This document shows positions 1 to 64,000 of a stretch of 64,000 nucleotides of DNA, piece by piece. This DNA comes from Leucobacter sp. OLIS6 (lineage in GTDB: Bacteria; Actinomycetota; Actinomycetes; Actinomycetales; Microbacteriaceae), in assembly GCF_002752355.1 (NCBI RefSeq), contig NZ_MRAV01000014.1:620001-684000 (forward strand). Direction: 5' to 3'. Both the position numbers and the translations under genes were made by a program. Every line of letters begins with the position of its first letter. Position 1 is the stretch's first letter. The notes below the pieces were generated by a model. The model was not told where the DNA came from and searched no databases. It saw only the letters and a list, made by a program, of their open reading frames with translations.

Positions 1-1076
1 CGAAGACCACTCCGCCGCCACCCACGCTCGAGGAGCTCCGGCACGCCGAAGCCCAGCGCCTGGTGGCCTCGTGGACCCCGCGCGAGCGCGCCGGGTCCAT
101 CGTGATGGCCGGGTTCGAGGGGACGGACCCGGCACCGGTGCGCGCGTTCGCCGCGCAGCAGCACCTCGGCGGGGTCATCCTCATGGGCGGCAACGTCCCG
201 GGCACCCCGGAGGAGCTGCGAACGCTCACCGCGGGCCTGAGCCCCGACCCGGAGCTCCCGGTGCTCACCGGCATCGACGAGGAGGGCGGCGAGGTCACGC
301 GGCTCCCCTGGGACGACCTGCCCGGTGCCGCAGAACTCCGATCGCAGCCGCCCGCGCAGACCACCACCGCCTTCCGCTCGCGCGCCGGCCTGCTGCACGA
401 CGGCGGTGTGACGGTCAACTTCGGGATCGTCGCCGACGTCACCTCGGACCCGAACAGCTTCATCTTCGGGCGCGTGCTCGGCGAGACCGCCGCCGAATCC
501 GGGCCCCGTGTCGCAGCGGCCGTCGCGGGCGAGCGCGGACTCGTCGCCTCGACGCTCAAGCACTTCCCCGGGCACGGGGCCGCCCCCGGCGATTCGCACA
601 GCGGGATCCCGCGGACCGACCTCGACCGCGCGAGCTGGAAGCGCGACGAAGCACCGCCCTTCGCCGACGGCATCGCCGCGGGTGCGCAGCTGCTGATGTT
701 CGGGCACCTCGCCTACACGGCGGTCGACGCGGCACCCGCCTCGCTCTCCCCCACCTGGCACCGGATCGCCCGCGACGAGCTCGGGTTCACCGGCGTCGCG
801 GTCACCGACGATCTCGGGATGCTGCTCTCCTCCGGCGACCAGGCCTACGCCGACCCGACGAAGAACGCCGTGGACGCCCTCGCAGCGGGCAACGACCTGC
901 TGCTCATGGTGATCGGCTCGGATCAGGCCACGGCGACCGGTGCGATCGATGGGATCGTCGCCGCGGTCGCCGCGGTCGCCGCGAAGACCGTGCCCGAGGC
1001 GCGGCTGACCGACGCGGCGACGCGGGTCACGGAGCTGCGGCTCGAGCTCGCGGGCTGGAAGCCGCCCGCGAGCTGA
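1..1076 (+). CDS. Glycoside hydrolase family 3 protein (NagZ-like), 5' end cut by window
   Basis: Predicted beta-N-acetylhexosaminidase-type hydrolase acting on muropeptides or other GlcNAc glycosides. The reading frame is open from base 3, beginning with a proline-rich linker (PPPP), so the true start, probably with a lipoprotein or signal peptide, lies outside the window; an internal GTG at 63 is only a fallback start. GH3 marks are seen: DEEGGEV near the N-terminus, KHFPGHG followed by the D-S-H triplet that carries the NagZ general acid/base His, and TDDLGM with the nucleophile Asp. The visible 357 residues cover one complete GH3 N-terminal TIM barrel with no C-terminal domain. It converges with ptsI. 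Substrate is not settled by sequence. Confidence 0.85.
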   Translation, partial: KTTPPPPTLEELRHAEAQRLVASWTPRERAGSIVMAGFEGTDPAPVRAFAAQQHLGGVILMGGNVPGTPEELRTLTAGLSPDPELPVLTGIDEEGGEVTRLPWDDLPGAAELRSQPPAQTTTAFRSRAGLLHDGGVTVNFGIVADVTSDPNSFIFGRVLGETAAESGPRVAAAVAGERGLVASTLKHFPGHGAAPGDSHSGIPRTDLDRASWKRDEAPPFADGIAAGAQLLMFGHLAYTAVDAAPASLSPTWHRIARDELGFTGVAVTDDLGMLLSSGDQAYADPTKNAVDALAAGNDLLLMVIGSDQATATGAIDGIVAAVAAVAAKTVPEARLTDAATRVTELRLELAGWKPPAS

Positions 1077-1094
1077 GCCGGGCTGTTCCCGGCT
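1076..1094. terminator. Hairpin between convergent GH3 gene and ptsI
   Basis: A 7-bp stem (AGCCGGG/CCCGGCT) with a 5-base loop overlaps the GH3 stop codon and lies between two converging genes. No T-run follows, as is common for actinobacterial hairpin terminators. Confidence 0.4.
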
Positions 1095-1140
1095 GCGGGC
1101 GCGGGCCGGGCGCGGCTCGTAGCGGGCGGTACGCCGCGGG

Positions 1141-2862
1141 TCAGAGCAGCTCGGCGAGCTCCGGAGCGATCGCCGCCCGCACGGTTTCGCGGGCGCCTTC
1201 CGGACTCTCCGCCGCGAGCGCGAGTGCGGCGAGCCGCTCGCACTCCACCAGCGCGTGCGCCGCGAGCGCGAGGCGCACCGCGGGCACTTTGCTCGGCGCC
1301 ATCGAGAGGCTGCCGACGCCGAGACCCGTGAGGACGAGCGCGAGCAGCGGATCCCCGGCGGACTCCCCGCACACGCCGAGCGGCTTCCCGGCCGCGCGCG
1401 CTCCCGAGGCCGCCGCGGCGATCACGTCGAGCACGGCGGGCTGCCAGGGATCGAGCAGATCCGAGAGCTCTCCCTGCATGCGGTCCGCCGCCATCGTGTA
1501 CTGGGCGAGGTCGTTGGTGCCGAGGCTGCCGAAGTCGACGGCGCCGAGCACCTGCTCGGCGCGCAGCGCGGCCGCCGGAACCTCGATCATCACGCCGGCG
1601 GAACCGAGTCCGGCGGCGCGGACCCGATCGGCGAACCAGCGTGCTTCCGCCGCCGTCGCCACCATCGGGGCCATGACCCGCACGTCGGCTCCGGTCGCCT
1701 CGGCCGCTGCCGCGAGCGCTTCGAGCTGCGCGTCGAGCAGGTCGGGCCGCGCCTGCGAGAGGCGGAGGCCGCGCCGTCCGAGCGCGGGGTTCTCCTCTTC
1801 GCCCAGGTCGGCGAAGGCGAGGGGCTTGTCGGCACCGGCGTCGAGGGTGCGGACCACCACGCGCCGCGCACCGAACGGCGCGAAGACCCGCCGGTAGATC
1901 TCGGTCTGCTCCTCGACCGTCGGCGCTGTTCCGGCCGAGAGGAAGACGAATTCGGTGCGGAAGAGACCGACGCCCTCGAGATCCTGCGCTGCCGCGAGTT
2001 CGGCGTCCTCGACGCCCCCGATGTTGGCGAGCAGCGCGACGGGGTGCCCGTCGGCGGTGGCGCCGGGCCCGTGGACCTCGGCGAGCGCGGCGTCGCGCCG
2101 TTCGCGCGTGCGCCGCTGCGCTTCGACGGCGCCCGGGTCCGGGCGCAGCACGACGATCCCGGTGTCGCCGTCGATCGCGATGGGGGTGCCGTTCGGGATC
2201 GCGGTCGCGTCCGGCAGCTGCACGACCGCGGGGATCCCCATCTGAGCCGCGAGGATCGCGGTGTGGCTGGTGCGCCCGCCCGCGCGGGTCACGATGCCCA
2301 GCACGAGGGATCGATCGAGCGTCGCGGTCTCGGCGGGTGCGAGGTCCTCGGCGACGACGATGCTCGGCTCGGTGAACTCCGGCACGCCGGGTGCCGGCAC
2401 GCCGAGCACCTCGGCGATCGCGCGCGACCCCACGTCTCGCAGGTCGGTGACCCGTTCGGCGAAGTAGCCGCCGAGCGCTTCGAACTGCGCGGCGAACTCG
2501 TCGATCGAGAGCGCGATGGAGGTCGCGACCCCCTGCCCGGTACCGAGGTGCTTCGCGACCGCGCGGTGCAGGGATCGGTCGCGCGCGATCATCGCCGTGG
2601 CCTTGAGCACGTCGCGAGCGGTGGCGTCGGCGCTCATGGCCTTCGCGTCGAGCGCGCCGGCCACGCGCATGAAGGCGGCGACCGCCTGTTCGGCGGCCGC
2701 GGCCGGATCCGATGCCGCCGCTTCGTCGTGCGGCGGCTCCACCGGCGACGCGACCTGCACGACGGGGCCGGCGGCTGAGCCGGGGCTCACGCCGATGCCC
2801 TGCCGGGTCTCCGAAGCCTGTCCCGCTGCGGTCGCCCCGCTCGCGTCGCCGGCGGAGGTCAC
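1141..2862 (-). CDS. ptsI: PTS enzyme I (phosphoenolpyruvate-protein phosphotransferase)
   Basis: Takes phosphate from PEP and passes it to HPr, starting the sugar PTS relay in the cytoplasm. The 573-residue length is normal. The phospho-His motif GGRTSHTAILA is present, followed by the PEP-binding barrel with GLFRTEF and the GTNDLAQY motif. The start is a GTG at 2862 that overlaps the ptsH stop by four bases (GTGA), indicating translational coupling. The N-terminus has about 25 extra low-complexity residues (Gly/Ala-rich) before the conserved GIGVSPG. It is the last gene of fruR-fruK-fruA-ptsH-ptsI, so this strain couples general PTS components to fructose genes. Confidence 0.96.
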   Translation of the reverse strand: MTSAGDASGATAAGQASETRQGIGVSPGSAAGPVVQVASPVEPPHDEAAASDPAAAAEQAVAAFMRVAGALDAKAMSADATARDVLKATAMIARDRSLHRAVAKHLGTGQGVATSIALSIDEFAAQFEALGGYFAERVTDLRDVGSRAIAEVLGVPAPGVPEFTEPSIVVAEDLAPAETATLDRSLVLGIVTRAGGRTSHTAILAAQMGIPAVVQLPDATAIPNGTPIAIDGDTGIVVLRPDPGAVEAQRRTRERRDAALAEVHGPGATADGHPVALLANIGGVEDAELAAAQDLEGVGLFRTEFVFLSAGTAPTVEEQTEIYRRVFAPFGARRVVVRTLDAGADKPLAFADLGEEENPALGRRGLRLSQARPDLLDAQLEALAAAAEATGADVRVMAPMVATAAEARWFADRVRAAGLGSAGVMIEVPAAALRAEQVLGAVDFGSLGTNDLAQYTMAADRMQGELSDLLDPWQPAVLDVIAAAASGARAAGKPLGVCGESAGDPLLALVLTGLGVGSLSMAPSKVPAVRLALAAHALVECERLAALALAAESPEGARETVRAAIAPELAELL

Positions 2863-3128
2863 TGGGCGTCCAGGTCCGTGGCCAGCAGCGCGACGAGGCG
2901 GTCGAGCACGGCGTCGGCGTCGGCCCCCTCCGCGGTGAGCACGACCTCCTCGCCGTGCTTCGCGCCCAGCGCCATGACGCCGAGGATGCTCCCGGCGTCG
3001 ACGGCGGCTTCGCCGGGACGGCCGATCTCGACTTCGAGTCCGGACTCGCCGACGGCCTCGACGAACAGCGAGGCGGGTCGGGCGTGCAGGCCGACGGACG
3101 ATGCGATGGTGACGGAACGGGTGGCCAT
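2859..3128 (-). CDS. ptsH: HPr phosphocarrier protein
   Basis: Small cytoplasmic carrier that shuttles phosphate from enzyme I to enzyme IIA. The 89 residues carry the catalytic histidine in GLHARPA and a serine in SILGVMALG at the place of the regulatory Ser46 of Firmicutes HPr; no HPr kinase is expected in this lineage, so that serine is probably structural. A good ribosome-binding site (GAGGAG) precedes ATG 3128. It lies 66 bases after fruA and overlaps ptsI by four bases. Confidence 0.96.
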   Translation of the reverse strand: MATRSVTIASSVGLHARPASLFVEAVGESGLEVEIGRPGEAAVDAGSILGVMALGAKHGEEVVLTAEGADADAVLDRLVALLATDLDAQ

Positions 3129-3194
3129 GATGACTCCTCTGTGCGGGTGTTCGGGTGGGGCGGCCGCCGGGCGACGGCCGCGCGATGGTTCGGG

Positions 3195-5264
3195 TCAGGC
3201 GGCGACCGGTGCGGCCGCCGCGGTCTTTGCGGCGGCCCGGCGTGCGGCCGCGCCCTTCAGGATGATCACGAGGGCGGCCGTCACGAGGACGCCGGCGGCG
3301 AGCGCCGCGACGAACAGCAGCGGCTGGCCGATGAGCGGCAGCACCCAGATGCCGCCGTGCGGTGCGCGGAGCGTCGCGCCGAAGAGCATGACGAGGCCGC
3401 CGGTCACGGCGGACCCGATGGTCGAGGCGACGATGATGCGGATGGGGTCGGCCGCGGCGAAGGGAATCGCGCCCTCCGAGATGAAGGAGGCGCCGAGCAG
3501 CCAGGCGGCCTTGCCGTTCTCGCGCTCGGGCGCCGAGAACAGCCTGGGTCGCACGGCAGTGGCGAGCGCGAGCGCGAGCGGCGCGACCATGCCCGCGGCC
3601 ATGACCGCGGCCATGATCTTCAGCTGCGGCGCGTCCATCGCGGCGCCCGCGGCCGAGAGCCCCGCCGTCGCGAAGCCGTAGGCGACCTTGTTCACGGGGC
3701 CGCCGAGGTCGAAGCCCATCATCGCGCCGAGGATCAGTCCGAGCACGAGCACGCCCGCACCGGTGAGGCCGTTCAGCCCGTCGTTCATGGCGGTCATGAG
3801 TCCGACGATGGGGCGGCCGAGCACCGTGATGAAGAGGCCGGCGGTGAGGAGGGTCGACAGCAGCGGGATGACGACGACGGGCATGACGCCCCGCACGCCC
3901 TTGTGCACCTTCCAGCTCGAGATCCAGCGGGCGAGCGCGCCCGCGAGGAGGCCCGTGACGATGCCGCCGAGGAATCCGGCGTTCATGCTCGTGGCGATCG
4001 CACCGCCCACGATTCCGGGCACGAGACCGGGGCGGTCGGCGATCGCGAAGGCGATGTAGCCCGAGAGGATCGGGACGAGGAAGCCGAAGGAAGCCGAGCC
4101 GATCACGAAGCAGAGCGCGGCCCACGAGGTGAGGCTCGTCGCGTCGAAGTGCTGGGCGATGTTGAACTCGTCGGAGCTCGTCAGGCCGTACTTGACGATC
4201 TCGATCGCACCGCGCTCCCCCAGGGCGATCTGGGCGAGCATGAACGAGAGGGCGATGAGGATACCGCCGGCTGCCACGAACGGGATCATGTACGAGACGC
4301 CCGTCATGAGCCACTGACGCAGCCGGGTTCCCGCACCGACCTTCTGCTCGGCATCGGCGTCGAGAGCCGCGCCGGCGGCGGCCTCTCCCGCGCCCCGGGC
4401 GGCCTTCGCGGGATCCGCCTCCCACGCTGCCGCCAGCTCGGCTGCCTGCTCGAGCAGTCGGGGCCCGTCTGCGATCGCCTGCTTCACCCCGACGTCGACG
4501 GTGGGCTTGCCCGCGAACCGCGCGCGATCCTTCACCTCGACGTCGTGCGCGAACACGACCGCATCGGCCGCCGCGATCTGCGCTGCGGTGAGCGGGGTCG
4601 ACCCCGCGGAGCCCTGGGTCTCGACCGCGATCTCGTGTCCGGCCTCGCGCGCCGCGTTCTCGAGCGCCTCCGCCGCCATGTAGGTGTGGGCGATGCCCGT
4701 GGGGCACGAGGTGACCGCGACGAAGCGCAGGGGACGCTCGGCTGTGCGCTCCGCCGGAGCGGGATCCGCGACGGGTGCGGGATCCGCAGCGCCCTCGGCG
4801 GGGGCCGGAGCCGGATCGAGCCGCACGTGCTCGTCGACGATGGCCACGACCTCGGCCGGGGTCTCCGCTGCGAGCAGCGCCGCTCGGAAGTCCTCGCGCA
4901 TCAGGGCGCGGGCCAACTGCGGCAGCACCTGCATGTGCGCGTCGCCGCCATCGGCGGGAGCGGCGATGAGGAATACGAGCCGCGCCGGGCCGTCCTTCGC
5001 GCCCCAGTCGATCCCGTCCTCGCCGATCCGGCCGAACACGAGCGAGGGCTCGGTGATCGCCGCGCTACGCGCGTGCGGGATCCCGATGCCTCCCGGGAGC
5101 CCGGTCGCCATCTTCGACTCGCGCTCGCGCACGTCCGCGATGAAGACCTCGAGGTCCGTGCAGCGGCCGGTCGCCACGAGGCGTTCCGCGAGCGCACGGG
5201 TCGCCTCGTGCCGGTCGGCACCGGTGAGGTCGAGCACCACCTGCTCGTCACTGATGAGTGGCAT
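3195..5264 (-). CDS. fruA: Fructose-specific PTS enzyme IIABC
   Basis: Membrane transporter that imports fructose and phosphorylates it to fructose-1-phosphate. Domains in order: EIIA about residues 1-150 (phospho-His in GIPHARSAAI), a linker rich in Ala/Pro/Glu, EIIB about 175-275 (phospho-Cys in SCPTGIAHTYM), then the polytopic EIIC about 310-665 with repeated glycine-rich membrane helices. The 689-residue length is usual for actinobacterial fused FruA. AAGGA precedes ATG 5264, 45 bases after fruK. Its phosphate donors ptsH and ptsI follow directly. Confidence 0.95.
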   Translation of the reverse strand: MPLISDEQVVLDLTGADRHEATRALAERLVATGRCTDLEVFIADVRERESKMATGLPGGIGIPHARSAAITEPSLVFGRIGEDGIDWGAKDGPARLVFLIAAPADGGDAHMQVLPQLARALMREDFRAALLAAETPAEVVAIVDEHVRLDPAPAPAEGAADPAPVADPAPAERTAERPLRFVAVTSCPTGIAHTYMAAEALENAAREAGHEIAVETQGSAGSTPLTAAQIAAADAVVFAHDVEVKDRARFAGKPTVDVGVKQAIADGPRLLEQAAELAAAWEADPAKAARGAGEAAAGAALDADAEQKVGAGTRLRQWLMTGVSYMIPFVAAGGILIALSFMLAQIALGERGAIEIVKYGLTSSDEFNIAQHFDATSLTSWAALCFVIGSASFGFLVPILSGYIAFAIADRPGLVPGIVGGAIATSMNAGFLGGIVTGLLAGALARWISSWKVHKGVRGVMPVVVIPLLSTLLTAGLFITVLGRPIVGLMTAMNDGLNGLTGAGVLVLGLILGAMMGFDLGGPVNKVAYGFATAGLSAAGAAMDAPQLKIMAAVMAAGMVAPLALALATAVRPRLFSAPERENGKAAWLLGASFISEGAIPFAAADPIRIIVASTIGSAVTGGLVMLFGATLRAPHGGIWVLPLIGQPLLFVAALAAGVLVTAALVIILKGAAARRAAAKTAAAAPVAA

Positions 5265-5309
5265 GTCGATTCCTTTCGGGATTCGGTACGGGTCCGGCGC
5301 GTCGCCGGT

Positions 5310-6257
5310 TCAGTCGTTCAGGGGCAGCTCGCGCTGCAGGGTACGGCTGCGTTCGACCTCGAGGTCGAGCAGGTCCGCCGGGCCGGGGACCTCGGTCCCG
5401 GGGAGCCGCACGGCGGCAGCGCCCCAGCAGACCCCCATCGAGAGCGCATCGACCGGAGCTTCTCCGCGGTCGAGACCGAGCAGCAGCCCGGCGAGCATGC
5501 AGTCCCCCGCGCCGACGGTCGATACCGGGTCGGAGATGACCGTCCGCGCGTGCACGGCCTCCTCAGCGGTGATCAGCACCGCGCCGTCCCGCCCGAGGCT
5601 GACCGCCACGAACTCGATGCCCGAGGCGACGAGCTCCCGCCCGGTATCGACGACGGCGCCGAGCGTGTCGAGGGGCCGGCCCACGAGCTCCGCCAGCTCT
5701 TCGCGATTGGGTTTGATGAGCGTCGGCACCGCGGCGACCGCGGCGGCGAACGCCGACCCCGAGGAATCGATGGCGACCCGGGCCCCCCGCGCTCGTGCTT
5801 CGCGCACGATCGTGGCGTAGAAGGAGTCCGGCGCTCCCGGCGGCAGGCTGCCGCATCCGGCGATCCATGCACCCGCTTCGAGGTCCCGGAGCGCCGCCTC
5901 GAGCAGCGCGTCGACATCGGTCGGATCGAGCGCCGGGCCGGCCTCGTTGAGCTTCGTCGTGGTGCCGTCGGGTTCCAGCACGCTGACGTTCATACGCGTG
6001 CTCCCCGTGATCGGCACGATCCGGCTCGCCGCGCCGGTGCCGGCGAGGAGGACTTCAAAGAGCGCGCCCTCCGGTCCGCCGGACGGGACCACGATGAGGG
6101 CGTCGCCGCCCATCGCCGTCAGAGCCCGGCCCACGTTGACGCCCTTGCCGCCGGGATCCACCCGTGACGAATCGGCGCGCAGCACCTGGCCGCGGTCCAG
6201 GGTCTCGACCGTCACCGCCCGATCCACGCTCGGGTTCGGGGTCAGCGCGACGATCAT
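5310..6257 (-). CDS. fruK: 1-phosphofructokinase (PfkB family)
   Basis: Converts fructose-1-phosphate from FruA to fructose-1,6-bisphosphate with ATP. The 315 residues show the PfkB/ribokinase signatures: the N-terminal MIVALTPNPSVD, GGKGVNVGRAL for substrate binding, and the C-terminal TVGAGDCMLAG with the catalytic Asp. The ATG at 6257 overlaps the fruR stop (ATGA). Start choice is supported by the family N-terminus and the overlap. It lies directly upstream of fruA. Confidence 0.95.
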   Translation of the reverse strand: MIVALTPNPSVDRAVTVETLDRGQVLRADSSRVDPGGKGVNVGRALTAMGGDALIVVPSGGPEGALFEVLLAGTGAASRIVPITGSTRMNVSVLEPDGTTTKLNEAGPALDPTDVDALLEAALRDLEAGAWIAGCGSLPPGAPDSFYATIVREARARGARVAIDSSGSAFAAAVAAVPTLIKPNREELAELVGRPLDTLGAVVDTGRELVASGIEFVAVSLGRDGAVLITAEEAVHARTVISDPVSTVGAGDCMLAGLLLGLDRGEAPVDALSMGVCWGAAAVRLPGTEVPGPADLLDLEVERSRTLQRELPLND

Positions 6258-7015
6258 GCCGTCACCACCGTGGGGCCTGCGGCCCGGAGCTCCTCGGCGA
6301 GGTCGCCGTCGAGGTCGGTGTCGGTGATCACGAGGTCGATCTCGTCGAGCGCCGCGAAGCGGGTGAGGTGCGCGCGGCCCGCCTTGCTGGAGTCCGCGAC
6401 CAGCACGGTCGTGCGCGATGCCAGCACCATCGCACGCTTCACCGCGGCCTCCTCCTGGTCGGGAGTGGTGAGTCCGCGCTGCGCGTCGAAGCCGTTGGAT
6501 CCGACGAAGCCGACGTCGACGGTGAGTTCGGCGAGCGCCTCGCAGGTCCATCGTCCGACGGCTGCTCCGGTGACCGGGCGCACCCGTCCGCCGAGCTGCA
6601 TCAGTTCGATTCCGGGCTTCGCGGACAGCGCCGCGCCGATCATGAGGCTGTTGGTGATGACCGTGCACTCGGCGTCGGCCGGGAGCGCCTGCGCGATGGC
6701 GAGCGTGCTGGTGCCGGAGTCGAGCAGCACGGTGCCGCCCGCTGGAATCTCTTCGAGGGCGCGGAGCGCGATCCGCTGCTTGACCGCGGCGCGTCGGCCG
6801 ATCCGCACGTCGAGACCGACCTCGGGTTCGACCCGGTCGACGGGGATCGCACCGCCGTGCACGCGCTGCAGCAGTCCGCGACGTTCGAGGGCGGTGAGAT
6901 CCCGCCGGATCGTCTCGGTCGATACCTCGAGCTGCTCGGCGAGCGCACCCACTTCGGCGCGCCCGTCGGCGCGCGCCGAAGTCAGGATCAGCTGCTGGCG
7001 TTCTGCTGCGTACAC
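6254..7015 (-). CDS. fruR: DeoR-family regulator of the fructose operon
   Basis: Predicted repressor that senses a fructose phosphate. The N-terminal winged helix-turn-helix (about residues 1-55, with VSTETIRRDLTAL) is followed by the DeoR sugar-phosphate sensor domain (GTSTLAIAQAL, VADSSKAGR). I place the start at GTG 7015 (VYAAERQQ, matching the family's usual N-terminus), preceded by GGGAGGA seven bases upstream; an in-frame ATG at 7081 is less likely because it would add about 22 atypical residues and has no ribosome-binding site. First gene of the operon, so autoregulation is likely. Confidence 0.9.
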   Translation of the reverse strand: MYAAERQQLILTSARADGRAEVGALAEQLEVSTETIRRDLTALERRGLLQRVHGGAIPVDRVEPEVGLDVRIGRRAAVKQRIALRALEEIPAGGTVLLDSGTSTLAIAQALPADAECTVITNSLMIGAALSAKPGIELMQLGGRVRPVTGAAVGRWTCEALAELTVDVGFVGSNGFDAQRGLTTPDQEEAAVKRAMVLASRTTVLVADSSKAGRAHLTRFAALDEIDLVITDTDLDGDLAEELRAAGPTVVTA

Positions 7016-7059
7016 GAAACGCTCCTCCCGTCGTTGCGTGGCGTTCACCCAACAGTGCC

Positions 7060-7110
7060 ACACGAACGGGAGAATATGCAACTAAAACAACATTGGCTTT
7101 ATGTTGCTTA
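7060..7110 (-). promoter_or_regulatory. AT-rich fru operon control region with inverted repeat
   Basis: Just upstream of fruR is an unusually AT-rich stretch. It contains the inverted repeat CAACAT-7-ATGTTG (7088-7106) and an outer GCAAC (7079-7083)/GTTGC (7103-7107) pair. On the minus strand a TATTCT -10-like box lies nearby. A repressor operator for FruR is the natural reading; it is inferred from position and symmetry only. Confidence 0.45.
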
Positions 7111-8027
7111 TGTGAGATCGGGCGTCCAAACCCACGGCTCCCTCGGCAGGAGCCCCGGATCGAAGCGGGCGAGGATCTGCTCGATTCGGACCGGCTCCCC
7201 CGGCGCCGCGAGCCCCAGCGAGACCGCGAGCTGCGTACGCACCCGGTCCGGGCCGATCCCGGCGTCCCGAAGCTCGCGCAGCGTCACCGCGCCGTCCCGC
7301 TTCGCGAGGCGCGCGCCGCTCGGCCCCAGCACGAGCGGCACGTGCGCATACTCCACCGCCGGCGGCGTCGGCAGGCCCAGCAGTCGCTGCAGCACGATCT
7401 GCCGCGGCGTCGAGGACGCGAGGTCGTCGCCGCGCACCACCTGGTCCACTCCCATCGAGGCATCGTCGACCACGACCGCCAGGTTGTAGGCCACAGCGCC
7501 GTCTCCACGGCGCAGCACCAGGTCGTCCACGACGCCGGTCACCCGGCCGAGGAGCCGATCCTCGAACGCGAGTTCCCCCGCCCCCTCCGGCACGCGCAGG
7601 CGGAGCGCCGGCAGCCGCGGCAGGATCCGCTCGCGGGCGGCGGCGCGCTCAGCCTCGTCACGGTCCCGGCAGGTCCCCGGGTATGCACCGGGCGGCGCGT
7701 GCGGCGCGGTCGGCGCGGAGAGGATGTCCCGCCGCGTGCAGGTGCACTCGTAGACGAGCCCCCGCGCCGCCAGCTCCGCGATCGCCGCATCGTGATCGCC
7801 GCTGCGCTCGGTCTGCAGCACCGCGGGCCCGTCCCAGTCGAGACCGAGCTCCGCGAGATCCTCCAACTGGCGATCCGCGGCACCCGCATCGCGGCCCCGG
7901 TCGAGGTCCTCGATCCGCATGAGGAACCCGCGCCCGCTCGACCGGGCGAACAGCCAGGCGAGCAGCGCAGTGCGCAGGTTGCCCAGGTGCAGGTCGCCCG
8001 ATGGGCTCGGCGCGTAGCGGCCGGCGC

Positions 8028-8031
<4 letters not shown>
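7108..8031 (-). CDS. gluQ: Glutamyl-Q tRNA(Asp) synthetase
   Basis: Loads glutamate onto the queuosine base of tRNA(Asp). It is a 307-residue truncated GluRS paralogue lacking the anticodon-binding domain. The class I motif appears as SPSGDLHLGN and a KMSKS-like loop as LAKRDGAVT; a zinc knuckle CTCTRRD...YPGTC is present. ATG 8031 overlaps the stop of the APC permease (ATGA), so the two are cotranscribed although functionally unrelated. The stop lies just before the fru regulatory region. Confidence 0.93.
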
Positions 8032-9998
<1,967 letters not shown>

Positions 9999-10108
9999 GC
10001 GGTCACATTACTCCAGTTTCGGCTCGTCGACGCCACTGAGCGCAGGAAACCGTCGCGCCGTTCGCTGTGCCTCTCGTCATTTGCGTCGGAACGTGCCAGC
10101 ATGCACCC

Positions 10109-10432
10109 ATGGGCTTTCTCATCTACGGCGGTACCCAGGAGTTCGAGTTCGAGGATCGCACCCTCGCTCACCTGAAGGTCGCCATCACCACCAAGCTCCG
10201 TCGCCAGGAGAGTTTCCTCATGAGCTGGGTCAATCCGGTGGAACGCGGCGGCGGACGCCTGTCGGTCTGGCTGGCGCCGAACATCCCGCTCGTCTTCCGG
10301 TTCTCGGGAGGGCGGCCTCCGCAGTTGAACCGGCACTGGGTCGAGATCCTCATCGACCACTCCCACACCGCGCGCGGACTCATCGTCATGCCGGAGGACG
10401 ACGCCGAGAAGCAGCAGAGAGAGAAGGTGTAG
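10109..10432 (+). CDS. Small conserved actinobacterial protein (DUF7882-like), copy 1
   Basis: A 107-residue cytoplasmic protein without signal or membrane segment. I recognise the pattern MGxLxYxG...FEDRTLAHLKVAITTKLRRQESFLMSW from a Microbacteriaceae family that databases have called DUF7882 and sometimes mislabelled as DNA ligase; function unknown. ATG 10109 gives the conserved N-terminus shared with its neighbour; a CAGCAT box six bases upstream could be a leaderless -10. Copy 2 begins six bases after its stop, so the two form one operon. Confidence 0.75.
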   Translation: MGFLIYGGTQEFEFEDRTLAHLKVAITTKLRRQESFLMSWVNPVERGGGRLSVWLAPNIPLVFRFSGGRPPQLNRHWVEILIDHSHTARGLIVMPEDDAEKQQREKV

Positions 10433-10438
10433 AGCGAC

Positions 10439-10729
10439 ATGGGATACCTCCACTACAGCGGCATGGAGAGCTTCGCCTTCGACGATCGCCTCCTCACCCA
10501 CCTGCGCACGGTGATCCTCGGCAAGCTCAACCTCCAGGAGAGCCTGGTGCTGACCTGGACGCGGGACGGGCAGCAGCACAGCATCTGGCTGCACCCGACG
10601 GTCCCCATCCACTTCGAGTTCGACTCGGAGGCGACCCCCGAGCTCAACCCGCAGTGGATCGAGCAGTTGCTCGCCCTCGCGAACTCATCCGGGGGACTCC
10701 GCTGCGTCGAGGAACCGGTGGCTCGGTGA
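10439..10729 (+). CDS. Small conserved actinobacterial protein (DUF7882-like), copy 2
   Basis: A 96-residue paralogue of the preceding gene. The shared frame is MGYLHYSG, FDDRLLTHLRTVILGKL, ESLVLTW, IWLHPTVPIHFEF and NPQWIEQLLALANSSGGL. It arose by tandem duplication, with moderate divergence. The start ATG 10439 follows the upstream stop closely; GAGAAGG upstream can serve as ribosome-binding site. Converges with the SDR gene. No function is known to me; the two might form a heteromer. Confidence 0.75.
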   Translation: MGYLHYSGMESFAFDDRLLTHLRTVILGKLNLQESLVLTWTRDGQQHSIWLHPTVPIHFEFDSEATPELNPQWIEQLLALANSSGGLRCVEEPVAR

Positions 10730-10741
10730 GGACCGACCGGC

Positions 10742-11623
10742 CTACAGGTGCCGTCCACCGGTGACCGGGATCACGGCCCCCGAGGTGTACGACGCGTCCT
10801 CCGACGCGAGGTAGACGTAGGCGCCCGCGAGCTCCGCCGGTTGCCCGGGTCGCCCGAGCGGCGACGCCGCACCGAACTCTCGTTGCTTCTCGTCCCAGCC
10901 GGTGGCCGGGATCAGCGGAGTCCAGATGGGGCCGGGAGCCACCGCGTTGACGCGCACTCCGCGCTCCGCCTGCTCCTCCGCGAGGGCGCGCGTGAAGCCC
11001 ACCAGCGCCGATTTGGTCATGGCGTAATCCAGCAGATCCGGGCTGGGATCGAACGCCTGTACCGACGCGGTCACGATCACCGACGACCCGGGCTCCAGGT
11101 GCGGAGCGGCCTCCCGCATGAGCAGGAGCGGCGCAAGCAGGTTCGTCTCGAAGACCTCGAGCGCGTCCGAACGCGAGAGACGAGCGTTCGGAGCTCGCCG
11201 GTGCTGCACCCCGGCGTTGAGGACCAGCAGGTCCAGACCTCCGAGGCCTGCCACGGTGCGCTCGATCACCCGCTCGATCACGCGCTCGTCGCGCAGGTCC
11301 CCGGGCAGGAGCACGCAGCTGCGGCCGGCTCGTTCCACCTCCGCCGCCGTCGCCTCGGCGTCATCGGATTCTTCGCGAAGGTAGGAGATCGCCACGTCGG
11401 CGCCCTCGCGGGCGAACGCGATCGCGACGGCTCGGCCGATACCGGAATCTCCTCCGGTGATGAGGGCCCGCGATCCGGCCAACCGCTCGGAACCGCGGTA
11501 GCTGCGCTCGCCGTGGTCCGGCTCGGGCCGCATCGGGGCGGTCGCCCCCGGCTGGTCGTCCTGCTGCTGCTCCGGGAAGGGCGGGACGGGGTACTTGGTC
11601 CTGGGATCCTGATTCGGGCTCAT
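10742..11623 (-). CDS. Short-chain dehydrogenase/reductase, stress type
   Basis: NAD(P)-dependent oxidoreductase of 293 residues, of the YdaD/YhdF group with a hydrophilic N-terminal extension (residues 1-50: PVPPFPEQQQ) ahead of the Rossmann fold. Seen motifs: TGGDSGIGRA (cofactor loop), LNAGVQH, catalytic Ser in TASVQAF and YAMTK (Tyr/Lys). The family is often annotated as glucose-1-dehydrogenase-like or general stress protein 39; substrate unknown. GGGAGGA precedes ATG 11623. It lies 21 bases after the Rho-N protein gene, probably same operon. Confidence 0.88.
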   Translation of the reverse strand: MSPNQDPRTKYPVPPFPEQQQDDQPGATAPMRPEPDHGERSYRGSERLAGSRALITGGDSGIGRAVAIAFAREGADVAISYLREESDDAEATAAEVERAGRSCVLLPGDLRDERVIERVIERTVAGLGGLDLLVLNAGVQHRRAPNARLSRSDALEVFETNLLAPLLLMREAAPHLEPGSSVIVTASVQAFDPSPDLLDYAMTKSALVGFTRALAEEQAERGVRVNAVAPGPIWTPLIPATGWDEKQREFGAASPLGRPGQPAELAGAYVYLASEDASYTSGAVIPVTGGRHL

Positions 11624-11644
11624 GGCGATGCGTTCCTCCCTCGC

Positions 11645-11902
11645 TCAGTGGTTCCGCAGCAGGTCGATGAGTTCGCCCTTGCGCAGCTTCGAGTACCCGG
11701 ACAAGCCGAGTTCTCTCGCGCGCGCCCGGAGCTCGGGGACGGTGCGGTCCTCGTAGTCCTCGGCTTCGCCGCCGCGTCGTCCCACGGCGGATCGACCCTC
11801 CTTCGCGGACGCGTTCGAAATACGGGCGGCCTTCTCCTTCGACGCTCCCTCGCCCCGCAGGCGTTCGTAGAGCTCGGGATCCTTCAGCTGAGACTTCGGC
11901 AT
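11645..11902 (-). CDS. Small Rho-N/SAP-like protein (DUF7218 type)
   Basis: An 85-residue basic protein. The first half (MPKSQLKDPELYERLRGEG, KEKAARISNA) is the conserved DUF7218-like region; the second half (RTVPELRARARELGLSGYSKL) is a SAP/Rho-N-type helix-extended-loop-helix that usually binds nucleic acid. Start ATG 11902 has AAGGAG at about 8 bases; an ATG at 11926 would add eight residues and has no such site. Older databases call such proteins plasmid stabilization proteins. First gene of a unit with the SDR. Confidence 0.75.
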   Translation of the reverse strand: MPKSQLKDPELYERLRGEGASKEKAARISNASAKEGRSAVGRRGGEAEDYEDRTVPELRARARELGLSGYSKLRKGELIDLLRNH

Positions 11903-12138
11903 GGCGAGTTTCTCCTTCCGCTGCATCGTCGCCGTCGGGGCTGAGCCCTCTGCGGGCCATCGCCGCCCCGCGGTCGTGCCTTCGACGGTAGGGCCGCCCG
12001 CGCTCGTCGGGCAGGGCCTCGACAGTTCCGAGGCGTATCGCTACAGTGCGCACTCCCGCACGGGCGCCGTCTGCCACACGCGCGCGGACGCGCGCAAGGG
12101 GCTGCGCAGCGGCGCGCGGAGTTCCTACGCTCGTCCGC

Positions 12139-12222
12139 ATGAAGACGATGTTCTGGCTCTGGATGGGGATCGTGGTCGTCGGCCTCGCCGCGATGTTCAC
12201 CGTGGTCGCGGTCGGGAGGTAG
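12139..12222 (+). CDS. 27-residue hydrophobic peptide
   Basis: A mini-gene of 27 codons (MKTMFWLWMGIVVVGLAAM then FTVVAVGR) encoding one membrane helix. Support: a TACGCT -10 box ends exactly seven bases before ATG 12139, the pattern seen at many genes here, and the DUF6766 gene starts only two bases after its TAG, with its ribosome-binding site (GGGAGG) inside this frame's last codons. It may be a small membrane protein or a translated leader for the next gene. Confidence 0.55.
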   Translation: MKTMFWLWMGIVVVGLAAMFTVVAVGR

Positions 12223-12224
12223 CC

Positions 12225-12896
12225 ATGCGGCTGAAGGATCATGCGCTGTCGTTGGCGTTCGCTGGCGCCTTCCTGCTCGCGCTCGCCGGCCAGTCGGTCG
12301 CAGGGCTCGCGGACACCAACGCCGACCGGCTCGAGCACGGCGCCGCCGCGATCACCTGGTTCGATTTCGTGACGTCGTCGGACTTCGTCGTCGACGTCGC
12401 CGAGAACTGGCAATCGGAGTATCTCCAGTTCTTCCTGTTCATCTTCGCGACCGTGTGGCTCGTACAGCGCGGCTCACCCGAATCGAAGCAGCCCGGTGAT
12501 GAGGGGCTCGGCTCCGACGAGGACCAGCTCGTCGGCCGGTTCGCACGAGCGGACTCGCCGCGTTGGGCTCGCGCACGCGGTCCGCGCCGGTGGCTGTTCG
12601 GCAACTCACTCCTGCTCGTCATGGGCGCCGTCTTCCTGCTCTCCTGGCTCGTGCAGGGCCTCGCGGGGACCGTCGTCGCCAACGAGGAGGCCGCGCAGCA
12701 CGGCCAGCCGCTCATGGGCCTCGGCGAGTACCTGCTCTCGGCGGACTTCTGGAACCGCACGCTGCAGAACTGGCAGTCGGAACTCCTGGCGGTGGGGTCC
12801 ATGGTGGCCTTCTCGATCTTCCTCAGGCAGCGCGGCTCGTCGGAGTCCAAGCCCGTCGGAACACCGCACGAACGCACGGCCGTCGAGTCGGAGTAG
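12225..12896 (+). CDS. DUF6766-type membrane protein with internal duplication
   Basis: A 223-residue membrane protein with four predicted helices in two repeats. Each repeat has a hydrophobic helix followed by DFxxxxxxNWQSE and a helix ending in QRGSxESK (about residues 20-90 and 130-212); the linker between is hydrophilic. The duplication is visible by eye and fits what I recall of DUF6766. Function unknown; found near stress genes in actinobacteria. ATG 12225 follows GGGAGG and the 27-residue mini-gene. Converges with the FAD-Rieske gene. Confidence 0.75.
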   Translation: MRLKDHALSLAFAGAFLLALAGQSVAGLADTNADRLEHGAAAITWFDFVTSSDFVVDVAENWQSEYLQFFLFIFATVWLVQRGSPESKQPGDEGLGSDEDQLVGRFARADSPRWARARGPRRWLFGNSLLLVMGAVFLLSWLVQGLAGTVVANEEAAQHGQPLMGLGEYLLSADFWNRTLQNWQSELLAVGSMVAFSIFLRQRGSSESKPVGTPHERTAVESE

Positions 12897-12956
12897 CTCG
12901 GTTCGCGCGCATCGACGCTCGCGGGCCGACGGCCGGGGACGCCGACCGGGCCTCCC

Positions 12957-14447
12957 TCAGCCGTCGTGCCCGAGGTCCTCGACGGCCGGCCCCTCGAGCC
13001 GCGCGCCGCTCGCGCTGAAACGAGAGCCGTGCAGGGGGCAGTCCCAGCTGCACTCGGCGCGATTCCAGCGCAGGACGCCGCCGAGATGCGTGCACACGGC
13101 CGGAACCCGCCGCAGCTCGCCGTCCACGCGCGAGAGTCCGACGGGCGCGACCCCGTCGCGCACGACCACGCCGTCGCCCTCGGCGGGCAGGTCCACCGAA
13201 TCGAGCGTGCGCAGCTCAGCCGTGGTCCAGCCGGCGACGAGGCGGGCGGCCACGTTCGCGTTCTCGCCGATCGCATCCTGGACCGCCGACAGCCGGGTCG
13301 AATGGTTCCGCAGCTCGTCGGCCCACCCCAGATGCCCGCCCAGCACATCGGCGGCGATGGTGAGCGCGGCGGCGACGCCGTTCGTCATCCCCCATTTCCC
13401 GTAGCCGGTCGCGGTGTAGATGCGTCCGCCGCCCCCGGGCATCTCACCGGCGAACGGCAACCGCGAATGCGTCCGGTAGTCCTGAGCCGCCCAGGCGGCA
13501 ATCCGCTCGGGCTCCGGGAAGAACCGCCCCGTCCAGGCGTCGAGCTCTCCCAGACGCCGCTCGGTGTCGTCCTCGCGCCCGGGCACGAAGCCTTCGCCGC
13601 CGACGACCAGTGCATCCTCGCCCTCGGGTCCGACCGCCACCCGCAGCGAGCGCGACGGGGCTCCGACGGACACATACATCCCCTGCGGGATCGCGTGCGG
13701 GTCGACTCGGTATGCGGCCGCGAAGGAGCGCATCGGTCGCAGCCGGGCGAAGAACATGCCCCGGTCGAGGATGGGGGTTCCGGTGGCGAGCACGCACACG
13801 TCGGACTCGAGCGCCCCGGCGTCGGAGACGACCCGGACGCCGCCATCGACCTGCTCGACGCCGCGGACCCGACAGCCCTCGACCAGGCGACCGCCGCGAT
13901 CCCGCAGCTCATCGGCGAGCCGTGCGAGGACCAGCATCGGGTGCAGCTGCGCCTGCTGCTCGAGTTCGAGCGCACCGTAGGTCTCGAACGGCAGCCCCGG
14001 TTCCGCGGTCAGGCCGAGGTCGATTCCCGCGATGGCGGATGCGTCGCGTTCCGCCTCGAGCGCTTCCGTGTCCTGAGCGGTCGCGGCGTAGGTGAACGCG
14101 GTCCTCCGGTCGGGATCGATCCCCCACGACTCGAGCTGCCGCAGCATCCAGGCCTGACCCTCGCGGTTCGCCTGGCCGTACGCCCGCACCGCGTCGTCAC
14201 CGGAGTGGGAGCGGATCCCCGCGAAGGTGGTGCCCTGCAGCAGGCTGAGCTTCCCGGTCGTGTTCCCGGTCGTCAGCGCGCCCGTGCTCCGCGCCTCCAG
14301 CACGGTCACTCGTGCACCGGACCGGGCCAGCAGCACGGCGGTCACGAGCCCGGTCAGTCCGGCGCCGACCACCGTCGCATCGCACCGTTCACTCGAGAAG
14401 GTGTCGGAGGCGATCTCGGGTCCCGTCAACTGCCACAGTGAAGCCAT
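12957..14447 (-). CDS. FAD-dependent oxidoreductase fused to a Rieske domain
   Basis: A 496-residue two-domain enzyme. Residues about 20-380 form a DAO/GlpO-type FAD fold (VVGAGLTGLVTAVLLARSG, C-terminal TGYGKWGMTNG). Residues about 410-496 form a Rieske [2Fe-2S] domain with CTHLGG and CPLHGS supplying two Cys and two His. This matches the YhfW-like family; substrate unknown. I choose ATG 14447 because TATGGT (14455-14460) lies seven bases upstream, predicting a leaderless mRNA; ATG 14459 and 14501 have no ribosome-binding site. Confidence 0.85.
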   Translation of the reverse strand: MASLWQLTGPEIASDTFSSERCDATVVGAGLTGLVTAVLLARSGARVTVLEARSTGALTTGNTTGKLSLLQGTTFAGIRSHSGDDAVRAYGQANREGQAWMLRQLESWGIDPDRRTAFTYAATAQDTEALEAERDASAIAGIDLGLTAEPGLPFETYGALELEQQAQLHPMLVLARLADELRDRGGRLVEGCRVRGVEQVDGGVRVVSDAGALESDVCVLATGTPILDRGMFFARLRPMRSFAAAYRVDPHAIPQGMYVSVGAPSRSLRVAVGPEGEDALVVGGEGFVPGREDDTERRLGELDAWTGRFFPEPERIAAWAAQDYRTHSRLPFAGEMPGGGGRIYTATGYGKWGMTNGVAAALTIAADVLGGHLGWADELRNHSTRLSAVQDAIGENANVAARLVAGWTTAELRTLDSVDLPAEGDGVVVRDGVAPVGLSRVDGELRRVPAVCTHLGGVLRWNRAECSWDCPLHGSRFSASGARLEGPAVEDLGHDG

Positions 14448-14641
14448 GCGGCCGACCATAGGTGCACGCGCGCCCGTCGCACGAGGCGGTTGACAGGGCA
14501 CCGTACGGGGCCCTAAGCGGCTGGCGGGGGCCGCTACCGCACAACGGAAGTCCGAGCAAGCCCCTGCCGCCGTGAGGTGCCGGTGCGTACGGTCGGAAGG
14601 GTTCGGGCAGACGCGCCCGAACCCAACGTGAGGAGTCCAGC

Positions 14642-14866
14642 ATGGCGGATCAGGATCAGGACCAGCAGCACCCGGAGACGGAGAAGAATCGCCCCCGGAC
14701 CGTGGTACCCGACGCGGCCCGACGGCACGCGGAGCCCGCGCATCCCGATGTCGAGAGCGATCCGGCTCGTGACGACCGGACCGGATCGGACTGGGCGGAC
14801 GAGGGCGGAGCTACTCCTGCCGGGCCGGCGACCGCGACTCCGATCACGCTCGATCCTCCGGACTGA
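14642..14866 (+). CDS. Small hydrophilic disordered protein
   Basis: A 74-residue acidic, Asp/Glu/Pro/Gln-rich protein (MADQDQDQQHPETEKNRP) with no hydrophobic core and no family I recognise. GAGGAG lies about six bases before ATG 14642, which supports translation. Resembles hydrophilin-like stress proteins in composition only. It stands alone between the FAD-Rieske gene and topoisomerase IB, converging with the latter. Confidence 0.6.
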   Translation: MADQDQDQQHPETEKNRPRTVVPDAARRHAEPAHPDVESDPARDDRTGSDWADEGGATPAGPATATPITLDPPD

Positions 14867-14934
14867 GCCGGTCCCCTCGCCCACGACCGCGACGAGCGTT
14901 CGGCCCGGCCGGAGACGGTGGCAGTGGAGGTGAG

Positions 14935-15948
14935 TCAGCCTGACGCTCCCGCGCGCTCCAACTCCTGCAGCAACCGGAGGGTCCGCTGCTCGGAGCGCTC
15001 GAGGTATCGCCGGGACCGGGTGCGCAGACCGCGCACCCGGTCCAGCACCTCCGGGTGCTCGACAGCCGCGAGCACCCGCGGATCGACGTAGGAGGACCGC
15101 GCCACCGTGCGGGTGTTGCCGAGCCGCTCGGCCGCGGCGTCGAGCGCTGAGCGCAGCACGGCGGCCCGGCCCCGCGCGGACCCGAGATCCGCGGGATCGG
15201 CGTCGAACAGCGCCGCGGCGACCGTCACGGTCCCGCCCCAGGTGCGGAAGTCCTTCGCCGTGTACTCCGCGCCCAGGTGCCGCTTCACGTACGCGTTCAC
15301 GTGCCGACTGTGCAGTTCGTGGATGATCCCGTCCTCATCGAAGAAGCGGAACACCTCCGGCCCCGGCAGTTCCAGCAGCTGCGCGACGATGCGGGCGATG
15401 CGCGGATCGCGGACCCGTCGGCGCTGCCGCTTGCCGCTCTTGCCGATGAAGTCGAACTCGACCGCGGCGCTCGTCGCCGACAGGTGCTGCTCCGTCAGGG
15501 TGGTGACGCCGTAACTCCGATGCCGTTCGGCGTACTCGGCGCTCCCCACGCGGAACAGCTGCAGATCGATGAGGCGGATCACGCAGGCGGCGATCCGGTC
15601 CTCGCTCAGGCGTCTGCGGCGCAGATCCCGGTCCACGCGGGCCCGCAGGCGCGGCAGCGCCCGGCCGAAACGGCGCACCCGGTCGAATTTCCTCCGGTCC
15701 TGGCGGCGCCGGAACGCCGGGTGGTAGATGGCCTGGGTGCGGCCCGCCGCGTCGATCCCGCGGGCGAGGACCTTGGCGCCCGGCGACCGCGCGATCTCGA
15801 CGTCGCTCCACGCCGGAGGGATCGCGAGGGCCTCGATGCGCGCGATCTCGCGCTTCGAGGTGATCCTGCGCGAGCCGTCCCGATAGACGAAGTCGGACCC
15901 GACGGGTTCCCGTCGGATCGGGAGCCGCGCGCGGCGCCGGCCGCTCAC
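14935..15948 (-). CDS. DNA topoisomerase IB
   Basis: Poxvirus-like type IB topoisomerase that relaxes supercoils through a 3'-phosphotyrosyl link. In 337 residues: an N-terminal beta-rich domain (SDFVYRDG, PPAWSDVEI), then the catalytic domain with KDFRTW (active-site Arg region), and the nucleophile Tyr in SSYVDPRVL. Start GTG 15948 overlaps the ybdK stop by four bases, so the gene belongs to the 17314-to-14935 operon (acidic protein, YbdK, topoisomerase IB). This bacterial family is accessory, often carried near stress genes. Confidence 0.92.
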   Translation of the reverse strand: MSGRRRARLPIRREPVGSDFVYRDGSRRITSKREIARIEALAIPPAWSDVEIARSPGAKVLARGIDAAGRTQAIYHPAFRRRQDRRKFDRVRRFGRALPRLRARVDRDLRRRRLSEDRIAACVIRLIDLQLFRVGSAEYAERHRSYGVTTLTEQHLSATSAAVEFDFIGKSGKRQRRRVRDPRIARIVAQLLELPGPEVFRFFDEDGIIHELHSRHVNAYVKRHLGAEYTAKDFRTWGGTVTVAAALFDADPADLGSARGRAAVLRSALDAAAERLGNTRTVARSSYVDPRVLAAVEHPEVLDRVRGLRTRSRRYLERSEQRTLRLLQELERAGASG

Positions 15949-17081
15949 CCGCCCGCCGCGACCGGATCGACCCGCTGCGGGAGCGATCCGTCCCGGAACA
16001 GGTCGAGCAACCCGCCGATGCCTCCCGCGGCGAAGGCGCGCCGCTGCTGCTCGGCGGGCCCGCCCGACTCGCGCAGCCCGTCGATCCAGGCCACGACGCG
16101 GTCGCGGTCGCCGGACCGGTCGAGCTCGCCTCCGACGGAGTCGAGCAGCCGATCGATCAGGTCGAAGGCCGGCACCGCCTCCGCGCGTCCCGGGTCGACC
16201 AGTTCACCGCCGAGGCCGTTGCGCGCCGCGATCCAGTTCGCGCCGTCGATCAGGCCCGGTCCGAAGCCCGGCCGCTCCGCTCCGGCTTCGGCATCGCGCA
16301 GTCCCCGCTCGACGATCGCGCGCACGAGGAGGGCGAACGACACCGCCGCCTCCGCGGTCAACTGCGCATCGGCGATGCGCAGCTCGAGGGTCGGATACCG
16401 CTCCGACAGGCGCGCGACCCAGGTCAGCACCCCCGCGTCGGGCACGATTCCGGCGCCGACGAGCCGATCGACGGCTGCCGCATAGTCCGCCTCGTCCTCG
16501 ATGTGCTGCGGGTAGCCCGAGGCGGGCCAGGAGAGCCCCATCACGTGCCTCCAGCTGGCGAATCCGGTATCCCGGCCGCACCAGAATGGCGAGTTGGCGG
16601 TGAGGGCGAGGAGCGCGGGCGCCCAGCGCGCGAGTCGCGCGAGCGCGTCGACGCCGGCCGAGCGGTTCGGCACCTCGACGTGGACGTGGGTCCCCGTGCC
16701 GTACTGGTGGTGGCCGGCCGCGCGCATCTCGGCCTCGATGAGCCGATACCTCGGCTTCGGCGTCACGGTGCCCGCGGCATCACCTCCGACGGGCGGCAGA
16801 CCGGTCCCCGACAGGATGAAGCCCCGCTCAGCGGCCGCGCGTCCCGCCGACATCCGAAACCCGACGAGCGAGGCATCCGCCTCCGCCGCGGTGCGGCAGA
16901 CCGGGGTCGACGTCTCGACCTGACTCGCGAAGAACTCGCGGTCCAGCTCGCCCGCGCTGTCGGCGGTCGCGAGCGTCAGCTCCGCCGCCGAATCCACCGG
17001 CCTGCCGTGCTCGACGTCGAGCAGCAGGTACTCCTCCTCGACCCCGAAGCTCCGGGGCACCCTCCCGCCCACGAGCTTCAC
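15945..17081 (-). CDS. YbdK-type carboxylate-amine ligase (glutamate-cysteine ligase 2 family)
   Basis: Predicted ATP-dependent ligase joining a carboxylate to an amine; E. coli YbdK makes gamma-glutamylcysteine weakly. The 378 residues start with the family signature SFGVEEEYLLLD and contain GTGTHVHVEVP and FWCGRDTGFASWR. Start GTG 17081 overlaps the preceding acidic protein's stop (GTGA). Actinobacteria make mycothiol, so a redox-buffer role is plausible but not shown; a peptide-tailoring role is equally possible. Confidence 0.88.
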   Translation of the reverse strand: MKLVGGRVPRSFGVEEEYLLLDVEHGRPVDSAAELTLATADSAGELDREFFASQVETSTPVCRTAAEADASLVGFRMSAGRAAAERGFILSGTGLPPVGGDAAGTVTPKPRYRLIEAEMRAAGHHQYGTGTHVHVEVPNRSAGVDALARLARWAPALLALTANSPFWCGRDTGFASWRHVMGLSWPASGYPQHIEDEADYAAAVDRLVGAGIVPDAGVLTWVARLSERYPTLELRIADAQLTAEAAVSFALLVRAIVERGLRDAEAGAERPGFGPGLIDGANWIAARNGLGGELVDPGRAEAVPAFDLIDRLLDSVGGELDRSGDRDRVVAWIDGLRESGGPAEQQRRAFAAGGIGGLLDLFRDGSLPQRVDPVAAGG

Positions 17082-17314
17082 CCGTCCGACTCGTGCATCG
17101 CCGCTTCCTCCGGGTCCTCGTGCCCGCGCCGGGCGGGCGAGGAGGCGACGTCCTCTCCGAGCTCCTCGAGCGCGTCCCGCGGGTCCGACTCGGTCGTCTC
17201 GATCGCCTGCTCCTCGTCCGGATCGACCGCCGGACGCTCCGCGTCGCGCTGCTCGGTGACGACCAGCTCGTCCTCCGGCCCCTTCTCCTCGTTCTGCTCC
17301 CAGATCTCGGCCAT
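17078..17314 (-). CDS. Small acidic hydrophilic protein
   Basis: A 78-residue, strongly acidic protein (MAEIWEQNEEKGPEDELVV) with no predicted domain; likely disordered. AAGGAG precedes ATG 17314 and the gene overlaps ybdK by four bases, so it is a genuine operon member. Function unknown; composition resembles the protein at 14642 and may reflect a stress-related role. Confidence 0.65.
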   Translation of the reverse strand: MAEIWEQNEEKGPEDELVVTEQRDAERPAVDPDEEQAIETTESDPRDALEELGEDVASSPARRGHEDPEEAAMHESDG

Positions 17315-17338
17315 GGTCCTACTCCTTCGTTCGGCGGA

Positions 17339-17821
17339 TCAGCGGTCGACGGTTCCCGGAGTCTCGCGGGAGCCGTCGACGGTCCCCCGCCAGGCTCCTG
17401 TCGCGAACCCGTTCGACTCCATGAGACGTGCGAACTCCCGCAGATCGCTGGCGACCTGCAAGTCGTCGATCTGGAGCGCGGCCCCGGCCTTCTCGACCAG
17501 GCCTTCCGGCGCCCAGCGCAGCTCGAGGTGCACCGAGGTGCGGTCGTCAGCCAGTCGCTCGAACGTCACCCTGCCGGCGTGTTCGGGCCCGCTGACACTG
17601 CGCCAGGCGATGAGCTCGTCGGGGATCTGATCGGTGATCTCGGCTTGGAAGCCGCGTTCGACACCGCCGACCCGCACCGACCAATACGTGTTCCGGTCAT
17701 CCAGCTGTCTCACCTCCTCGACGCCGGACATGAAGGCGGGGTAGCTCTCGAACTGGGTCCACTGATCGTAGACCGTCCGCACCGGCAGATCGACGGTGAT
17801 GTCGTTCGCAATGGTGTGCAT
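17339..17821 (-). CDS. SRPBCC-family cyclase/dehydrase-like protein
   Basis: A 160-residue START-like protein. Typical features: VDLPVRTVYDQWTQFESYPAFMSGVEEV at the N-terminus (the PF03364-type opening), and IAWRSVSGPEHAGRVTFE in the middle. Such proteins bind hydrophobic ligands; ligand unknown. GGAGAGG precedes ATG 17821. It sits 24 bases before the acidic protein and heads the transcript 17821-14935 with YbdK and topoisomerase IB. A repeated ccgtyccg-rich stretch lies upstream. Confidence 0.85.
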   Translation of the reverse strand: MHTIANDITVDLPVRTVYDQWTQFESYPAFMSGVEEVRQLDDRNTYWSVRVGGVERGFQAEITDQIPDELIAWRSVSGPEHAGRVTFERLADDRTSVHLELRWAPEGLVEKAGAALQIDDLQVASDLREFARLMESNGFATGAWRGTVDGSRETPGTVDR

Positions 17822-18014
17822 GGGGTCCTCTCCGTCCCGTTCCGTCCCGTTCCGCCCCGGCCCGCATCGGCCGATGCGTCTGCGCTATTCCGCCGGGGTC
17901 GAGCGTCTTGCGCGCTCCGAGCGTATGCTCGGGCGGCTCGGGAATCACCGGGGTTGACTTCACCCGGCGCGCACCGGTAACGGCCGTGCTGGACGTCGCA
18001 TGGCGGGACTCGGG

Positions 18015-18956
18015 CTACGACTTCGTACGTGTCCTCGAGGAATCCCCTCGGAGCTCCGCGGGACCGAGCCGGTAGAACGCAGCGAGCGCGCGGCGCAGAC
18101 TGGCGCTCGAACCGAACCCGGCACGCAGCGCGATATCGGTCGTGCCGAGCCCGTCGGCGCCGGGATCCTGCAGCAGCGATCGCGCGACCCGAGCACGCTC
18201 CCTCCGTAGCTCCGCGGCCACCGAACTTCCGCCAGCGGCGAAGATCTCCTGCAGGTAGCGCAGGGACACGCCGATCCCGCTCGCGATCCGCTCCGGATCC
18301 AACCGCGGGTCCGTGCCGTCGCTCCGGATCAGGGCGAGAGCCCGATCGCGGATTGCTGTCTGCCGGTCCTCCAGCTCCCAGGTCCCACCCTGACGGGCGC
18401 GGAGCACGGCGCCGGCCATCTCGAGCACCGTTCGGGCGATCAGTCGAGCATCCGCTTCGGACGCTTCCTGCTCGCTCCGCACCGACTGCGAGAGCAGCAC
18501 GGCGAGAGAGCGCTCCGAGAGCGTCAGTTCCTCATGGATGCTGACCCGGTCATCGAGCACCGGCGCGTGCACGAGCAGCGCCTGGCGCGGGATCCGCGCG
18601 ACGACGAACCGCCAGGGGCCGGTCAGGCGGACGCGGTTCGGCAGGCCGCTCGGAGCGATCATGAGCGGTCCCCGAGAGGTGCGCCAGACGCCGCCGTCGA
18701 GATACTCGAACTCTCCCTGCTGCACGAAGAGCAGGTCGATCGTCGGGAGGTCCGGCCGGATCGGCCGACGCTCGAACTCGGACCCCGTGCCCTCGGCCTC
18801 GACGACGAGGACCGGGCCGAACGCCCGCGCCTTCGCCGTCATGCCGAGCGGCCCGTCGACGCCCCGGATCCCCTCGTCGCTGAGCTCGCGCTCCCCGAAA
18901 CGGGTGATGGACCGGTCGAGCAGTCCCTCGATCCTCGGCGCGCTCTGTCGTTCCAC
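18015..18956 (-). CDS. AraC-family transcriptional regulator
   Basis: A 313-residue regulator with an N-terminal cupin-like AraC_binding_2 domain (about 30-200; GVWRTSRGPLMIAPSG) and a C-terminal double helix-turn-helix (about 215-305; IASGIGVSLRYLQEIF, DIALRAGFGSSASLRRA). GTG 18956 has TACTGT six bases upstream (18963-18968), so a leaderless mRNA is predicted. It reads toward the SRPBCC/ybdK/topoisomerase IB operon and could control it; that is only inference from position. Confidence 0.85.
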   Translation of the reverse strand: MERQSAPRIEGLLDRSITRFGERELSDEGIRGVDGPLGMTAKARAFGPVLVVEAEGTGSEFERRPIRPDLPTIDLLFVQQGEFEYLDGGVWRTSRGPLMIAPSGLPNRVRLTGPWRFVVARIPRQALLVHAPVLDDRVSIHEELTLSERSLAVLLSQSVRSEQEASEADARLIARTVLEMAGAVLRARQGGTWELEDRQTAIRDRALALIRSDGTDPRLDPERIASGIGVSLRYLQEIFAAGGSSVAAELRRERARVARSLLQDPGADGLGTTDIALRAGFGSSASLRRALAAFYRLGPAELRGDSSRTRTKS

Positions 18957-19023
18957 GGAGCGACAGTATCAGTCTGCCGGTCCCACGGACCAGACCCGGT
19001 GCCACGGATTCGACGGCATCCGA

Positions 19024-19051
19024 AAACGACAGAAGGCCCGGCTTTCGCCGG
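19024..19051. repeat. 28-bp direct repeat, left copy
   Basis: Exactly identical to 19807-19834. Contains one arm and the loop of a terminator-like hairpin (GGCCCGGC-TTTC-GCCGGG). Lies just upstream of the SUKH gene, where a terminator would not normally be needed. Confidence 0.9.
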
Positions 19052-19089
19052 GCTGAGGGACGCGGGTAGGTCCCGCTAGGATCGCCATC

Positions 19090-19794
19090 ATGGTCCCCGA
19101 TGATCTCGCCGCTTTCGAGATTCTCGCAGCCCGTGTCGGTCTCCCCGTGCCGGCTCTGCTGCGCACCTGGATCGCTGACGGACGAACGCAGCTTCCGACG
19201 GCGCTCGATATGACGCTCAGCGAGTTCCTGGCGGACTCCCCGCTCGCACTCGTCGGCCGTCCCGACCTCGAATGGCTCTCGCCCGCCGAGGCGGCCACGG
19301 CCGTGGACGACTGGCTGTTCGCGGATGCACAGGCGGGAACGAGGTTCCTCCCCTTCGCGCGATCGGGTGCGGGAGACGTGTACGCCGTGATCCGCACGCC
19401 CGACGAGCGAACCGCCTGCGGGATGGTGTGGCACGACGACGAGACGAGCGAGTTCGCTTCCCCCGATTTCGCCTCCTGGGCGGCTGTCGCCTTCGCCGAG
19501 ACGATGACCGATCTCGGCCCCGTGACCGGACGCGTCGCCGACGGCCGCGCGGTCGAGGCCCTGCGCACCGACCTGCAGCAGGCGGCGTCCTGCTTTTCAC
19601 CCGAAATCGCGAACACCCTCACCGACTGGTCACTTCGCAGGACGAGGATCCGCCCGTTCCGAGCGGGGCCGCGCGCTCGCCCCTCCGATGCCGAGTCCCT
19701 GATCTCGCAGCAGGAGTTCGAAGCGTTCGCAGGGCAACTCGAACTCCGTGAGCCAATCGAGCTGGCCATCACCCCGCCCTGGGAGCTGCCGTGA
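19090..19794 (+). CDS. SMI1/KNR4 (SUKH)-like protein
   Basis: A 234-residue cytoplasmic protein of the SUKH type: TRFLPFARSGAGDVYAVI and CGMVWHDDET followed by SPDFASWAAVAFAE match the central SUKH motifs (position about 90-140). SUKH proteins often act as immunity partners of secreted toxins, but no toxin gene is next to it. TAGGAT ends seven bases before ATG 19090, so the mRNA is probably leaderless. The gene is flanked by exact 28-bp direct repeats and abuts tRNA-Ala, suggesting it was gained or duplicated as a cassette. Confidence 0.7.
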   Translation: MVPDDLAAFEILAARVGLPVPALLRTWIADGRTQLPTALDMTLSEFLADSPLALVGRPDLEWLSPAEAATAVDDWLFADAQAGTRFLPFARSGAGDVYAVIRTPDERTACGMVWHDDETSEFASPDFASWAAVAFAETMTDLGPVTGRVADGRAVEALRTDLQQAASCFSPEIANTLTDWSLRRTRIRPFRAGPRARPSDAESLISQQEFEAFAGQLELREPIELAITPPWELP

Positions 19795-19806
19795 ACTTTT
19801 CGGGTG

Positions 19807-19834
19807 AAACGACAGAAGGCCCGGCTTTCGCCGG
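19807..19834. repeat. 28-bp direct repeat, right copy
   Basis: Identical to 19024-19051. This copy extends to the right into a nearly complete hairpin that is the shared terminator of the SUKH gene and tRNA-Ala. Confidence 0.9.
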
Positions 19835-19843
19835 ACCTTCTGT
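19812..19843. terminator. Bidirectional terminator between SUKH gene and tRNA-Ala
   Basis: A 14-bp stem with one mismatch and a TTTC loop, between two converging genes. The sequence after the hairpin is only weakly T-rich on either strand. Confidence 0.7.
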
Positions 19844-19850
19844 TCTTGAG

Positions 19851-19923
19851 TGGATCTGAGGGGACTCGAACCCCTGACCCCCTGCATGCCATGCAGGTGC
19901 GCTACCAGCTGCGCCACAGACCC
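19851..19923 (-). tRNA. tRNA-Ala (anticodon GGC)
   Basis: Read on the minus strand from 19923. The acceptor stem GGGTCTG/CAGATCC, the D-arm region, the anticodon stem CCTGC/GCAGG around loop ATGGCAT, and the T-arm with GGTTCGAGTCC all fold. Anticodon GGC reads GCC alanine codons, the commonest in this GC-rich genome. The CCA end is not encoded. It follows rsfS on the same strand. Confidence 0.96.
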
Positions 19924-19958
19924 GTGGAAGTCGGACGAATTCTCCCCCGACAACTCTT

Positions 19959-20366
19959 CTACTTTACATCACCCTCGGGGGTCGAACGCAAATCGGCAGC
20001 CCGTTCCAGGATCCCGCGCGTGTCGATCACCGGGCAGTCGCTCCACAGACGCTCGAGCTGGTAGAACTCGCGCTCCTCCTGGTGGAAGACGTGCACGATG
20101 AGGCCGCCGAAGTCGAGCAGCACCCAACGTCCGCCCTCGCGTCCCTCGCGCCGCACGGTGCGCACGCCGGACTCGTTCAGCGCGTCCTCGATCGCGTCGG
20201 AGATCGCCTGCACGTTGCGCTCGACGCTGCCCGTCAGGAGCAGGAAGGCATCGGCGTAGGGGAAGAACTCCCCCACGTCGAGCGCCACCGGCTCGGTCGC
20301 GCCCTTCGCATCGGCCGCGAGGACCGCGGTCTCGAGAGTGTTGAGAACGTCAGTGGTGTCGCTCAC
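19959..20366 (-). CDS. rsfS: Ribosomal silencing factor RsfS
   Basis: Binds ribosomal protein L14 and prevents subunit joining under starvation. The 135 residues contain the family marks FFPYADAFLLLTGS, GREGGRWVLLDFG and VHVFHQEEREFYQLERLW. GTG 20366 is preceded by AAGGGA. It lies downstream of nadD and the Ala-rich protein, the usual nadD-rsfS neighbourhood, and upstream of tRNA-Ala. Confidence 0.95.
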   Translation of the reverse strand: MSDTTDVLNTLETAVLAADAKGATEPVALDVGEFFPYADAFLLLTGSVERNVQAISDAIEDALNESGVRTVRREGREGGRWVLLDFGGLIVHVFHQEEREFYQLERLWSDCPVIDTRGILERAADLRSTPEGDVK

Positions 20367-20413
20367 GCGTCCCTTTCAATGGGTGTGGTTGGAAAACTGA
20401 GGGGCGCCGGCGA

Positions 20414-22171
20414 TCAGCCGAACATCCCGTTGCTCGCGCCCCAGATCAGGAGCCCGACGACGCCGATCAGCAGCACGCCGCCGGCCGACATCAGAATGAT
20501 CGGGAGCGTCTTGGTTCCGCGCTTGTTCTCGTTGACCACGGCCACCGAGTGGACGGAACGGGCGCTGACAGCACGGGCCGCCGACACCGGGGACGCACCG
20601 TGCGGGTCGCTCGGGGCCGCCTCGCGGCTGACCTCCTCGGCCGCGTCGACATCGATCGAGTCGTGCATGGCCGCATGGCCGCCGGTCTCGCCCAGCGACT
20701 TGGGCAGCTCGATGGACCCGGTGAGGAACAGATCGCCGGTCGCGCCGAGCGGGCCGGTGAGCTCGCTGCTCTCGGGCATCGAAGGCAGGATCAGCGCCGA
20801 CGTGTTGGTCGTGCTGGCCGCACCTTCCTGCGCCACGGCTCGGGAGATGAGGTCCTCGAAGTCGCCGGATCCCTGCCCGGCCTGGCCCATGCGGGCGCGG
20901 TGGACGGCAGGGTCGTCGAAGACCGACATGCCGTCGTCGAGCGGGACGATGTCGGGGAACGAGTAGGCGGTACGCGCCGACTGGGGCGCCGCGGGTGTGG
21001 CCGGGGCCTCCTCGGCGGGACGAGCCTCCGGCTCGGCCTCGGGAGCAGCCTCGGGCGCGGGCGCCGCATCGGGCTGCGTCTGCGGCTCTTCCGGTGCCGG
21101 ATCGGCAGGGGCCGCAGCAGCCTCGGGCACGGTGAAAGCGGGGGGCGCGAACGCCGCGGGCATGGCCGGAGCGGCATCCTGCGTCGCAGCCTCGTCCGCG
21201 GCCGGTGCAGCCGCCTCTTCGGCGGCGCCGTCCTGCTTCTTCTTCCAGCCGAGCTTGCGCTTCTTGGGCTTCGCGGGCGCCGCCTGCTCAGCAGCGGACT
21301 CCGCCGCAGCATCGACGTCTGCAGCCTGGGCGGTCTCCTCGGCGACCTGCGCGGTCGCCTGTCCGACCATCGCGTCGAAGTCGAGTCCGGCGGTCTCGGG
21401 AGCGCGCTCCTCGGACCAGCTGCCGGAGGCCTCGGCGATCTCGGCGATGGAGAACGCCTGCGTCGCCGCCGGATCGACCGGCTCCTCCTCGGCGCGGACC
21501 GCTGCTTCGGGAGCCGCGGGCGCCTCGGCAGGGGCCTCAGCGGCCGCCTCAGGCGCCTCGTGAGCTTCGTCGGCTGCCTCCGCAGCCGGGTGCGGCTCGA
21601 CCTCGACGGAATCCATCACGATCGTCGCGGGAGCGGCCGGAGTCGCTTCCGGGGCTTCGGACTCGATGATCTCCGCGGCGACGGTCTCGAGCGTCGGCTC
21701 GGCCGGCGCCTCGGTCACGGGGATCTCGGCCGGCACCGGAGCAGCGGTCTCGGGCTCGACGCGCTCCGGCTCGACGTGCTCCGGCTCGGCCTGTTCCGTT
21801 GCGACGGGCTCGGGAGCCGGCGCCTCGGGAGCAGCCTCCTCGGAGACGACGGCTTCGGCCTCGACGGCCTCGGTCGCTGCGACCTCGGGCTCGGCGTGCG
21901 CGGCTGCCGCGGCCTCCATCTCCGCACGTGCGCGCTCGCGCAATTCACGGATTTCGCGCCGGCTTCGCGGGCGCCCGTCCGGATCCGTCGGAGAGATCTC
22001 GATCTCATCCGCGGGGTCGGTGGCATCGGTCGCCTGCTGCTCGGCTGCGACGGCAGCCGCTTCCGCGGCGGCCGCAGGGGCGTCGACGGTCGGCATGGAG
22101 CCGGTCTCGCCCAGGGCCTGCAGCCGACGCTCACGCCGGGTCAGGGCGGGTGTCTCGTCGTGCTCGCTCAT
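20414..22171 (-). CDS. Ala/Glu/Pro-rich protein with C-terminal membrane anchor
   Basis: A 585-residue low-complexity protein. Residues 1 to about 550 are dominated by Ala, Glu and Pro with scattered short repeats (for example EPEHVEPERVEPE and AAPAPEAAPEAEPEA) and a basic patch near 310 (KPKKRKLGWKKK). A single membrane helix (about 560-580, IILMSAGGVLLIGVVGLLIW) ends the protein, so the long part is probably cytoplasmic, as in tail-anchored proteins. No family recognised. Starts four bases after nadD and belongs to the proA-nadD-rsfS unit. Its position between nadD and rsfS is a typical slot for lineage-specific proteins in Microbacteriaceae. Confidence 0.75.
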   Translation of the reverse strand: MSEHDETPALTRRERRLQALGETGSMPTVDAPAAAAEAAAVAAEQQATDATDPADEIEISPTDPDGRPRSRREIRELRERARAEMEAAAAAHAEPEVAATEAVEAEAVVSEEAAPEAPAPEPVATEQAEPEHVEPERVEPETAAPVPAEIPVTEAPAEPTLETVAAEIIESEAPEATPAAPATIVMDSVEVEPHPAAEAADEAHEAPEAAAEAPAEAPAAPEAAVRAEEEPVDPAATQAFSIAEIAEASGSWSEERAPETAGLDFDAMVGQATAQVAEETAQAADVDAAAESAAEQAAPAKPKKRKLGWKKKQDGAAEEAAAPAADEAATQDAAPAMPAAFAPPAFTVPEAAAAPADPAPEEPQTQPDAAPAPEAAPEAEPEARPAEEAPATPAAPQSARTAYSFPDIVPLDDGMSVFDDPAVHRARMGQAGQGSGDFEDLISRAVAQEGAASTTNTSALILPSMPESSELTGPLGATGDLFLTGSIELPKSLGETGGHAAMHDSIDVDAAEEVSREAAPSDPHGASPVSAARAVSARSVHSVAVVNENKRGTKTLPIILMSAGGVLLIGVVGLLIWGASNGMFG

Positions 22172-22174
22172 CGG

Positions 22175-22798
22175 TCAGTCGCTTCCATCGGTGTACAGTT
22201 CGTGCTTGGCAATGTATTGCACGACTCCGTCGGGCACGAGGTACCACACCGGATAGCCGCGCGCGACTCGACTTCTGCAGTCGGTCGACGAGATCGCCAG
22301 CGCAGGGACTTCTAGCAAGCTTACGTGCTCGCCCGACAAACCGGAAAGCGAGAGCTCGTGACCGGGCCGTGAAACCGCGATGAAGTGAGCGAGTTCCCAG
22401 AGTCGGTCGACGTCCTTCCAGCTCAGGATCTGCTCGACCGCGTCGGCCCCCGAGATGAAGAACAGTTCGGCATCGGGATAGATCGCGCGCAGGTCCCGGA
22501 GCGTGTCGACCGTGTAGGTCGGCCCCTCGCGGTCGACATCGACGCGGCTCACGCGGAACCGCGGATTCGACGCCGTGGCGATCACCGTCATCAGGTAGCG
22601 GTGCTCGCTCTCGGTCACCCGGGTCTTCTGCCACGGGCGACCGGTCGGCACGAACACGACCTCATCGAGGTCGAAGCTCTGCGCGACCTCGCTCGCGGCC
22701 ACGAGGTGGCCGTGGTGAATCGGATCGAACGTGCCGCCCATCACCCCGATGCGGCGGCTTCGGTGCTGCACCGGCTCAGTGATGCTGGGCATCACCAT
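22175..22798 (-). CDS. nadD: Nicotinate-nucleotide adenylyltransferase
   Basis: Makes deamido-NAD from nicotinate mononucleotide and ATP. Motifs [15 protein letters not shown] (nucleotidyltransferase HxGH) and ISSTDCRSR (usual ISSTxIR, here with Cys) are seen; 207 residues is normal. ATG 22798 overlaps the 3' end of the small membrane protein gene by 23 bases; ATG 22792 is an alternative start. Confidence 0.94.
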
Positions 22799-22988
22799 GC
22801 TCGCGAGCGTACGCCTCGGCCTTCTCGGCGTGGCGGTTCGCGACGTCGCGGAAGCTGAAGGTCACGATGGCGAGCGCCGTGAAGATGCCGAAGACGATGA
22901 CGCCGAAGAGCGGTGCCGGCATGGGCAGCTCGTTGACAACGTGCGAAGAACCCTCGGCTGCTGCGGCGACCGTGGCGAGAAGTGACAT
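22776..22988 (-). CDS. Small single-helix membrane protein
   Basis: A 70-residue protein with one membrane helix (about 25-44, [19 protein letters not shown]) and a charged, His-rich tail ([15 protein letters not shown]). GAGG precedes ATG 22988. It lies between proA and nadD, overlapping nadD. No function recognised; conserved placement beside nadD is what I would expect in Microbacteriaceae. Confidence 0.7.
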
Positions 22989-23047
22989 CTGACGTCCTCT
23001 ACTGTGCGAGCAAATGGATAGTTGGCAAACAGTCTATCGGTTTCCGC

Positions 23048-24304
23048 TCAGCGGATCTGACCGGACCCGCGGACCAGCCACTTCGTGCTGGTGAGCTCGG
23101 GCAGGCCCATCGGTCCGCGCGCGTGCAGCTTCTGCGTCGAGATCCCGACCTCGGCCCCGAAGCCGAACTCGCCCCCGTCGGTGAAGCGCGTCGAGGCGTT
23201 GACCATCACGGCGGCGGAATCGACCTCCGCGAGGAATCGTTCCGCGTTCGCGTAGTCCTGCGTCACGATCGATTCCGTGTGCCGCGTCGAGTAACGCTCG
23301 ATGTGCGCGAGCGCCTCGTCGAGGGAGTCCACGACGCGGACGCCCATGACGAGAGCCAGGTGCTCGGTGCTCCACTCGGACTCCCCCGCCGGCAGGATCT
23401 CCTCGGCGAACCCGCGCGCCGCCTCGTCGCCGTTCAGCGTGACGCCCGCCGCGATCAGGTCGGCGGCGAGACGCGGCAGCAGGCGCTCGGCGGCGTCCCG
23501 GTGCACCAGCAGGGTCTCCGCAGCGTTGCAGACGCTCGGACGGTGGGTCTTCGCGTTCCGCACGATGGCCGCGGCCATCTCCTCGTCGGCGCTCGCGTCC
23601 ACGAACACGTGCACGATCCCCGCGCCCGTCTCGATGACCGGCACCGTCGATTCCTGGACCACGGTCGAGATGAGCCCGGCGCTGCCGCGCGGGATCAGCA
23701 CGTCGACGTAGCCGCGGGCCCGCATGAGGCGCGAGGCGCCCTCGCGCCCGAACTCGTCGATCGTCTGCACGGCATCGCCGTCGAGTCCGACGGACGCCAC
23801 CGCGCGCTGGATCACGTCGACCAGCACCGCGTTGGAGCGCTCGGCGGCACTGCCGCCGCGGAGGACGACGCCGTTACCGCTCTTGAGCGAGAGCGCCGCG
23901 ATGTCGACGGTCACGTTGGGACGAGCCTCGTAGATCGCGCCGATCACTCCGAAGGGCACGCGGACCTGGCTGATCCGGATCCCGTTCGCGAGGGTGCTGC
24001 CCCGCACCACCTGACCGACCGGATCCGGCAGCGCGATGACATCGCGCACCGCGGCCGCGAGGCCGCGCAGACGGGTCTCGTCGAGCAGCAGGCGGTCCAG
24101 CAATCCGGCGTCCAGGCCGTTCTCGCGTCCGCGCTGCAGATCCTCCGCGTTGGCTGCGACGATGCCCGGGATCGCCTGCTCGATGCCGGCCGCGATCGCT
24201 TCCAGCGCCGCGTCCTTCGACGCGGTCGTGGCGGTGGCGAGGCGCTTCGCGCCCGTGCGAGCACGCTCGAGTCGGTCGATGAAGGGATCGTTCAACACGC
24301 TCAT
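23048..24304 (-). CDS. proA: Gamma-glutamyl phosphate reductase
   Basis: Second step of proline synthesis; reduces gamma-glutamyl phosphate with NADPH. The 418 residues show VPFGVIGAIYEARPNVT, the catalytic-Cys segment RPSVCNAAETLLVH, and the terminal FGAEVGISTQKLHARGP. ATG 24304 has TAGTCT six bases upstream (24311-24316), so although it follows proB it seems to have its own leaderless promoter. Confidence 0.96.
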   Translation of the reverse strand: MSVLNDPFIDRLERARTGAKRLATATTASKDAALEAIAAGIEQAIPGIVAANAEDLQRGRENGLDAGLLDRLLLDETRLRGLAAAVRDVIALPDPVGQVVRGSTLANGIRISQVRVPFGVIGAIYEARPNVTVDIAALSLKSGNGVVLRGGSAAERSNAVLVDVIQRAVASVGLDGDAVQTIDEFGREGASRLMRARGYVDVLIPRGSAGLISTVVQESTVPVIETGAGIVHVFVDASADEEMAAAIVRNAKTHRPSVCNAAETLLVHRDAAERLLPRLAADLIAAGVTLNGDEAARGFAEEILPAGESEWSTEHLALVMGVRVVDSLDEALAHIERYSTRHTESIVTQDYANAERFLAEVDSAAVMVNASTRFTDGGEFGFGAEVGISTQKLHARGPMGLPELTSTKWLVRGSGQIR

Positions 24305-24354
24305 CGGGCCAGACTATCGCGCATCGACGCGCGGCGAGCCCCGATGCAGCGCGG

Positions 24355-25143
24355 TTACGCGGTGCGCTCGGGCTCGCGCGCGCCGAACCAGGTGCCGTGA
24401 TCCGCACCGTCGAGCACGGCGGGCAGCAGCCGGGTCTCCGTCAGCAGCACCTCCGTGCCCGCGTCCGCAGCGAGCCGGGCCGCCTGCACCTTGGTCGCGG
24501 CGCCGCCCGTGCCCCACCCCGACTGGGTCTCGCCGATCTCGACGCCCTCGAGCCGGTCGCCGTAGGCGACCTCGGCGATGCGCTCCGCACCGGCCACCGC
24601 CGGCGGAGCCGTGTAGAGCGCATCCACGTCGGAGAGCAGCACGAGGCGATCGGCGCCGATGAGGCGCGCCACCAGCGCGGCCAGCCGGTCGTTGTCGCCG
24701 AAGCGGATCTCGTGCGTGGCGACGGTGTCGTTCTCGTTGATGATCGGGAGGATCCCGAGCTGCAGCAGGCGCTCGAGCGCGCGCTTGGCGTTCCCGCGGT
24801 GGGTCGGGTTGTCGAGATCGTGGGCGGTGAGCAGCACCTGCCCGGCGACGATCTCGTGCGTCGTGAGCGCCCGCTGGTACCGGTTCACGAGGATGTTCTG
24901 CCCGACCGCCGCGGCGGCCTGCTGGGTCGCGAGATCCTCGGGACGTTCCTCCAGCTGGAGGAACGGCACGCCGGTCGCGATCGCGCCGCTGGAGACGAGG
25001 ATCACCTCGGCGCCCGCGGCGTGGAGGCGGGCCAGCGAGTCGACCAGGTGCGGGATCTGGGCGGCGTTGTCGCCGCTGACCGAGGAGGAGCCGACCTTGA
25101 CGACGACGCGCCGCCCGGTCAGCAGCCACTCGGCGCGGCTCAT
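24355..25143 (-). CDS. proB: Glutamate 5-kinase (short form, no PUA domain)
   Basis: First step of proline synthesis. The amino acid kinase domain is complete ([50 protein letters not shown]). It ends at 262 residues, whereas most ProB proteins have about 370 with a C-terminal PUA domain; no PUA-like coding remains downstream. Feedback control by proline may be altered in consequence (inference). ATG 25143 overlaps obg's stop (ATGA). Confidence 0.93.
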
Positions 25144-26645
25144 GCCTCGTCGCTCCACATGCCGGCCTTGCGCTCGCGCTCGAGTTCCGCGCGCGCCTCG
25201 GCCTTGGCGTCCATGAGCGTGTGGTACTCCTCACGGCGCTCGTTGTTGGTGCGTCGCTTGTTCTGCTCCACGCGCAGATCGGTGCCTCGGGCGCCCATCT
25301 GCACTTCGGCCGCGCTCGTGAGCGTGGGCTCCCAGTCGAAGATCACACCGGAGCCCGGGCCGATCACCACGGTCGAGCCGGCGACTGCGCCGGCCTTGAC
25401 CAGCGCGTCCTCGATGCCGAGCTTGTTCAGGCGATCCGCCAGGTAGCCGACGGCCTCGTCGTTCGTGAAGTCGGTCTGCGCGACCCAGCGCTCGGGCTTC
25501 GTGCCCAGGATGCGGTAGAGCGTGCCGTAGCTGCCGCCCTCGGCGCGCACGGTGAAACCGCCCTCGTTGACGGGCTTCGGCTGCAGCACGATCCGGGGCT
25601 GATCGATCTCGTCCTGCAGCGCCTCTGCGCGAGCGGTCTCGACCAGCTCGGCCATGGCGAACGAAAGCTCGCGCAGACCCGCGTGCGACGCCGCCGAGAT
25701 CTCGAACACGCGATACCCCATGGCTTCCAGCTCGGGACGCACGAACTCTGCGAGCTCGCGGGCCTCGGGCACGTCGACCTTGTTGAGCGCGATCAGCTGC
25801 GGACGGTCCAGCAGCGGCACCTGGCCCTCGGGAACGGGATAGGCGGCGAGCTCGGCCTTGATGACCTCGAGGTCGGAGAGCGGATCACGGCCCGGCTCGA
25901 GGGTGGCGCAGTCGAGCACGTGCAGCAGGGCGCTGCAGCGCTCGACGTGGCGGAGGAAGTCGAGCCCGAGGCCCTTGCCCTCGCTCGCGCCCTCGATGAG
26001 GCCGGGCACGTCCGCGACGGTGAAGCGGTGCTCGCCCACCTGCACGACGCCCAGGTTGGGGTGCAGCGTGGTGAACGGGTAGTCCGCGATCTTCGGCTTC
26101 GCCGCGCTGAGCGCCGCGATGAGGCTCGACTTGCCCGCGGAGGGGTAGCCGACGAGGGCGACGTCGGCGATGGTCTTGAGCTCGAGGGTGATGCTGCCCG
26201 CCCACCCCTCGGTGCCGAGCAGCGCGAAACCGGGAGCCTTGCGCTTGGTGCTCGCGAGCGAGTGGTTGCCGAGGCCGCCGATGCCGCCGTGGGCGACGAC
26301 GTAGCGGGTACCGGGCTCGGTGAGATCGATGAGGGTCTCCCCCGCGTCGTCCTTCACCACGGTGCCGATCGGGACCGAGAGAGTCAACTCGGCGCCGTTG
26401 GTGCCCGCGCGGTAGTCGCCGGCGCCGTAGCCGCCGTTCTCCGCGCTGCGGTGGGGCCGTCGATGATAGTCGAGCAGCGTGGTGACCTGCGGGTCCGCCA
26501 GCAGCACGATGTCGCCGCCGTGCCCGCCGTTGCCGCCATCGGGGCCCGCCAGCGGCTTGAACTTCTCGCGTCGGATCGACACGCAGCCGTTGCCGCCCCG
26601 CCCGGCCTGCAGGTGCACCTGCACCCGGTCAACAAACGTCACCAT
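25140..26645 (-). CDS. obg: GTPase Obg/CgtA
   Basis: Ribosome-assembly and stress GTPase of 501 residues. Three parts are visible: the glycine-rich Obg domain (1-158, [14 protein letters not shown]), the G domain (about 160-335; [22 protein letters not shown]) and the OCT C-terminal domain (about 360-440), followed by a charged tail ending [11 protein letters not shown]. Preceded by rpmA and followed by proB with a four-base overlap. Confidence 0.96.
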
Positions 26646-26684
26646 GCTGCGTTCCTCACGTCAGATTCAAAAGCCCGAAAATAC

Positions 26685-26715
26685 GGCAAAGGGCGAGCCG
26701 AAGCCCGCCCTTGCC
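26685..26715 (-). terminator. Hairpin after rpmA
   Basis: Imperfect inverted repeat GGCAAAGGGCG/CGCCCTTGCC between rpmA and obg. No T-run; it may partly separate ribosomal protein genes from obg or stabilise the 3' end. Confidence 0.45.
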
Positions 26716-26730
26716 AAGTGCTGCCGAGTG

Positions 26731-26988
26731 TTAGGCGGCTGCGGTCACGATGTTGACGACCTTGCGGCCGCCCTTCGCGCCGAACTCCACCGCGCCTGCG
26801 GCAAGAGCGAAGAGGGTGTCGTCGCCACCGCGGCCGACGTTGGCGCCCGGGTGGAAGTGGGTGCCGCGCTGACGCACGATGATCTCGCCGGCGTTCACCT
26901 GCTGACCGCCGAAGCGCTTCACGCCAAGACGCTGTGCGTTCGAGTCGCGACCGTTACGGGTCGAGCTCGCGCCCTTCTTATGTGCCAT
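26731..26988 (-). CDS. rpmA: Ribosomal protein L27
   Basis: The 85-residue large-subunit protein near the peptidyl transferase centre. Starts [17 protein letters not shown], with the conserved KRFGGQ and GDDTLFAL segments. No N-terminal extension that would need processing (as in Firmicutes). Follows rplU by 35 bases. Confidence 0.98.
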
Positions 26989-27023
26989 GAGTCTCTAGTC
27001 TCCTTGTTTCGGGAAGCCGGGGG

Positions 27024-27332
27024 CTACTTGATGCCCGTGACCTTGATGCGGGTGAGGTCCTGGCGGTGACCCTGACGCGACTTGTAGCCGGTCTTGTTCT
27101 TGTACCGCTGGATCACGATCTTGGGGCCGCGGAGGTCCTCGAGGACCTCTGCAGTCACCTTGACCTTGGCGAGCTTGGCGGCGTCGGTGGTCACCTGGTC
27201 GCCGTCGACGAGCAGCACGGCGGGCAGCTCGATCTTGTCCTTGGCGTCAGCCGAAAGACGGTTCACCGTGATGATCGAGCCGACCTCGACCTTCTCCTGC
27301 CGTCCGCTGGTGCGCACTACTGCGTAAACCAC
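27024..27332 (-). CDS. rplU: Ribosomal protein L21
   Basis: The 102-residue large-subunit protein: [18 protein letters not shown] and the closing [21 protein letters not shown]. First gene of the rplU-rpmA-obg-proB transcript, with a strong promoter 157 bases upstream. AAAAGGGTGACAA serves as ribosome-binding region before the start at 27332. Confidence 0.98.
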
Positions 27333-27458
27333 TTGTCACCCTTTTCCTGAGGATCGTCTTACGTATCCGAACCGCGACGCTGAAATCGCCGTTCGTGGTC
27401 TGCGGGGCGAACGTTCTCGCTGCTCCGCACTGTGGAACCGCGCCCTGTTCACCGGATC

Positions 27459-27477
27459 GCCACTCAAAAAGAGTGGC
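27459..27477 (-). ncRNA. 5' leader hairpin of the rplU mRNA
   Basis: Perfect 7-bp stem GCCACTC/GAGTGGC with a five-base T loop (minus strand), starting about 5 bases after the predicted transcription start. It could protect the 5' end or be a remnant of an L21 leader control element; the T-run is in the loop, so it is not a terminator. Confidence 0.45.
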
Positions 27478-27488
27478 ACCAGCGATCA

Positions 27489-27517
27489 AGCATATCTCTC
27501 GATCACCGACCGGTCAA
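27489..27517 (-). promoter_or_regulatory. Promoter of rplU-rpmA-obg-proB
   Basis: On the minus strand: TTGACC (27517-27512), 17-base spacer, TATGCT (27494-27489). Close to the consensus of the housekeeping sigma factor and placed 18 bases after the rne stop codon. Confidence 0.8.
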
Positions 27518-27534
27518 ATGCCTGGCGTGTCCCG

Positions 27535-30192
27535 CTACTCCGCGTCGCGACCGGACACGGTCGCGTCGAGCGCCTCGGCGAGCGCGGCCTGCGCCGCACG
27601 CACCGACTCGTCGTTGCGCGTCTCGGCCTCGCGCCCCTCGGCGGCGCGACCCTCGGCCGCGCGACCCTCGGCCGCGCGGCCCGAGGCGACCGACACGCGG
27701 CGCCCGCGGGACCGGCCGCGCCCCGCAGCGGGCGCGTCGGGCAGCGCTTCGAGCACCGAGTCGAGCAGACCGCCCGCGGGGGCGCTCGCCGGCTCGGGCA
27801 CGGACTGCGCGTTCTCCCAGGCGGCGCGTGCGCCGCGCTGCGCGCGGTTCCGCTGGCCGGACTCGCGCTTCGGCGACTCGGCGGCCGGAGCCGCCGCCTC
27901 GGCGCGGGGAGCGTCGTCCTCGTGCTTCGCGGTGCCGGGGATCGTCGAAGCCGCGACCTGGGCGAGCATGTTCTTCGCCCCGTCGCTGATCGCGTGAGTC
28001 TGCGAGGCCGCGTGGGACTGCTGCCCGGCGTTCTGCCCGCCGTTGCCGCTGGAGTGGTTCGAGTGGTTCGAGCCGTTGCCGTTCTGGCCACCGCCCTGAC
28101 CGCCGTTCGACTTCCGCTTGCCGCGCGACGGCACCGAATCGGCGCCACGATGCTTGCCGACCGGCTCGTGGTGCACGATCACGCCGCGACCAGCGCAGAC
28201 CTCGCAGGGCTCGCTGAACGACTCGAGCAGGCCGAGCCCCAGCTTCTTGCGGGTCATCTGGACGAGGCCCAGCGAGGTCACCTCGGCGACCTGGTGCTTC
28301 GTGCGATCGCGGCTCAGGCACTCCACCAGGCGGCGCAGCACGAGATCCCGGTTGGACTCGAGCACCATGTCGATGAAGTCGACGACGATGATCCCGCCGA
28401 TGTCCCGGAGGCGGAGCTGCCGAACGATCTCCTCGGCGGCCTCCAGGTTGTTCTTGGTGACCGTCTCCTCGAGGTTGCCGCCCGAACCGACGAACTTGCC
28501 CGTGTTCACGTCGACGACGGTCATGGCCTCGGTGCGATCGATCACGAGGGATCCGCCCGAGGGCAGCCACACCTTGCGATCGAGCGCCTTCACGATCTGC
28601 TCGGAGATGCGGTACTCGTCGAAGACGTCGCGCTCCCCCTCGAAGCGCTCGACGCGCTGCAGCAGATCGGGAGCGACCTGCTCGAGGTAGTTCGAGATGG
28701 TGCTGAACGTGTCGGCGCCCGAGATCACGAGTCGGTGGAAGTCCTCGTTGAAGACGTCCCGGATGATCTTGATGAGCATGTCCGGCTCGGAGTGCAGCAG
28801 GACCGGGGCCCCGCCCTTCTCGACGCGCTTCTGGATCGACTCCCACTGGCGGGTCAGACGCTGCACGTCGTGCGTGAGCTGATCCTCGCTGGCGCCCTCG
28901 GCGGCCGTGCGCACGATCACGCCGGCACCCGACGGCAGGACCGCCTTCAGGATCTTCTTCAGGCGCGCGCGCTCGGTGTCGGGCAGCTTGCGCGAGATGC
29001 CGTTCATCGCCCCACCGGGCACGTACACGAGGAAGCGGCCCGGCAGCGAGATCTGGCTCGTGAGGCGAGCGCCCTTGTGCCCCACCGGATCCTTGGTGAC
29101 CTGCACCAGGATCTGGTCGCCCGGCTTGAGCGCGTTCTCGATGCGGCGCGCGGTGTTGCTGCCCTCGAACTCCGACCAGTCGACCTCGCCCGAGTAGAGC
29201 ACGGCGTTGCGGCCGCGCCCGATGTCGACGAACGCCGCCTCCATGCTCGGCAGCACGTTCTGCACGCGTCCCAGGTAGACGTTGCCGATCAGCGAGCTCT
29301 CGCTGGACCGGGCGACGTAGTGCTCGACGAGCACTTTGTCTTCGAGGACGCCGATCTGGATGCGGTCGGCGGTCGTGCGCACCACCATCTCGCGATCCAC
29401 GGCCTCACGACGGGCGAGGAACTCTGACTCGGTGATGACCATGCGACGGCGACGGCCAGCGTCACGGCCGTCGCGTCGGCGCTGCTTCTTCGCCTCCAGG
29501 CGAGTGGATCCCTTGACCTTCTGCGGCTCGGTGATCACCGGGGCCTGGCGCGGCTGACGGCGCGGCTGCGGCTCCTCCTCCGGAGGGAGCTCCTGACCGC
29601 CCGTGCGGCGGCGATTGCGACGCCGAGCGGATCCCGCTTCGCGGTCCTCGGCATCGTCGCGCGAGAACTGCTGGTCGAGCAGATCGTCGAGCTGGCGCAG
29701 CTCGGTCCCGCCGCGGCGCGGACGGGGCACCACCGGCGGCACGTCGGGCGCCAGGAAGATGAGGCGCGTCGTGGCGCGGAAGCGTTCCTCCGGCGTCATG
29801 TCCGCGAGCGGCAGCACGAGGTCGGGGTGGGTCTTGACGGGCGCGGCCTCGGACTCCGCCGGCTCGGCGTCGGCGTCGGCTTCGGGCGACTCAGCCGGAG
29901 TTTCGGCTGACTCGGCCTCCGCGGGAGCGGCCTCCGCGGAAGCGGCCTCCGCCTCGGGGGCGGCGTCCGCCGCCTCGCCCGCGGGCGCGTCGGACGGCTC
30001 CGCGACGGTATCGCTCGCGGGCGCCGCCTCAGCTGCCGCCGGCTCGACCGCGGCGGCGGGAGCCGCCTCGATCTGCGCGTCGAGAACCGCCTCGACCGCG
30101 TCGAGGATCGTCTCGAGCGCATCGCCGTTCGTCGGCTCCGCGGTGACGGGTTCGACGTTCTGTGAAGTTTCGTTTTCGGGCTGATTCACCAT
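27535..30192 (-). CDS. rne: Ribonuclease E/G
   Basis: Main endoribonuclease for mRNA decay and rRNA processing. In 885 residues: a long acidic Ala/Glu-rich N-terminal region (1-140), a basic Arg-rich stretch (about 180-260), the catalytic core with S1 domain (IGNVYLGRVQNVLPSMEAAF), DNase-like catalytic Asp residues in VVDVNTGKFVG and VVDFIDM, the zinc-link CEVCAGRG, then a C-terminal Gly/Asn/Ser and Glu/Ala tail. This layout, with extensions on both sides, is the actinobacterial type. ATG 30192 follows AGAGGAG at about 10 bases. Confidence 0.95.
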   Translation of the reverse strand: MVNQPENETSQNVEPVTAEPTNGDALETILDAVEAVLDAQIEAAPAAAVEPAAAEAAPASDTVAEPSDAPAGEAADAAPEAEAASAEAAPAEAESAETPAESPEADADAEPAESEAAPVKTHPDLVLPLADMTPEERFRATTRLIFLAPDVPPVVPRPRRGGTELRQLDDLLDQQFSRDDAEDREAGSARRRNRRRTGGQELPPEEEPQPRRQPRQAPVITEPQKVKGSTRLEAKKQRRRDGRDAGRRRRMVITESEFLARREAVDREMVVRTTADRIQIGVLEDKVLVEHYVARSSESSLIGNVYLGRVQNVLPSMEAAFVDIGRGRNAVLYSGEVDWSEFEGSNTARRIENALKPGDQILVQVTKDPVGHKGARLTSQISLPGRFLVYVPGGAMNGISRKLPDTERARLKKILKAVLPSGAGVIVRTAAEGASEDQLTHDVQRLTRQWESIQKRVEKGGAPVLLHSEPDMLIKIIRDVFNEDFHRLVISGADTFSTISNYLEQVAPDLLQRVERFEGERDVFDEYRISEQIVKALDRKVWLPSGGSLVIDRTEAMTVVDVNTGKFVGSGGNLEETVTKNNLEAAEEIVRQLRLRDIGGIIVVDFIDMVLESNRDLVLRRLVECLSRDRTKHQVAEVTSLGLVQMTRKKLGLGLLESFSEPCEVCAGRGVIVHHEPVGKHRGADSVPSRGKRKSNGGQGGGQNGNGSNHSNHSSGNGGQNAGQQSHAASQTHAISDGAKNMLAQVAASTIPGTAKHEDDAPRAEAAAPAAESPKRESGQRNRAQRGARAAWENAQSVPEPASAPAGGLLDSVLEALPDAPAAGRGRSRGRRVSVASGRAAEGRAAEGRAAEGREAETRNDESVRAAQAALAEALDATVSGRDAE

Positions 30193-30390
30193 CTCTGGTG
30201 TACTCCTCTGGCCCGGAGGATACTCGCCCCTCCGGGAATCTCCTCGGTGCGGCGGCTCACCGCCGCAAATCCTGTTCTCCGCGGGGCGTTCGCTCCGCGC
30301 TCGGTCAGTGCATCGACCGGTGACCGCCGCAGGGCGGCCAAAAGACTGTGCGCATCTCGCCTGTTCGGCGCCGATACGGTGTCCATTATG
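30193..30390 (-). promoter_or_regulatory. Long structured 5' untranslated region of rne
   Basis: A CATAAT -10-like box lies at 30385-30390, leaving about 185 untranslated bases. Two perfect hairpins are visible: GCGGCGG-CTCA-CCGCCGC (30249-30266) and CCCGGAGG-9-CCTCCGGG (30212-30236); the latter ends a few bases before the AGAGGAG ribosome-binding site. RNase E autoregulation through its 5' leader is known in E. coli; here it is inference from structure. Confidence 0.5.
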
Positions 30391-30439
30391 GCACGTCAGC
30401 TGAATACGCACCGCAGAATTGGTCACTAGGATTCGAATT

Positions 30440-31048
30440 ATGACCACTACGCCGGTGCGCGCTCCCCGTCCGATCGGCTTCGCCGTGTTCACGATCGTGC
30501 TCGGCGCGATCGGCTGGTTCGCCGCATTCGAACTCCTGACCGAGTACATCAAGACGCTGCAGAACCCGGACTACGTGCCGAACTGCAGCGTCAGCATCCT
30601 CGTCACCTGCGGCCCGAACATGGGGTCGTGGCAGGGTTCGCTCTTCGGATTCAGCAACACCATCATCGGGGTCAGCGCGTTCGTCGCTCCGATCGCCGTC
30701 GGCGTCGCGCTGCTCGCCGGTGCACGCTTCTCGCGGTGGTTCTGGACCATCTACCAGATCGGCCTGCTCGGTGGATTCGTCTTCATCTGCTGGCTGGCGG
30801 TCCAGAGCATCTTCGTCCTCGGTACGCTCTGCCCCTGGTGCATGGTCGTCTGGACGGTCATGATCCCGTTGTTCTGGACCACGCTCCTGCGGCCGTACGC
30901 GGTCGGAGACGTCGTGCTGGCGCAGCGCCCCGCGAAGATCTTCCGTTCGCTCTACTCGTGGACCTGGGTCATCGTCCTGTTCTGCTACGTGATCATCGCC
31001 GCCGTGGCGCAGTTCCAGCTCAATTGGCTGGCCGAGTTCAGCCGCTGA
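30440..31048 (+). CDS. Vitamin K epoxide reductase (VKOR) family protein
   Basis: Membrane quinone-linked protein that reoxidises a periplasmic thiol oxidase for disulfide formation. In 202 residues, five helices are predicted; the loop Cys pair NCSVSILVTCG (C-x7-C, about residues 48-56) and active CxxC in LCPWCMVVW (about 131-134) are both present. ATG 30440 lies seven bases after TAGGAT, so a leaderless mRNA is likely. No DsbA-like partner is next to it. Confidence 0.93.
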   Translation: MTTTPVRAPRPIGFAVFTIVLGAIGWFAAFELLTEYIKTLQNPDYVPNCSVSILVTCGPNMGSWQGSLFGFSNTIIGVSAFVAPIAVGVALLAGARFSRWFWTIYQIGLLGGFVFICWLAVQSIFVLGTLCPWCMVVWTVMIPLFWTTLLRPYAVGDVVLAQRPAKIFRSLYSWTWVIVLFCYVIIAAVAQFQLNWLAEFSR

Positions 31049-31079
31049 GCAAGTCCGCGGCTCGGCTCGGGCGCCGGCC

Positions 31080-31703
31080 TCAGCCGGCCGCCTTCGGCGC
31101 CGTGAGGCGTGTCCACAGTGCATCCACCCGGTCCAGGGTCTCCTGTTCCGTGCCGCTCGTGTCGATGATCACATCGGCGATCGCGCGGCGATCGGCGTCG
31201 CTCGCCTGACTCCCGATCCGCCGCTCGGCCTCGGCGCGATCCATGCCGCGCAGCGCGACCAGACGGTCGGCCCGGAGCTCCGCCGGCGCGTCCGCGACCA
31301 CCACGAGGTCCCAGGGCACGGCGCTCGCGGCCCGCCCGCCGGTCTCGACGAGCAGGGGGATCTCGTACACCACGATCGCGCCGGGATCCTCCGCGGTCGC
31401 TTCGGCGATCCGCCGCTCCGCGAGCTCGCGCACCGCGGGGTGCACGATCGCGTTCAGGTCGGCGAGCGCCTCGGCGTCGCCGAAGACGCGGGCACCGAGC
31501 GCCGCCCGGTCGAGAGCACCGTCCGGGCGAATCACCTCGGCTCCGAAGCGATCTCGGATGGCGCGCAGCCCGGGCGTGCCCGGTTCGACGACGTCCCGGG
31601 CGAGCTGGTCCGCGTCGATCCGGAATGCCCCGAGCTCCGCCAGACGGCGGCCAACGGTCGATTTGCCTGCGGCGATGCCGCCCGTGAGCGCGATGAGTTG
31701 CAC
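31080..31703 (-). CDS. coaE: Dephospho-CoA kinase
   Basis: Last step of CoA synthesis. The P-loop GGIAAGKST, DADQLARDVV and EIPLLVETG are seen; the 207 residues fit the family. Start GTG 31703 is preceded at seven bases by TAGACT (31711-31716), consistent with a leaderless message. Divergent from the DUF4126 gene. Confidence 0.95.
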   Translation of the reverse strand: MQLIALTGGIAAGKSTVGRRLAELGAFRIDADQLARDVVEPGTPGLRAIRDRFGAEVIRPDGALDRAALGARVFGDAEALADLNAIVHPAVRELAERRIAEATAEDPGAIVVYEIPLLVETGGRAASAVPWDLVVVADAPAELRADRLVALRGMDRAEAERRIGSQASDADRRAIADVIIDTSGTEQETLDRVDALWTRLTAPKAAG

Positions 31704-31760
31704 GCAATGCAGTCTAGGGCCGGGCGATGCACGGAATGCGGAGCCGCATAGGCTGGAGCC

Positions 31761-32366
31761 ATGCTCGAGCTGATCACCGGCGGCGTCCTCGCCGTCTCCG
31801 CGGGACTGAACGCGTATATTCCGCTGCTGGTGCTCGGCCTGCTCTCCCGCTTCACCGAGCTGGTCCAGTTGCCCGCAGGCTGGACCTGGCTCGAGAACGA
31901 GTGGACGCTCGGCATCGTTGGGGTGCTGCTCGTGGTCGAGATCCTGGTCGACAAGTTCCCCGTTCTCGACACCGCCAACGATGTGCTGCACACCGTGATC
32001 CGGCCCGCATCCGGCGGGCTCGTGTTCTCGGCCGGCGCGAAAGCCGACACGGTCGCGGTGACGGATCCGGCGCAGTGGGTGGAGAGCGGCCAGGTGTGGC
32101 CGTTCGTGCTGGGCATCGTCATCGCGCTGATCCCCCACCTGCTGAAGGCGATCGCGCGGCCCGTGCTGAACGCGATCAGCGCCGGGCTCGCCGCGCCCGT
32201 GACGAGCACCCTGGAGGACATCGGGGCGGTGCTGCTGGCGGTCCTCGCCGTCGTGGTCCCCGTCCTCGCCCTCGTCTGCGTCGTACTGCTGCTGTGGTGG
32301 CTGGTCCGTCGCCTGCGCCGCGCGTTCCGCCAGCGCGCGGAGCGCAGGGCCGCGGCGATCGCGTAG
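31761..32366 (+). CDS. DUF4126 membrane protein
   Basis: A 201-residue membrane protein with about five helices, opening ITGGVLAVSAGLNAYIPLL and containing VDKFPVLDTANDVLHTVIRP, the DUF4126 core. Function unknown. ATG 31761 follows TAGGCT by six bases; the gene shares a 57-bp divergent promoter region with coaE. Confidence 0.85.
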   Translation: MLELITGGVLAVSAGLNAYIPLLVLGLLSRFTELVQLPAGWTWLENEWTLGIVGVLLVVEILVDKFPVLDTANDVLHTVIRPASGGLVFSAGAKADTVAVTDPAQWVESGQVWPFVLGIVIALIPHLLKAIARPVLNAISAGLAAPVTSTLEDIGAVLLAVLAVVVPVLALVCVVLLLWWLVRRLRRAFRQRAERRAAAIA

Positions 32367-32462
32367 TCGCGCGCCCCGCTCCCACGAAGGAACCCCTCCT
32401 CGACGAGGGAACCCCTTTTCGCTGTCCGACATGCCGTGCTCTCGTCGATGCCCCGTGCCGTC

Positions 32463-32500
32463 GTCGACGACCCGTTCACCCGTCGACGACCCGTTCACCC
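32463..32500. repeat. Two tandem 19-bp repeats
   Basis: The 19-bp unit GTCGACGACCCGTTCACCC occurs twice in a row and a third, partial copy follows. It lies in the 239-base gap after the DUF4126 gene; no other feature seen besides the nearby terminator. Confidence 0.85.
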
Positions 32501-32536
32501 GTCGAACGGCATCCGCACAGCCGCCCCGGGAACGCC

Positions 32537-32572
32537 GAAGGCCCGGCCCCCGCAATGGGGAGCCGGGCCTTC
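32537..32572. terminator. Terminator of rpsA and DUF4126 gene
   Basis: Perfect 11-bp stem GAAGGCCCGGC/GCCGGGCCTTC around a 14-base loop between converging genes. It shares the arm GAAGGCCCGGC with the tRNA-Ala terminator at 19812. Confidence 0.7.
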
Positions 32573-32605
32573 GTCATGACTCGCTTCGCTTGCGCGAAGT
32601 CGGGC

Positions 32606-34051
32606 TTAGTTGCCCTCGAGCTGCGCCTTCAGAGCGGCGAGAGCCGCGTCATCGGCGAGCGCGCCGGTCGAGGACGAGTCGCTCGAGAAGCTCGAGGACG
32701 GTGCGTCGACGGCGGGAGCTGCAGCAGCCTCGGCGATCGAAGCGGCGACCTGCTTCTTGTGAGCCTCCCAGCGCTCCTGGGCCGCAGCGTACTCCTGCTC
32801 CCACTTCTCGCGCTGCGACTCGAAGCCTTCCTTCCACTCCTGAGTCTCGGGATCGAAGCCCTCGGGGTACTTGTACTCGCCGTTCTCGTCGTACTCCGTG
32901 GTCATGCCGTACAGAGCCGGATCGAACTCGGTGCCCTCGGGGTCGACGCCCTCGTTGGCCTGCTTGAGGCTGAGCGAGATGCGGCGACGATCGAGATCGA
33001 TGTCGATGATCTTGACGAAGACCTCCTGGCCGGCCGAAACGACCTGCTCAGCGAGCTCGACGTGCTGACCCGACAGCTCCGAGATGTGCACGAGGCCCTC
33101 GATGCCGTCCGCGACGCGAACGAACGCGCCGAAGGGGACGAGCTTGGTGACGACGCCCGGGGCGATCTGACCGATCGCGTGGGTGCGGGCGAAGACCTGC
33201 CACGGGTCCTCCTGGGTCGCCTTCAGCGACAGCGAGACGCGCTCGCGATCCAGCTCGACCGAGAGCACCTCGACGGTGACTTCCTGGCCGACCTCGACCA
33301 CGTCGGACGCGTGCTCGATGTGCTTCCACGACAGCTCCGAGACGTGCACGAGGCCGTCGACGCCGCCGAGATCGACGAACGCACCGAAGTTGACGATCGA
33401 CGAGATGACGCCCTTGCGGACCTGGCCGGGCTTGAGCTCGGCGAGGAACGACGAGCGGCTGGCCGACTGCGTCTCCTCGAGGAGCGCACGGCGCGACAGC
33501 ACCACGTTGTTGCGGTTCTTGTCGAGTTCGAGGATCTTCGCCTCGAGCTCCTGGCCCAGGTACGGGGTCAGGTCGCGCACGCGGCGCAGCTCGATGAGCG
33601 AAGCGGGGAGGAAGCCACGGAGCCCGATGTCGACGATGAGGCCGCCCTTGACGACCTCGATGACGGTGCCGGTGACGACACCCTCGTTCTCCTTGATCTT
33701 CTCCACATCGCCCCAAGCGCGCTCGTACTGAGCACGCTTCTTCGACAGGATCAGGCGGCCTTCCTTGTCCTCCTTCTGGAGCACGAGTGCCTCGACGGAG
33801 TCGCCGACCTCGACGACCTCACCGGGGTCGACGTCGTGCTTGATGGACAGCTCGCGCGAGGGGATGACACCCTCGGTCTTGTACCCCACGTCGAGGAGGA
33901 CCTCGTCGCGGTCGATCTTCACCACGGTGCCCTCGATGAGGTCGCCGTCGTTGAAGAACTTGAGGGTCTTTTCGACCGCTGCAAGGAAGTCTTCGGCCGA
34001 GCCGATGTCGTTGATCGCGACCTGCTTGCTCTCGGTCGTTGCGTTCGTCAT
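32606..34051 (-). CDS. rpsA: Ribosomal protein S1
   Basis: mRNA-binding small-subunit protein of 481 residues with four S1 domains (about 35-105, 122-190, 205-275, 290-365; for example IEGTVVKIDRDEVLLDVG and GVISSIVNFGAFVDLGG) and an acidic/Ala-Ser tail. Start ATG 34051 (MTNATTE) has GGAG nine bases upstream; the open frame further upstream to 34174 is untranslated leader. Strong promoter at 34173-34202. Confidence 0.97.
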   Translation of the reverse strand: MTNATTESKQVAINDIGSAEDFLAAVEKTLKFFNDGDLIEGTVVKIDRDEVLLDVGYKTEGVIPSRELSIKHDVDPGEVVEVGDSVEALVLQKEDKEGRLILSKKRAQYERAWGDVEKIKENEGVVTGTVIEVVKGGLIVDIGLRGFLPASLIELRRVRDLTPYLGQELEAKILELDKNRNNVVLSRRALLEETQSASRSSFLAELKPGQVRKGVISSIVNFGAFVDLGGVDGLVHVSELSWKHIEHASDVVEVGQEVTVEVLSVELDRERVSLSLKATQEDPWQVFARTHAIGQIAPGVVTKLVPFGAFVRVADGIEGLVHISELSGQHVELAEQVVSAGQEVFVKIIDIDLDRRRISLSLKQANEGVDPEGTEFDPALYGMTTEYDENGEYKYPEGFDPETQEWKEGFESQREKWEQEYAAAQERWEAHKKQVAASIAEAAAAPAVDAPSSSFSSDSSSTGALADDAALAALKAQLEGN

Positions 34052-34172
34052 GTAAATGATCTCCAGAATGGACAGGAAGTCGGGCGGACGTGCGAAACAC
34101 CTTGCGAACCCGAAAGTTCGAAGCGCACGCCCGCGATTGGCATGGTTGAGTCGCCACAGTTGTGACCACATC

Positions 34173-34202
34173 ATCTTACTCAGGCGACACGCCCGAGATC
34201 AA
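34173..34202 (-). promoter_or_regulatory. Promoter of rpsA
   Basis: Minus strand TTGATC (34202-34197), 18-base spacer, TAAGAT (34178-34173). Predicts a 5' leader of about 115 bases. Confidence 0.7.
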
Positions 34203-34257
34203 CCCCCGTGGCGCTCGGCGCGCCGCGGGGGTGATCTGCCGGGCCGGAGCCCGGCAG
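34202..34257 (-). terminator. Two hairpins after polA
   Basis: CTGCCGGGC-CGGA-GCCCGGCAG (34236-34257), directly followed on the minus strand by a larger imperfect hairpin with arms ACCCCC/GGGGGT (34202-34232). Tandem terminators of polA, located just before the rpsA -35 box. Confidence 0.6.
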
Positions 34258-34266
34258 AGCGTCGGA

Positions 34267-36921
34267 TCAGTGCGCCGCGGCGTTCCAGTTCGCGCCGCCG
34301 CCGACCTGGACGTCAAGCGGCACCGAGAGGTCGGCGGCACCCGCCATCTCCTCGCGGACGATCGCCTCGAGCGCGTCCCACTCCCCCGCGGCGACCTCGA
34401 ACATGAGCTCGTCGTGGATCTGGAGCAGCATGCGCGAGCTCATGTCGGCTGCGCGCATGCGCTGCTCCACCTGGATCATGGCGCGCTTGATGATGTCGGC
34501 GGCGCTGCCCTGGATGGGCGAGTTCAGCGCCGCGCGCTCCGCGTTCTCGCGCAGCGCGCGGTGCGGACTCGTGAGATCGGGGAACGGGCGCCGACGCCCG
34601 AAGATGGTCTCGGTGTAGCCGTCGACCTTGGCCTGCTCCACGACCGAACGCAGGTAGTCGCGCACGCCGCCGAACCGCTCGAAGTAGTCGACCATGAGCT
34701 GCTTGGCCTCCGCGCCCGAGATGCCGAGCTGTTTCGAGAGGCCGAACGGCGAGAGACCGTAGGCGAGGCCGTACGACATGGCCTTCACCTTCGCGCGCAT
34801 CTCGCTCGTGACCTCTGCGGGCTCGACGCCGAAGATGCGGGAACCCACGAAGCGGTGAAGGTCTTCGCCGGCGTTGAACGCCTCGATGAGCCCGGCGTCG
34901 CCCGAGAGATGGGCCATGATCCGCATCTCGATCTGCGAGTAGTCGGCCGTCATCAGCGTGTCGAACTCGGGCGCATGCGTGAAGCCCTCGCGAATGCGTC
35001 GCCCCTCTTCGGTGCGCACCGGGATGTTCTGCAGGTTGGGATCGGTCGATGCGAGACGCCCCGTGCTCGCACCGATCTGCACGAGCGTCGTGTGGATGCG
35101 GCCATCGGTCTGCACCGCTTTGACCAGGGTCTCGATGATCTGGCGCAGCTTGTTCGCGTCGCGATGCGCGAGCAGCGCGTCGAGGAACGGGTGCGGGTTC
35201 TTGACCTGCAGGTCGGCGAGCGCGGCGGCGTCGGTCGTGTACCCCGTCTGGGTCTTGCGGGTCTTGGGCATGTCGAGCTCTTCGAAGAGCACCTGCTGCA
35301 GCTGCTTGGGCGACGAGAGGTTGACCTCGTGCCCGATCGCATCGAAGGCCTGCTGGGCGAGCGCGGCGACCCGGTCGCGCAGCTCCGCCTCGTGCGACTG
35401 CAGCAGCGGCAGGTCGATCTCGACGCCGCGCTGCTCGAGCACCGCGAGCACCGGCAGGAGGGGCAGCTCGATGTCGGTGTAGACCTCGCCCGTGCGCTCG
35501 GGGAACTTCGAGACCACGGCGTCGTGCGCCCGGAGGATGTACCAGGCGACAGTGCCCGGCCCCGCCGCAGCGTCCTCGTCGGGCACGAGCTGGTTGGGAT
35601 CGGGCTCGGGCATGTCTTCGCCAAGGTACTTGCGCACCGTGCTGGCGAGCGACTTCTCGGCTGCGAGCGGCCAGACGAGCCAGGCCGCGAGCAGGGTGTC
35701 GCCCACGATGCCGCCGATCCCGACGCCCGTGCTCGCGATCGACCGGATCTGCGACTTCGCGTCGAAGAACACCTTGGGCGCGTCGCTCCCGAGCCAGGCC
35801 TCGAAGAGCGCGTAGTCGCGCCCACCGGGGATCCAGTGCAGCTCGACGGAGCTCTCGAGTGTGGCGAGTCCGACGTCATAGCCCTCGCCGACCGCGGTGA
35901 TGTTCACCGCGGGTCGCTCGGCCTTGCGCAGCCAGTCGTCCAGCTCTTCGTCGAGCAGCAGCTTCGCCTCGGGTGCGGTGGGCACCTCGGCGATCGCTGC
36001 CGCGGTGGTCGCACCGCCGCTCGGCACCTCGGCACCGGCGAGCTTGCCGACGCGTTGCAGCAGCGTGCGGAACTCGAGCTTCGCGAAGACCTGCTGCACC
36101 GCGGCCATGTCGATGTCGCCGCGCTCGAGCTCGTCGAGGGTGACGTCGAGCTCCACGTCGCGCACGAGCCGGTTGAGGCGTCGGTTGCGCTCGGCGAGGT
36201 GCGCGTTCTCGCGCAGGCTCTCGCCGACCTTGCCGCCGATCTCGTCCTGGCGGCGCAGCACCTCCTCGAGGGAGCCGAACTGGTTGATCCACTTGACCGC
36301 GGTCTTCTCGCCGACGCGCGGGATGCCGGGCAGGTTGTCGCTCGTCTCGCCGACCAGCGCCGCGATCTCGGGGTACTGCTCGGGGCGGATGCCGTAGCGC
36401 TCCATGACCTTCTCGGCGTCGTAGCGCGTGAGCTCGCTCACGCCCTGCTTCGACGGGTAGAGCAGGGTCACGTTGTCGTCGACCAGCTGGATCGTGTCGC
36501 GGTCGCCCGAGACCACGAGCACCCGGTAGCCGGCCTGCGCGCCCTGCAGGGAGAGCGTCGCCAGGATGTCGTCCGCCTCGTAGTTCTCCTTCTCGATGGT
36601 CCGGATGCCCATCGCGTGCAGCGCCTCCTGCAGGAGCGGGACCTGGCCCTTGAACTCGGGCGGGGTCTCGCCGCGGGTGCCCTTGTATTCCGGGTACTCC
36701 TCGGTGCGGAACGAGTGCCGCGAGATGTCGAAGGCGATGGCCAACGAGTCGGGGTTCTCGTTGCTCAGCAGGTTGATGAGCATGGAGATGAAGCCGTGGA
36801 TGGCGTTGGTGTGCTGGCCCGATGCGGTCTGGAAGCTTTCGACCGGCAGCGCGTAGAACGCGCGGAAGGCCAGCGAGTGGCCGTCGATGATCATGAGAGT
36901 AGGCTGAGGCGTATTCGACAC
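34267..36921 (-). CDS. polA: DNA polymerase I
   Basis: Repair and Okazaki-fragment polymerase of 884 residues. 5'-3' nuclease domain about 1-290 (IDGHSLAFRAFYA), a middle domain about 310-480 in which the metal-binding DxE of the proofreading exonuclease is absent (VNITAVGEG in its place), and a full polymerase domain (ADYSQIEMR, YGLAYGLSPFGLS, QIHDELMFE). So no 3'-5' proofreading is expected. Start GTG 36921 has TAGGCT six bases upstream (36928-36933). Confidence 0.97.
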   Translation of the reverse strand: MSNTPQPTLMIIDGHSLAFRAFYALPVESFQTASGQHTNAIHGFISMLINLLSNENPDSLAIAFDISRHSFRTEEYPEYKGTRGETPPEFKGQVPLLQEALHAMGIRTIEKENYEADDILATLSLQGAQAGYRVLVVSGDRDTIQLVDDNVTLLYPSKQGVSELTRYDAEKVMERYGIRPEQYPEIAALVGETSDNLPGIPRVGEKTAVKWINQFGSLEEVLRRQDEIGGKVGESLRENAHLAERNRRLNRLVRDVELDVTLDELERGDIDMAAVQQVFAKLEFRTLLQRVGKLAGAEVPSGGATTAAAIAEVPTAPEAKLLLDEELDDWLRKAERPAVNITAVGEGYDVGLATLESSVELHWIPGGRDYALFEAWLGSDAPKVFFDAKSQIRSIASTGVGIGGIVGDTLLAAWLVWPLAAEKSLASTVRKYLGEDMPEPDPNQLVPDEDAAAGPGTVAWYILRAHDAVVSKFPERTGEVYTDIELPLLPVLAVLEQRGVEIDLPLLQSHEAELRDRVAALAQQAFDAIGHEVNLSSPKQLQQVLFEELDMPKTRKTQTGYTTDAAALADLQVKNPHPFLDALLAHRDANKLRQIIETLVKAVQTDGRIHTTLVQIGASTGRLASTDPNLQNIPVRTEEGRRIREGFTHAPEFDTLMTADYSQIEMRIMAHLSGDAGLIEAFNAGEDLHRFVGSRIFGVEPAEVTSEMRAKVKAMSYGLAYGLSPFGLSKQLGISGAEAKQLMVDYFERFGGVRDYLRSVVEQAKVDGYTETIFGRRRPFPDLTSPHRALRENAERAALNSPIQGSAADIIKRAMIQVEQRMRAADMSSRMLLQIHDELMFEVAAGEWDALEAIVREEMAGAADLSVPLDVQVGGGANWNAAAH

Positions 36922-37005
36922 GTGCCCAGCCTACAAGCCGCCTCCGACATCGGCAGGGGCGTTCGGCAGGCGGTGCGGCGCGGCCACCCCGAGCAGAGGA
37001 CACGC

Positions 37006-37458
37006 ATGCCCGAGACGACCAGCGGAGCGAGCTTCGAGCAGATCCCGACCGGCACCGACGAGGGGCTCGCCTACATCGAGCAGCACGGCCTCGGAGTGCT
37101 CGCGCAGCGCATGGGCGTGCGCATGACCGAGTTCTCGCGCGAGCGGGCTGTCGCCACCATGCCGGTCGAGGGCAACACGCAGCCGTTCGGCATCATGCAC
37201 GGGGGCGCCTACGTGGTGCTCGGCGAGACGCTCGGCTCGATGCACGCCAACTTCGTAGCGGCCGAGGGCACCGTGGCCGTCGGCGTCGACATCAACGCGA
37301 CCCACACCGGATCCGCCGCCGAGGGCCTCGTGACGGGGGTCTGCACGCCGATCCACCTGGGGCGCAGCATGTCGGTGCACGAGATCGTCATCACCGACGA
37401 GCGCGGTCGCCGCTGCTCGACGGTGCGCATCACGAACTTCACCAAGCAGCTGCGCTGA
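37006..37458 (+). CDS. PaaI/hotdog-fold thioesterase
   Basis: Predicted acyl-CoA thioesterase, 150 residues, with the hotdog signature FGIMHGGAYVVLGETLGSMHA (Asn/Asp position and HGG motif) and VGVDINATHTGSA. Often named YbgC/PaaI or MenI-like; DHNA-CoA thioesterase for menaquinone is possible. AGAGGA precedes ATG 37006. Divergent from polA. Confidence 0.88.
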   Translation: MPETTSGASFEQIPTGTDEGLAYIEQHGLGVLAQRMGVRMTEFSRERAVATMPVEGNTQPFGIMHGGAYVVLGETLGSMHANFVAAEGTVAVGVDINATHTGSAAEGLVTGVCTPIHLGRSMSVHEIVITDERGRRCSTVRITNFTKQLR

Positions 37459-37477
37459 GCCAGGCACCGGCGGACGC

Positions 37478-37528
37478 GCTGAAACGAGGAACGCCCCGGC
37501 CGTCGGCCGGGGCGTTCCTCGTTTCAGC
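37478..37528. terminator. Terminator between thioesterase gene and pdtaR
   Basis: A perfect 24-bp inverted repeat with a three-base loop (GTC) between converging genes, including TGAAACGAGGAACGCCCC. No T-run; the stem itself is very stable. Confidence 0.85.
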
Positions 37529-37534
37529 GATCGC

Positions 37535-38140
37535 TCAGTCCTTCTTGGGCCCGAGCTGATCGATGATGGTCTTCGCGACGTCCTGCATGGTGAGGCGGCG
37601 ATCCATCGAGGCCTTCTGGATCCACCGGAACGCCTCGGGCTCGCTGAGGCCCATCTTGTCGTTGAGGATGCCCTTGGCGCGGTCGACGAGCTTGCGGGTC
37701 TCGAAGCGCTCGGCCAGGTCGGCGACCTCGGACTCGAGAGTCACGATCTGCTGGAAGCGCGACAGCGCGATCTCGATGGCCGGGATGAGGTCGGCCGGGG
37801 TGAAGGGCTTCACGACGTAGGCCAGGGCGCCGGCCTCGCTCGCCCGCTCCACGAGCTCGCGCTGGCTGAACGCGGTCAGCAGCACGACGGGGGCGATGTG
37901 GTCCTTGTTGATGCGCTCGGCCGCGGAGATCCCGTCGAGCTTCGGCATCTTCACGTCCATGACCACGAGGTCGGGGCGCAGCTCCTCGACGAGGCGGACC
38001 GCCTCCTCGCCGTCGCCGGCCTCGCCGACGACGTCGTATCCGTTGTCTCGCAGCGTCTCGACGATGTCGAGACGGATCAGGGATTCGTCTTCGGCGACGA
38101 CGACGCGTCGCGCGGTGCTCGTGCTGCTCTGGTCATTCAC
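37535..38140 (-). CDS. pdtaR: ANTAR-domain response regulator (PdtaR-like)
   Basis: A 201-residue two-domain regulator. Receiver domain 1-125 (VVAEDESLIRLD, phospho-Asp in DLVVMDVKMP, Lys in YVVKPF) and C-terminal ANTAR domain (about 140-195; VDRAKGILNDKMGLSEPEAFRWIQ) that binds twin hairpins in nascent RNA to prevent termination. Start GTG 38140 lies six bases after TAGGCT (38147-38152), predicting a leaderless mRNA. Its histidine kinase is not in the window. Confidence 0.93.
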   Translation of the reverse strand: MNDQSSTSTARRVVVAEDESLIRLDIVETLRDNGYDVVGEAGDGEEAVRLVEELRPDLVVMDVKMPKLDGISAAERINKDHIAPVVLLTAFSQRELVERASEAGALAYVVKPFTPADLIPAIEIALSRFQQIVTLESEVADLAERFETRKLVDRAKGILNDKMGLSEPEAFRWIQKASMDRRLTMQDVAKTIIDQLGPKKD

Positions 38141-38222
38141 ACCACCAGCCTACGGTATTCTGAACCACGCTGCCTGCGGGAACCCGACGCGAGTCGGACT
38201 CCGCCCCGGGCACGCGGCACCA

Positions 38223-38304
38223 GCCGGATTGGTGGAATTGGCAGACACGGCGCACTCAAAATGCGCTGCCGAAAGGTGTGGGGGTTCGAGTCCCCCATCC
38301 GGCA
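38223..38304 (+). tRNA. tRNA-Leu (anticodon CAA)
   Basis: Class II tRNA with acceptor GCCGGAT/ATCCGGC, anticodon stem GCGCA/TGCGC around loop CTCAAAA (anticodon CAA), a long variable arm and T-arm GGGGGTTCGAGTCCCCC. CCA is not encoded. It reads rare TTG codons. It points toward the TPR gene's 3' end. Confidence 0.96.
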
Positions 38305-38308
38305 CTTC

Positions 38309-39658
38309 TCAGCGGACGGGCGTTCCGCCCTCCGCGCTGCCGGAGGCGTCGCCCGCGACGTGTCCCGCGGGGCGCGGATCCTCGCCCCCGAACGCCGCGA
38401 CGCGATCCCACAGCCAATCGGCGATGCTCGGGGCCGCCTGCCGATCGGGCGCGCCGTCGCGCCGCTGCAGGAGCCGGCCGCCCGGCCCCTCGATCAGGTA
38501 GCCGCCCGCGTCGTCGGTGAGGATCAGCGTGAAGTACTCGTCCTCGGTGCTCCACTGCGGCCAGTCCTCCGGCGATCGTTCGATCCGCTCCTCCATGTCG
38601 GCGACCTCTGCCGAGGTCATGAGGCGGAATCCGCCCGCGATCCCCCAGGCGTCTCCGCTGCCCGGGCGCTGCCCGTCGTGCCAGGCGAGGATCCTCCCCT
38701 CGCCGCGGCTCTCACTCGCGGCCTCGCCATCGAGGGGATCCCGCATCGACTCGGCGAGTTCCGCAGGCATGACCCCGTCGAGAGCGGCGAGCGCTTCCTC
38801 GATCCCGGTACCGAACATCTGGTCGCGCAGGATCCGCCAGGCGATCTCGCCCATGCCGGAGGCCCGCAGCACCTCCATGGTCGCGTCCCCCCGCTCCACG
38901 GGGTTCAGGAACGCGCGGGCGACCGTGAGCCCGCCCTGAGCGATCTCGTCGGTCGGATCCTCGCTCAGCACGCCGCGCAGCAATTGCTCGGCCTCGGCCG
39001 GCCGGTAGTCGTAGAGGTAGGCGTACGCCAGCGTCGTGGCGAGCAACGGCTCCCCGGGATCCGCGGCCAGGGCCTCCTGCGCCGCGGGCAGGAACCGCGA
39101 CGGATGCGCGCCCGTGCCGAGCAGCCGGGTCGCCCGCTGGCCGAGCGCATCGGCGTAGCGTTCCGGATCCTGCCGTGCCGCCATCTCGACCGCTTCGTCG
39201 ATCCGGTCCCATCCGCCGGCGGGATCCCCTGTGAAGACCAGGGCGCTGCCGAGATCCATGACGTCGAGCCATCCGGGTTCGGGGTCCTCGCGCAGGGCGA
39301 GCTCGGCGAGTCGGCGCGCCTCCGCGAACCGCCGGTCCGAGAATTCGAGATCGCGCAGCTTCTTGACCGCGTTCACGTACTGCCGGTCCCGTCGCGCGAC
39401 GAGACCCTGCAGCAGCTCCCGGGCCGCCTCGATATCGCCGCACGCCTCGCGGTGCAGGGCGAGGAGGATGATCATGCCGGTGAACTGCGGCTCCCGCTCG
39501 AGCACGCTCCGGGCGAGCTCGGCGATGCGCGGGTGCTCGGGACGCACGTCGTAGAGCTCCCAGGCGAGGTCGCGGTCGTGCTCGATCGACGCGCGCAGTG
39601 CGTCGTCCGGATCGTGCACCGGGGAGCCGCCCTGCCCGCCCGGGTTCCACCGGATCAT
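38309..39658 (-). CDS. TPR-repeat protein paired with AAA+ ATPase
   Basis: A 449-residue cytoplasmic protein. Several degenerate TPR-like helical pairs are visible between residues about 35 and 260 (for example FTGMIILLALHREACGDIEAARELL, PAGGWDRIDEAVEMA, PAEAEQLLRGVL). The C-terminal 170 residues (FRLMTSAEVADMEERIER, EYFTLILTDDAGGYLIEG) form a separate unknown domain. ATG 39658 overlaps the AAA+ gene's stop (ATGA), so both are made together. Function unknown; an adaptor for the ATPase is the simplest idea. Confidence 0.75.
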   Translation of the reverse strand: MIRWNPGGQGGSPVHDPDDALRASIEHDRDLAWELYDVRPEHPRIAELARSVLEREPQFTGMIILLALHREACGDIEAARELLQGLVARRDRQYVNAVKKLRDLEFSDRRFAEARRLAELALREDPEPGWLDVMDLGSALVFTGDPAGGWDRIDEAVEMAARQDPERYADALGQRATRLLGTGAHPSRFLPAAQEALAADPGEPLLATTLAYAYLYDYRPAEAEQLLRGVLSEDPTDEIAQGGLTVARAFLNPVERGDATMEVLRASGMGEIAWRILRDQMFGTGIEEALAALDGVMPAELAESMRDPLDGEAASESRGEGRILAWHDGQRPGSGDAWGIAGGFRLMTSAEVADMEERIERSPEDWPQWSTEDEYFTLILTDDAGGYLIEGPGGRLLQRRDGAPDRQAAPSIADWLWDRVAAFGGEDPRPAGHVAGDASGSAEGGTPVR

Positions 39659-40938
39659 CGCCGCCCCCGCTTGACGCGGTAGGCGCGCAGCTGCTCGAAG
39701 GTGCCGTCGTCCGTGCCGTAGTCGAGCACCGGGGCGATCTGCTCGAACCAGGCCCCCGTCGACGGCGTGACCGCGGCAGCGGCGGACAGCAGGACCCGCG
39801 TGGTCACCGGCACGATCGCCCCTGCACTCATGGACGCCGCCATGGACTGCTGCAGGCCGACCCGCGCCACCTGGGCGATGTCGGCGCCCGAGAAGCCCTC
39901 GGTCGCCGCGGCGACCGCGATCGCGTCGACCCCGTCGGCGGGCTTCCCGCGCAGCTCCCCCTGCAGGATCGCCGCGCGTGCCACCGCGTCCGGCGGGAGC
40001 ACCACCACCGTCTTGTCGATGCGCCCGGGTCGCCGCAGCGCGGGGTCGATGTCCCACGGCCGGTTGGTGGCGGCCAGGAAGTACACGCCGTCGTTGTCGC
40101 TGGCGACGCCGTCGAGCTCCTCGAGCAGCTGGGTGACGATCATCCGCATCGAGTGCGCTCCGCCTCCCCCGGAGGCGCGCCGGCCGCCGAGCGCGTCGAA
40201 CTCGTCGAAGAAGATCACGCACGGTGCCGCCGCGCGCGCGTCCTCGAAGACGCTCTGGATCGCCTTCTCGCTGTCGCCGATCCACTTGCTCAGCAGGTCG
40301 GCGAGCGTCACGTGGATGAAGGACGCGCCGAGATCTCCCGCGATCGCCTTCGCGATGAATGTCTTACCGCACCCGGGCGGGCCGTACATGAGCAGGGATC
40401 CTCCCGGCCGCTGGCCGAAGGCGGCCGCGAGCTCGGGGTTGCGCAGCGGCGCGAGGAAGGTCGCGTCGAGGTGCTGCTTCACCTCGGCGAGACCGGCCAC
40501 ATCGGCGAGGGTCACGCTCGGGCGCTCCGCATCCCAGAGCCCGGCCGAGGCGCGGGGACCACCGATCGCGGAATCCTCGTTCGTCGGCACGGGGACGGGC
40601 ATCGGAGCCGGGGACGGCGCCGGCGGCGCGACCGGAGCCGGAGGCTCGTGCGGCACGGCGGAGGACTCCGGGACGGCGCCCGCGGAGGCATCGGGAGTCC
40701 CCGATGCCTCAGGCCCCAACCCACCTCCGGAGCGCAGCCGCGCGGCCATGATCCGAGCCCGCATGAGCCGCGACCGCGCCGGATCACCGCCCGAGGCATC
40801 GAACACGGCGAGCTCGTGGGCGGCGCGATCCGGCTCCCGTTGCAGGAGCAGCGTGATGAAGTCCTCCCGCAGCGCGAGATTCTGGGGGTCGGCCTCGACC
40901 TCCTGCGCGATCACCTGGAGGAAGTCGTCCTCGTCCAT
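39655..40938 (-). CDS. Classical AAA+ ATPase with N-terminal helical domain
   Basis: A 427-residue ATPase. Residues 1-75 are helical and TPR-like (LREDFITLLLQREPDRAAHELAV), then a Pro/Ala linker (about 85-135), then one AAA module: Walker A YGPPGCGKTF, pore-loop-like KWIGDSEKA, Walker B VIFFDEFDAL, sensor 1/arginine-finger region ATNRPWDIDPALRRPGRID. The W-I-G-x-S-E-K motif and C-terminal extension recall katanin/Vps4/Cdc48-type unfoldases more than FtsH (no protease domain). AAGGAG precedes ATG 40938; the open frame upstream to 41004 lacks that. Role unknown. Confidence 0.85.
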   Translation of the reverse strand: MDEDDFLQVIAQEVEADPQNLALREDFITLLLQREPDRAAHELAVFDASGGDPARSRLMRARIMAARLRSGGGLGPEASGTPDASAGAVPESSAVPHEPPAPVAPPAPSPAPMPVPVPTNEDSAIGGPRASAGLWDAERPSVTLADVAGLAEVKQHLDATFLAPLRNPELAAAFGQRPGGSLLMYGPPGCGKTFIAKAIAGDLGASFIHVTLADLLSKWIGDSEKAIQSVFEDARAAAPCVIFFDEFDALGGRRASGGGGAHSMRMIVTQLLEELDGVASDNDGVYFLAATNRPWDIDPALRRPGRIDKTVVVLPPDAVARAAILQGELRGKPADGVDAIAVAAATEGFSGADIAQVARVGLQQSMAASMSAGAIVPVTTRVLLSAAAAVTPSTGAWFEQIAPVLDYGTDDGTFEQLRAYRVKRGRR

Positions 40939-40985
40939 GCGGTCTCCTTCGCCTCGTTGCGCCCAGTCTGCCAGACCGTGAACGA

Positions 40986-41022
40986 CGAACGCCCCGCGAA
41001 CCATCGGTTCGCGGGGCGTTCG
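40986..41022 (-). terminator. Terminator of pyk
   Basis: A perfect stem of at least 16 bp (GAACGCCCCGCGAACC and complement) with a three-base loop (ATC), downstream of pyk and upstream of the AAA+ gene. It shares GAACGCCCC with the terminator at 37478. Confidence 0.85.
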
Positions 41023-41037
41023 TTCGGGCCCGTGGGC

Positions 41038-42498
41038 TCAGGCGTCGTCGAGGTGCTTACGCGGCCCGGCTTCGGGCAGCAGGCCCACCGTCTCGCCCAT
41101 GCGGTGCACCCGGAGCGTGTTCGTGCTTCCGATCACCCCGGGAGGGGATCCGGCGATGACGAGCACCTTATCGCCGACCTCGACGCGTCCGGTGCCGAGC
41201 AGCACCTCGTCGACCTGCGCGAACATCTCGTCCGTCGAGCCGACGCGCGGCACGTCATAGCTGTCCGCGCCCCAGGTGAGCTCCATGCGGCGGCGGATCG
41301 CCGGGCTCGGAGTGAAACCGAGGATCGGGATCGGCTTGCGCAGCCGCGACATGCGGCGCACGGTGTCGCCGGACTCGGTGAAGACGCAGATGAACTTGGC
41401 GCCGATGAAGTCGGCGACCTCGGCCGCGGCGAGGGTCAGCGCACCGCCCTGCGTACGGGGCTTGGTGCCCAGCGGGTCGATCCGGTCGAGCGCGTGGTCC
41501 TCGGTGGCCTCGATGATGCGGGCCATGGTCGCGACCGCTTCGCGCGGGTATGCGCCCACGCTGGTCTCACCCGACAGCATGACCGCGTCGGCGCCGTCGA
41601 GGATCGCGTTCGCGCAGTCCGAAGCTTCGGCGCGGGTAGGGCGCGGGTTCTCGATCATCGACTCGAACACCTGCGTGGCGACGATCACGGGCTTCGCGTT
41701 CCGACGGGCGAGGGCGATCGCATCGGTCTGCACCAGCGGGACCTGCTCGAGCGGGATCTCAACCCCCAGGTCGCCTCGGGCGACCATGATGCCGTCGAAG
41801 GCCGCGACGATCTCCTCCAGGTTCTCGACCGCCTGCGGCTTCTCGATCTTCGCGACGACCGGAAGGCGGATGCCCTCCTCGTCCATGATCTCGTGCACGC
41901 GGACGATGTCGGCCGCGTCGCGCACGAAGGACAGGGCGATGTAATCGACCCCGAGCTTGAGCGACCAGCGCAGATCGTCCTCGTCCTTCTCGGACAGCGC
42001 CGGCACGTTGACGGCCACGCCGGGAAGGTTGATGCCCTTGTTGTTCGAGACCGCTCCGGGGATCTCGACGACCGTGTAGACCGTGTCCTCCGTGACGCGC
42101 ACGGCGCGCAGGCCGACCTTGCCGTCGTCGACGAGCAGCGGATCCCCCGGCTTGACGTCGCCGGGCAGGCCCTTGTGGGTGGTACCGCAGATGGTGCGGT
42201 CACCCACGATGTCGCGCGTGGTGATGGCGAACTCGTCGCCCTCGGCGAGATCGTAGGGCCCGTCCTCGAAGGTCGCGAGACGGATCTTCGGCCCCTGCAG
42301 GTCGGCGAGCACCGCGATCGGGCGACCGACCTCGGCCTCGGCACGGCGGATGTTGCGGTACACGCCCTCGTGCACGTTGTGCGTGCCGTGCGACATGTTG
42401 AGCCGGGCGACGTTCACTCCGGCCCGGATCAGCGACAGCGTGTGGTCGTAACTCGATACCGCCGGCCCCCACGTGGCGACGATCTTGGCATGGCGCAT
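41038..42498 (-). CDS. pyk: Pyruvate kinase
   Basis: Converts PEP and ADP to pyruvate and ATP; 486 residues. Motifs: KIVATWGPA (usually with L in place of W), ARLNMSHG, catalytic KIEKPQAVENL, and MVARGDLGVEIP. The C-terminal regulatory domain is complete. GAGGAG precedes ATG 42498. It recycles the PEP/pyruvate pool used by the PTS genes at the other end of the window. Confidence 0.97.
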   Translation of the reverse strand: MRHAKIVATWGPAVSSYDHTLSLIRAGVNVARLNMSHGTHNVHEGVYRNIRRAEAEVGRPIAVLADLQGPKIRLATFEDGPYDLAEGDEFAITTRDIVGDRTICGTTHKGLPGDVKPGDPLLVDDGKVGLRAVRVTEDTVYTVVEIPGAVSNNKGINLPGVAVNVPALSEKDEDDLRWSLKLGVDYIALSFVRDAADIVRVHEIMDEEGIRLPVVAKIEKPQAVENLEEIVAAFDGIMVARGDLGVEIPLEQVPLVQTDAIALARRNAKPVIVATQVFESMIENPRPTRAEASDCANAILDGADAVMLSGETSVGAYPREAVATMARIIEATEDHALDRIDPLGTKPRTQGGALTLAAAEVADFIGAKFICVFTESGDTVRRMSRLRKPIPILGFTPSPAIRRRMELTWGADSYDVPRVGSTDEMFAQVDEVLLGTGRVEVGDKVLVIAGSPPGVIGSTNTLRVHRMGETVGLLPEAGPRKHLDDA

Positions 42499-42544
42499 GC
42501 GTGCTCCTCTGTATTCGTGGGTGGTCCGCCCGCGCTGCCCCGCG

Positions 42545-43489
42545 TCAGACGGTGTCGCTCGACGCCGCGGCGGGCTGCCGCTTGCGGTCGAGAACGTGAT
42601 AGAACGCCTCGGGATCGCTCGTGAGCTCGTCGATCGAGTCCTGCGGGTTGCGACGCCCGGGCAGGTAGACGGACGACTCGATGCCGACGTGGCGCTTACG
42701 CTGCACGAGGATGATCACGATGCCGATGACGACCGCGACGAGCGCCGCGAAGACGTTGGTGCGCAGGCCGAGGATCACGAGGCTCGGATCGACGCGGATC
42801 GACTCGACGAAGGCGCGCCCGATGCCGTACCAGATGAGGTAGCAGCCGAAGAACATGCCCCAGCGCGGCTTCCACCTGCGCTCGATGAGCAGCAGCACGC
42901 CGATGCCGACCAGGTTCCAGACGATCTCGTACAGGAAGGTCGGGTGGAACAGCGTGCCCTCGGGCAGGCCGATGGGGAACGCCGGGTTGCTCGACTCGAT
43001 CTGCAGACCCCACGGAAGCGTGGTCGGCCCGCCGAAGAGCTCGTGGTTGAACCAGTTGCCGAGGCGGCCGGCCGCCTGCGCGAGCAGCAGACCGGGAACG
43101 AGTGCGTCGGCGAAGGACCAGAAGCGGATCCCGGTGAGGCGCGAGGCGATGAGCACGCCGATGCCGCCGCCGATCAGGGCGCCGAAGATCGCGATGCCGC
43201 CGTTCCAGAACGCGAAGACGTCGAGGAAGTTCTTACCGGGACCGAAGTAGTCGCCCCAGTGCGTGAGCACGTGATACGCGCGGGCGCCGACGATGCCGAG
43301 CACGACCGACCACACGAGGAAGTCGATGACCGCGCCGCGCTCGCCCCCGCGACGGCCGAGACGGCGCGCGGTCCAGATGCCCGCGAGCACGATGCCCACG
43401 AGGATGCACAGTGCGTAGAAGCGGATCTGCAGCGACCAGATCTGCACGAACTGCAGGTCGGGGCTCGGGATGCTCAGCGGGTGAATCAT
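42545..43489 (-). CDS. lgt: Prolipoprotein diacylglyceryl transferase
   Basis: Membrane enzyme that attaches diacylglycerol to the lipobox cysteine of lipoproteins. In 314 residues with seven helices: the conserved FWNGGIAIFGALIGGGIG and the signature GRLGNWFNHELFGG. A hydrophilic tail of about 50 residues follows. RBS AGAGGAG precedes the start at 43489. Fits the actinobacterial trpA-lgt order; separated from trpA by a palindrome. Confidence 0.96.
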   Translation of the reverse strand: MIHPLSIPSPDLQFVQIWSLQIRFYALCILVGIVLAGIWTARRLGRRGGERGAVIDFLVWSVVLGIVGARAYHVLTHWGDYFGPGKNFLDVFAFWNGGIAIFGALIGGGIGVLIASRLTGIRFWSFADALVPGLLLAQAAGRLGNWFNHELFGGPTTLPWGLQIESSNPAFPIGLPEGTLFHPTFLYEIVWNLVGIGVLLLIERRWKPRWGMFFGCYLIWYGIGRAFVESIRVDPSLVILGLRTNVFAALVAVVIGIVIILVQRKRHVGIESSVYLPGRRNPQDSIDELTSDPEAFYHVLDRKRQPAAASSDTV

Positions 43490-43595
43490 TCACTCCTCTT
43501 TCACGGAACTGGAGCGGAGCCTCGCCCCGCCTGTCGCGCCCGGGCCCGACGGGCCCGGTCGCATTCGAATTTCATCCTAGTCGGCGTCGCGGACG

Positions 43596-43611
43596 CCGGG
43601 TGCGCACCCGG
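43596..43611 (-). terminator. Palindrome after trpA
   Basis: Perfect 16-bp palindrome CCGGGTGCGCACCCGG between trpA and lgt; a weak terminator or mRNA stabiliser. Confidence 0.4.
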
Positions 43612-43620
43612 ACGGTGCGC

Positions 43621-44418
43621 TCAGCTTCGCGCGGTGCCCGCCGCGATGTCGCGGACCACCTCGGAGAGCCGGTCGACTCCCCCGTCGCGCAGCGCGCGGA
43701 CGAAGGCGGTGCCGACGATCGCACCGTCGGCGTAGTCGAGTGCCGCGGCGACCTGCTCGGCTGTGGAGATGCCGATGCCGACGCAGGCGAGGTCGGCGCC
43801 CTGGGCCCGCAGGCGGGCCGTGAGCTCGCGCGCCGCTGCATCGAGCTGGGCGCGCTCGCCCGTGATGCCCATGGTCGACACGGTGTAGACGAAGCCGGTG
43901 GTCGAGCGGGTGACGAGCGCGAGGCGCTCGTCGGTCGAACTGGGGGCCGCGAGGAACACGCGGTCGAGACCGAGGCGCTCGCTGATCCCGATCCACTCGG
44001 CCGCGGAGTCCGGCGTGATGTCGGGCGTGATGAGCCCGGCGCCGCCCGCCGCGAGCAGGTCCTCCGCGAAGCGCTCCACGCCGTACTGCACCACCGGGTT
44101 CCAGTAGGTCATCACGAGGATCGGCACGTCGACCGCCTCGCGCACCCGGCGGATCGCCTCGAAGACGTGCGCCACCCGGAATCCGTCGGCCAGCGCGGTC
44201 TGCGTCGCCTCCTGGATGATCGCGCCGTCCATCACCGGATCGGAGTAGGGCAGGCCGAGTTCCAGCACGTCCGCGCCGCTGCGGGCCATCGCGATCGCCG
44301 CGGCGACGCTCGTGTCGAGGTCGGGGAAGCCGACGGGAAGGTATCCGACGAGCGCGCCCCTGCGCTCCTGCTTCGCGGCGCGGATCGCCCGAGCCACCTG
44401 GGATTCGTGGGCGCTCAT
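43621..44418 (-). CDS. trpA: Tryptophan synthase alpha subunit
   Basis: Cleaves indole-3-glycerol phosphate to indole, which passes to TrpB. In 265 residues: catalytic Glu in [10 protein letters not shown], Asp in DPVMDG, and the phosphate-binding [13 protein letters not shown] 44418 overlaps the trpB stop (ATGA). Confidence 0.97.
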
Positions 44419-45638
44419 CCGTCCATCTCCGCATCGTTCTCGCCGAGCAGGCCGAAGTACCGGCCCGCCGTCGCCATGTCCTTGTCGCCGCGGCCCGAGA
44501 GGTTCACGGCGATGAGCCCGTCGGGGCCCAGCTCCTTGCCGATGCGGATCGCGCCCGCGAGCGCGTGCGCCGACTCGATCGCCGGGATGATCCCCTCGGT
44601 GCGGCTCAGCAGGCGCAGGGCCTGCATCGCCTCGTCGTCCGTGGCCGGGATGTAGTCGGCGCGTCCGATGTCGGCGAGCCATGCGTGCTCGGGTCCGACG
44701 CCCGGGTAGTCGAGGCCCGCCGAGATCGAGTGCGACTCGATGGTCTGGCCGTCCTCGTCCTGCAGCACGTAGGTGCGGGAGCCGTGCAGGATCCCGGGGC
44801 GACCGCGCTCGATCGAGGCCGCGTGCTGGTCGGTGTCGACACCGGCACCGGCCGCCTCGACCCCGTACAGCTTGACGTCGGGATCGTCGATGAAGGCGTC
44901 GAACATACCGATCGCGTTCGATCCGCCGCCGACGCAGGCCACGACGGCATCGGGCAGCCGCCCGGCCTTCTCGAGCAGCTGCGCCCGGGCCTCCTCGGAG
45001 ATGATCTTCTGGAAGTCGCGGACCATCGCGGGGAACGGGTGCGGGCCGGCCGCGGTGCCGAAGATGTAGTTGGTGCGGTCGACGCTCGCGACCCAGTCGC
45101 GGTAGGCCTCGTTGATCGCGTCTTTCAGCGTGCGCGACCCCGCGGTCACGGGGATCACCTCGGCGCCGAGGAGGCGCATGCGCGCCACGTTCAGCGCCTG
45201 GCGCTCGGTGTCGACCTCGCCCATGTAGACGGTGCACTCGAGCCCGAAGAGTGCGGCGGCGGTCGCCGTGGCGACGCCGTGCTGGCCCGCGCCGGTCTCG
45301 GCGATCACGCGCTGCTTGCCGAGGCGCTTGGTGAGGAGCGCCTGGCCGAGCACGTTGTTGATCTTGTGCGAACCGGTGTGATTCAGGTCTTCGCGCTTCA
45401 GGAAGATGCGCGCTCCCCCGGCATGCGCCGCGAAGCGGGGCACCTCCGTGATGGGGGACGGTCGGCCGGCGTAGTCGCGCAGCAGATCCGTGAGCTCGGC
45501 CTGGAAGGCCGGGTCGGCCTTCGCCTCGTCGTAGGCGAGGGTGAGCTCGTCGATCGCGGCGATGAGCGACTCCGGCATGAACCGGCCGCCGAACTCGCCG
45601 AAGAACGGACCGCTCTGCTCGCGCAACGGATTCGACAT
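44415..45638 (-). CDS. trpB: Tryptophan synthase beta subunit, operon copy
   Basis: PLP enzyme joining indole and serine. The 407 residues start with [17 protein letters not shown]; the PLP lysine is in [14 protein letters not shown] and the phosphate-binding loop is [17 protein letters not shown] precedes ATG 45638. It is tightly coupled to trpA, so it is the partner of the alpha subunit. It differs clearly from the second TrpB at 59098 (for example [15 protein letters not shown] here versus [15 protein letters not shown] there). Confidence 0.97.
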
Positions 45639-45658
45639 CTGTGCCTCCCGGCGGTGGG

Positions 45659-46429
45659 TCAGACGCTCAGGTAGCTGGCGAGCGTCGCGATGGGATCGTT
45701 GGTCACGAGGGCCTCGCCGACGAGCACGGCGTCGGCACCCGCCTCGCGGTAGCGCACCACGTCGGCGACGTCGAGCACCGCCGACTCGGCGACGCGGATG
45801 ACGCCCGCCGGGATCTGGTCGGCCACTCGGCCGAACAGATCGCGGTCGAGCTCGAAGGTGCTGAGGTTGCGGGCGTTGACCCCGACGAGCTGGGAGCCGA
45901 GGTCGACGGCGCGCGCCACCTCATCGGCGGTGTGCGCTTCGACCAGCGGGGTCATGCCGAGCTGCAGCGTGAACTCGTGCAGCCGTTCGAGCGTCCGCTG
46001 CGGCAGCGCCGCGACGATCAGCAGCACGAGGTCGGCGCCCGCGGCGCGGGCCTCGAGGATCTGGTACTCCTCGCCGATGAATTCCTTGCGCAGCACGGGG
46101 ATGCTGACGGCTTTGCGCACCGCCTCGAGGTCGTCGAGCGAGCCCTTGAACCGGCGCTGCTCGGTGAGCACGCTCACCACGCTGGCCCCGCCGGACTCGT
46201 ACTGGGCGGCGAGAGCCTGCGGCTCGGGGATGTCGGCGAGATCGCCGCGCGACGGGCTCGCGCGCTTGACCTCGGCGATCACGCGGATGTGGTCCGCGGG
46301 GGCAAGGGCCTCGAGCGCGTCGAGCGCTGCGGGACGCGCGAGCGCTTCGGACTCCACCTGGGCGGCGGGCCGGGTCTCGCGTCGGACTCGCGCGTCTTCC
46401 AGTGAGCCGGCGAGCAGTTGTTCTAACAC
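45659..46429 (-). CDS. trpC: Indole-3-glycerol phosphate synthase
   Basis: Closes the indole ring of carboxyphenylaminodeoxyribulose phosphate. The 256 residues show [26 protein letters not shown] and [13 protein letters not shown]. Start GTG 46429 lies one base after the stop of the small membrane protein, giving coupled translation. The second codon is TTA, a rare leucine codon in such GC-rich DNA. Confidence 0.96.
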
Positions 46430-46430
46430 C

Positions 46431-46664
46431 TCAGTCGTGCGACTTGACGGCGTACTTCGGTCCGTTCACGCCGAAGCCGGCCTTCGAGAGGATCCAGCCG
46501 AGCAGCGCGCCGACGACGACGACACCGACGCTCGCCCACACGAGGGCGGGGATGTTCAGGAAGAAGAACACCGTTCCGGCCGCGATACCGAGCAGCATGA
46601 CGATCACCGCCGTCCATGCAGCGGGCGAATCGCCGTGTCCGGGGTCTCCGTGGGGGTTCGACAT
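46431..46664 (-). CDS. HGxSPAAW-type small membrane protein
   Basis: A 77-residue protein with two membrane helices (AAWTAVIVMLLGIAAGTVFF and ALVWASVGVVVVGALLGW). The opening MSNPHGDPGHGDSPAAW is a pattern I know from a family fixed between trpE and trpC in Micrococcales (recalled as DUF6704). Start ATG 46664 is chosen by that conserved N-terminus; function unknown, presumably linked to Trp synthesis. Confidence 0.8.
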   Translation of the reverse strand: MSNPHGDPGHGDSPAAWTAVIVMLLGIAAGTVFFFLNIPALVWASVGVVVVGALLGWILSKAGFGVNGPKYAVKSHD

Positions 46665-46749
46665 GAATCTCCTCGTTCCGAAAATGTGTCCGTACCAGCC
46701 TAGCGCGTCCGCGGAGCATCCGGAGCACGACAGGCAGGCGGGCGGCCGC

Positions 46750-47400
46750 TTACGCGCGCGGCGCCTCGGGATCGGCCGCCCCGGTCGCGGTGCTCTCCGC
46801 ATCTTCGTCGGCGTCCGGGTCGGCACCCGAAGGATCGTCGCCGTCGCTCAGCGCGTCCCAGTCGGCGATGCGGTCGGGCTCGTCGCTCTCGACCCGCTTC
46901 GTGCTCGTCTCGTACTTGCGACCGGCGGTGGCCCACCGGCCGCTGACCGCCAGCACGAGCACGCCGAGCAGCAAGACGAGCACGCCGAGCGCGGCGGTGA
47001 CGATCGGCCACACCGTGAGCGAGGTGCCGGCGATCGCGTCCTGCGCGGAGCCGCCGGCCAGGCCGGTGAGCTTGGTCACGCGCGCCAGCGAAGCCGCGGA
47101 CGGGTCGATCAGAACGGTGATCGCCACCGCCGAGATCCCCGCACCGAGCAGGGCGAGCACGACGCCGAGCACGCGTCGGAAGACCTTGCCCGCGATGGTC
47201 AGTGCCAGCGCACCCGCCAGGACGGCCAGCGCGAGCGGCGAGAGCGACTGGTTGAACTCCTGCCCGGTGACCGAGAGGTGGTCCTGTGCCGCCGCGCCCA
47301 GTTCGAGCTTGAACGAGGCCCACGGCTGGGTCGCCGAGAGCAGCGCGAGCGCACCGACGAGCCCCAGGCCGGCGATCAGGAGGAGCCGCATCCGCTTCAC
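46750..47400 (-). CDS. Trp biosynthesis-associated membrane protein
   Basis: Matches the actinobacterial family found between trpE and trpC (TIGR02234-like, Trp_oprn_chp). The 216 residues have four helices, an extracytoplasmic loop with ATQPWASF after helix 1, and an acidic tail. Function unknown. GTG 47400 overlaps the trpE stop (GTGA) and has GGAGG seven bases upstream, so it is preferred over ATG 47391. Confidence 0.85.
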   Translation of the reverse strand: MKRMRLLLIAGLGLVGALALLSATQPWASFKLELGAAAQDHLSVTGQEFNQSLSPLALAVLAGALALTIAGKVFRRVLGVVLALLGAGISAVAITVLIDPSAASLARVTKLTGLAGGSAQDAIAGTSLTVWPIVTAALGVLVLLLGVLVLAVSGRWATAGRKYETSTKRVESDEPDRIADWDALSDGDDPSGADPDADEDAESTATGAADPEAPRA

Positions 47401-48941
47401 GAGCGACCTCCGATCGAGCGCAGGGTGTTCGCCACGGCGACCGCCCGCAACGGCGCAGCCGCCTTGTTGCGGGACTCCTGATCCTCCATCTCGGGGACGG
47501 AGTCGGCGACGATCCCGCCGCCCGCCTGCACCATCGCGACGCCGTCGCGGATCGTGGCGGTGCGGATCGCGATCGCGAGGTCGGCGGAGCCCGAGAGGCC
47601 GAAGTAGCCGACCACTCCCCCGTAGACGCCGCGCTGCACGGGCTCCAGCTCGTCGATGATCTGCAGGGCGCGCGGCTTCGGGGCGCCGCTCAGGGTGCCC
47701 GCGGGGAACGTCGCGCGCAGCGCATCGATGGCGTTGCGCCCCTCGCCCAGCTCGCCCTCGACGGTCGAGACGATGTGCATGATGTGGCTGAAGCGCTCGA
47801 TCCGCATGAACTCGGTCACCTCGACGCTCGACGGGTCGCACACCCGCAGCAGGTCGTTCCGGGCGAGGTCGACGAGCATGAGGTGCTCGGCCCGCTCCTT
47901 CTCGTCGGCGAGCAGCTCGCGCTCGTGCTGATGGTCCTCGTCGATGGTCGCGCCGCGCGGGCGGGAGCCGGCGATCGGGTGCGTGATGACGTGGCCGTCG
48001 TTGTGCACGGTGACGAGGGCCTCCGGGCTGGATCCGACGACCGAGAACGGCTCGCCGTCCGCGTCCTCGACCGTGAGCAGGTAGAGGTAGGGGCTCGGGT
48101 TCAGGTGCCGCAGCACTCGGTAGACGTCGAGCGGATCCGCGGTGCATTCCTGGTCGAAGCGCTGCGAGAGCACCACCTGGAAGATGTCGCCGTCGACGAT
48201 GTAGCGCTTGGATCGTTCGACGCCGGCCAGGTATTCGGCCTCGTTCGTCAGCCGACGGGCCGTGGGCATCGCCGTGCGGTCGAGCTCGCCGAGCGGCGAC
48301 GCCGCCTGAGCCGCGAGGGTCTCCTGCAGCGCATCGAGGCGCCGCTGGCCCTCGGCCCACTGCGCATCGGCGTCGTCGGAGTGCTGATCGTTCAGCACGT
48401 TGACGACGAGGATCACGCTGCCCTCGCGGTGATCGATCACGACCACCTCGGATGCGAAGCTGAGCGACTGGCTCGGGATGCCGGGGCCCTCGGTCGGCCC
48501 GTGCTCGAGCCGCTCGAACTGCCGCACGGTCTCCCAGCCGAGGTAGCCCACGAAGCCGCTCACGAGGGGCGGCAGCTGGGCGACCTGCGGCGTGCGCCAG
48601 TGCTCGGCCGCGGCGCGCAGCGCCTCGACCGGGGCGAGGTGGGAGACCCCGCCCGGCAGCAGGCGCTCCTCGGGGATGCCGCCCTCGGACGGCACCCAGC
48701 GGGCCCGCCCGTCGCGCTCGCTGAGCGAGCCGAACGAACCCGCCCCAACGAAGCTGAACCGGGTCCAGACACCGCCCTGCTCTGCGGACTCCAGCAGGAA
48801 CGTACCGGGTCGCGAAGCCGCGACCTTGCGGTAGATGCCGACCGGGGTCTCCGCGTCCGCGAACACCTCGCGGCACACGGGAATGACGGTGTGGGTGGTG
48901 CGGGCGGCGTCGAAGGCCTCGCGCGTCGTCGTCAGGCTCAC
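47397..48941 (-). CDS. trpE: Anthranilate synthase component I
   Basis: Makes anthranilate from chorismate. The 514 residues carry the tryptophan feedback motif FLLESAEQGG...S near the N-terminus, and the catalytic motifs IAGSRPRG, LMLVDLARNDL and GAPKPRALQIIDELE. Start GTG 48941 lies six bases after TAAGCT (48948-48953), so trpE seems to begin a leaderless transcript just behind hisI. Component II (trpG) and trpD are not in the window. Confidence 0.96.
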   Translation of the reverse strand: MSLTTTREAFDAARTTHTVIPVCREVFADAETPVGIYRKVAASRPGTFLLESAEQGGVWTRFSFVGAGSFGSLSERDGRARWVPSEGGIPEERLLPGGVSHLAPVEALRAAAEHWRTPQVAQLPPLVSGFVGYLGWETVRQFERLEHGPTEGPGIPSQSLSFASEVVVIDHREGSVILVVNVLNDQHSDDADAQWAEGQRRLDALQETLAAQAASPLGELDRTAMPTARRLTNEAEYLAGVERSKRYIVDGDIFQVVLSQRFDQECTADPLDVYRVLRHLNPSPYLYLLTVEDADGEPFSVVGSSPEALVTVHNDGHVITHPIAGSRPRGATIDEDHQHERELLADEKERAEHLMLVDLARNDLLRVCDPSSVEVTEFMRIERFSHIMHIVSTVEGELGEGRNAIDALRATFPAGTLSGAPKPRALQIIDELEPVQRGVYGGVVGYFGLSGSADLAIAIRTATIRDGVAMVQAGGGIVADSVPEMEDQESRNKAAAPLRAVAVANTLRSIGGRS

Positions 48942-48978
48942 CGCCCCAGCTTACCGGTGCGCTCCTGCGCGCTCGCCC

Positions 48979-49365
48979 CTATTCGGGGTCGCCGACGACG
49001 GCCCCGAGGTCGCGCCCGTCGAAGCAGGTCCGCGATCCCGTGTGGCAGGCCGCGCCGATCTGGATCGCGCGCACGAGCAGCGTGTCGCCGTCGCAGTCCA
49101 TCGCGACCGACCGCACGTACTGCCGATGCCCCGAGGTGTCGCCCTTGCGCCAGTACTCCTGCCGAGAGCGGGACCAGTAGGTGACCCGGCCCGTGCTCAG
49201 CGTGCGCCGCGCCGCCTCGCGGTCCATCCAGGCCAGCATGAGCACATCGCCGGAGACGTCGTCCTGCACGATGGCCGGGAGCAGACCGTCGGAGCCGAAG
49301 GTCAGCGCGTCGAGCCGCTGCTCGACCGCGGCAGGATCGACCGCGGCGGGATCGTTCGCGGTCAT
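48979..49365 (-). CDS. hisI: Phosphoribosyl-AMP cyclohydrolase
   Basis: Third step of histidine synthesis, cyclohydrolase only (the pyrophosphohydrolase is separate, hisE). The 128 residues have the zinc motif AMDCDGDT and [15 protein letters not shown] 49365 overlaps the hisF stop (ATGA). Confidence 0.96.
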
Positions 49366-50156
49366 GCCCGTGCCTCCTCGTCGCCGTGCTCGATCAGCCG
49401 GACCAGGTGCCCGGCCTCCGCGAGCGCGTGCTTGACCTCGCCGATGGTGAAGGTTCCGTCGTGGAACACCGACGCGGCGAGCACCGCATCGGCGCCCGCG
49501 TCGACCGCCGGGGCGAAGTGCTCGAGGCGCCCGGCACCGCCCGACGCGATGACCGGGACCGAGGCCAGCTCGCGCACTGCACGGGTGAGCTCCAGGTCGA
49601 AGCCCGCGAGCGTGCCGTCGGCATCCATCGAGTTCACGAGCAGCTCGCCCGCGCCCCGATCGACGACCTCTCGGCACCACTCGAGCGCATCCCGGTCGGT
49701 CTCGTTCTTGCCGCCGTGGGTCGTCACCACGAAACCGCTCGGCGTGCGGGGCGAACGCTTGACGTCGAGCGACAGCACGAGCACCTGGGAGCCGAAGCGG
49801 TCGGCGATCTCGCCGATCAGCTCCGGACGGGCGATCGCCGCGCTGTTCACGCCGACCTTGTCGGCGCCGACGCCCAGCAGTCGCGCGACGTCGTCGGCGC
49901 TGCGCACGCCGCCCCCGACGGTCAGCGGGATGAACACCTGCTCAGCAGTGCGGCGCACCACATCGTAGGTGGTCGATCGGTCGTCGACGGTCGCGGTGAC
50001 GTCGAGGAACGTCAGCTCGTCGGCGCCCTGCTCGGCGTACTTCGCCGCCAGTTCGACCGGGTCGCCGGCGTCGCGCAGGTTCAGGAAGTTGACGCCCTTC
50101 ACGACGCGGCCCGCGGCCACGTCGAGGCAGGGGATCACGCGGGTCGCGATGCTCAT
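49362..50156 (-). CDS. hisF: Imidazole glycerol phosphate synthase subunit HisF
   Basis: The cyclase half of IGP synthase; 264 residues forming a TIM barrel. Catalytic Asp in [15 protein letters not shown] and Asp in [13 protein letters not shown]; phosphate loops GGGVRSADD and [11 protein letters not shown]. HisH must lie elsewhere. Overlaps hisI. Confidence 0.97.
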
Positions 50157-50169
50157 CTGCAGTCCCCTC

Positions 50170-51009
50170 CTACAGGCGGGCAGCGTGGATCGCGGTCACG
50201 AGGATCGCGCGGGCGCCGAGATCGGCGAGGCGATCCATGACGTCGTTCGCCTCGTCGGCCGAGACCATGACGCGGACCGCCACCCAGCCCTCGTCCTTCA
50301 GCGGCGAGACCGTGGGCGACTCGATGCCGCCGGCGATCGCGACGGCCGCGTCGAGGTCGCTCTCGCGCAGGTCGTAGTCCATGATCACGAACTTGCGCGC
50401 GACGAGCACGCCCCGCAGTCGGCGCAGCAGACGGTCGACGCCCTCGGGACGCTTCGCCCCGCCGATCAGCACCGCGGTCGATTCGAGGATCACGGGCCCG
50501 AAGATCTCGAGCCCGGCCGCGCGGAGCGTCGCGCCCGTCGAGACGACATCTGCGACGGCGTCGGCGACGCCGAGCCGCACCGCCGACTCGACCGCGCCGT
50601 CGAGCTTCACGAGGATCGCCTCGATCCCCCGCGCGCGGAGGAAGTCGTCGACGAGCTTCGGGTAGCTCGTCGCGACCCGCTTGCCGGCGAGATCCGCGAT
50701 GTCGCTGATCTCGTTCGCGGGAGCCGCGAAACGGAAGGTCGAGTCGCCGAAGTCGAGGTGCGCGATCTCGTGCGCCGCCGACCCCGAGTCGAGCAGCAGA
50801 TCCCGGCCGGTGATGCCGATGTCGAGCGCACCGGATCCCACGTAGGTCGCGATGTCGCGCGGGCGGAGGTAGAAGAACTCGACGCCGTTGCGGGCGTCGG
50901 TGTGGACCAGCTGTCGACTGTCGCGCCGGCCGGAGTATCCGGCCTCCGCGAGCATCTCGGCGGCGATCTCTGAGAGGGAGCCCTTGTTGGGCACCGCGAT
51001 GCGGAGCAT
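50170..51009 (-). CDS. hisG: ATP phosphoribosyltransferase (long form)
   Basis: First, committed step of histidine synthesis, 279 residues: the catalytic part ([22 protein letters not shown]) and the C-terminal regulatory domain that binds histidine ([16 protein letters not shown]), so feedback inhibition is expected. Start ATG 51009 ([10 protein letters not shown]) has AAGGA about 9 bases upstream; an ATG at 51036 has none. Confidence 0.96.
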
Positions 51010-51114
51010 GAGTGAAGTTCCTTCCGTGTCGGCCATTGCGCGGCCGGGAGTCTGAATCAGATTCGGGCGGCGAGCGTCAGCGCGGCGTCACGGGAATGCC
51101 GTGAGGCGCCGACG

Positions 51115-51378
51115 CTACAGATGCCGGTACACGTCCTGCAGACTCAGGCCCTTGGCGAGCATGAGGACCTGCAGGTGGTACAGCAGCTGGCTGATCTCTT
51201 CGGCGCAGGCGTCGTCGGATTCGTACTCCGCGGCCATCCACACCTCGGCCGCCTCTTCGACGACCTTCTTGCCGATCGCATGCACGCCGGCGTCCAGGCG
51301 TGCGACCGTGTCGCTGCCTTCCGGACGGGCGGCGGCCTTCTCGCTGAGTTCAGCGAAGAGCGATTCGAACGACTTCAC
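51115..51378 (-). CDS. hisE: Phosphoribosyl-ATP pyrophosphohydrolase
   Basis: Second step of histidine synthesis, 87 residues (MazG-like helical fold), with [19 protein letters not shown] and [14 protein letters not shown]. Start GTG 51378 has TAGGCT six bases upstream (51385-51390): leaderless promoter, so hisE-hisG may start a transcript separate from rpe. Confidence 0.95.
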
Positions 51379-51422
51379 GGGACCAGCCTAGCGTGTCCGG
51401 GACTCCGGTCAGAACTCCACGG

Positions 51423-52085
51423 TCAGTGCGCGTGCGCCGCCGCGACCTCGCGCAGCTCCGCGATCCGATCCTCGGGCACCCCGCCGTAGACCGCCGAACC
51501 CGCGACGAAGGTGTCGGCACCGGCCTCGGCCGCGACGCCGATCGTGCTCGCCGAGATGCCGCCGTCGACCTGCAGGCGCAGCTCGATGCCGTGCTTCGCG
51601 CGCGCCTCGGCGAGGCGTCCGAGCTTCGGCATCATGTCGGGCATGAACGACTGCCCGCCGAAACCGGGCTCCACCGTCATCACGAGCACCATGTCGAACT
51701 CGGGCAGCAGCTCCAGGTACGGCTCCGGATCGGTGCCGGGCTTCAGCGCGATACCGGCCATCGCGCCGATCTCGCGCAGGCGGCGCGCCAGCGCCACCGG
51801 TTCCTGCGCGGCCTCCGCGTGGAAGGTGACCGAGGCGGCGCCGAGCTCGGCGTACCCCGGTGCCCAGCGGTCGGCGTCCGAGATCATGAGGTGCACGTCG
51901 AGCGGGATCGGCGAGACCGCCTGGATCCGCTCCACGATCGGCGGGCCCATGGTGAGATTCGGCACGAAGTGGTTGTCCATCACGTCGACGTGCACGAAGT
52001 CCGCGGTGCGGATCCGTTCGAGCTCGCGCTCGAGGTTGACGAAGTCGGCGGACAGGATGCTCGGGTGGATGCGCTGCACGGTCAC
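51423..52085 (-). CDS. rpe: Ribulose-phosphate 3-epimerase
   Basis: Pentose phosphate pathway enzyme interconverting ribulose-5- and xylulose-5-phosphate. 220 residues: [40 protein letters not shown] and [13 protein letters not shown]. Start GTG 52085 lies six bases after TAGGAT (52092-52097): leaderless. Divergent from the gene at 52160. Confidence 0.96.
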
Positions 52086-52159
52086 GGATCGATCCTATCC
52101 GCGGGCCGGAGCCGCGATGCGGCCCGTGCGCCGCGCAGTGCGCTCGCTATGCTGGCGCC

Positions 52160-53557
52160 ATGGCAGAGGAGCAGGACCCGGAGCCCTGGCGCATCCCCAC
52201 CGGTCTCGGCGCGCCGCAGGGCCTCAGTCCCTCGCCCGGCATCGCTCCCCCGGGCGGACTGCCCGAACCCCGGCTGAGCGATTGGACGGGGTACGAGCCC
52301 GCGGAGGCGACCGACGAGCTCGCGGCCGACGCCGCCGAGCAGGTGCACGAAGCGCTCGGCGTCGACGACGTCCCCGCAGCACCCGAACCGAGCGCGGAGG
52401 TTCCCGCGGATCCCGCAGCACCGCCGGTGCAGGCGGCGCCCCCTGCCCCCGCGGCCGCGGCGTCCCCCGCACCTGCACCGGCTCGGGCACGGACCCCCGA
52501 AGGCGGACCGCAGCCCGCGGCGACGACGAACCCGATGAAGATCGCGGGCTGGGTGGGAATCGGCGTGCTCGTCATCGGCGCGATGTCGCTGATCGGCAAC
52601 CTGACGAACAACGACGAGGATCCCGGCGTCGAAGATTCGTTCACCGCCGTCGGGGCGGACACGCCCGAAGGCGCGGTGCAGGAGTACCTGGAGGCGCTCC
52701 GCGACGGCGACACCGGGCGGGCCGCCGAACTGCTCAGCTCCCCGGACCCCGGAGTCTTCGAGCATCCTCCGCTCGACCCGTCCGAGCATCCCGAGGGCCG
52801 GATCGACGAGGTCGAGGCGGACGTCACCGTGCAGGAGGGCGAGTCGGGAAGCGTTTCGGCCCGCTACACGATGGGCGGCGAAGCGGTGTCGACGGTGATG
52901 CAGGTGGAGCGCACCGGCGACGGCTGGTTCATCGCCGAGGGCGGGACCGTGTTCCCCGAGGGGCAGGTGCTCGCAGGGTTCCCGACGACGATCAACGGCG
53001 AGCCGATCAGCGGGTCGACCCCGGCGCTGATGCCCGGCGCCTACGAGCTCGGGTTCGAGACGAGCGACTTCTCGCTGCCCGAGGACGAGCGCTCGATCGT
53101 GATCCGGCTCGCTGACGCCACGGTCCTCTCCCGGATCGATGCGACCCCGCGGCTCACCGAGGCGGGCGCCCGGCGGTTCACCGAGGCACTGCGATCCGAG
53201 CTCGACGACTGCCTCGCCGCGGGCACCCCGACCACCGACTGCGGCATGGACGTGCCGGAGGAGGATCTGCCCGACGGCTACGCGTTCGAGGGCGAGCTGA
53301 GCCGATCCCTGTCGAAGGGGTTCGATGCCGTCCTCAAGTCGCATCCGCCGGAGCTCGAAAGAGTCGACGGACGTCTGACCGGCAAGGTCGTGCTTCCCGT
53401 GGAGTTCGCCGCGAACGTCGAACTGAGCATCCGCAGCACCGCGGACGGCACGGTCCGGGACGGGCACCTCCGCGATCCCGTGCGCTCGCTGCGCCCGAGC
53501 GCCTACCTGAGCTCCGGATCGGTGCTGCTGGACTGGGCCGCGCCCGGTCCCGCCTAG
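52160..53557 (+). CDS. Single-pass anchored protein with extracytoplasmic domain
   Basis: A 465-residue protein. Residues 1-120 are Pro/Ala-rich and hydrophilic, one membrane helix spans about 125-145 (KIAGWVGIGVLVIGAMSLIG), and the large remainder is outside the membrane. Residues about 160-250 look NTF2/DUF4878-like (DTPEGAVQEYLEALRDGDTGRAAELL, VMQVERTGDGWFIAEG). Two cysteines (about 352 and 360) could form a disulfide. Function unknown. ATG 52160 lies six bases after TATGCT: leaderless. Confidence 0.7.
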   Translation: MAEEQDPEPWRIPTGLGAPQGLSPSPGIAPPGGLPEPRLSDWTGYEPAEATDELAADAAEQVHEALGVDDVPAAPEPSAEVPADPAAPPVQAAPPAPAAAASPAPAPARARTPEGGPQPAATTNPMKIAGWVGIGVLVIGAMSLIGNLTNNDEDPGVEDSFTAVGADTPEGAVQEYLEALRDGDTGRAAELLSSPDPGVFEHPPLDPSEHPEGRIDEVEADVTVQEGESGSVSARYTMGGEAVSTVMQVERTGDGWFIAEGGTVFPEGQVLAGFPTTINGEPISGSTPALMPGAYELGFETSDFSLPEDERSIVIRLADATVLSRIDATPRLTEAGARRFTEALRSELDDCLAAGTPTTDCGMDVPEEDLPDGYAFEGELSRSLSKGFDAVLKSHPPELERVDGRLTGKVVLPVEFAANVELSIRSTADGTVRDGHLRDPVRSLRPSAYLSSGSVLLDWAAPGPA

Positions 53558-53572
53558 GCGTCCCGCTTCGGG

Positions 53573-54895
53573 TCACGCCCCTTCGGCGGCGACCGGCCCG
53601 ACCGCTGGAGCTTCGGAGTAGCTGCGGGAGAGCCGCCGATACGACGACGTCAGCGCAGCTCCGCCCGCGAGCAGGATCGTGACGAGGCCGGTCGCCACGA
53701 AGATGAGGGCGATCCCTCGAGCGTCTCCCGTGCCGAGCAGCCAGCTCCAGTCCGCCTGCCCCCGCGGCGTCTCGAGCGCGGGGACGATCCAGAGCGCGGC
53801 CACCGGTGCGATCGCGAAAGAGGTGATCGGCGCGGTGCCCGCTTCGAAGGTCATCGCGAAGCCGAAGGCGCGCCCCTGGGATGCGAACGGGACGACGCGC
53901 TGGATCACGGTCTGCTCGGCGGCCTCGATCGCGGGCATCACGACCATGAACGACCAGAGGCCGGCGATGAAGAGCCACGGCGCGTCCCGGATGGTGAACG
54001 CTGCGCCGATGACTCCGGTGACGGCGACGAGGATCAGCATCGTGCGGATCGGGTTCGCGCCGAGGCCGCGCGCGGCGACCAGCGCCCCGCCGACGATGAA
54101 GCCTGTCGAGGCGAGTCCGAAGACGAGTCCCCAGACCTCGACGCTGAACAGCGTGAGCCCGTAGGGGTCGAGCAGCGCCATGAACACCCCGCTCGCGAGG
54201 TTGTTGAACGTCGTGAAGATGATCAGCGCCATCAGTCCCGGCACCGCGCGCACCGCTCGGAATCCGCCGCCGAAGTCGACCGCCCGCCGCTCGGGATCCC
54301 GCTGGATCTCCGGTTCCGCGACGCGCAGCAGGTGCAGGTGCAGCAGCGGGATCGCCGTGCATGCCGTCGCGATGAGGATGGTCGGCCCCATCCCGAGGAA
54401 CCCGACGGAGAGACCGCTGAACACGCTCGTCGCGATGAACGCGAGCCCCTGGACGGTGCCGACCAGGCCGTTCGCGTTCGCGTGCCGGTCGGGGGCGACG
54501 AGCAGCGTGACCGTGGTCGACAGGGCGAGGTTGCGGAGCACCTCGACCACGCAGCCGGCGAGCAGGATCGTCGAGAACACCCAGAACCAGGGGGCGCCGA
54601 AGTCGAGCAGGGTCGCACGCGGGATGCTGAAGAACATGGCGCAGACGACGAGGAACGCGGTCAGCGAGGCCCAACCCGACAGACGCATCACGAAGAGCTT
54701 GCGGTACCGGTCGACGAGGCTGCCGAAGTACATCGAGCACGCCGCGATGATGAGCATGTACGCTCCGCCGAGCAGGCCGTTCACGAGGATGCTCTGCGTC
54801 TCGATGTACACCCAGAACACCAGGGCGAACCAGAGGAAGTTGGAGGTGAGGTTCGCCACGGCGGTGTTCACCAGCAGGTGCAGGAACGTGCGCAT
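53573..54895 (-). CDS. MFS transporter
   Basis: A 440-residue 12-helix major facilitator protein of the MFS_3/EntS-like exporter type. The helix 2-3 loop GSLVDRYRKLFVMRLSGWAS is the family A-motif region. Exported substrate unknown. It is last in an operon of three small unknown proteins (56206 to 54917), which it follows by 21 bases; AGAGG precedes ATG 54895. Converges with the gene at 52160. Confidence 0.85.
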   Translation of the reverse strand: MRTFLHLLVNTAVANLTSNFLWFALVFWVYIETQSILVNGLLGGAYMLIIAACSMYFGSLVDRYRKLFVMRLSGWASLTAFLVVCAMFFSIPRATLLDFGAPWFWVFSTILLAGCVVEVLRNLALSTTVTLLVAPDRHANANGLVGTVQGLAFIATSVFSGLSVGFLGMGPTILIATACTAIPLLHLHLLRVAEPEIQRDPERRAVDFGGGFRAVRAVPGLMALIIFTTFNNLASGVFMALLDPYGLTLFSVEVWGLVFGLASTGFIVGGALVAARGLGANPIRTMLILVAVTGVIGAAFTIRDAPWLFIAGLWSFMVVMPAIEAAEQTVIQRVVPFASQGRAFGFAMTFEAGTAPITSFAIAPVAALWIVPALETPRGQADWSWLLGTGDARGIALIFVATGLVTILLAGGAALTSSYRRLSRSYSEAPAVGPVAAEGA

Positions 54896-54916
54896 GCGAC
54901 GGGGAACCTCTCGCGG

Positions 54917-55351
54917 CTACAGGGAGTTCCAGCAGTACAGCGCCTCGCCGCGCTCCCGCGCGGTGCGGGCGAGCGCCCGCCAGTCGCGGAGCATCGGCAG
55001 GAGGTATTCGGGATCGCCAGCACCCCAGAATTCCTCGGTCTCGGACCAGGGACCCACGACCTCGGCCAGGCGTTCGTCGCTGGCGTCCGCAAGCGCAGCG
55101 GTGAAGGCGCCCGGCAGCGAGACGACCCACGCGGAGTCGTGATCCGGCTCGCTCACCAGGCGCGCCCAGGACCACTCACCGGTGATGGTGTCGTACGGTT
55201 CGCCGGTGAGGAGCTCCTGCAGCGTTCCCGCCTGCACGGTCGGATCCACGGCGTCGAGCACGGGCCCGTTCGCCGCGTCGGGTCCGGTTTCGACCACCGA
55301 CGCGGCCGCAGCGTCGTCGCTCGCGATGAAGTACGTGTTGATGACGCCCAT
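54917..55351 (-). CDS. Unknown small protein, third of operon
   Basis: A 144-residue acidic cytoplasmic protein (MGVINTYFIASDDAAAASVVE; contains LQELLTGEPYDTITG and WSETEEFWG). I do not recognise a named family, but the opening pattern recurs in actinobacterial proteins of immunity-like size. ATG 55351 comes four bases after the preceding stop. Function unknown. Confidence 0.65.
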   Translation of the reverse strand: MGVINTYFIASDDAAAASVVETGPDAANGPVLDAVDPTVQAGTLQELLTGEPYDTITGEWSWARLVSEPDHDSAWVVSLPGAFTAALADASDERLAEVVGPWSETEEFWGAGDPEYLLPMLRDWRALARTARERGEALYCWNSL

Positions 55352-55355
55352 GACG

Positions 55356-55784
55356 TCATCCTGACAGGGTTTGCACCGCCGGTCCAGCGTTGCGCAGCCG
55401 GGTGATCAGCGCTCGATCCGCGTCGGCGTCGAACTCGGGATCGCGAGCCGCCACCCGGTCGACGAGCATGCCGAGCGCCTCGAGCACCCCGCTCCGCAGC
55501 ATGGTCGCGGGGTCGTTGCCCCGCAGCACCTCGTCGCTGTTGAAGCGGAGCTCGCCGCTCGCGGTCCGGGCGGCGAGCCGAACGCGGGGACGATGCAGTC
55601 CGGTCGGTTCGGAGACCACCGTGAGGTCGCCGCCGACCGTGACGAACAGGTCGTAGTCGTAGCCCCACTCGAGGTCGCGGAGCGCGATCTGGAGGCGTTT
55701 GAGCTCGGTGATCGTGCCGCCGGGGATCCCGGGGCCGCCGTAGACGGTCCGGAACGAGAGCCGGCCGTGCCGCGCGGTCGTCAT
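55356..55784 (-). CDS. Unknown small protein, second of operon
   Basis: A 142-residue soluble protein (MTTARHGRLSFRTVYGGPGI; TELKRLQIALRDLEWGYDYDLFV). No family recognised. ATG 55784 overlaps the preceding gene's stop (ATGA), so the start is well supported; an upstream in-frame ATG at 55859 is less likely. Confidence 0.65.
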   Translation of the reverse strand: MTTARHGRLSFRTVYGGPGIPGGTITELKRLQIALRDLEWGYDYDLFVTVGGDLTVVSEPTGLHRPRVRLAARTASGELRFNSDEVLRGNDPATMLRSGVLEALGMLVDRVAARDPEFDADADRALITRLRNAGPAVQTLSG

Positions 55785-56206
55785 GCGCCCGCCCCGTCGG
55801 GGAGACCGATCCGCCAGAACCCCTCGGGCGATCCCGGCGGGAGGAGCGGGGAGAGCCACTCGGCGACGGCGTCGAGCACGACCTGTTCGAGATCATCGCG
55901 CGTCCACCCGCGCGGGCGCGGCGGCACCTCCGGCTCCCAGCCGTCCTCGCCCCATTCGACGCCGAAGAGGTGCCGGTCGGCGTCGAAGCGGCGGTCGAGG
56001 GCGAACGCATCGCCGCCCTCGAACCGGGCCCAGACATCGAACGGGCCCTCAGCGTCCTGGTCGACGAACACGTCGATCAGGACGCCGTCGATGCCCGAGC
56101 CCGCTTCTTCGGCGGCCCGGCGGAAGCGTCCGAGCCGGGCGGCCGCGTCTTCCGTGCGCGCGGCGAGCAACGGCCGCAGCGCGCCGGCGTAGTCCTGTAC
56201 GTCCAT
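55781..56206 (-). CDS. DUF6389-like protein, first of operon
   Basis: A 141-residue soluble protein, acidic, with the stretch LIDVFVDQDAEGPFDVWARF followed by EVPPRPRGWTRDDLEQVVLDAVAEW. It resembles what I recall as DUF6389; function unknown. ATG 56206 has TACTCT six bases upstream (56213-56218), predicting a leaderless mRNA; it starts the four-gene unit ending with the MFS gene. Confidence 0.65.
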   Translation of the reverse strand: MDVQDYAGALRPLLAARTEDAAARLGRFRRAAEEAGSGIDGVLIDVFVDQDAEGPFDVWARFEGGDAFALDRRFDADRHLFGVEWGEDGWEPEVPPRPRGWTRDDLEQVVLDAVAEWLSPLLPPGSPEGFWRIGLPDGAGA

Positions 56207-56260
56207 GCCCCCAGAGTATGGGGCCTTCGGTCGTTCGGTCGGGGGTGCGTGCGTCGGAGG

Positions 56261-56324
56261 TCGTCGAGATGACCCGAATGCGGGTTATGAGCCCCCATAA
56301 CCCGCATTCGGGTCATCTCGACGA
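56261..56324. repeat. Perfect 29-bp inverted repeat with nested hairpins
   Basis: Arms 56261-56289 and 56296-56324 are exactly complementary with a six-base loop (AGCCCC). Each arm itself contains a smaller hairpin (ACCCG-AATG-CGGGT and its mirror). It lies between rsmB's end and the DUF6389-like start. It may act as a terminator for rsmB or be a REP-like dispersed element. Confidence 0.85.
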
Positions 56325-56354
56325 AGCTTCAGCGGGCGGGTGCCGCCCGCCCCA

Positions 56355-57941
56355 TCAGCTCCGCCGGCGCAGCAGCGCGATGAACATCGCGTCGGTTCCG
56401 TTGCGGTGCGGCCACAGCTGCGCGCTCAGCGCTTCCCCCGCGAGATCCAGGGGTTCGCGCGCGACGCGGTTCAGCACCGCCTTCGCGTCGAGCTCCTCCA
56501 GCTCGGGGCGCTTCGACAGCAGCCGATCGAGCACGACCCGGGTCTCGGCGAGGTGCGGCGAGCAGGTCACGTACGCGAGCAGGCCGTCGTCGGCGAGATG
56601 ATCCGCCGCGGCGTCGAGCAGTTCGGCCTGGAGTCGGGTCAGCTCGGGCAGGTCGCTCGGCGCCTTGCGCCAGCGCGCCTCGGGTCGCCGGCGCAGCGCG
56701 CCGAGCCCGGAGCAGGGCGCGTCGACCAGGATCCGGTCGTAGCGGCGAGTGCCGCCGTTCGCGGGTCCGCCGTCGCCGAACGCCTCGGGCTCCCGGCCGT
56801 CGTGCGACACCACGCGAACCGCATCGGAGGATGCCACGACCGCGCGGCGCACGAGCTCGGCGCGATGTTCGGCCACCTCGTTGGCGCGCAGCTCGGCGCC
56901 CGCCAGCTCGGCCTCGGCCGCGAGCACCGCGGTCTTGCCGCCGGGCCCCGCGCACAGGTCCAGCCACTGCTCCCCCGCGCGGATCTCGCTCGCGCGCAGC
57001 AGCGCCAGCGCGGCGAGCTGCGAACCCTGGTCCTGCACGCGGAGCGTGCCCTCGGGAAGGTCGAGGCCGTCGATCGTGCGACCGGGATCCCCTCCGGCGA
57101 GTTCGAGGCCCAGGGGCGAGGGGCCCGCAACAGCGATCCCGGCCTCCCCGCCGAGCGCTTCGGCGGTGTCGACGTCGATGCCCGATCCCGGAAGCAGCGC
57201 GAGGCTGACCCGGGGCGCGCGGTTGTCGGCGGCGAGCAGATCGTCGAGCTCGTCGATGCGTCCCTCGGCGGCGAGCGCATCGCGCAGCGCGCGCAGGATC
57301 CAGCCCGGGTGGGAGGTGCGCGCGGCGAGCGCTGCGTCGGCGGACGGGGCTTCCGCGTCGATCCGGTCGTTCCATTCGGCGTCGGTGGATCGGCTGATGG
57401 TGCGGAGGACCCCGTTGACGAAGCCGGCGCCGGCGGCGTTCGCGACCAGGCGCTGCAGTTCGACGCTCTCGTTGAGGGCGGCGTGGTCGGCGGTGCGCAT
57501 CGCGAGCAGCTGGTGGGCGCCGAGGCGGAGCACGTTGCGGGTGCGCGGGTCGATGCGGTCCATCTCGCGGGACGAGGCGAGCTCGATGATGCGGTCGTAG
57601 CGGCCGCGGCCGCGCAGGGTGCCCGAGACGAGCTCGGTGACGAACGCCGCGTCGCGGGGATTCAGGTCGGCCTCGCGGATGCGGGCGGGCAGAGCCAGGT
57701 TGGCGTAGGCCTCCCGCTCGTCGACGTCGCGGAGCACGTCGTAAGCGGCGAGGCGCGCGGCCGAGACCCGGCCGGCGGGCCGGTGCTCCCGCGGACCGGA
57801 TCGTCCGCGATCGCCTCCGGAGTTCCCGCGGCCGCGTCCGCCGCCGCCGTTCGGACGTCCGGCGTTCCGCTGCTGGCCTCCGCGGTTCCCCCGGTTCCCG
57901 CGACTGCCGCGGCCGCCCTGGTTCGCGTGCTCCGCGCTCAT
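56355..57941 (-). CDS. rsmB: 16S rRNA m5C967 methyltransferase
   Basis: SAM-dependent rRNA methylase, 528 residues. N-terminal Gly/Arg/Asn-rich disordered region (1-55), a NusB-like RNA-binding domain (about 60-200), then the Rossmann methylase domain: DLCAGPGGKTAVLA (SAM), ILVDAPCSGLG (Cys) and YVTCSPH (nucleophile Cys). ATG 57941 overlaps the fmt stop (ATGA). Confidence 0.94.
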   Translation of the reverse strand: MSAEHANQGGRGSRGNRGNRGGQQRNAGRPNGGGGRGRGNSGGDRGRSGPREHRPAGRVSAARLAAYDVLRDVDEREAYANLALPARIREADLNPRDAAFVTELVSGTLRGRGRYDRIIELASSREMDRIDPRTRNVLRLGAHQLLAMRTADHAALNESVELQRLVANAAGAGFVNGVLRTISRSTDAEWNDRIDAEAPSADAALAARTSHPGWILRALRDALAAEGRIDELDDLLAADNRAPRVSLALLPGSGIDVDTAEALGGEAGIAVAGPSPLGLELAGGDPGRTIDGLDLPEGTLRVQDQGSQLAALALLRASEIRAGEQWLDLCAGPGGKTAVLAAEAELAGAELRANEVAEHRAELVRRAVVASSDAVRVVSHDGREPEAFGDGGPANGGTRRYDRILVDAPCSGLGALRRRPEARWRKAPSDLPELTRLQAELLDAAADHLADDGLLAYVTCSPHLAETRVVLDRLLSKRPELEELDAKAVLNRVAREPLDLAGEALSAQLWPHRNGTDAMFIALLRRRS

Positions 57942-58861
57942 GCGAGCACCGCCGATCCTCCGCGGCCGCGCAACCAGGCGGCGCCGTCCATCGCGGCCTT
58001 GCCCGCCGGCTGCACGCGCACGAGTTCGAGGGATCCGTCGGCGAGGCGCAGGATCGCGCGCCCGTCGATCAGCTCGACGGCGCCGGCAGCGTCGGCTCCC
58101 GCGGCGGCGGCATCGGCGGCGCGGCGCACCTCGTGCAGCTTGAGGGGCTGGTCATCGTAGTGGGCGTAGGCGCCGGGTTCCGGGGTCATGCCGGCCCACT
58201 GGGCGAGGACCTCGCGGGTGGGGCGCGCGAGGTCGAGACGGCCGTCCTCCCGGCCGAGCTTGTGCGCGTAGCTCGCCTCGCCGGTCTGCGGCTCGCCGGT
58301 GAGCGTTCCATCGGCGAGGCCGGCGATCGCCGCGACGAGGGCGCCGGTGCCGAACTCTGCGAGGTCCGTGAGCGCGGCGCCCGCGGGGGTGCCCGCGGGG
58401 AACTCCCGCGCGTCGCGGGTCAGCACGTCACCGGCGTCGAGCGCCGCGACCAGGCGGAACACCGTCACGCCGAGGTTCTGCTCGCCCGCTTCGAGGGCGC
58501 GCTGCACCGGCGCCGCGCCGCGCCAGCGCGGCAGCTCCGAGAAATGCAGGTTGATCCATCCCTGGGCGGGCAGCGAGAGCAGCGGTTCGCGCACGAGTCC
58601 GCCGTAGGCGACGATCACGCCGAGATCCGCCTCGAGCGATGCAGCCCACTCGGTGGCCGCATCCCCCAGCCGATTGGCCTTCAGCACCGGCAGGCCGAGC
58701 TCCTCGGCGGCGAGCGCCACGGGCGAAGGGGTCAGCACGCGCTTGCGCCCGAGGGGCGCGTCCTCCCGGGTGATCACGCCGACGACCTCGTGGCCTGCGG
58801 AGACGACCGCTCGAAGACTGGGCACGGCGAACTCGGGAGTTCCGGCGAAGAGGATGCGCAT
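57938..58861 (-). CDS. fmt: Methionyl-tRNA formyltransferase
   Basis: Formylates initiator Met-tRNA. The 307 residues open RILFAGTPEFAVPSL; the active-site Asn/His segment reads NLHFSELPRWRGAAPVQ (commonly NLHxSLLPRWRGAAP) and the catalytic Asp is in LDAGDVL. ATG 58861 is preceded by only a weak site; GAGAAT six bases before could be a leaderless -10. Divergent from trpL. Confidence 0.95.
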   Translation of the reverse strand: MRILFAGTPEFAVPSLRAVVSAGHEVVGVITREDAPLGRKRVLTPSPVALAAEELGLPVLKANRLGDAATEWAASLEADLGVIVAYGGLVREPLLSLPAQGWINLHFSELPRWRGAAPVQRALEAGEQNLGVTVFRLVAALDAGDVLTRDAREFPAGTPAGAALTDLAEFGTGALVAAIAGLADGTLTGEPQTGEASYAHKLGREDGRLDLARPTREVLAQWAGMTPEPGAYAHYDDQPLKLHEVRRAADAAAAGADAAGAVELIDGRAILRLADGSLELVRVQPAGKAAMDGAAWLRGRGGSAVLA

Positions 58862-58926
58862 CACCCTATTCTCGCATCTCGGTGGACCGCGCACCCTCGC
58901 ACGGGCGCTCGCCCGAGCTCTCGAGC

Positions 58927-58956
58927 TTGCCCGACGGCCTCGGAGTGCTCTACGAT
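58927..58956 (+). promoter_or_regulatory. Promoter of trpL-trpB2
   Basis: TTGCCC (58927-58932), 18-base spacer, TACGAT (58951-58956). The start point falls at or next to the trpL ATG, so the leader peptide should be translated from a leaderless mRNA. Confidence 0.6.
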
Positions 58957-58962
58957 CGCCCC

Positions 58963-58995
58963 ATGCATATCGCGAATCAGTGGTGGACCGCCTAG
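58963..58995 (+). CDS. trpL: trp leader peptide
   Basis: Ten codons, MHIANQWWTA then TAG, with two adjacent tryptophan codons (TGGTGG at 58981-58986) followed directly by attenuator hairpins. It is a sensor: ribosome stalling at the Trp codons when charged tRNA-Trp is scarce shifts the downstream RNA fold. No other function is expected. It controls the lone trpB2 rather than trpE. Confidence 0.85.
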   Translation: MHIANQWWTA

Positions 58996-59058
58996 GCGGT
59001 CTCGATCTCGCGCATCTGCATGCACTTCCGACACCGTCTCTCGTAGGCGGTGTTTTTT
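58986..59058 (+). promoter_or_regulatory. Tryptophan transcription attenuator
   Basis: Region 1:2 hairpin GACCGCC/GGCGGTC (58986-59001) overlaps the Trp codons and leader stop. The terminator 3:4 stem ACACCG/CGGTGT (59031-59053) is followed by a T6 run to 59058. Region 2 (GGCGGT) resembles region 4 (GGCGGTGT), so it can compete for region 3 (ACACCG). That is the layout of classical attenuation. Confidence 0.8.
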
Positions 59059-59097
59059 CGTCTCTCGAGTGGCGCAATGACGCAAAGGACCTCTCCA

Positions 59098-60327
59098 ATG
59101 ACACACCCCACCACGACTTCCCCCGACGCCGCGCCCTCCCCGTACCGTGCCGACGGCGCCGGGTACTTCGGCGAGTTCGGCGGAGCGATCCTGCCCCCGT
59201 TCCTCGCGGGCCCCATGGCCGAGGTCGCCGAGGCCTACGAGGCCGCGCGGCAGGATCCCGAGTTCCAGCGGCAGTACCAGGACCTGCTGTCGAAGTACGT
59301 CGGTCGCCCCTCGCTGCTGTACTTCGCCGAGAACCTGACGCAGCGGCTCGGCGGCGCGAAGGTCTACCTGAAGCGCGAGGACCTCAACCACACGGGCGCG
59401 CACAAGATCAACCACACGCTCGGTGAAGCGCTGCTCGCGAAGCGGATGGGCAAGACCAAGGTCATCGCCGAGACCGGCGCGGGGCAGCACGGCGTCGCGC
59501 TCGCGACGGCGGCGGCGCTCGTCGGTCTCGAGTGCGAGATCCACATGGGAGCCATCGACGTGGCCAAGCAGCACCCCAACGTGGTCCGCATGGAGCTGCT
59601 CGGAGCGAAGGTCGTGCCCGTGGAGCGCGGTGGCCGCTCACTGAAGGAGGCCGTCGACTCGGCGTTCGAGGTCTACGCCGCGTCCCCCGACGAGTACCTC
59701 TTCGCTATCGGCTCCGTCGTCGGCCCCCACCCGTTCCCGTCGATGGTGCGCGATTTCCAGTCGGTCGTCGGCCGCGAGGCACGTGCCCAGATCCTGGAAG
59801 CCGAGGGGCGCCTGCCCGACGCGCTCGTCGCCTGCGTCGGCGGCGGATCGAACGCCATGGGCCTGTTCGACGCGTTCCTCACCGATGAGTCCGTGCGCGT
59901 GATCGGCGTCGAGCCCGCCGGTGAGGGCCTCGACACCGACCGGCACGCGGCGACCATGACGAAGGGCGTCGTCGGCGACCTGCACGGCATGCACACCAAG
60001 GTGCTGCTCGACGAGAACGGCGAGCCGGCTCCCGTGCACTCCATCGGATCGGGCATCGACTACCCCGGCGTCGGCCCGCAGCACGCCCACCTGGAGCAGA
60101 CCGGCCGCGGCGAGTACGTGAGCGTCACCGACGCCGAGGCGCTCGACGCGTTCCAGCTGCTGACCCGCGCTGAGGGGATCATCCCCGCGCTCGAGTCGTC
60201 GCACGCGCTGGCGCACGTCGTGAAGCTCGCCCCGGAGCTCGGTCCCGACGCGATCATCATCGCGAACCTCTCGGGCCGCGGCGACAAGGACGTGGACTTC
60301 GTCGCGGAACGGCTCGCTCAGGCGTGA
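59098..60327 (+). CDS. trpB2: Second tryptophan synthase beta subunit
   Basis: A 409-residue TrpB homologue with intact catalytic parts: PLP Lys in [20 protein letters not shown], and [14 protein letters not shown]. It is divergent from the operon TrpB (for example [15 protein letters not shown]) and has no trpA beside it. It may serve as a salvage enzyme that condenses indole with serine, or supply TrpB when Trp is limiting, as suggested by the trpL attenuator. AAGGA lies about eight bases before ATG 59098. The symbol reflects a second copy, not the archaeal TrpB2 subfamily. Confidence 0.92.
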
Positions 60328-60328
60328 G

Positions 60329-60739
60329 CTACGACGCGGGGCCGGCCGACCGCCGGCCCCGCGCGACCTCCGCGGCCAGCACCTCGGCACCGCTCGTGAG
60401 CGCGGCCCGGCGCCACGGCGCCACGCCGTCGATCTCGATCTGGATCGACATGCTGAGCACGGTGCGGATCAGCACGATCAGCCCGAGCACCGCCGCGTCC
60501 TCGAGCGACGGGGTCGAGATGGTGCGGATGATGTCGGCCGCGACGAAGATCTCGAGGCCGAGCAGGATCGATCCGCCGATCGAGGTCCGCAGCGTCTGAA
60601 ACGCGGTGCGGCCTCCCCGGCCGCCGAACAGCGCACGCGCGGACAGCACCAGCGCGATCGCGAAACCGGCGATCATGGCGACCACGCCGAGCACCTCGAC
60701 GACGGTCACGACTCCCCCGAACCAGGCTTCGATGCTCAT
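60329..60739 (-). CDS. DUF1622 membrane protein
   Basis: A 136-residue membrane protein with three helices. Matches DUF1622: VVEVLGVVAMIAGFAIALVL, FQTLRTSIGGSILLGLEIFVAADIIRTI and VLGLIVLIRTVLSMSIQIEIDG. Function unknown. ATG 60739 has TACGCT six bases upstream (60746-60751), leaderless. Its 3' end holds the trpB2 terminator. Confidence 0.88.
   Translation of the reverse strand: MSIEAWFGGVVTVVEVLGVVAMIAGFAIALVLSARALFGGRGGRTAFQTLRTSIGGSILLGLEIFVAADIIRTISTPSLEDAAVLGLIVLIRTVLSMSIQIEIDGVAPWRRAALTSGAEVLAAEVARGRRSAGPAS
60335..60363. terminator. Terminator of trpB2 inside the DUF1622 gene
   Basis: Perfect 12-bp stem CGCGGGGCCGGC/GCCGGCCCCGCG with a five-base loop, starting eight bases after the trpB2 stop and lying within the last codons of the converging DUF1622 gene. 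Confidence 0.7.
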
Positions 60740-60780
60740 GGCCTCAGCGTAGCCCGCCGAGGCGACGGGTGCCGCCCGTG

Positions 60781-62796
60781 CTAGCCGTCGAAGACGCCTC
60801 GGTCGTCGAAACGCAGGCGCAGCGCTTCCGGCCGCGCACGTCCGGGCGGACGGCCGCGAGTGCGCGCTGAGGAGCCCGCGGCGTCGGCGACGAGCACGCC
60901 GCGCAGCCGGCGCGCGATCTCGGCGCCGAGCCCGTAGTCGAAGCGGACGATGAGTCGCACGATCCCGGGCACCTGCTCGTATCCGCTCGGCCCGCGAGCG
61001 GGAACCGGACCGAGCACATCGATGCCGGGCACGGCCGGGTCCTGCGCGCCGAGATCCCGGATGGATGCGAGCGCGCGCTCGACCTCGGCGGCACCGCCCG
61101 TGACGCTCGCGACGCGGACCGCGGGCGGGTAGCGGAGCGCGTGCCGGTCGTGCAGTTCGGCCGAGCGCCATTCCTCGGTGCGTCCCGTGACGAAGGCCTG
61201 CACGGTCGGACCGCCGCCCGACGCCATGACGCACTGCCCGTCGGGGGCCGCGAGCGCGGCGGCGTTCTCCCACCAACGCAGGCAGTCCTCGGCCGCACGC
61301 AGCGATTCGATGCCGAGCAGTCGTTCGGCATCGAGCAGCACGACCGCGCGGTAGCCGCCCGCCGCGATCGGTTCGGCGCCGCGCGTCGCCACGACGAGTG
61401 CCGGGCGCGCGTCGACGCGCTCGCGCGGATGCTCCCCGTCGCTGAGCAGCACCCGGGCGTCGGAGAACTGGCGCTCGAACTGCTCGACGGTGCGCTGGGA
61501 TCCCATGCCGCGCTCGGTGAGCACCGTCCCGTCGCACGTGCCGCACTGCCAGGGGCGCGCGGGTTCACCGCACCAGCGGCAGGCGGCGACGCCCGCGGAA
61601 CGGAAGCCGATGGGCCCGGCGCAGGCACGACAGCGCGCGGCATCGCCGCACGACGCGCAGACCGCGACGGGCGCGTAGCCGGGCGTGGCCACCTGCACGA
61701 GCACGGGACCGCGGCGGGACTCCTGCCGGATGATGCGGGCGGCGAACTCGGGCACCCGACCGGCGAAGGCGTCGGGGGTCATCGACGCATCGGCGTGCAC
61801 CACGCGGGTGCGGCGCGGCGGATGCCGCTGCGCCTGCACGTAGCCGATCTCGACGAGGCGCTGCACCTCGGCGCTGCGGGAGTGCGCGGCGAACAGGAGC
61901 CCCGCCCCCGACTGCCCCGCTCGCACGAGCGCGGCATCGCGCGCGTGGACGTAGGGCGCCAGCGGTTCGGCCAGCACGGGATCGCCGTCGTCCCAGATGA
62001 GGATCGCCCCGAGCGCGTGAGCCGGCGCGTAGACCGCCGAACGGTTGCCGATGATGATGCGGGGCTCGGGATCGAGCGCGCGCAGGAACGCCGCGTACCG
62101 CTCCCCCTTCGACTGCCGGGCGTCGAGGCGCACGACGCCCGCGTGCCCGAGCGATGCGAGCGCGTCGCGCAGTTGATCGAGATCGCGGTAGTCAGGCAGC
62201 ACGACGATCGCGCTGCGGCCCTCCGCGTGCACGGCGAGCGCGGCGCGCGCGAGCTGCAGGCTCCACCCGCCGACCCACTCGCCCGTGCCCAGCCGCACCG
62301 GGCCGTGCGACGCGTCGATCGCGAGGCGCGCCCCGCCCGTCAGCAGGCCGGCGAGCTCTGTGTCTGCTTCTTCGGCTTCGAAGGGGGTGTCGTGCTCCCC
62401 CGGATCGGGCGCGGTGCCCGCCAGGTGCTGCTTCTCGACCCGCACCTGGCGCGTCGGGATCGCGAGCCGCAGGATGTCGCCGGCGCTGCCCGCGGCGCGG
62501 TCGGCCACGGCGCGCGCCAGCCGCCACACCTCGGGGGTGAGCGTCGGCAGCGGGCTGACGATCTCGGCGATCTGCGCCAGCTCGCCGCCGAAGTCGCTCT
62601 GCTCGGTGAACTCGATGACCGTGCCGAAGCTCTTGCGGTTCTGCGAGCGGAACGGGACCCGCACGCGCTGGCCCGCACGGATCTCGTCGGCGAGCTCGCC
62701 CGGGATCGCGTAGTCGAACAGGTGGTCGAGCTGCGGCAGGCTCGTGTCGAGCAGGATCCTGGCGACCCTGCGGCCGGCAGCACCCTCGGCGGTCAC
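60781..62796 (-). CDS. priA: Probable primosomal protein N' (PriA), helicase motifs lost
   Basis: Replication-restart protein of 671 residues. N-terminal 3'-DNA-binding domain (1-105), a helicase-like core whose Walker A is missing (no GxGKT) and whose DEAH box is replaced by IWDDGDP, and the zinc-binding cluster [23 protein letters not shown] (about 380-425). Such ATPase-dead PriA is typical of actinobacteria, where it may work as a scaffold. GTG 62796 overlaps the metK stop (GTGA). Confidence 0.9.
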
Positions 62797-63995
62797 GCCG
62801 CGTCGATCCCTGCGGCCGCTCGCAGCTCGGCGACGCGGGGCGTCGCCTCCCAGGTGAAGTCGGGCAGCTCGCGGCCGAAGTGCCCGTAGGCGCTCGTCTG
62901 CGCGTAGATCGGGCGGATCAGTTCGAGATCGCGGATGATGGCGAGCGGGCGCAGGTCGAAGACCTGGCGGACCGCCGCCTCGATGCGCTCGCGCGGAACG
63001 GTCTCGGTGCCGAAGGTCTCGACGTAGAGGCCGACCGGGTGGGCGCGGCCGATCGCGTAGGCGACCTGCAGCTCGGCGCGCTTCGCGAGCCCGGCGCGCA
63101 CCACGTGCTTCGCCACCCAGCGCATGGCGTACGCGGCCGAGCGGTCGACCTTCGACGGATCCTTGCCGCTGAACGCGCCACCGCCGTGACGGCTCGCGCC
63201 GCCGTAGGTGTCGATGATGATCTTGCGGCCCGTGAGGCCGGCGTCGCCCATGGGGCCGCCGATGACGAACGGACCGGCCGGGTTGATGAACAGCTCGGCG
63301 TCGCCGCTCGCGAGTTCGACCCGCCCGAGGACGGGGCGGATGACCTCGCGCTCGATCGCCTCGCGCAGTGCCGGCTGCGAGATGTCGGCCGAGTGCTGGG
63401 TCGAGACCACGACGGCCTCGACGCTGACCGGGCGGTCGCCGTCGGTGCCGATGGTCACCTGGGTCTTGCCGTCGGGGCGCAGTTCGGGCAGGATCCCGCT
63501 CTTGCGCACCTCGGTGAGGCGCTCGGCCATGCGGTGGGCGATCCAGCTCGGCAGCGGGTGCAGCTCGGGGGTCTCGTCGGTCGCGTAGCCGAACATGATG
63601 CCCTGGTCGCCGGCGCCCTGCTGGTTCAGCGCGTCGTCCGCCGTCGCGCCCTCGCGCACCTCGAGCGAGGCGTCGACGCCGTTCGCGATGTCGGGCGACT
63701 GCTGGCCGATGGACACGGACACCCCGCAGGAGCCCGCGTCGAAGCCCATGTCGGAGCTCGTGTAGCCCACGTTGCGCACCGCGTCGCGCACGATCTGCGG
63801 GATCTCGACGTAGCCCGTGGTCGATACCTCACCCGCGACGTGCACGAGTCCGGTGGTCACCAGAGTCTCGACCGCGACGCGCGCGCCCGGATCCTGTTCG
63901 ATCAGCGCGTCGAGGATCGAATCGGAGATGCGATCGCAGATCTTGTCGGGGTGCCCCTCGGTGACGGACTCCGAGGTGAACTGGCGAAGGGACAC
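62793..63995 (-). CDS. metK: S-adenosylmethionine synthetase
   Basis: Makes SAM from methionine and ATP; 400 residues. Motifs: [16 protein letters not shown] at the N-terminus, [28 protein letters not shown]. Start GTG 63995 is almost at the window edge, so its promoter and any leader RNA lie outside. Overlaps priA by four bases. Confidence 0.97.
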
Positions 63996-64000
63996 GATGG

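Follow-up and report, generated by a model that had tools for sequence, protein, structure and literature searches.

A predicted tryptophan attenuator before a stand-alone trpB gene in Leucobacter

Our main conclusion is that a TrpA-independent TrpB, which would make tryptophan from free indole and serine, is under the control of a ribosome-mediated transcription attenuator; we put the probability of this reading at roughly 0.7. The gene is the second trpB of a 64,000-nucleotide stretch of the Leucobacter sp. OLIS6 genome, which we call the window. Judged by its anatomy and its conservation, the site before this gene is a classical Trp attenuator, and the novelty is the target, a solitary trpB, rather than the type of attenuator. 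Such an arrangement would offer a natural example of Trp control acting on the final step of tryptophan synthesis, with that step uncoupled from the making of indole.

The mechanism we propose is as follows. RNA polymerase would start at or beside the leader ATG, as the spacing of the –10 element suggests. When charged Trp-tRNA is ample, the ribosome would clear both Trp codons and reach the stop codon, with strand 2 covered or paired with strand 1; the 3:4 hairpin would form and, to go by the anatomy, transcription would end at the T6 run. When charged Trp-tRNA is scarce, the ribosome would be expected to stall on TGGTGG over strand 1, leaving 2:3 to pair and trpB to be transcribed. The stand-alone TrpB would join free indole and serine into tryptophan without TrpA.

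Leader and predicted attenuator before the second trpB

All of the parts lie on the forward strand, and the gene 5' of them is the divergent fmt. A predicted –10 element, TACGAT (58951–58956), ends 6 nt 5' of the ATG (58963) of a ten-codon leader ORF, MHIANQWWTA (58963–58995, stop TAG at 58993–58995), in which the tandem Trp codons TGGTGG, as read from the sequence, occupy 58981–58986. Three pairings follow: a 1:2 hairpin (58985–59002; 58985–58991 with 58996–59002), whose strand 1 reaches into the second Trp codon and whose changes are compensated over 20 leaders; a 2:3 antiterminator (58995–59038; 58995–59000 with 59033–59038, including one G-U pair and a small inner hairpin); and a 3:4 intrinsic terminator (59030–59058; 59030–59039 with 59045–59054, then T6 at 59053–59058). 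These are mutually exclusive, because strands 1 and 3 are both ACCGCC-like while strands 2 and 4 are both GGCGGT-like. The stand-alone trpB (59098–60327, ATG at 59098, stop ending at 60327) encodes 409 residues, none of them Trp; it is monocistronic, and the following gene lies on the opposite strand. The site has the sequence features of a Trp attenuator: a tandem-Trp leader ORF, exclusive pairings and a terminator with a U run before the gene. The leader, Trp codons, hairpins, T6 run and second trpB all lie where an earlier sequence-only reading of this DNA had placed them.

A search for a –35 element of the leader promoter gave no sigma-70 consensus match. The motif TAnnnT stands 6 or 7 nt 5' of the leader ATG in 35/35 leaders, against 51 of 3372 control ATGs (1.5%), and from this spacing and that of TACGAT we consider that the trpB leader mRNA is probably leaderless. 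TGn precedes TAnnnT in 31 of the 35 leaders, the window leader being one that does not have it.

The combination of an ATG, a short frame, TGGTGG, a stop and a terminator occurs once in the window, counting both strands, at the leader, and in none of 100 order-2 Markov resamples of the window. The 3:4 stem is the sole terminator-like site in 58500–59200, where shuffles lead us to expect 0.2, and the 2:3 antiterminator fold of 58994–59038 has an energy of –13.0 kcal/mol. Structure modelling of 58963–59100, the check that had been suggested from the sequence, gives an unexceptional energy (z = –1.11; 29/200 shuffles as stable or better); the shorter segment 58982–59060 gives z = –2.22, with 6/200 shuffles as stable or better. 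Folding energy by itself is a weak argument for an attenuator, and it is conservation that decides.

We therefore relied on R1, a covariance model of 20 Leucobacter leaders (alignment A4), from which the window was left out together with G212, G228, G237, G206, G247, G214, G220, G223, G232, G233, G211, G227, G215, G161 and G136. Applied to the window genome, R1 finds the leader site at E = 2.3e-19, the next match having E = 3.26. Over the 20 leaders, 98.3% of the cells in the 1:2 and 3:4 helices are paired, and five pairs have both sides changed, a number reached by 0/500 shuffles; the tally of further pair types is equalled by 53/500. The 2:3 core is 95% paired and shows no covariation (no double change), which, with the unexceptional folding of the whole leader, counts against the attenuator reading. 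Alignment A4 holds the 20 better-behaved leaders, realigned after a problem with the consensus from the 31-row leader alignment, A3: RNAalifold had returned a 1:4 pairing from A3, which we rejected as an artefact, given the likeness of strand 1 to strand 3 and the displacement of strand 2 by MAFFT in a few of the rows. For the leaders of G199, G225 and G221 our script saw no four-T run 3' of the stem.

Distribution of the leader

A second trpB is carried by 35 of the 54 Leucobacter genomes, and the leader is present at all 35 of these loci. The script recognised 33 of them; the others are that of G211 (MRTKIHMFGWWIA), recognised by eye and by an R1 match, and that of G201, which is complete but in which an insertion of ∼1.1 kb parts strand 1 from strands 2–4. 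The G201 insertion (L286, G201:C1:1469800-1473600) is a natural break of the attenuator and carries a transposase ORF, which we take to be IS481-like. The gene is intact in 34 of the genomes and frameshifted in G215 (L150, G215:C11:69085-70280), where the leader is nevertheless complete. The sequence-only reading had staked its proposal on the Trp codons of orthologous leaders, and these are conserved, TGGTGG being invariant across A3. At E ≤ 4e-6, R1 matches 34 of the 54 genomes, all of which carry the second trpB, and it does so at the trpB leader; the leader of G227, the 35th gene-bearing Leucobacter, has E = 0.012. The 19 genomes that lack the gene, some of them incomplete and all surveyed with strict filters, gave no strong R1 match, the best being 0.0068 in G240.

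Orthologs beyond Leucobacter were sought in samples, partly overlapping, of 199 family, 394 class and 396 order genomes. Fourteen were found, of which four have the leader (G161, G136, and G808 and G1101, the latter two from another family), nine do not (G088, G151, G373, G918, G1121, G935, G995, G1103 and G1097), and one, G974, starts too close to a contig end for a leader call. Overall the leader accompanies 39 of 49 actinobacterial orthologs, and the nine leader-free ones indicate that attenuation is not universal for the stand-alone TrpB. Two of these nine, G088 and G151 (L034, L035), are from small-genome Microbacteriaceae and contain one Trp each.

The main trp genes form a trpE-C-B-A cluster on the reverse strand. 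Its first gene, trpE (47397–48941), lies 37 nt after hisI and starts ∼10 kb from the trpB leader, both values agreeing with the sequence-only reading; the gap leaves no room for a trpB-type leader before trpE. No W-rich short ORF was found within 250 nt 5' of trpE in 25 other Leucobacter loci. Together with the single good R1 site in the window genome, this bears out the proposal that it is the stand-alone trpB, not trpE, that has a Trp attenuator before it. Starvation may regulate this TrpB alone, as the sequence-only reading also proposed, but repressors, Rho-dependent control or leaders of unrelated types could act on the main cluster as well.

Among the 199 family genomes, 22 have an R1 match at E ≤ 0.1. 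In five of these Microbacteriaceae genomes, all without the second trpB (G148, G085, G101, G126 and G179; loci L211, L212, L213, L215 and L216), a true leader precedes a gene with chorismate-binding and GATase domains; the leader peptides are MHVETTFQWWTA, MHGETRLQWWTA, MRIATAQGWWPAS and, twice, MRSTFLTWWPA. The domains, Chorismate_bind and GATase, were assigned by Pfam in the one protein tested, and two tested proteins scored below the NCBIfam anthranilate synthase cut-offs. Leaders in Microbacteriaceae are thus found either before a solitary trpB or before this other gene. Weak R1 matches in other genera (L217–L225) had no WW leader and were dropped. Before non-actinobacterial stand-alone trpBs no WW leader was seen in 17 of 18 clade rows scanned. 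In L096 (Bacteroidota, Ancylomarina) a short ORF, MTQNNFWWNFSIINIEKG, lies 192 nt before the stand-alone trpB and is a possible Trp leader of another type. Rfam searches of 22 non-actinobacterial stand-alone trpB loci gave one T-box. It belongs to a Clostridia MAG (L072), where it spans 4751–4994, just before a Trp-free stand-alone TrpB at 5151–6311; its specifier loop has UGG after GAA, and no trpA match was found in the MAG. This is likewise a Trp-free solitary TrpB under a sensor of charged tRNA, though the RNA is of another class and the TrpB of another group.

The stand-alone TrpB

The second TrpB scores 565.6 bits against the TrpB1 model TIGR00263 (cut-off 392.45) and 161.9 bits against the TrpB2 model TIGR01415 trpB_rel, below its cut-off of 518.85. 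A tree of 108 TrpBs places it inside a clade of 33, none of which has trpA downstream within 1.8 kb or the remaining contig, four of the contigs ending within 0.8 kb of the gene. A careful tree of 68 TrpBs recovers the same clade with support of 100/99.8, its members coming from Actinomycetes, Pseudomonadota, Campylobacterota, Bacteroidota, Spirochaetota, Lentisphaerota and others. Whole-genome searches for 23 loci of this clade and the stand-alone Bacillota group gave another TrpB directly beside trpA in 12 cases, trpA elsewhere in 5 and no trpA match in 6; many of the genomes are MAGs.

Residues are given here in what we take to be Salmonella numbering, and N171 and R175 are presumably contacts to TrpA. 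The catalytic residues K87, E109 and S377 are kept in 53/53 clade rows, as is K167. In the same 53 rows W177 is always Y or F and N171 always D, and R175 is lost in 52. Among 110 TrpBs beside trpA, W177 and R175 are kept in all 110 and N171 in 103. The comparison left out L047, L060, L061, L069, L083, L113, L115 and other rows outside the named groups, as well as the near-duplicate or broken copies G212, G206, G214 and G215. The stand-alone TrpB does not carry the signature of a TrpA-dependent enzyme (N171, R175 and W177 in the COMM helix). Since catalytic residues are kept and residues near-invariant in trpA-linked TrpBs are lost, the enzyme, judged on its sequence, most likely works on free indole and serine without TrpA. 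The sequence-only reading had suggested a role in the use of free indole; we infer such use from this loss of TrpA-contact and COMM-region residues. No tryptophanase above the NCBIfam cut-off was found in 54 Leucobacter genomes, so that an intracellular source of indole is not evident; the indole would be external or leaked from TrpA. The residue list that separates TrpA-independent from TrpA-linked TrpBs should be useful for engineering stand-alone TrpB.

The operon TrpB of the window (44415–45638, reverse strand, 407 residues) has two Trp residues, as does the aligned part of operon TrpB in 24/24 Leucobacter operons, whereas the stand-alone TrpB has none. Trp-free proteins account for 48 of 53 clade rows, 6/6 Bacillota stand-alone rows and 0/110 TrpBs beside trpA, counts that partly reflect W177 itself, so that selection for a lack of Trp and the loss of the TrpA interface are not separable here. 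Intact actinobacterial orthologs are Trp-free in 38/38 cases with a leader and in 3/9 without, mostly in one genus and representing few independent events; a Fisher p of 1.5e-4, uncorrected for phylogeny, belongs to a preliminary table of 38/38 against 5/10. The broken genes of G215 and G373 have one Trp each. Synthesis of an enzyme without Trp would not be limited by its own product amino acid. The contrast between the paralogs, of which one, predicted to respond to starvation, is Trp-free and the other, which has no such leader, is not, offers a comparison within one cell for biosynthetic enzymes that shed their own product amino acid, a subject of PMC4209129 (in excerpt).

More tentatively, and with a likelihood that we place a little short of even, these observations could describe a TrpB1-type subfamily, spread across phyla, that shed its TrpA contacts and nearly all of its Trp and so became a starvation-proof route of indole salvage. 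Separate lineages would have coupled it to charged tRNA-Trp sensors of different kinds, Leucobacter and its relatives using a leaderless attenuator and the Clostridia group a Trp T-box, and the attenuator would be a movable module, set in Microbacteriaceae on TrpB or on an anthranilate-synthase-like gene.

Two other roles for the enzyme have to be weighed. The sequence-only reading had allowed that the second TrpB might replace the operon TrpB; under starvation it would then take that protein's place beside TrpA in the alpha-beta complex. The two proteins are 56% identical, and the catalytic residues and K167 are kept throughout the clade. This reading is not supported, and we consider it unlikely: the loss of W177, N171 and, in all but one row, R175, near-invariant beside trpA, opposes an ordinary alpha-beta complex, none of the 33 clade rows of the first tree has trpA downstream within the limits given above, and the operon trpB is kept in 24/24 fetched Leucobacter operons. 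Slightly less probable still is that the product is not tryptophan, the enzyme joining another indole or nucleophile, and that a Trp attenuator is kept since the enzyme draws on Trp precursors. The positions of A279 and M280, which in the stand-alone clade differ from those of trpA-linked TrpBs, and the scatter of the clade over phyla would fit such a change; against it, the related Trp-free TrpB of the Clostridia MAG lies behind a T-box with a UGG specifier and without a trpA match, and the TrpB1 markers K162 and D300 (Pyrococcus numbering; PMC1854888, in excerpt) are kept in 53/53 clade rows.

The remaining alternatives concern the leader. At gathering scores Rfam finds nothing at the site, and its match to RcsR1 (RF02552), which we take to be the same RNA as rnTrpL, is below threshold (29 bits, where the gathering score is 60; E = 2.8e-4). 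This match would fit a terminated leader RNA, or its peptide, that acts in trans, cis control of trpB being only part of its role. Such an RNA would also account for the absence of a leader before trpE, and the layout is that of Sinorhizobium, with a leaderless trpL and an attenuator-derived RNA, rnTrpL, reported to act in trans on trpDC mRNA (PMC7298713, in excerpt). We nevertheless think this improbable, about as much so as replacement of the operon TrpB, because strands 1–4 are conserved beside trpB at every leader-bearing locus and no strong R1 copy is seen where the second trpB is absent. A leader that arose by chance or survives as a functionless relic would agree with the unremarkable folding energy; the empty resamples, the conserved leader and the compensated pairs make this very improbable indeed, and on conservation we regard it as refuted.

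Relation to known systems

The reading we favour, cis attenuation of a TrpA-independent TrpB, has partial counterparts elsewhere, and in the open-licence literature we found neither a solitary trpB under attenuation nor a Trp-free subfamily of TrpB described. As in Sinorhizobium meliloti trpL-trpE(G), there is a leaderless leader ORF with tandem Trp codons and a terminator; unlike in the window, the attenuator there controls trpE(G) (PMC7298713, in excerpt). Like TrpB2_o (Merkl 2007, PMC1854888, in excerpt), the window copy is a second TrpB outside the trp operon, but it is TrpB1-type. Among solved chains the nearest to it is that of LBCA-TrpB (5ey5), a reconstructed ancestor. That protein is reported to be highly active without TrpA, and it and the Pelodictyon luteolum TrpB are examples of a TrpB1 working without TrpA (PMC11917138, in excerpt), as we propose for the window copy. 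The LBCA-Res6 residues (E36, E42, T53, S187, A279 and M280), considered as a possible signature, were rejected: the window copy has E36 and S187 only, and, unlike in LBCA-TrpB, the set is absent across the stand-alone clade, S187 alone being fixed.

Corynebacterium and Streptomyces are known to have attenuators before trp operons, and in C. diphtheriae candidates were described before trpB1EDGC and trpB2A (Seliverstov et al. 2005, PMC1262725, in excerpt). As described there, C. diphtheriae resembles Leucobacter in being an actinobacterium with two trpB copies and a candidate classical Trp attenuator with tandem TGG directly before trpB. Each of its trpBs, however, is the first gene of a longer trp operon, with an attenuator before both operons, whereas in Leucobacter one monocistronic trpB has the predicted attenuator and trpE-C-B-A has none. 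The trpB pairs of a genus that is presumably Corynebacterium fall in a clade of their own (100/100) and are not orthologous to the window trpB; they keep W177 in 9/9 rows and have N171D in 4/9. Leaders with a run of W precede trpB in three of the six regions fetched from this presumed Corynebacterium (L271, L273 and L274, with FWWWP, NWWWP and QWWWLA).
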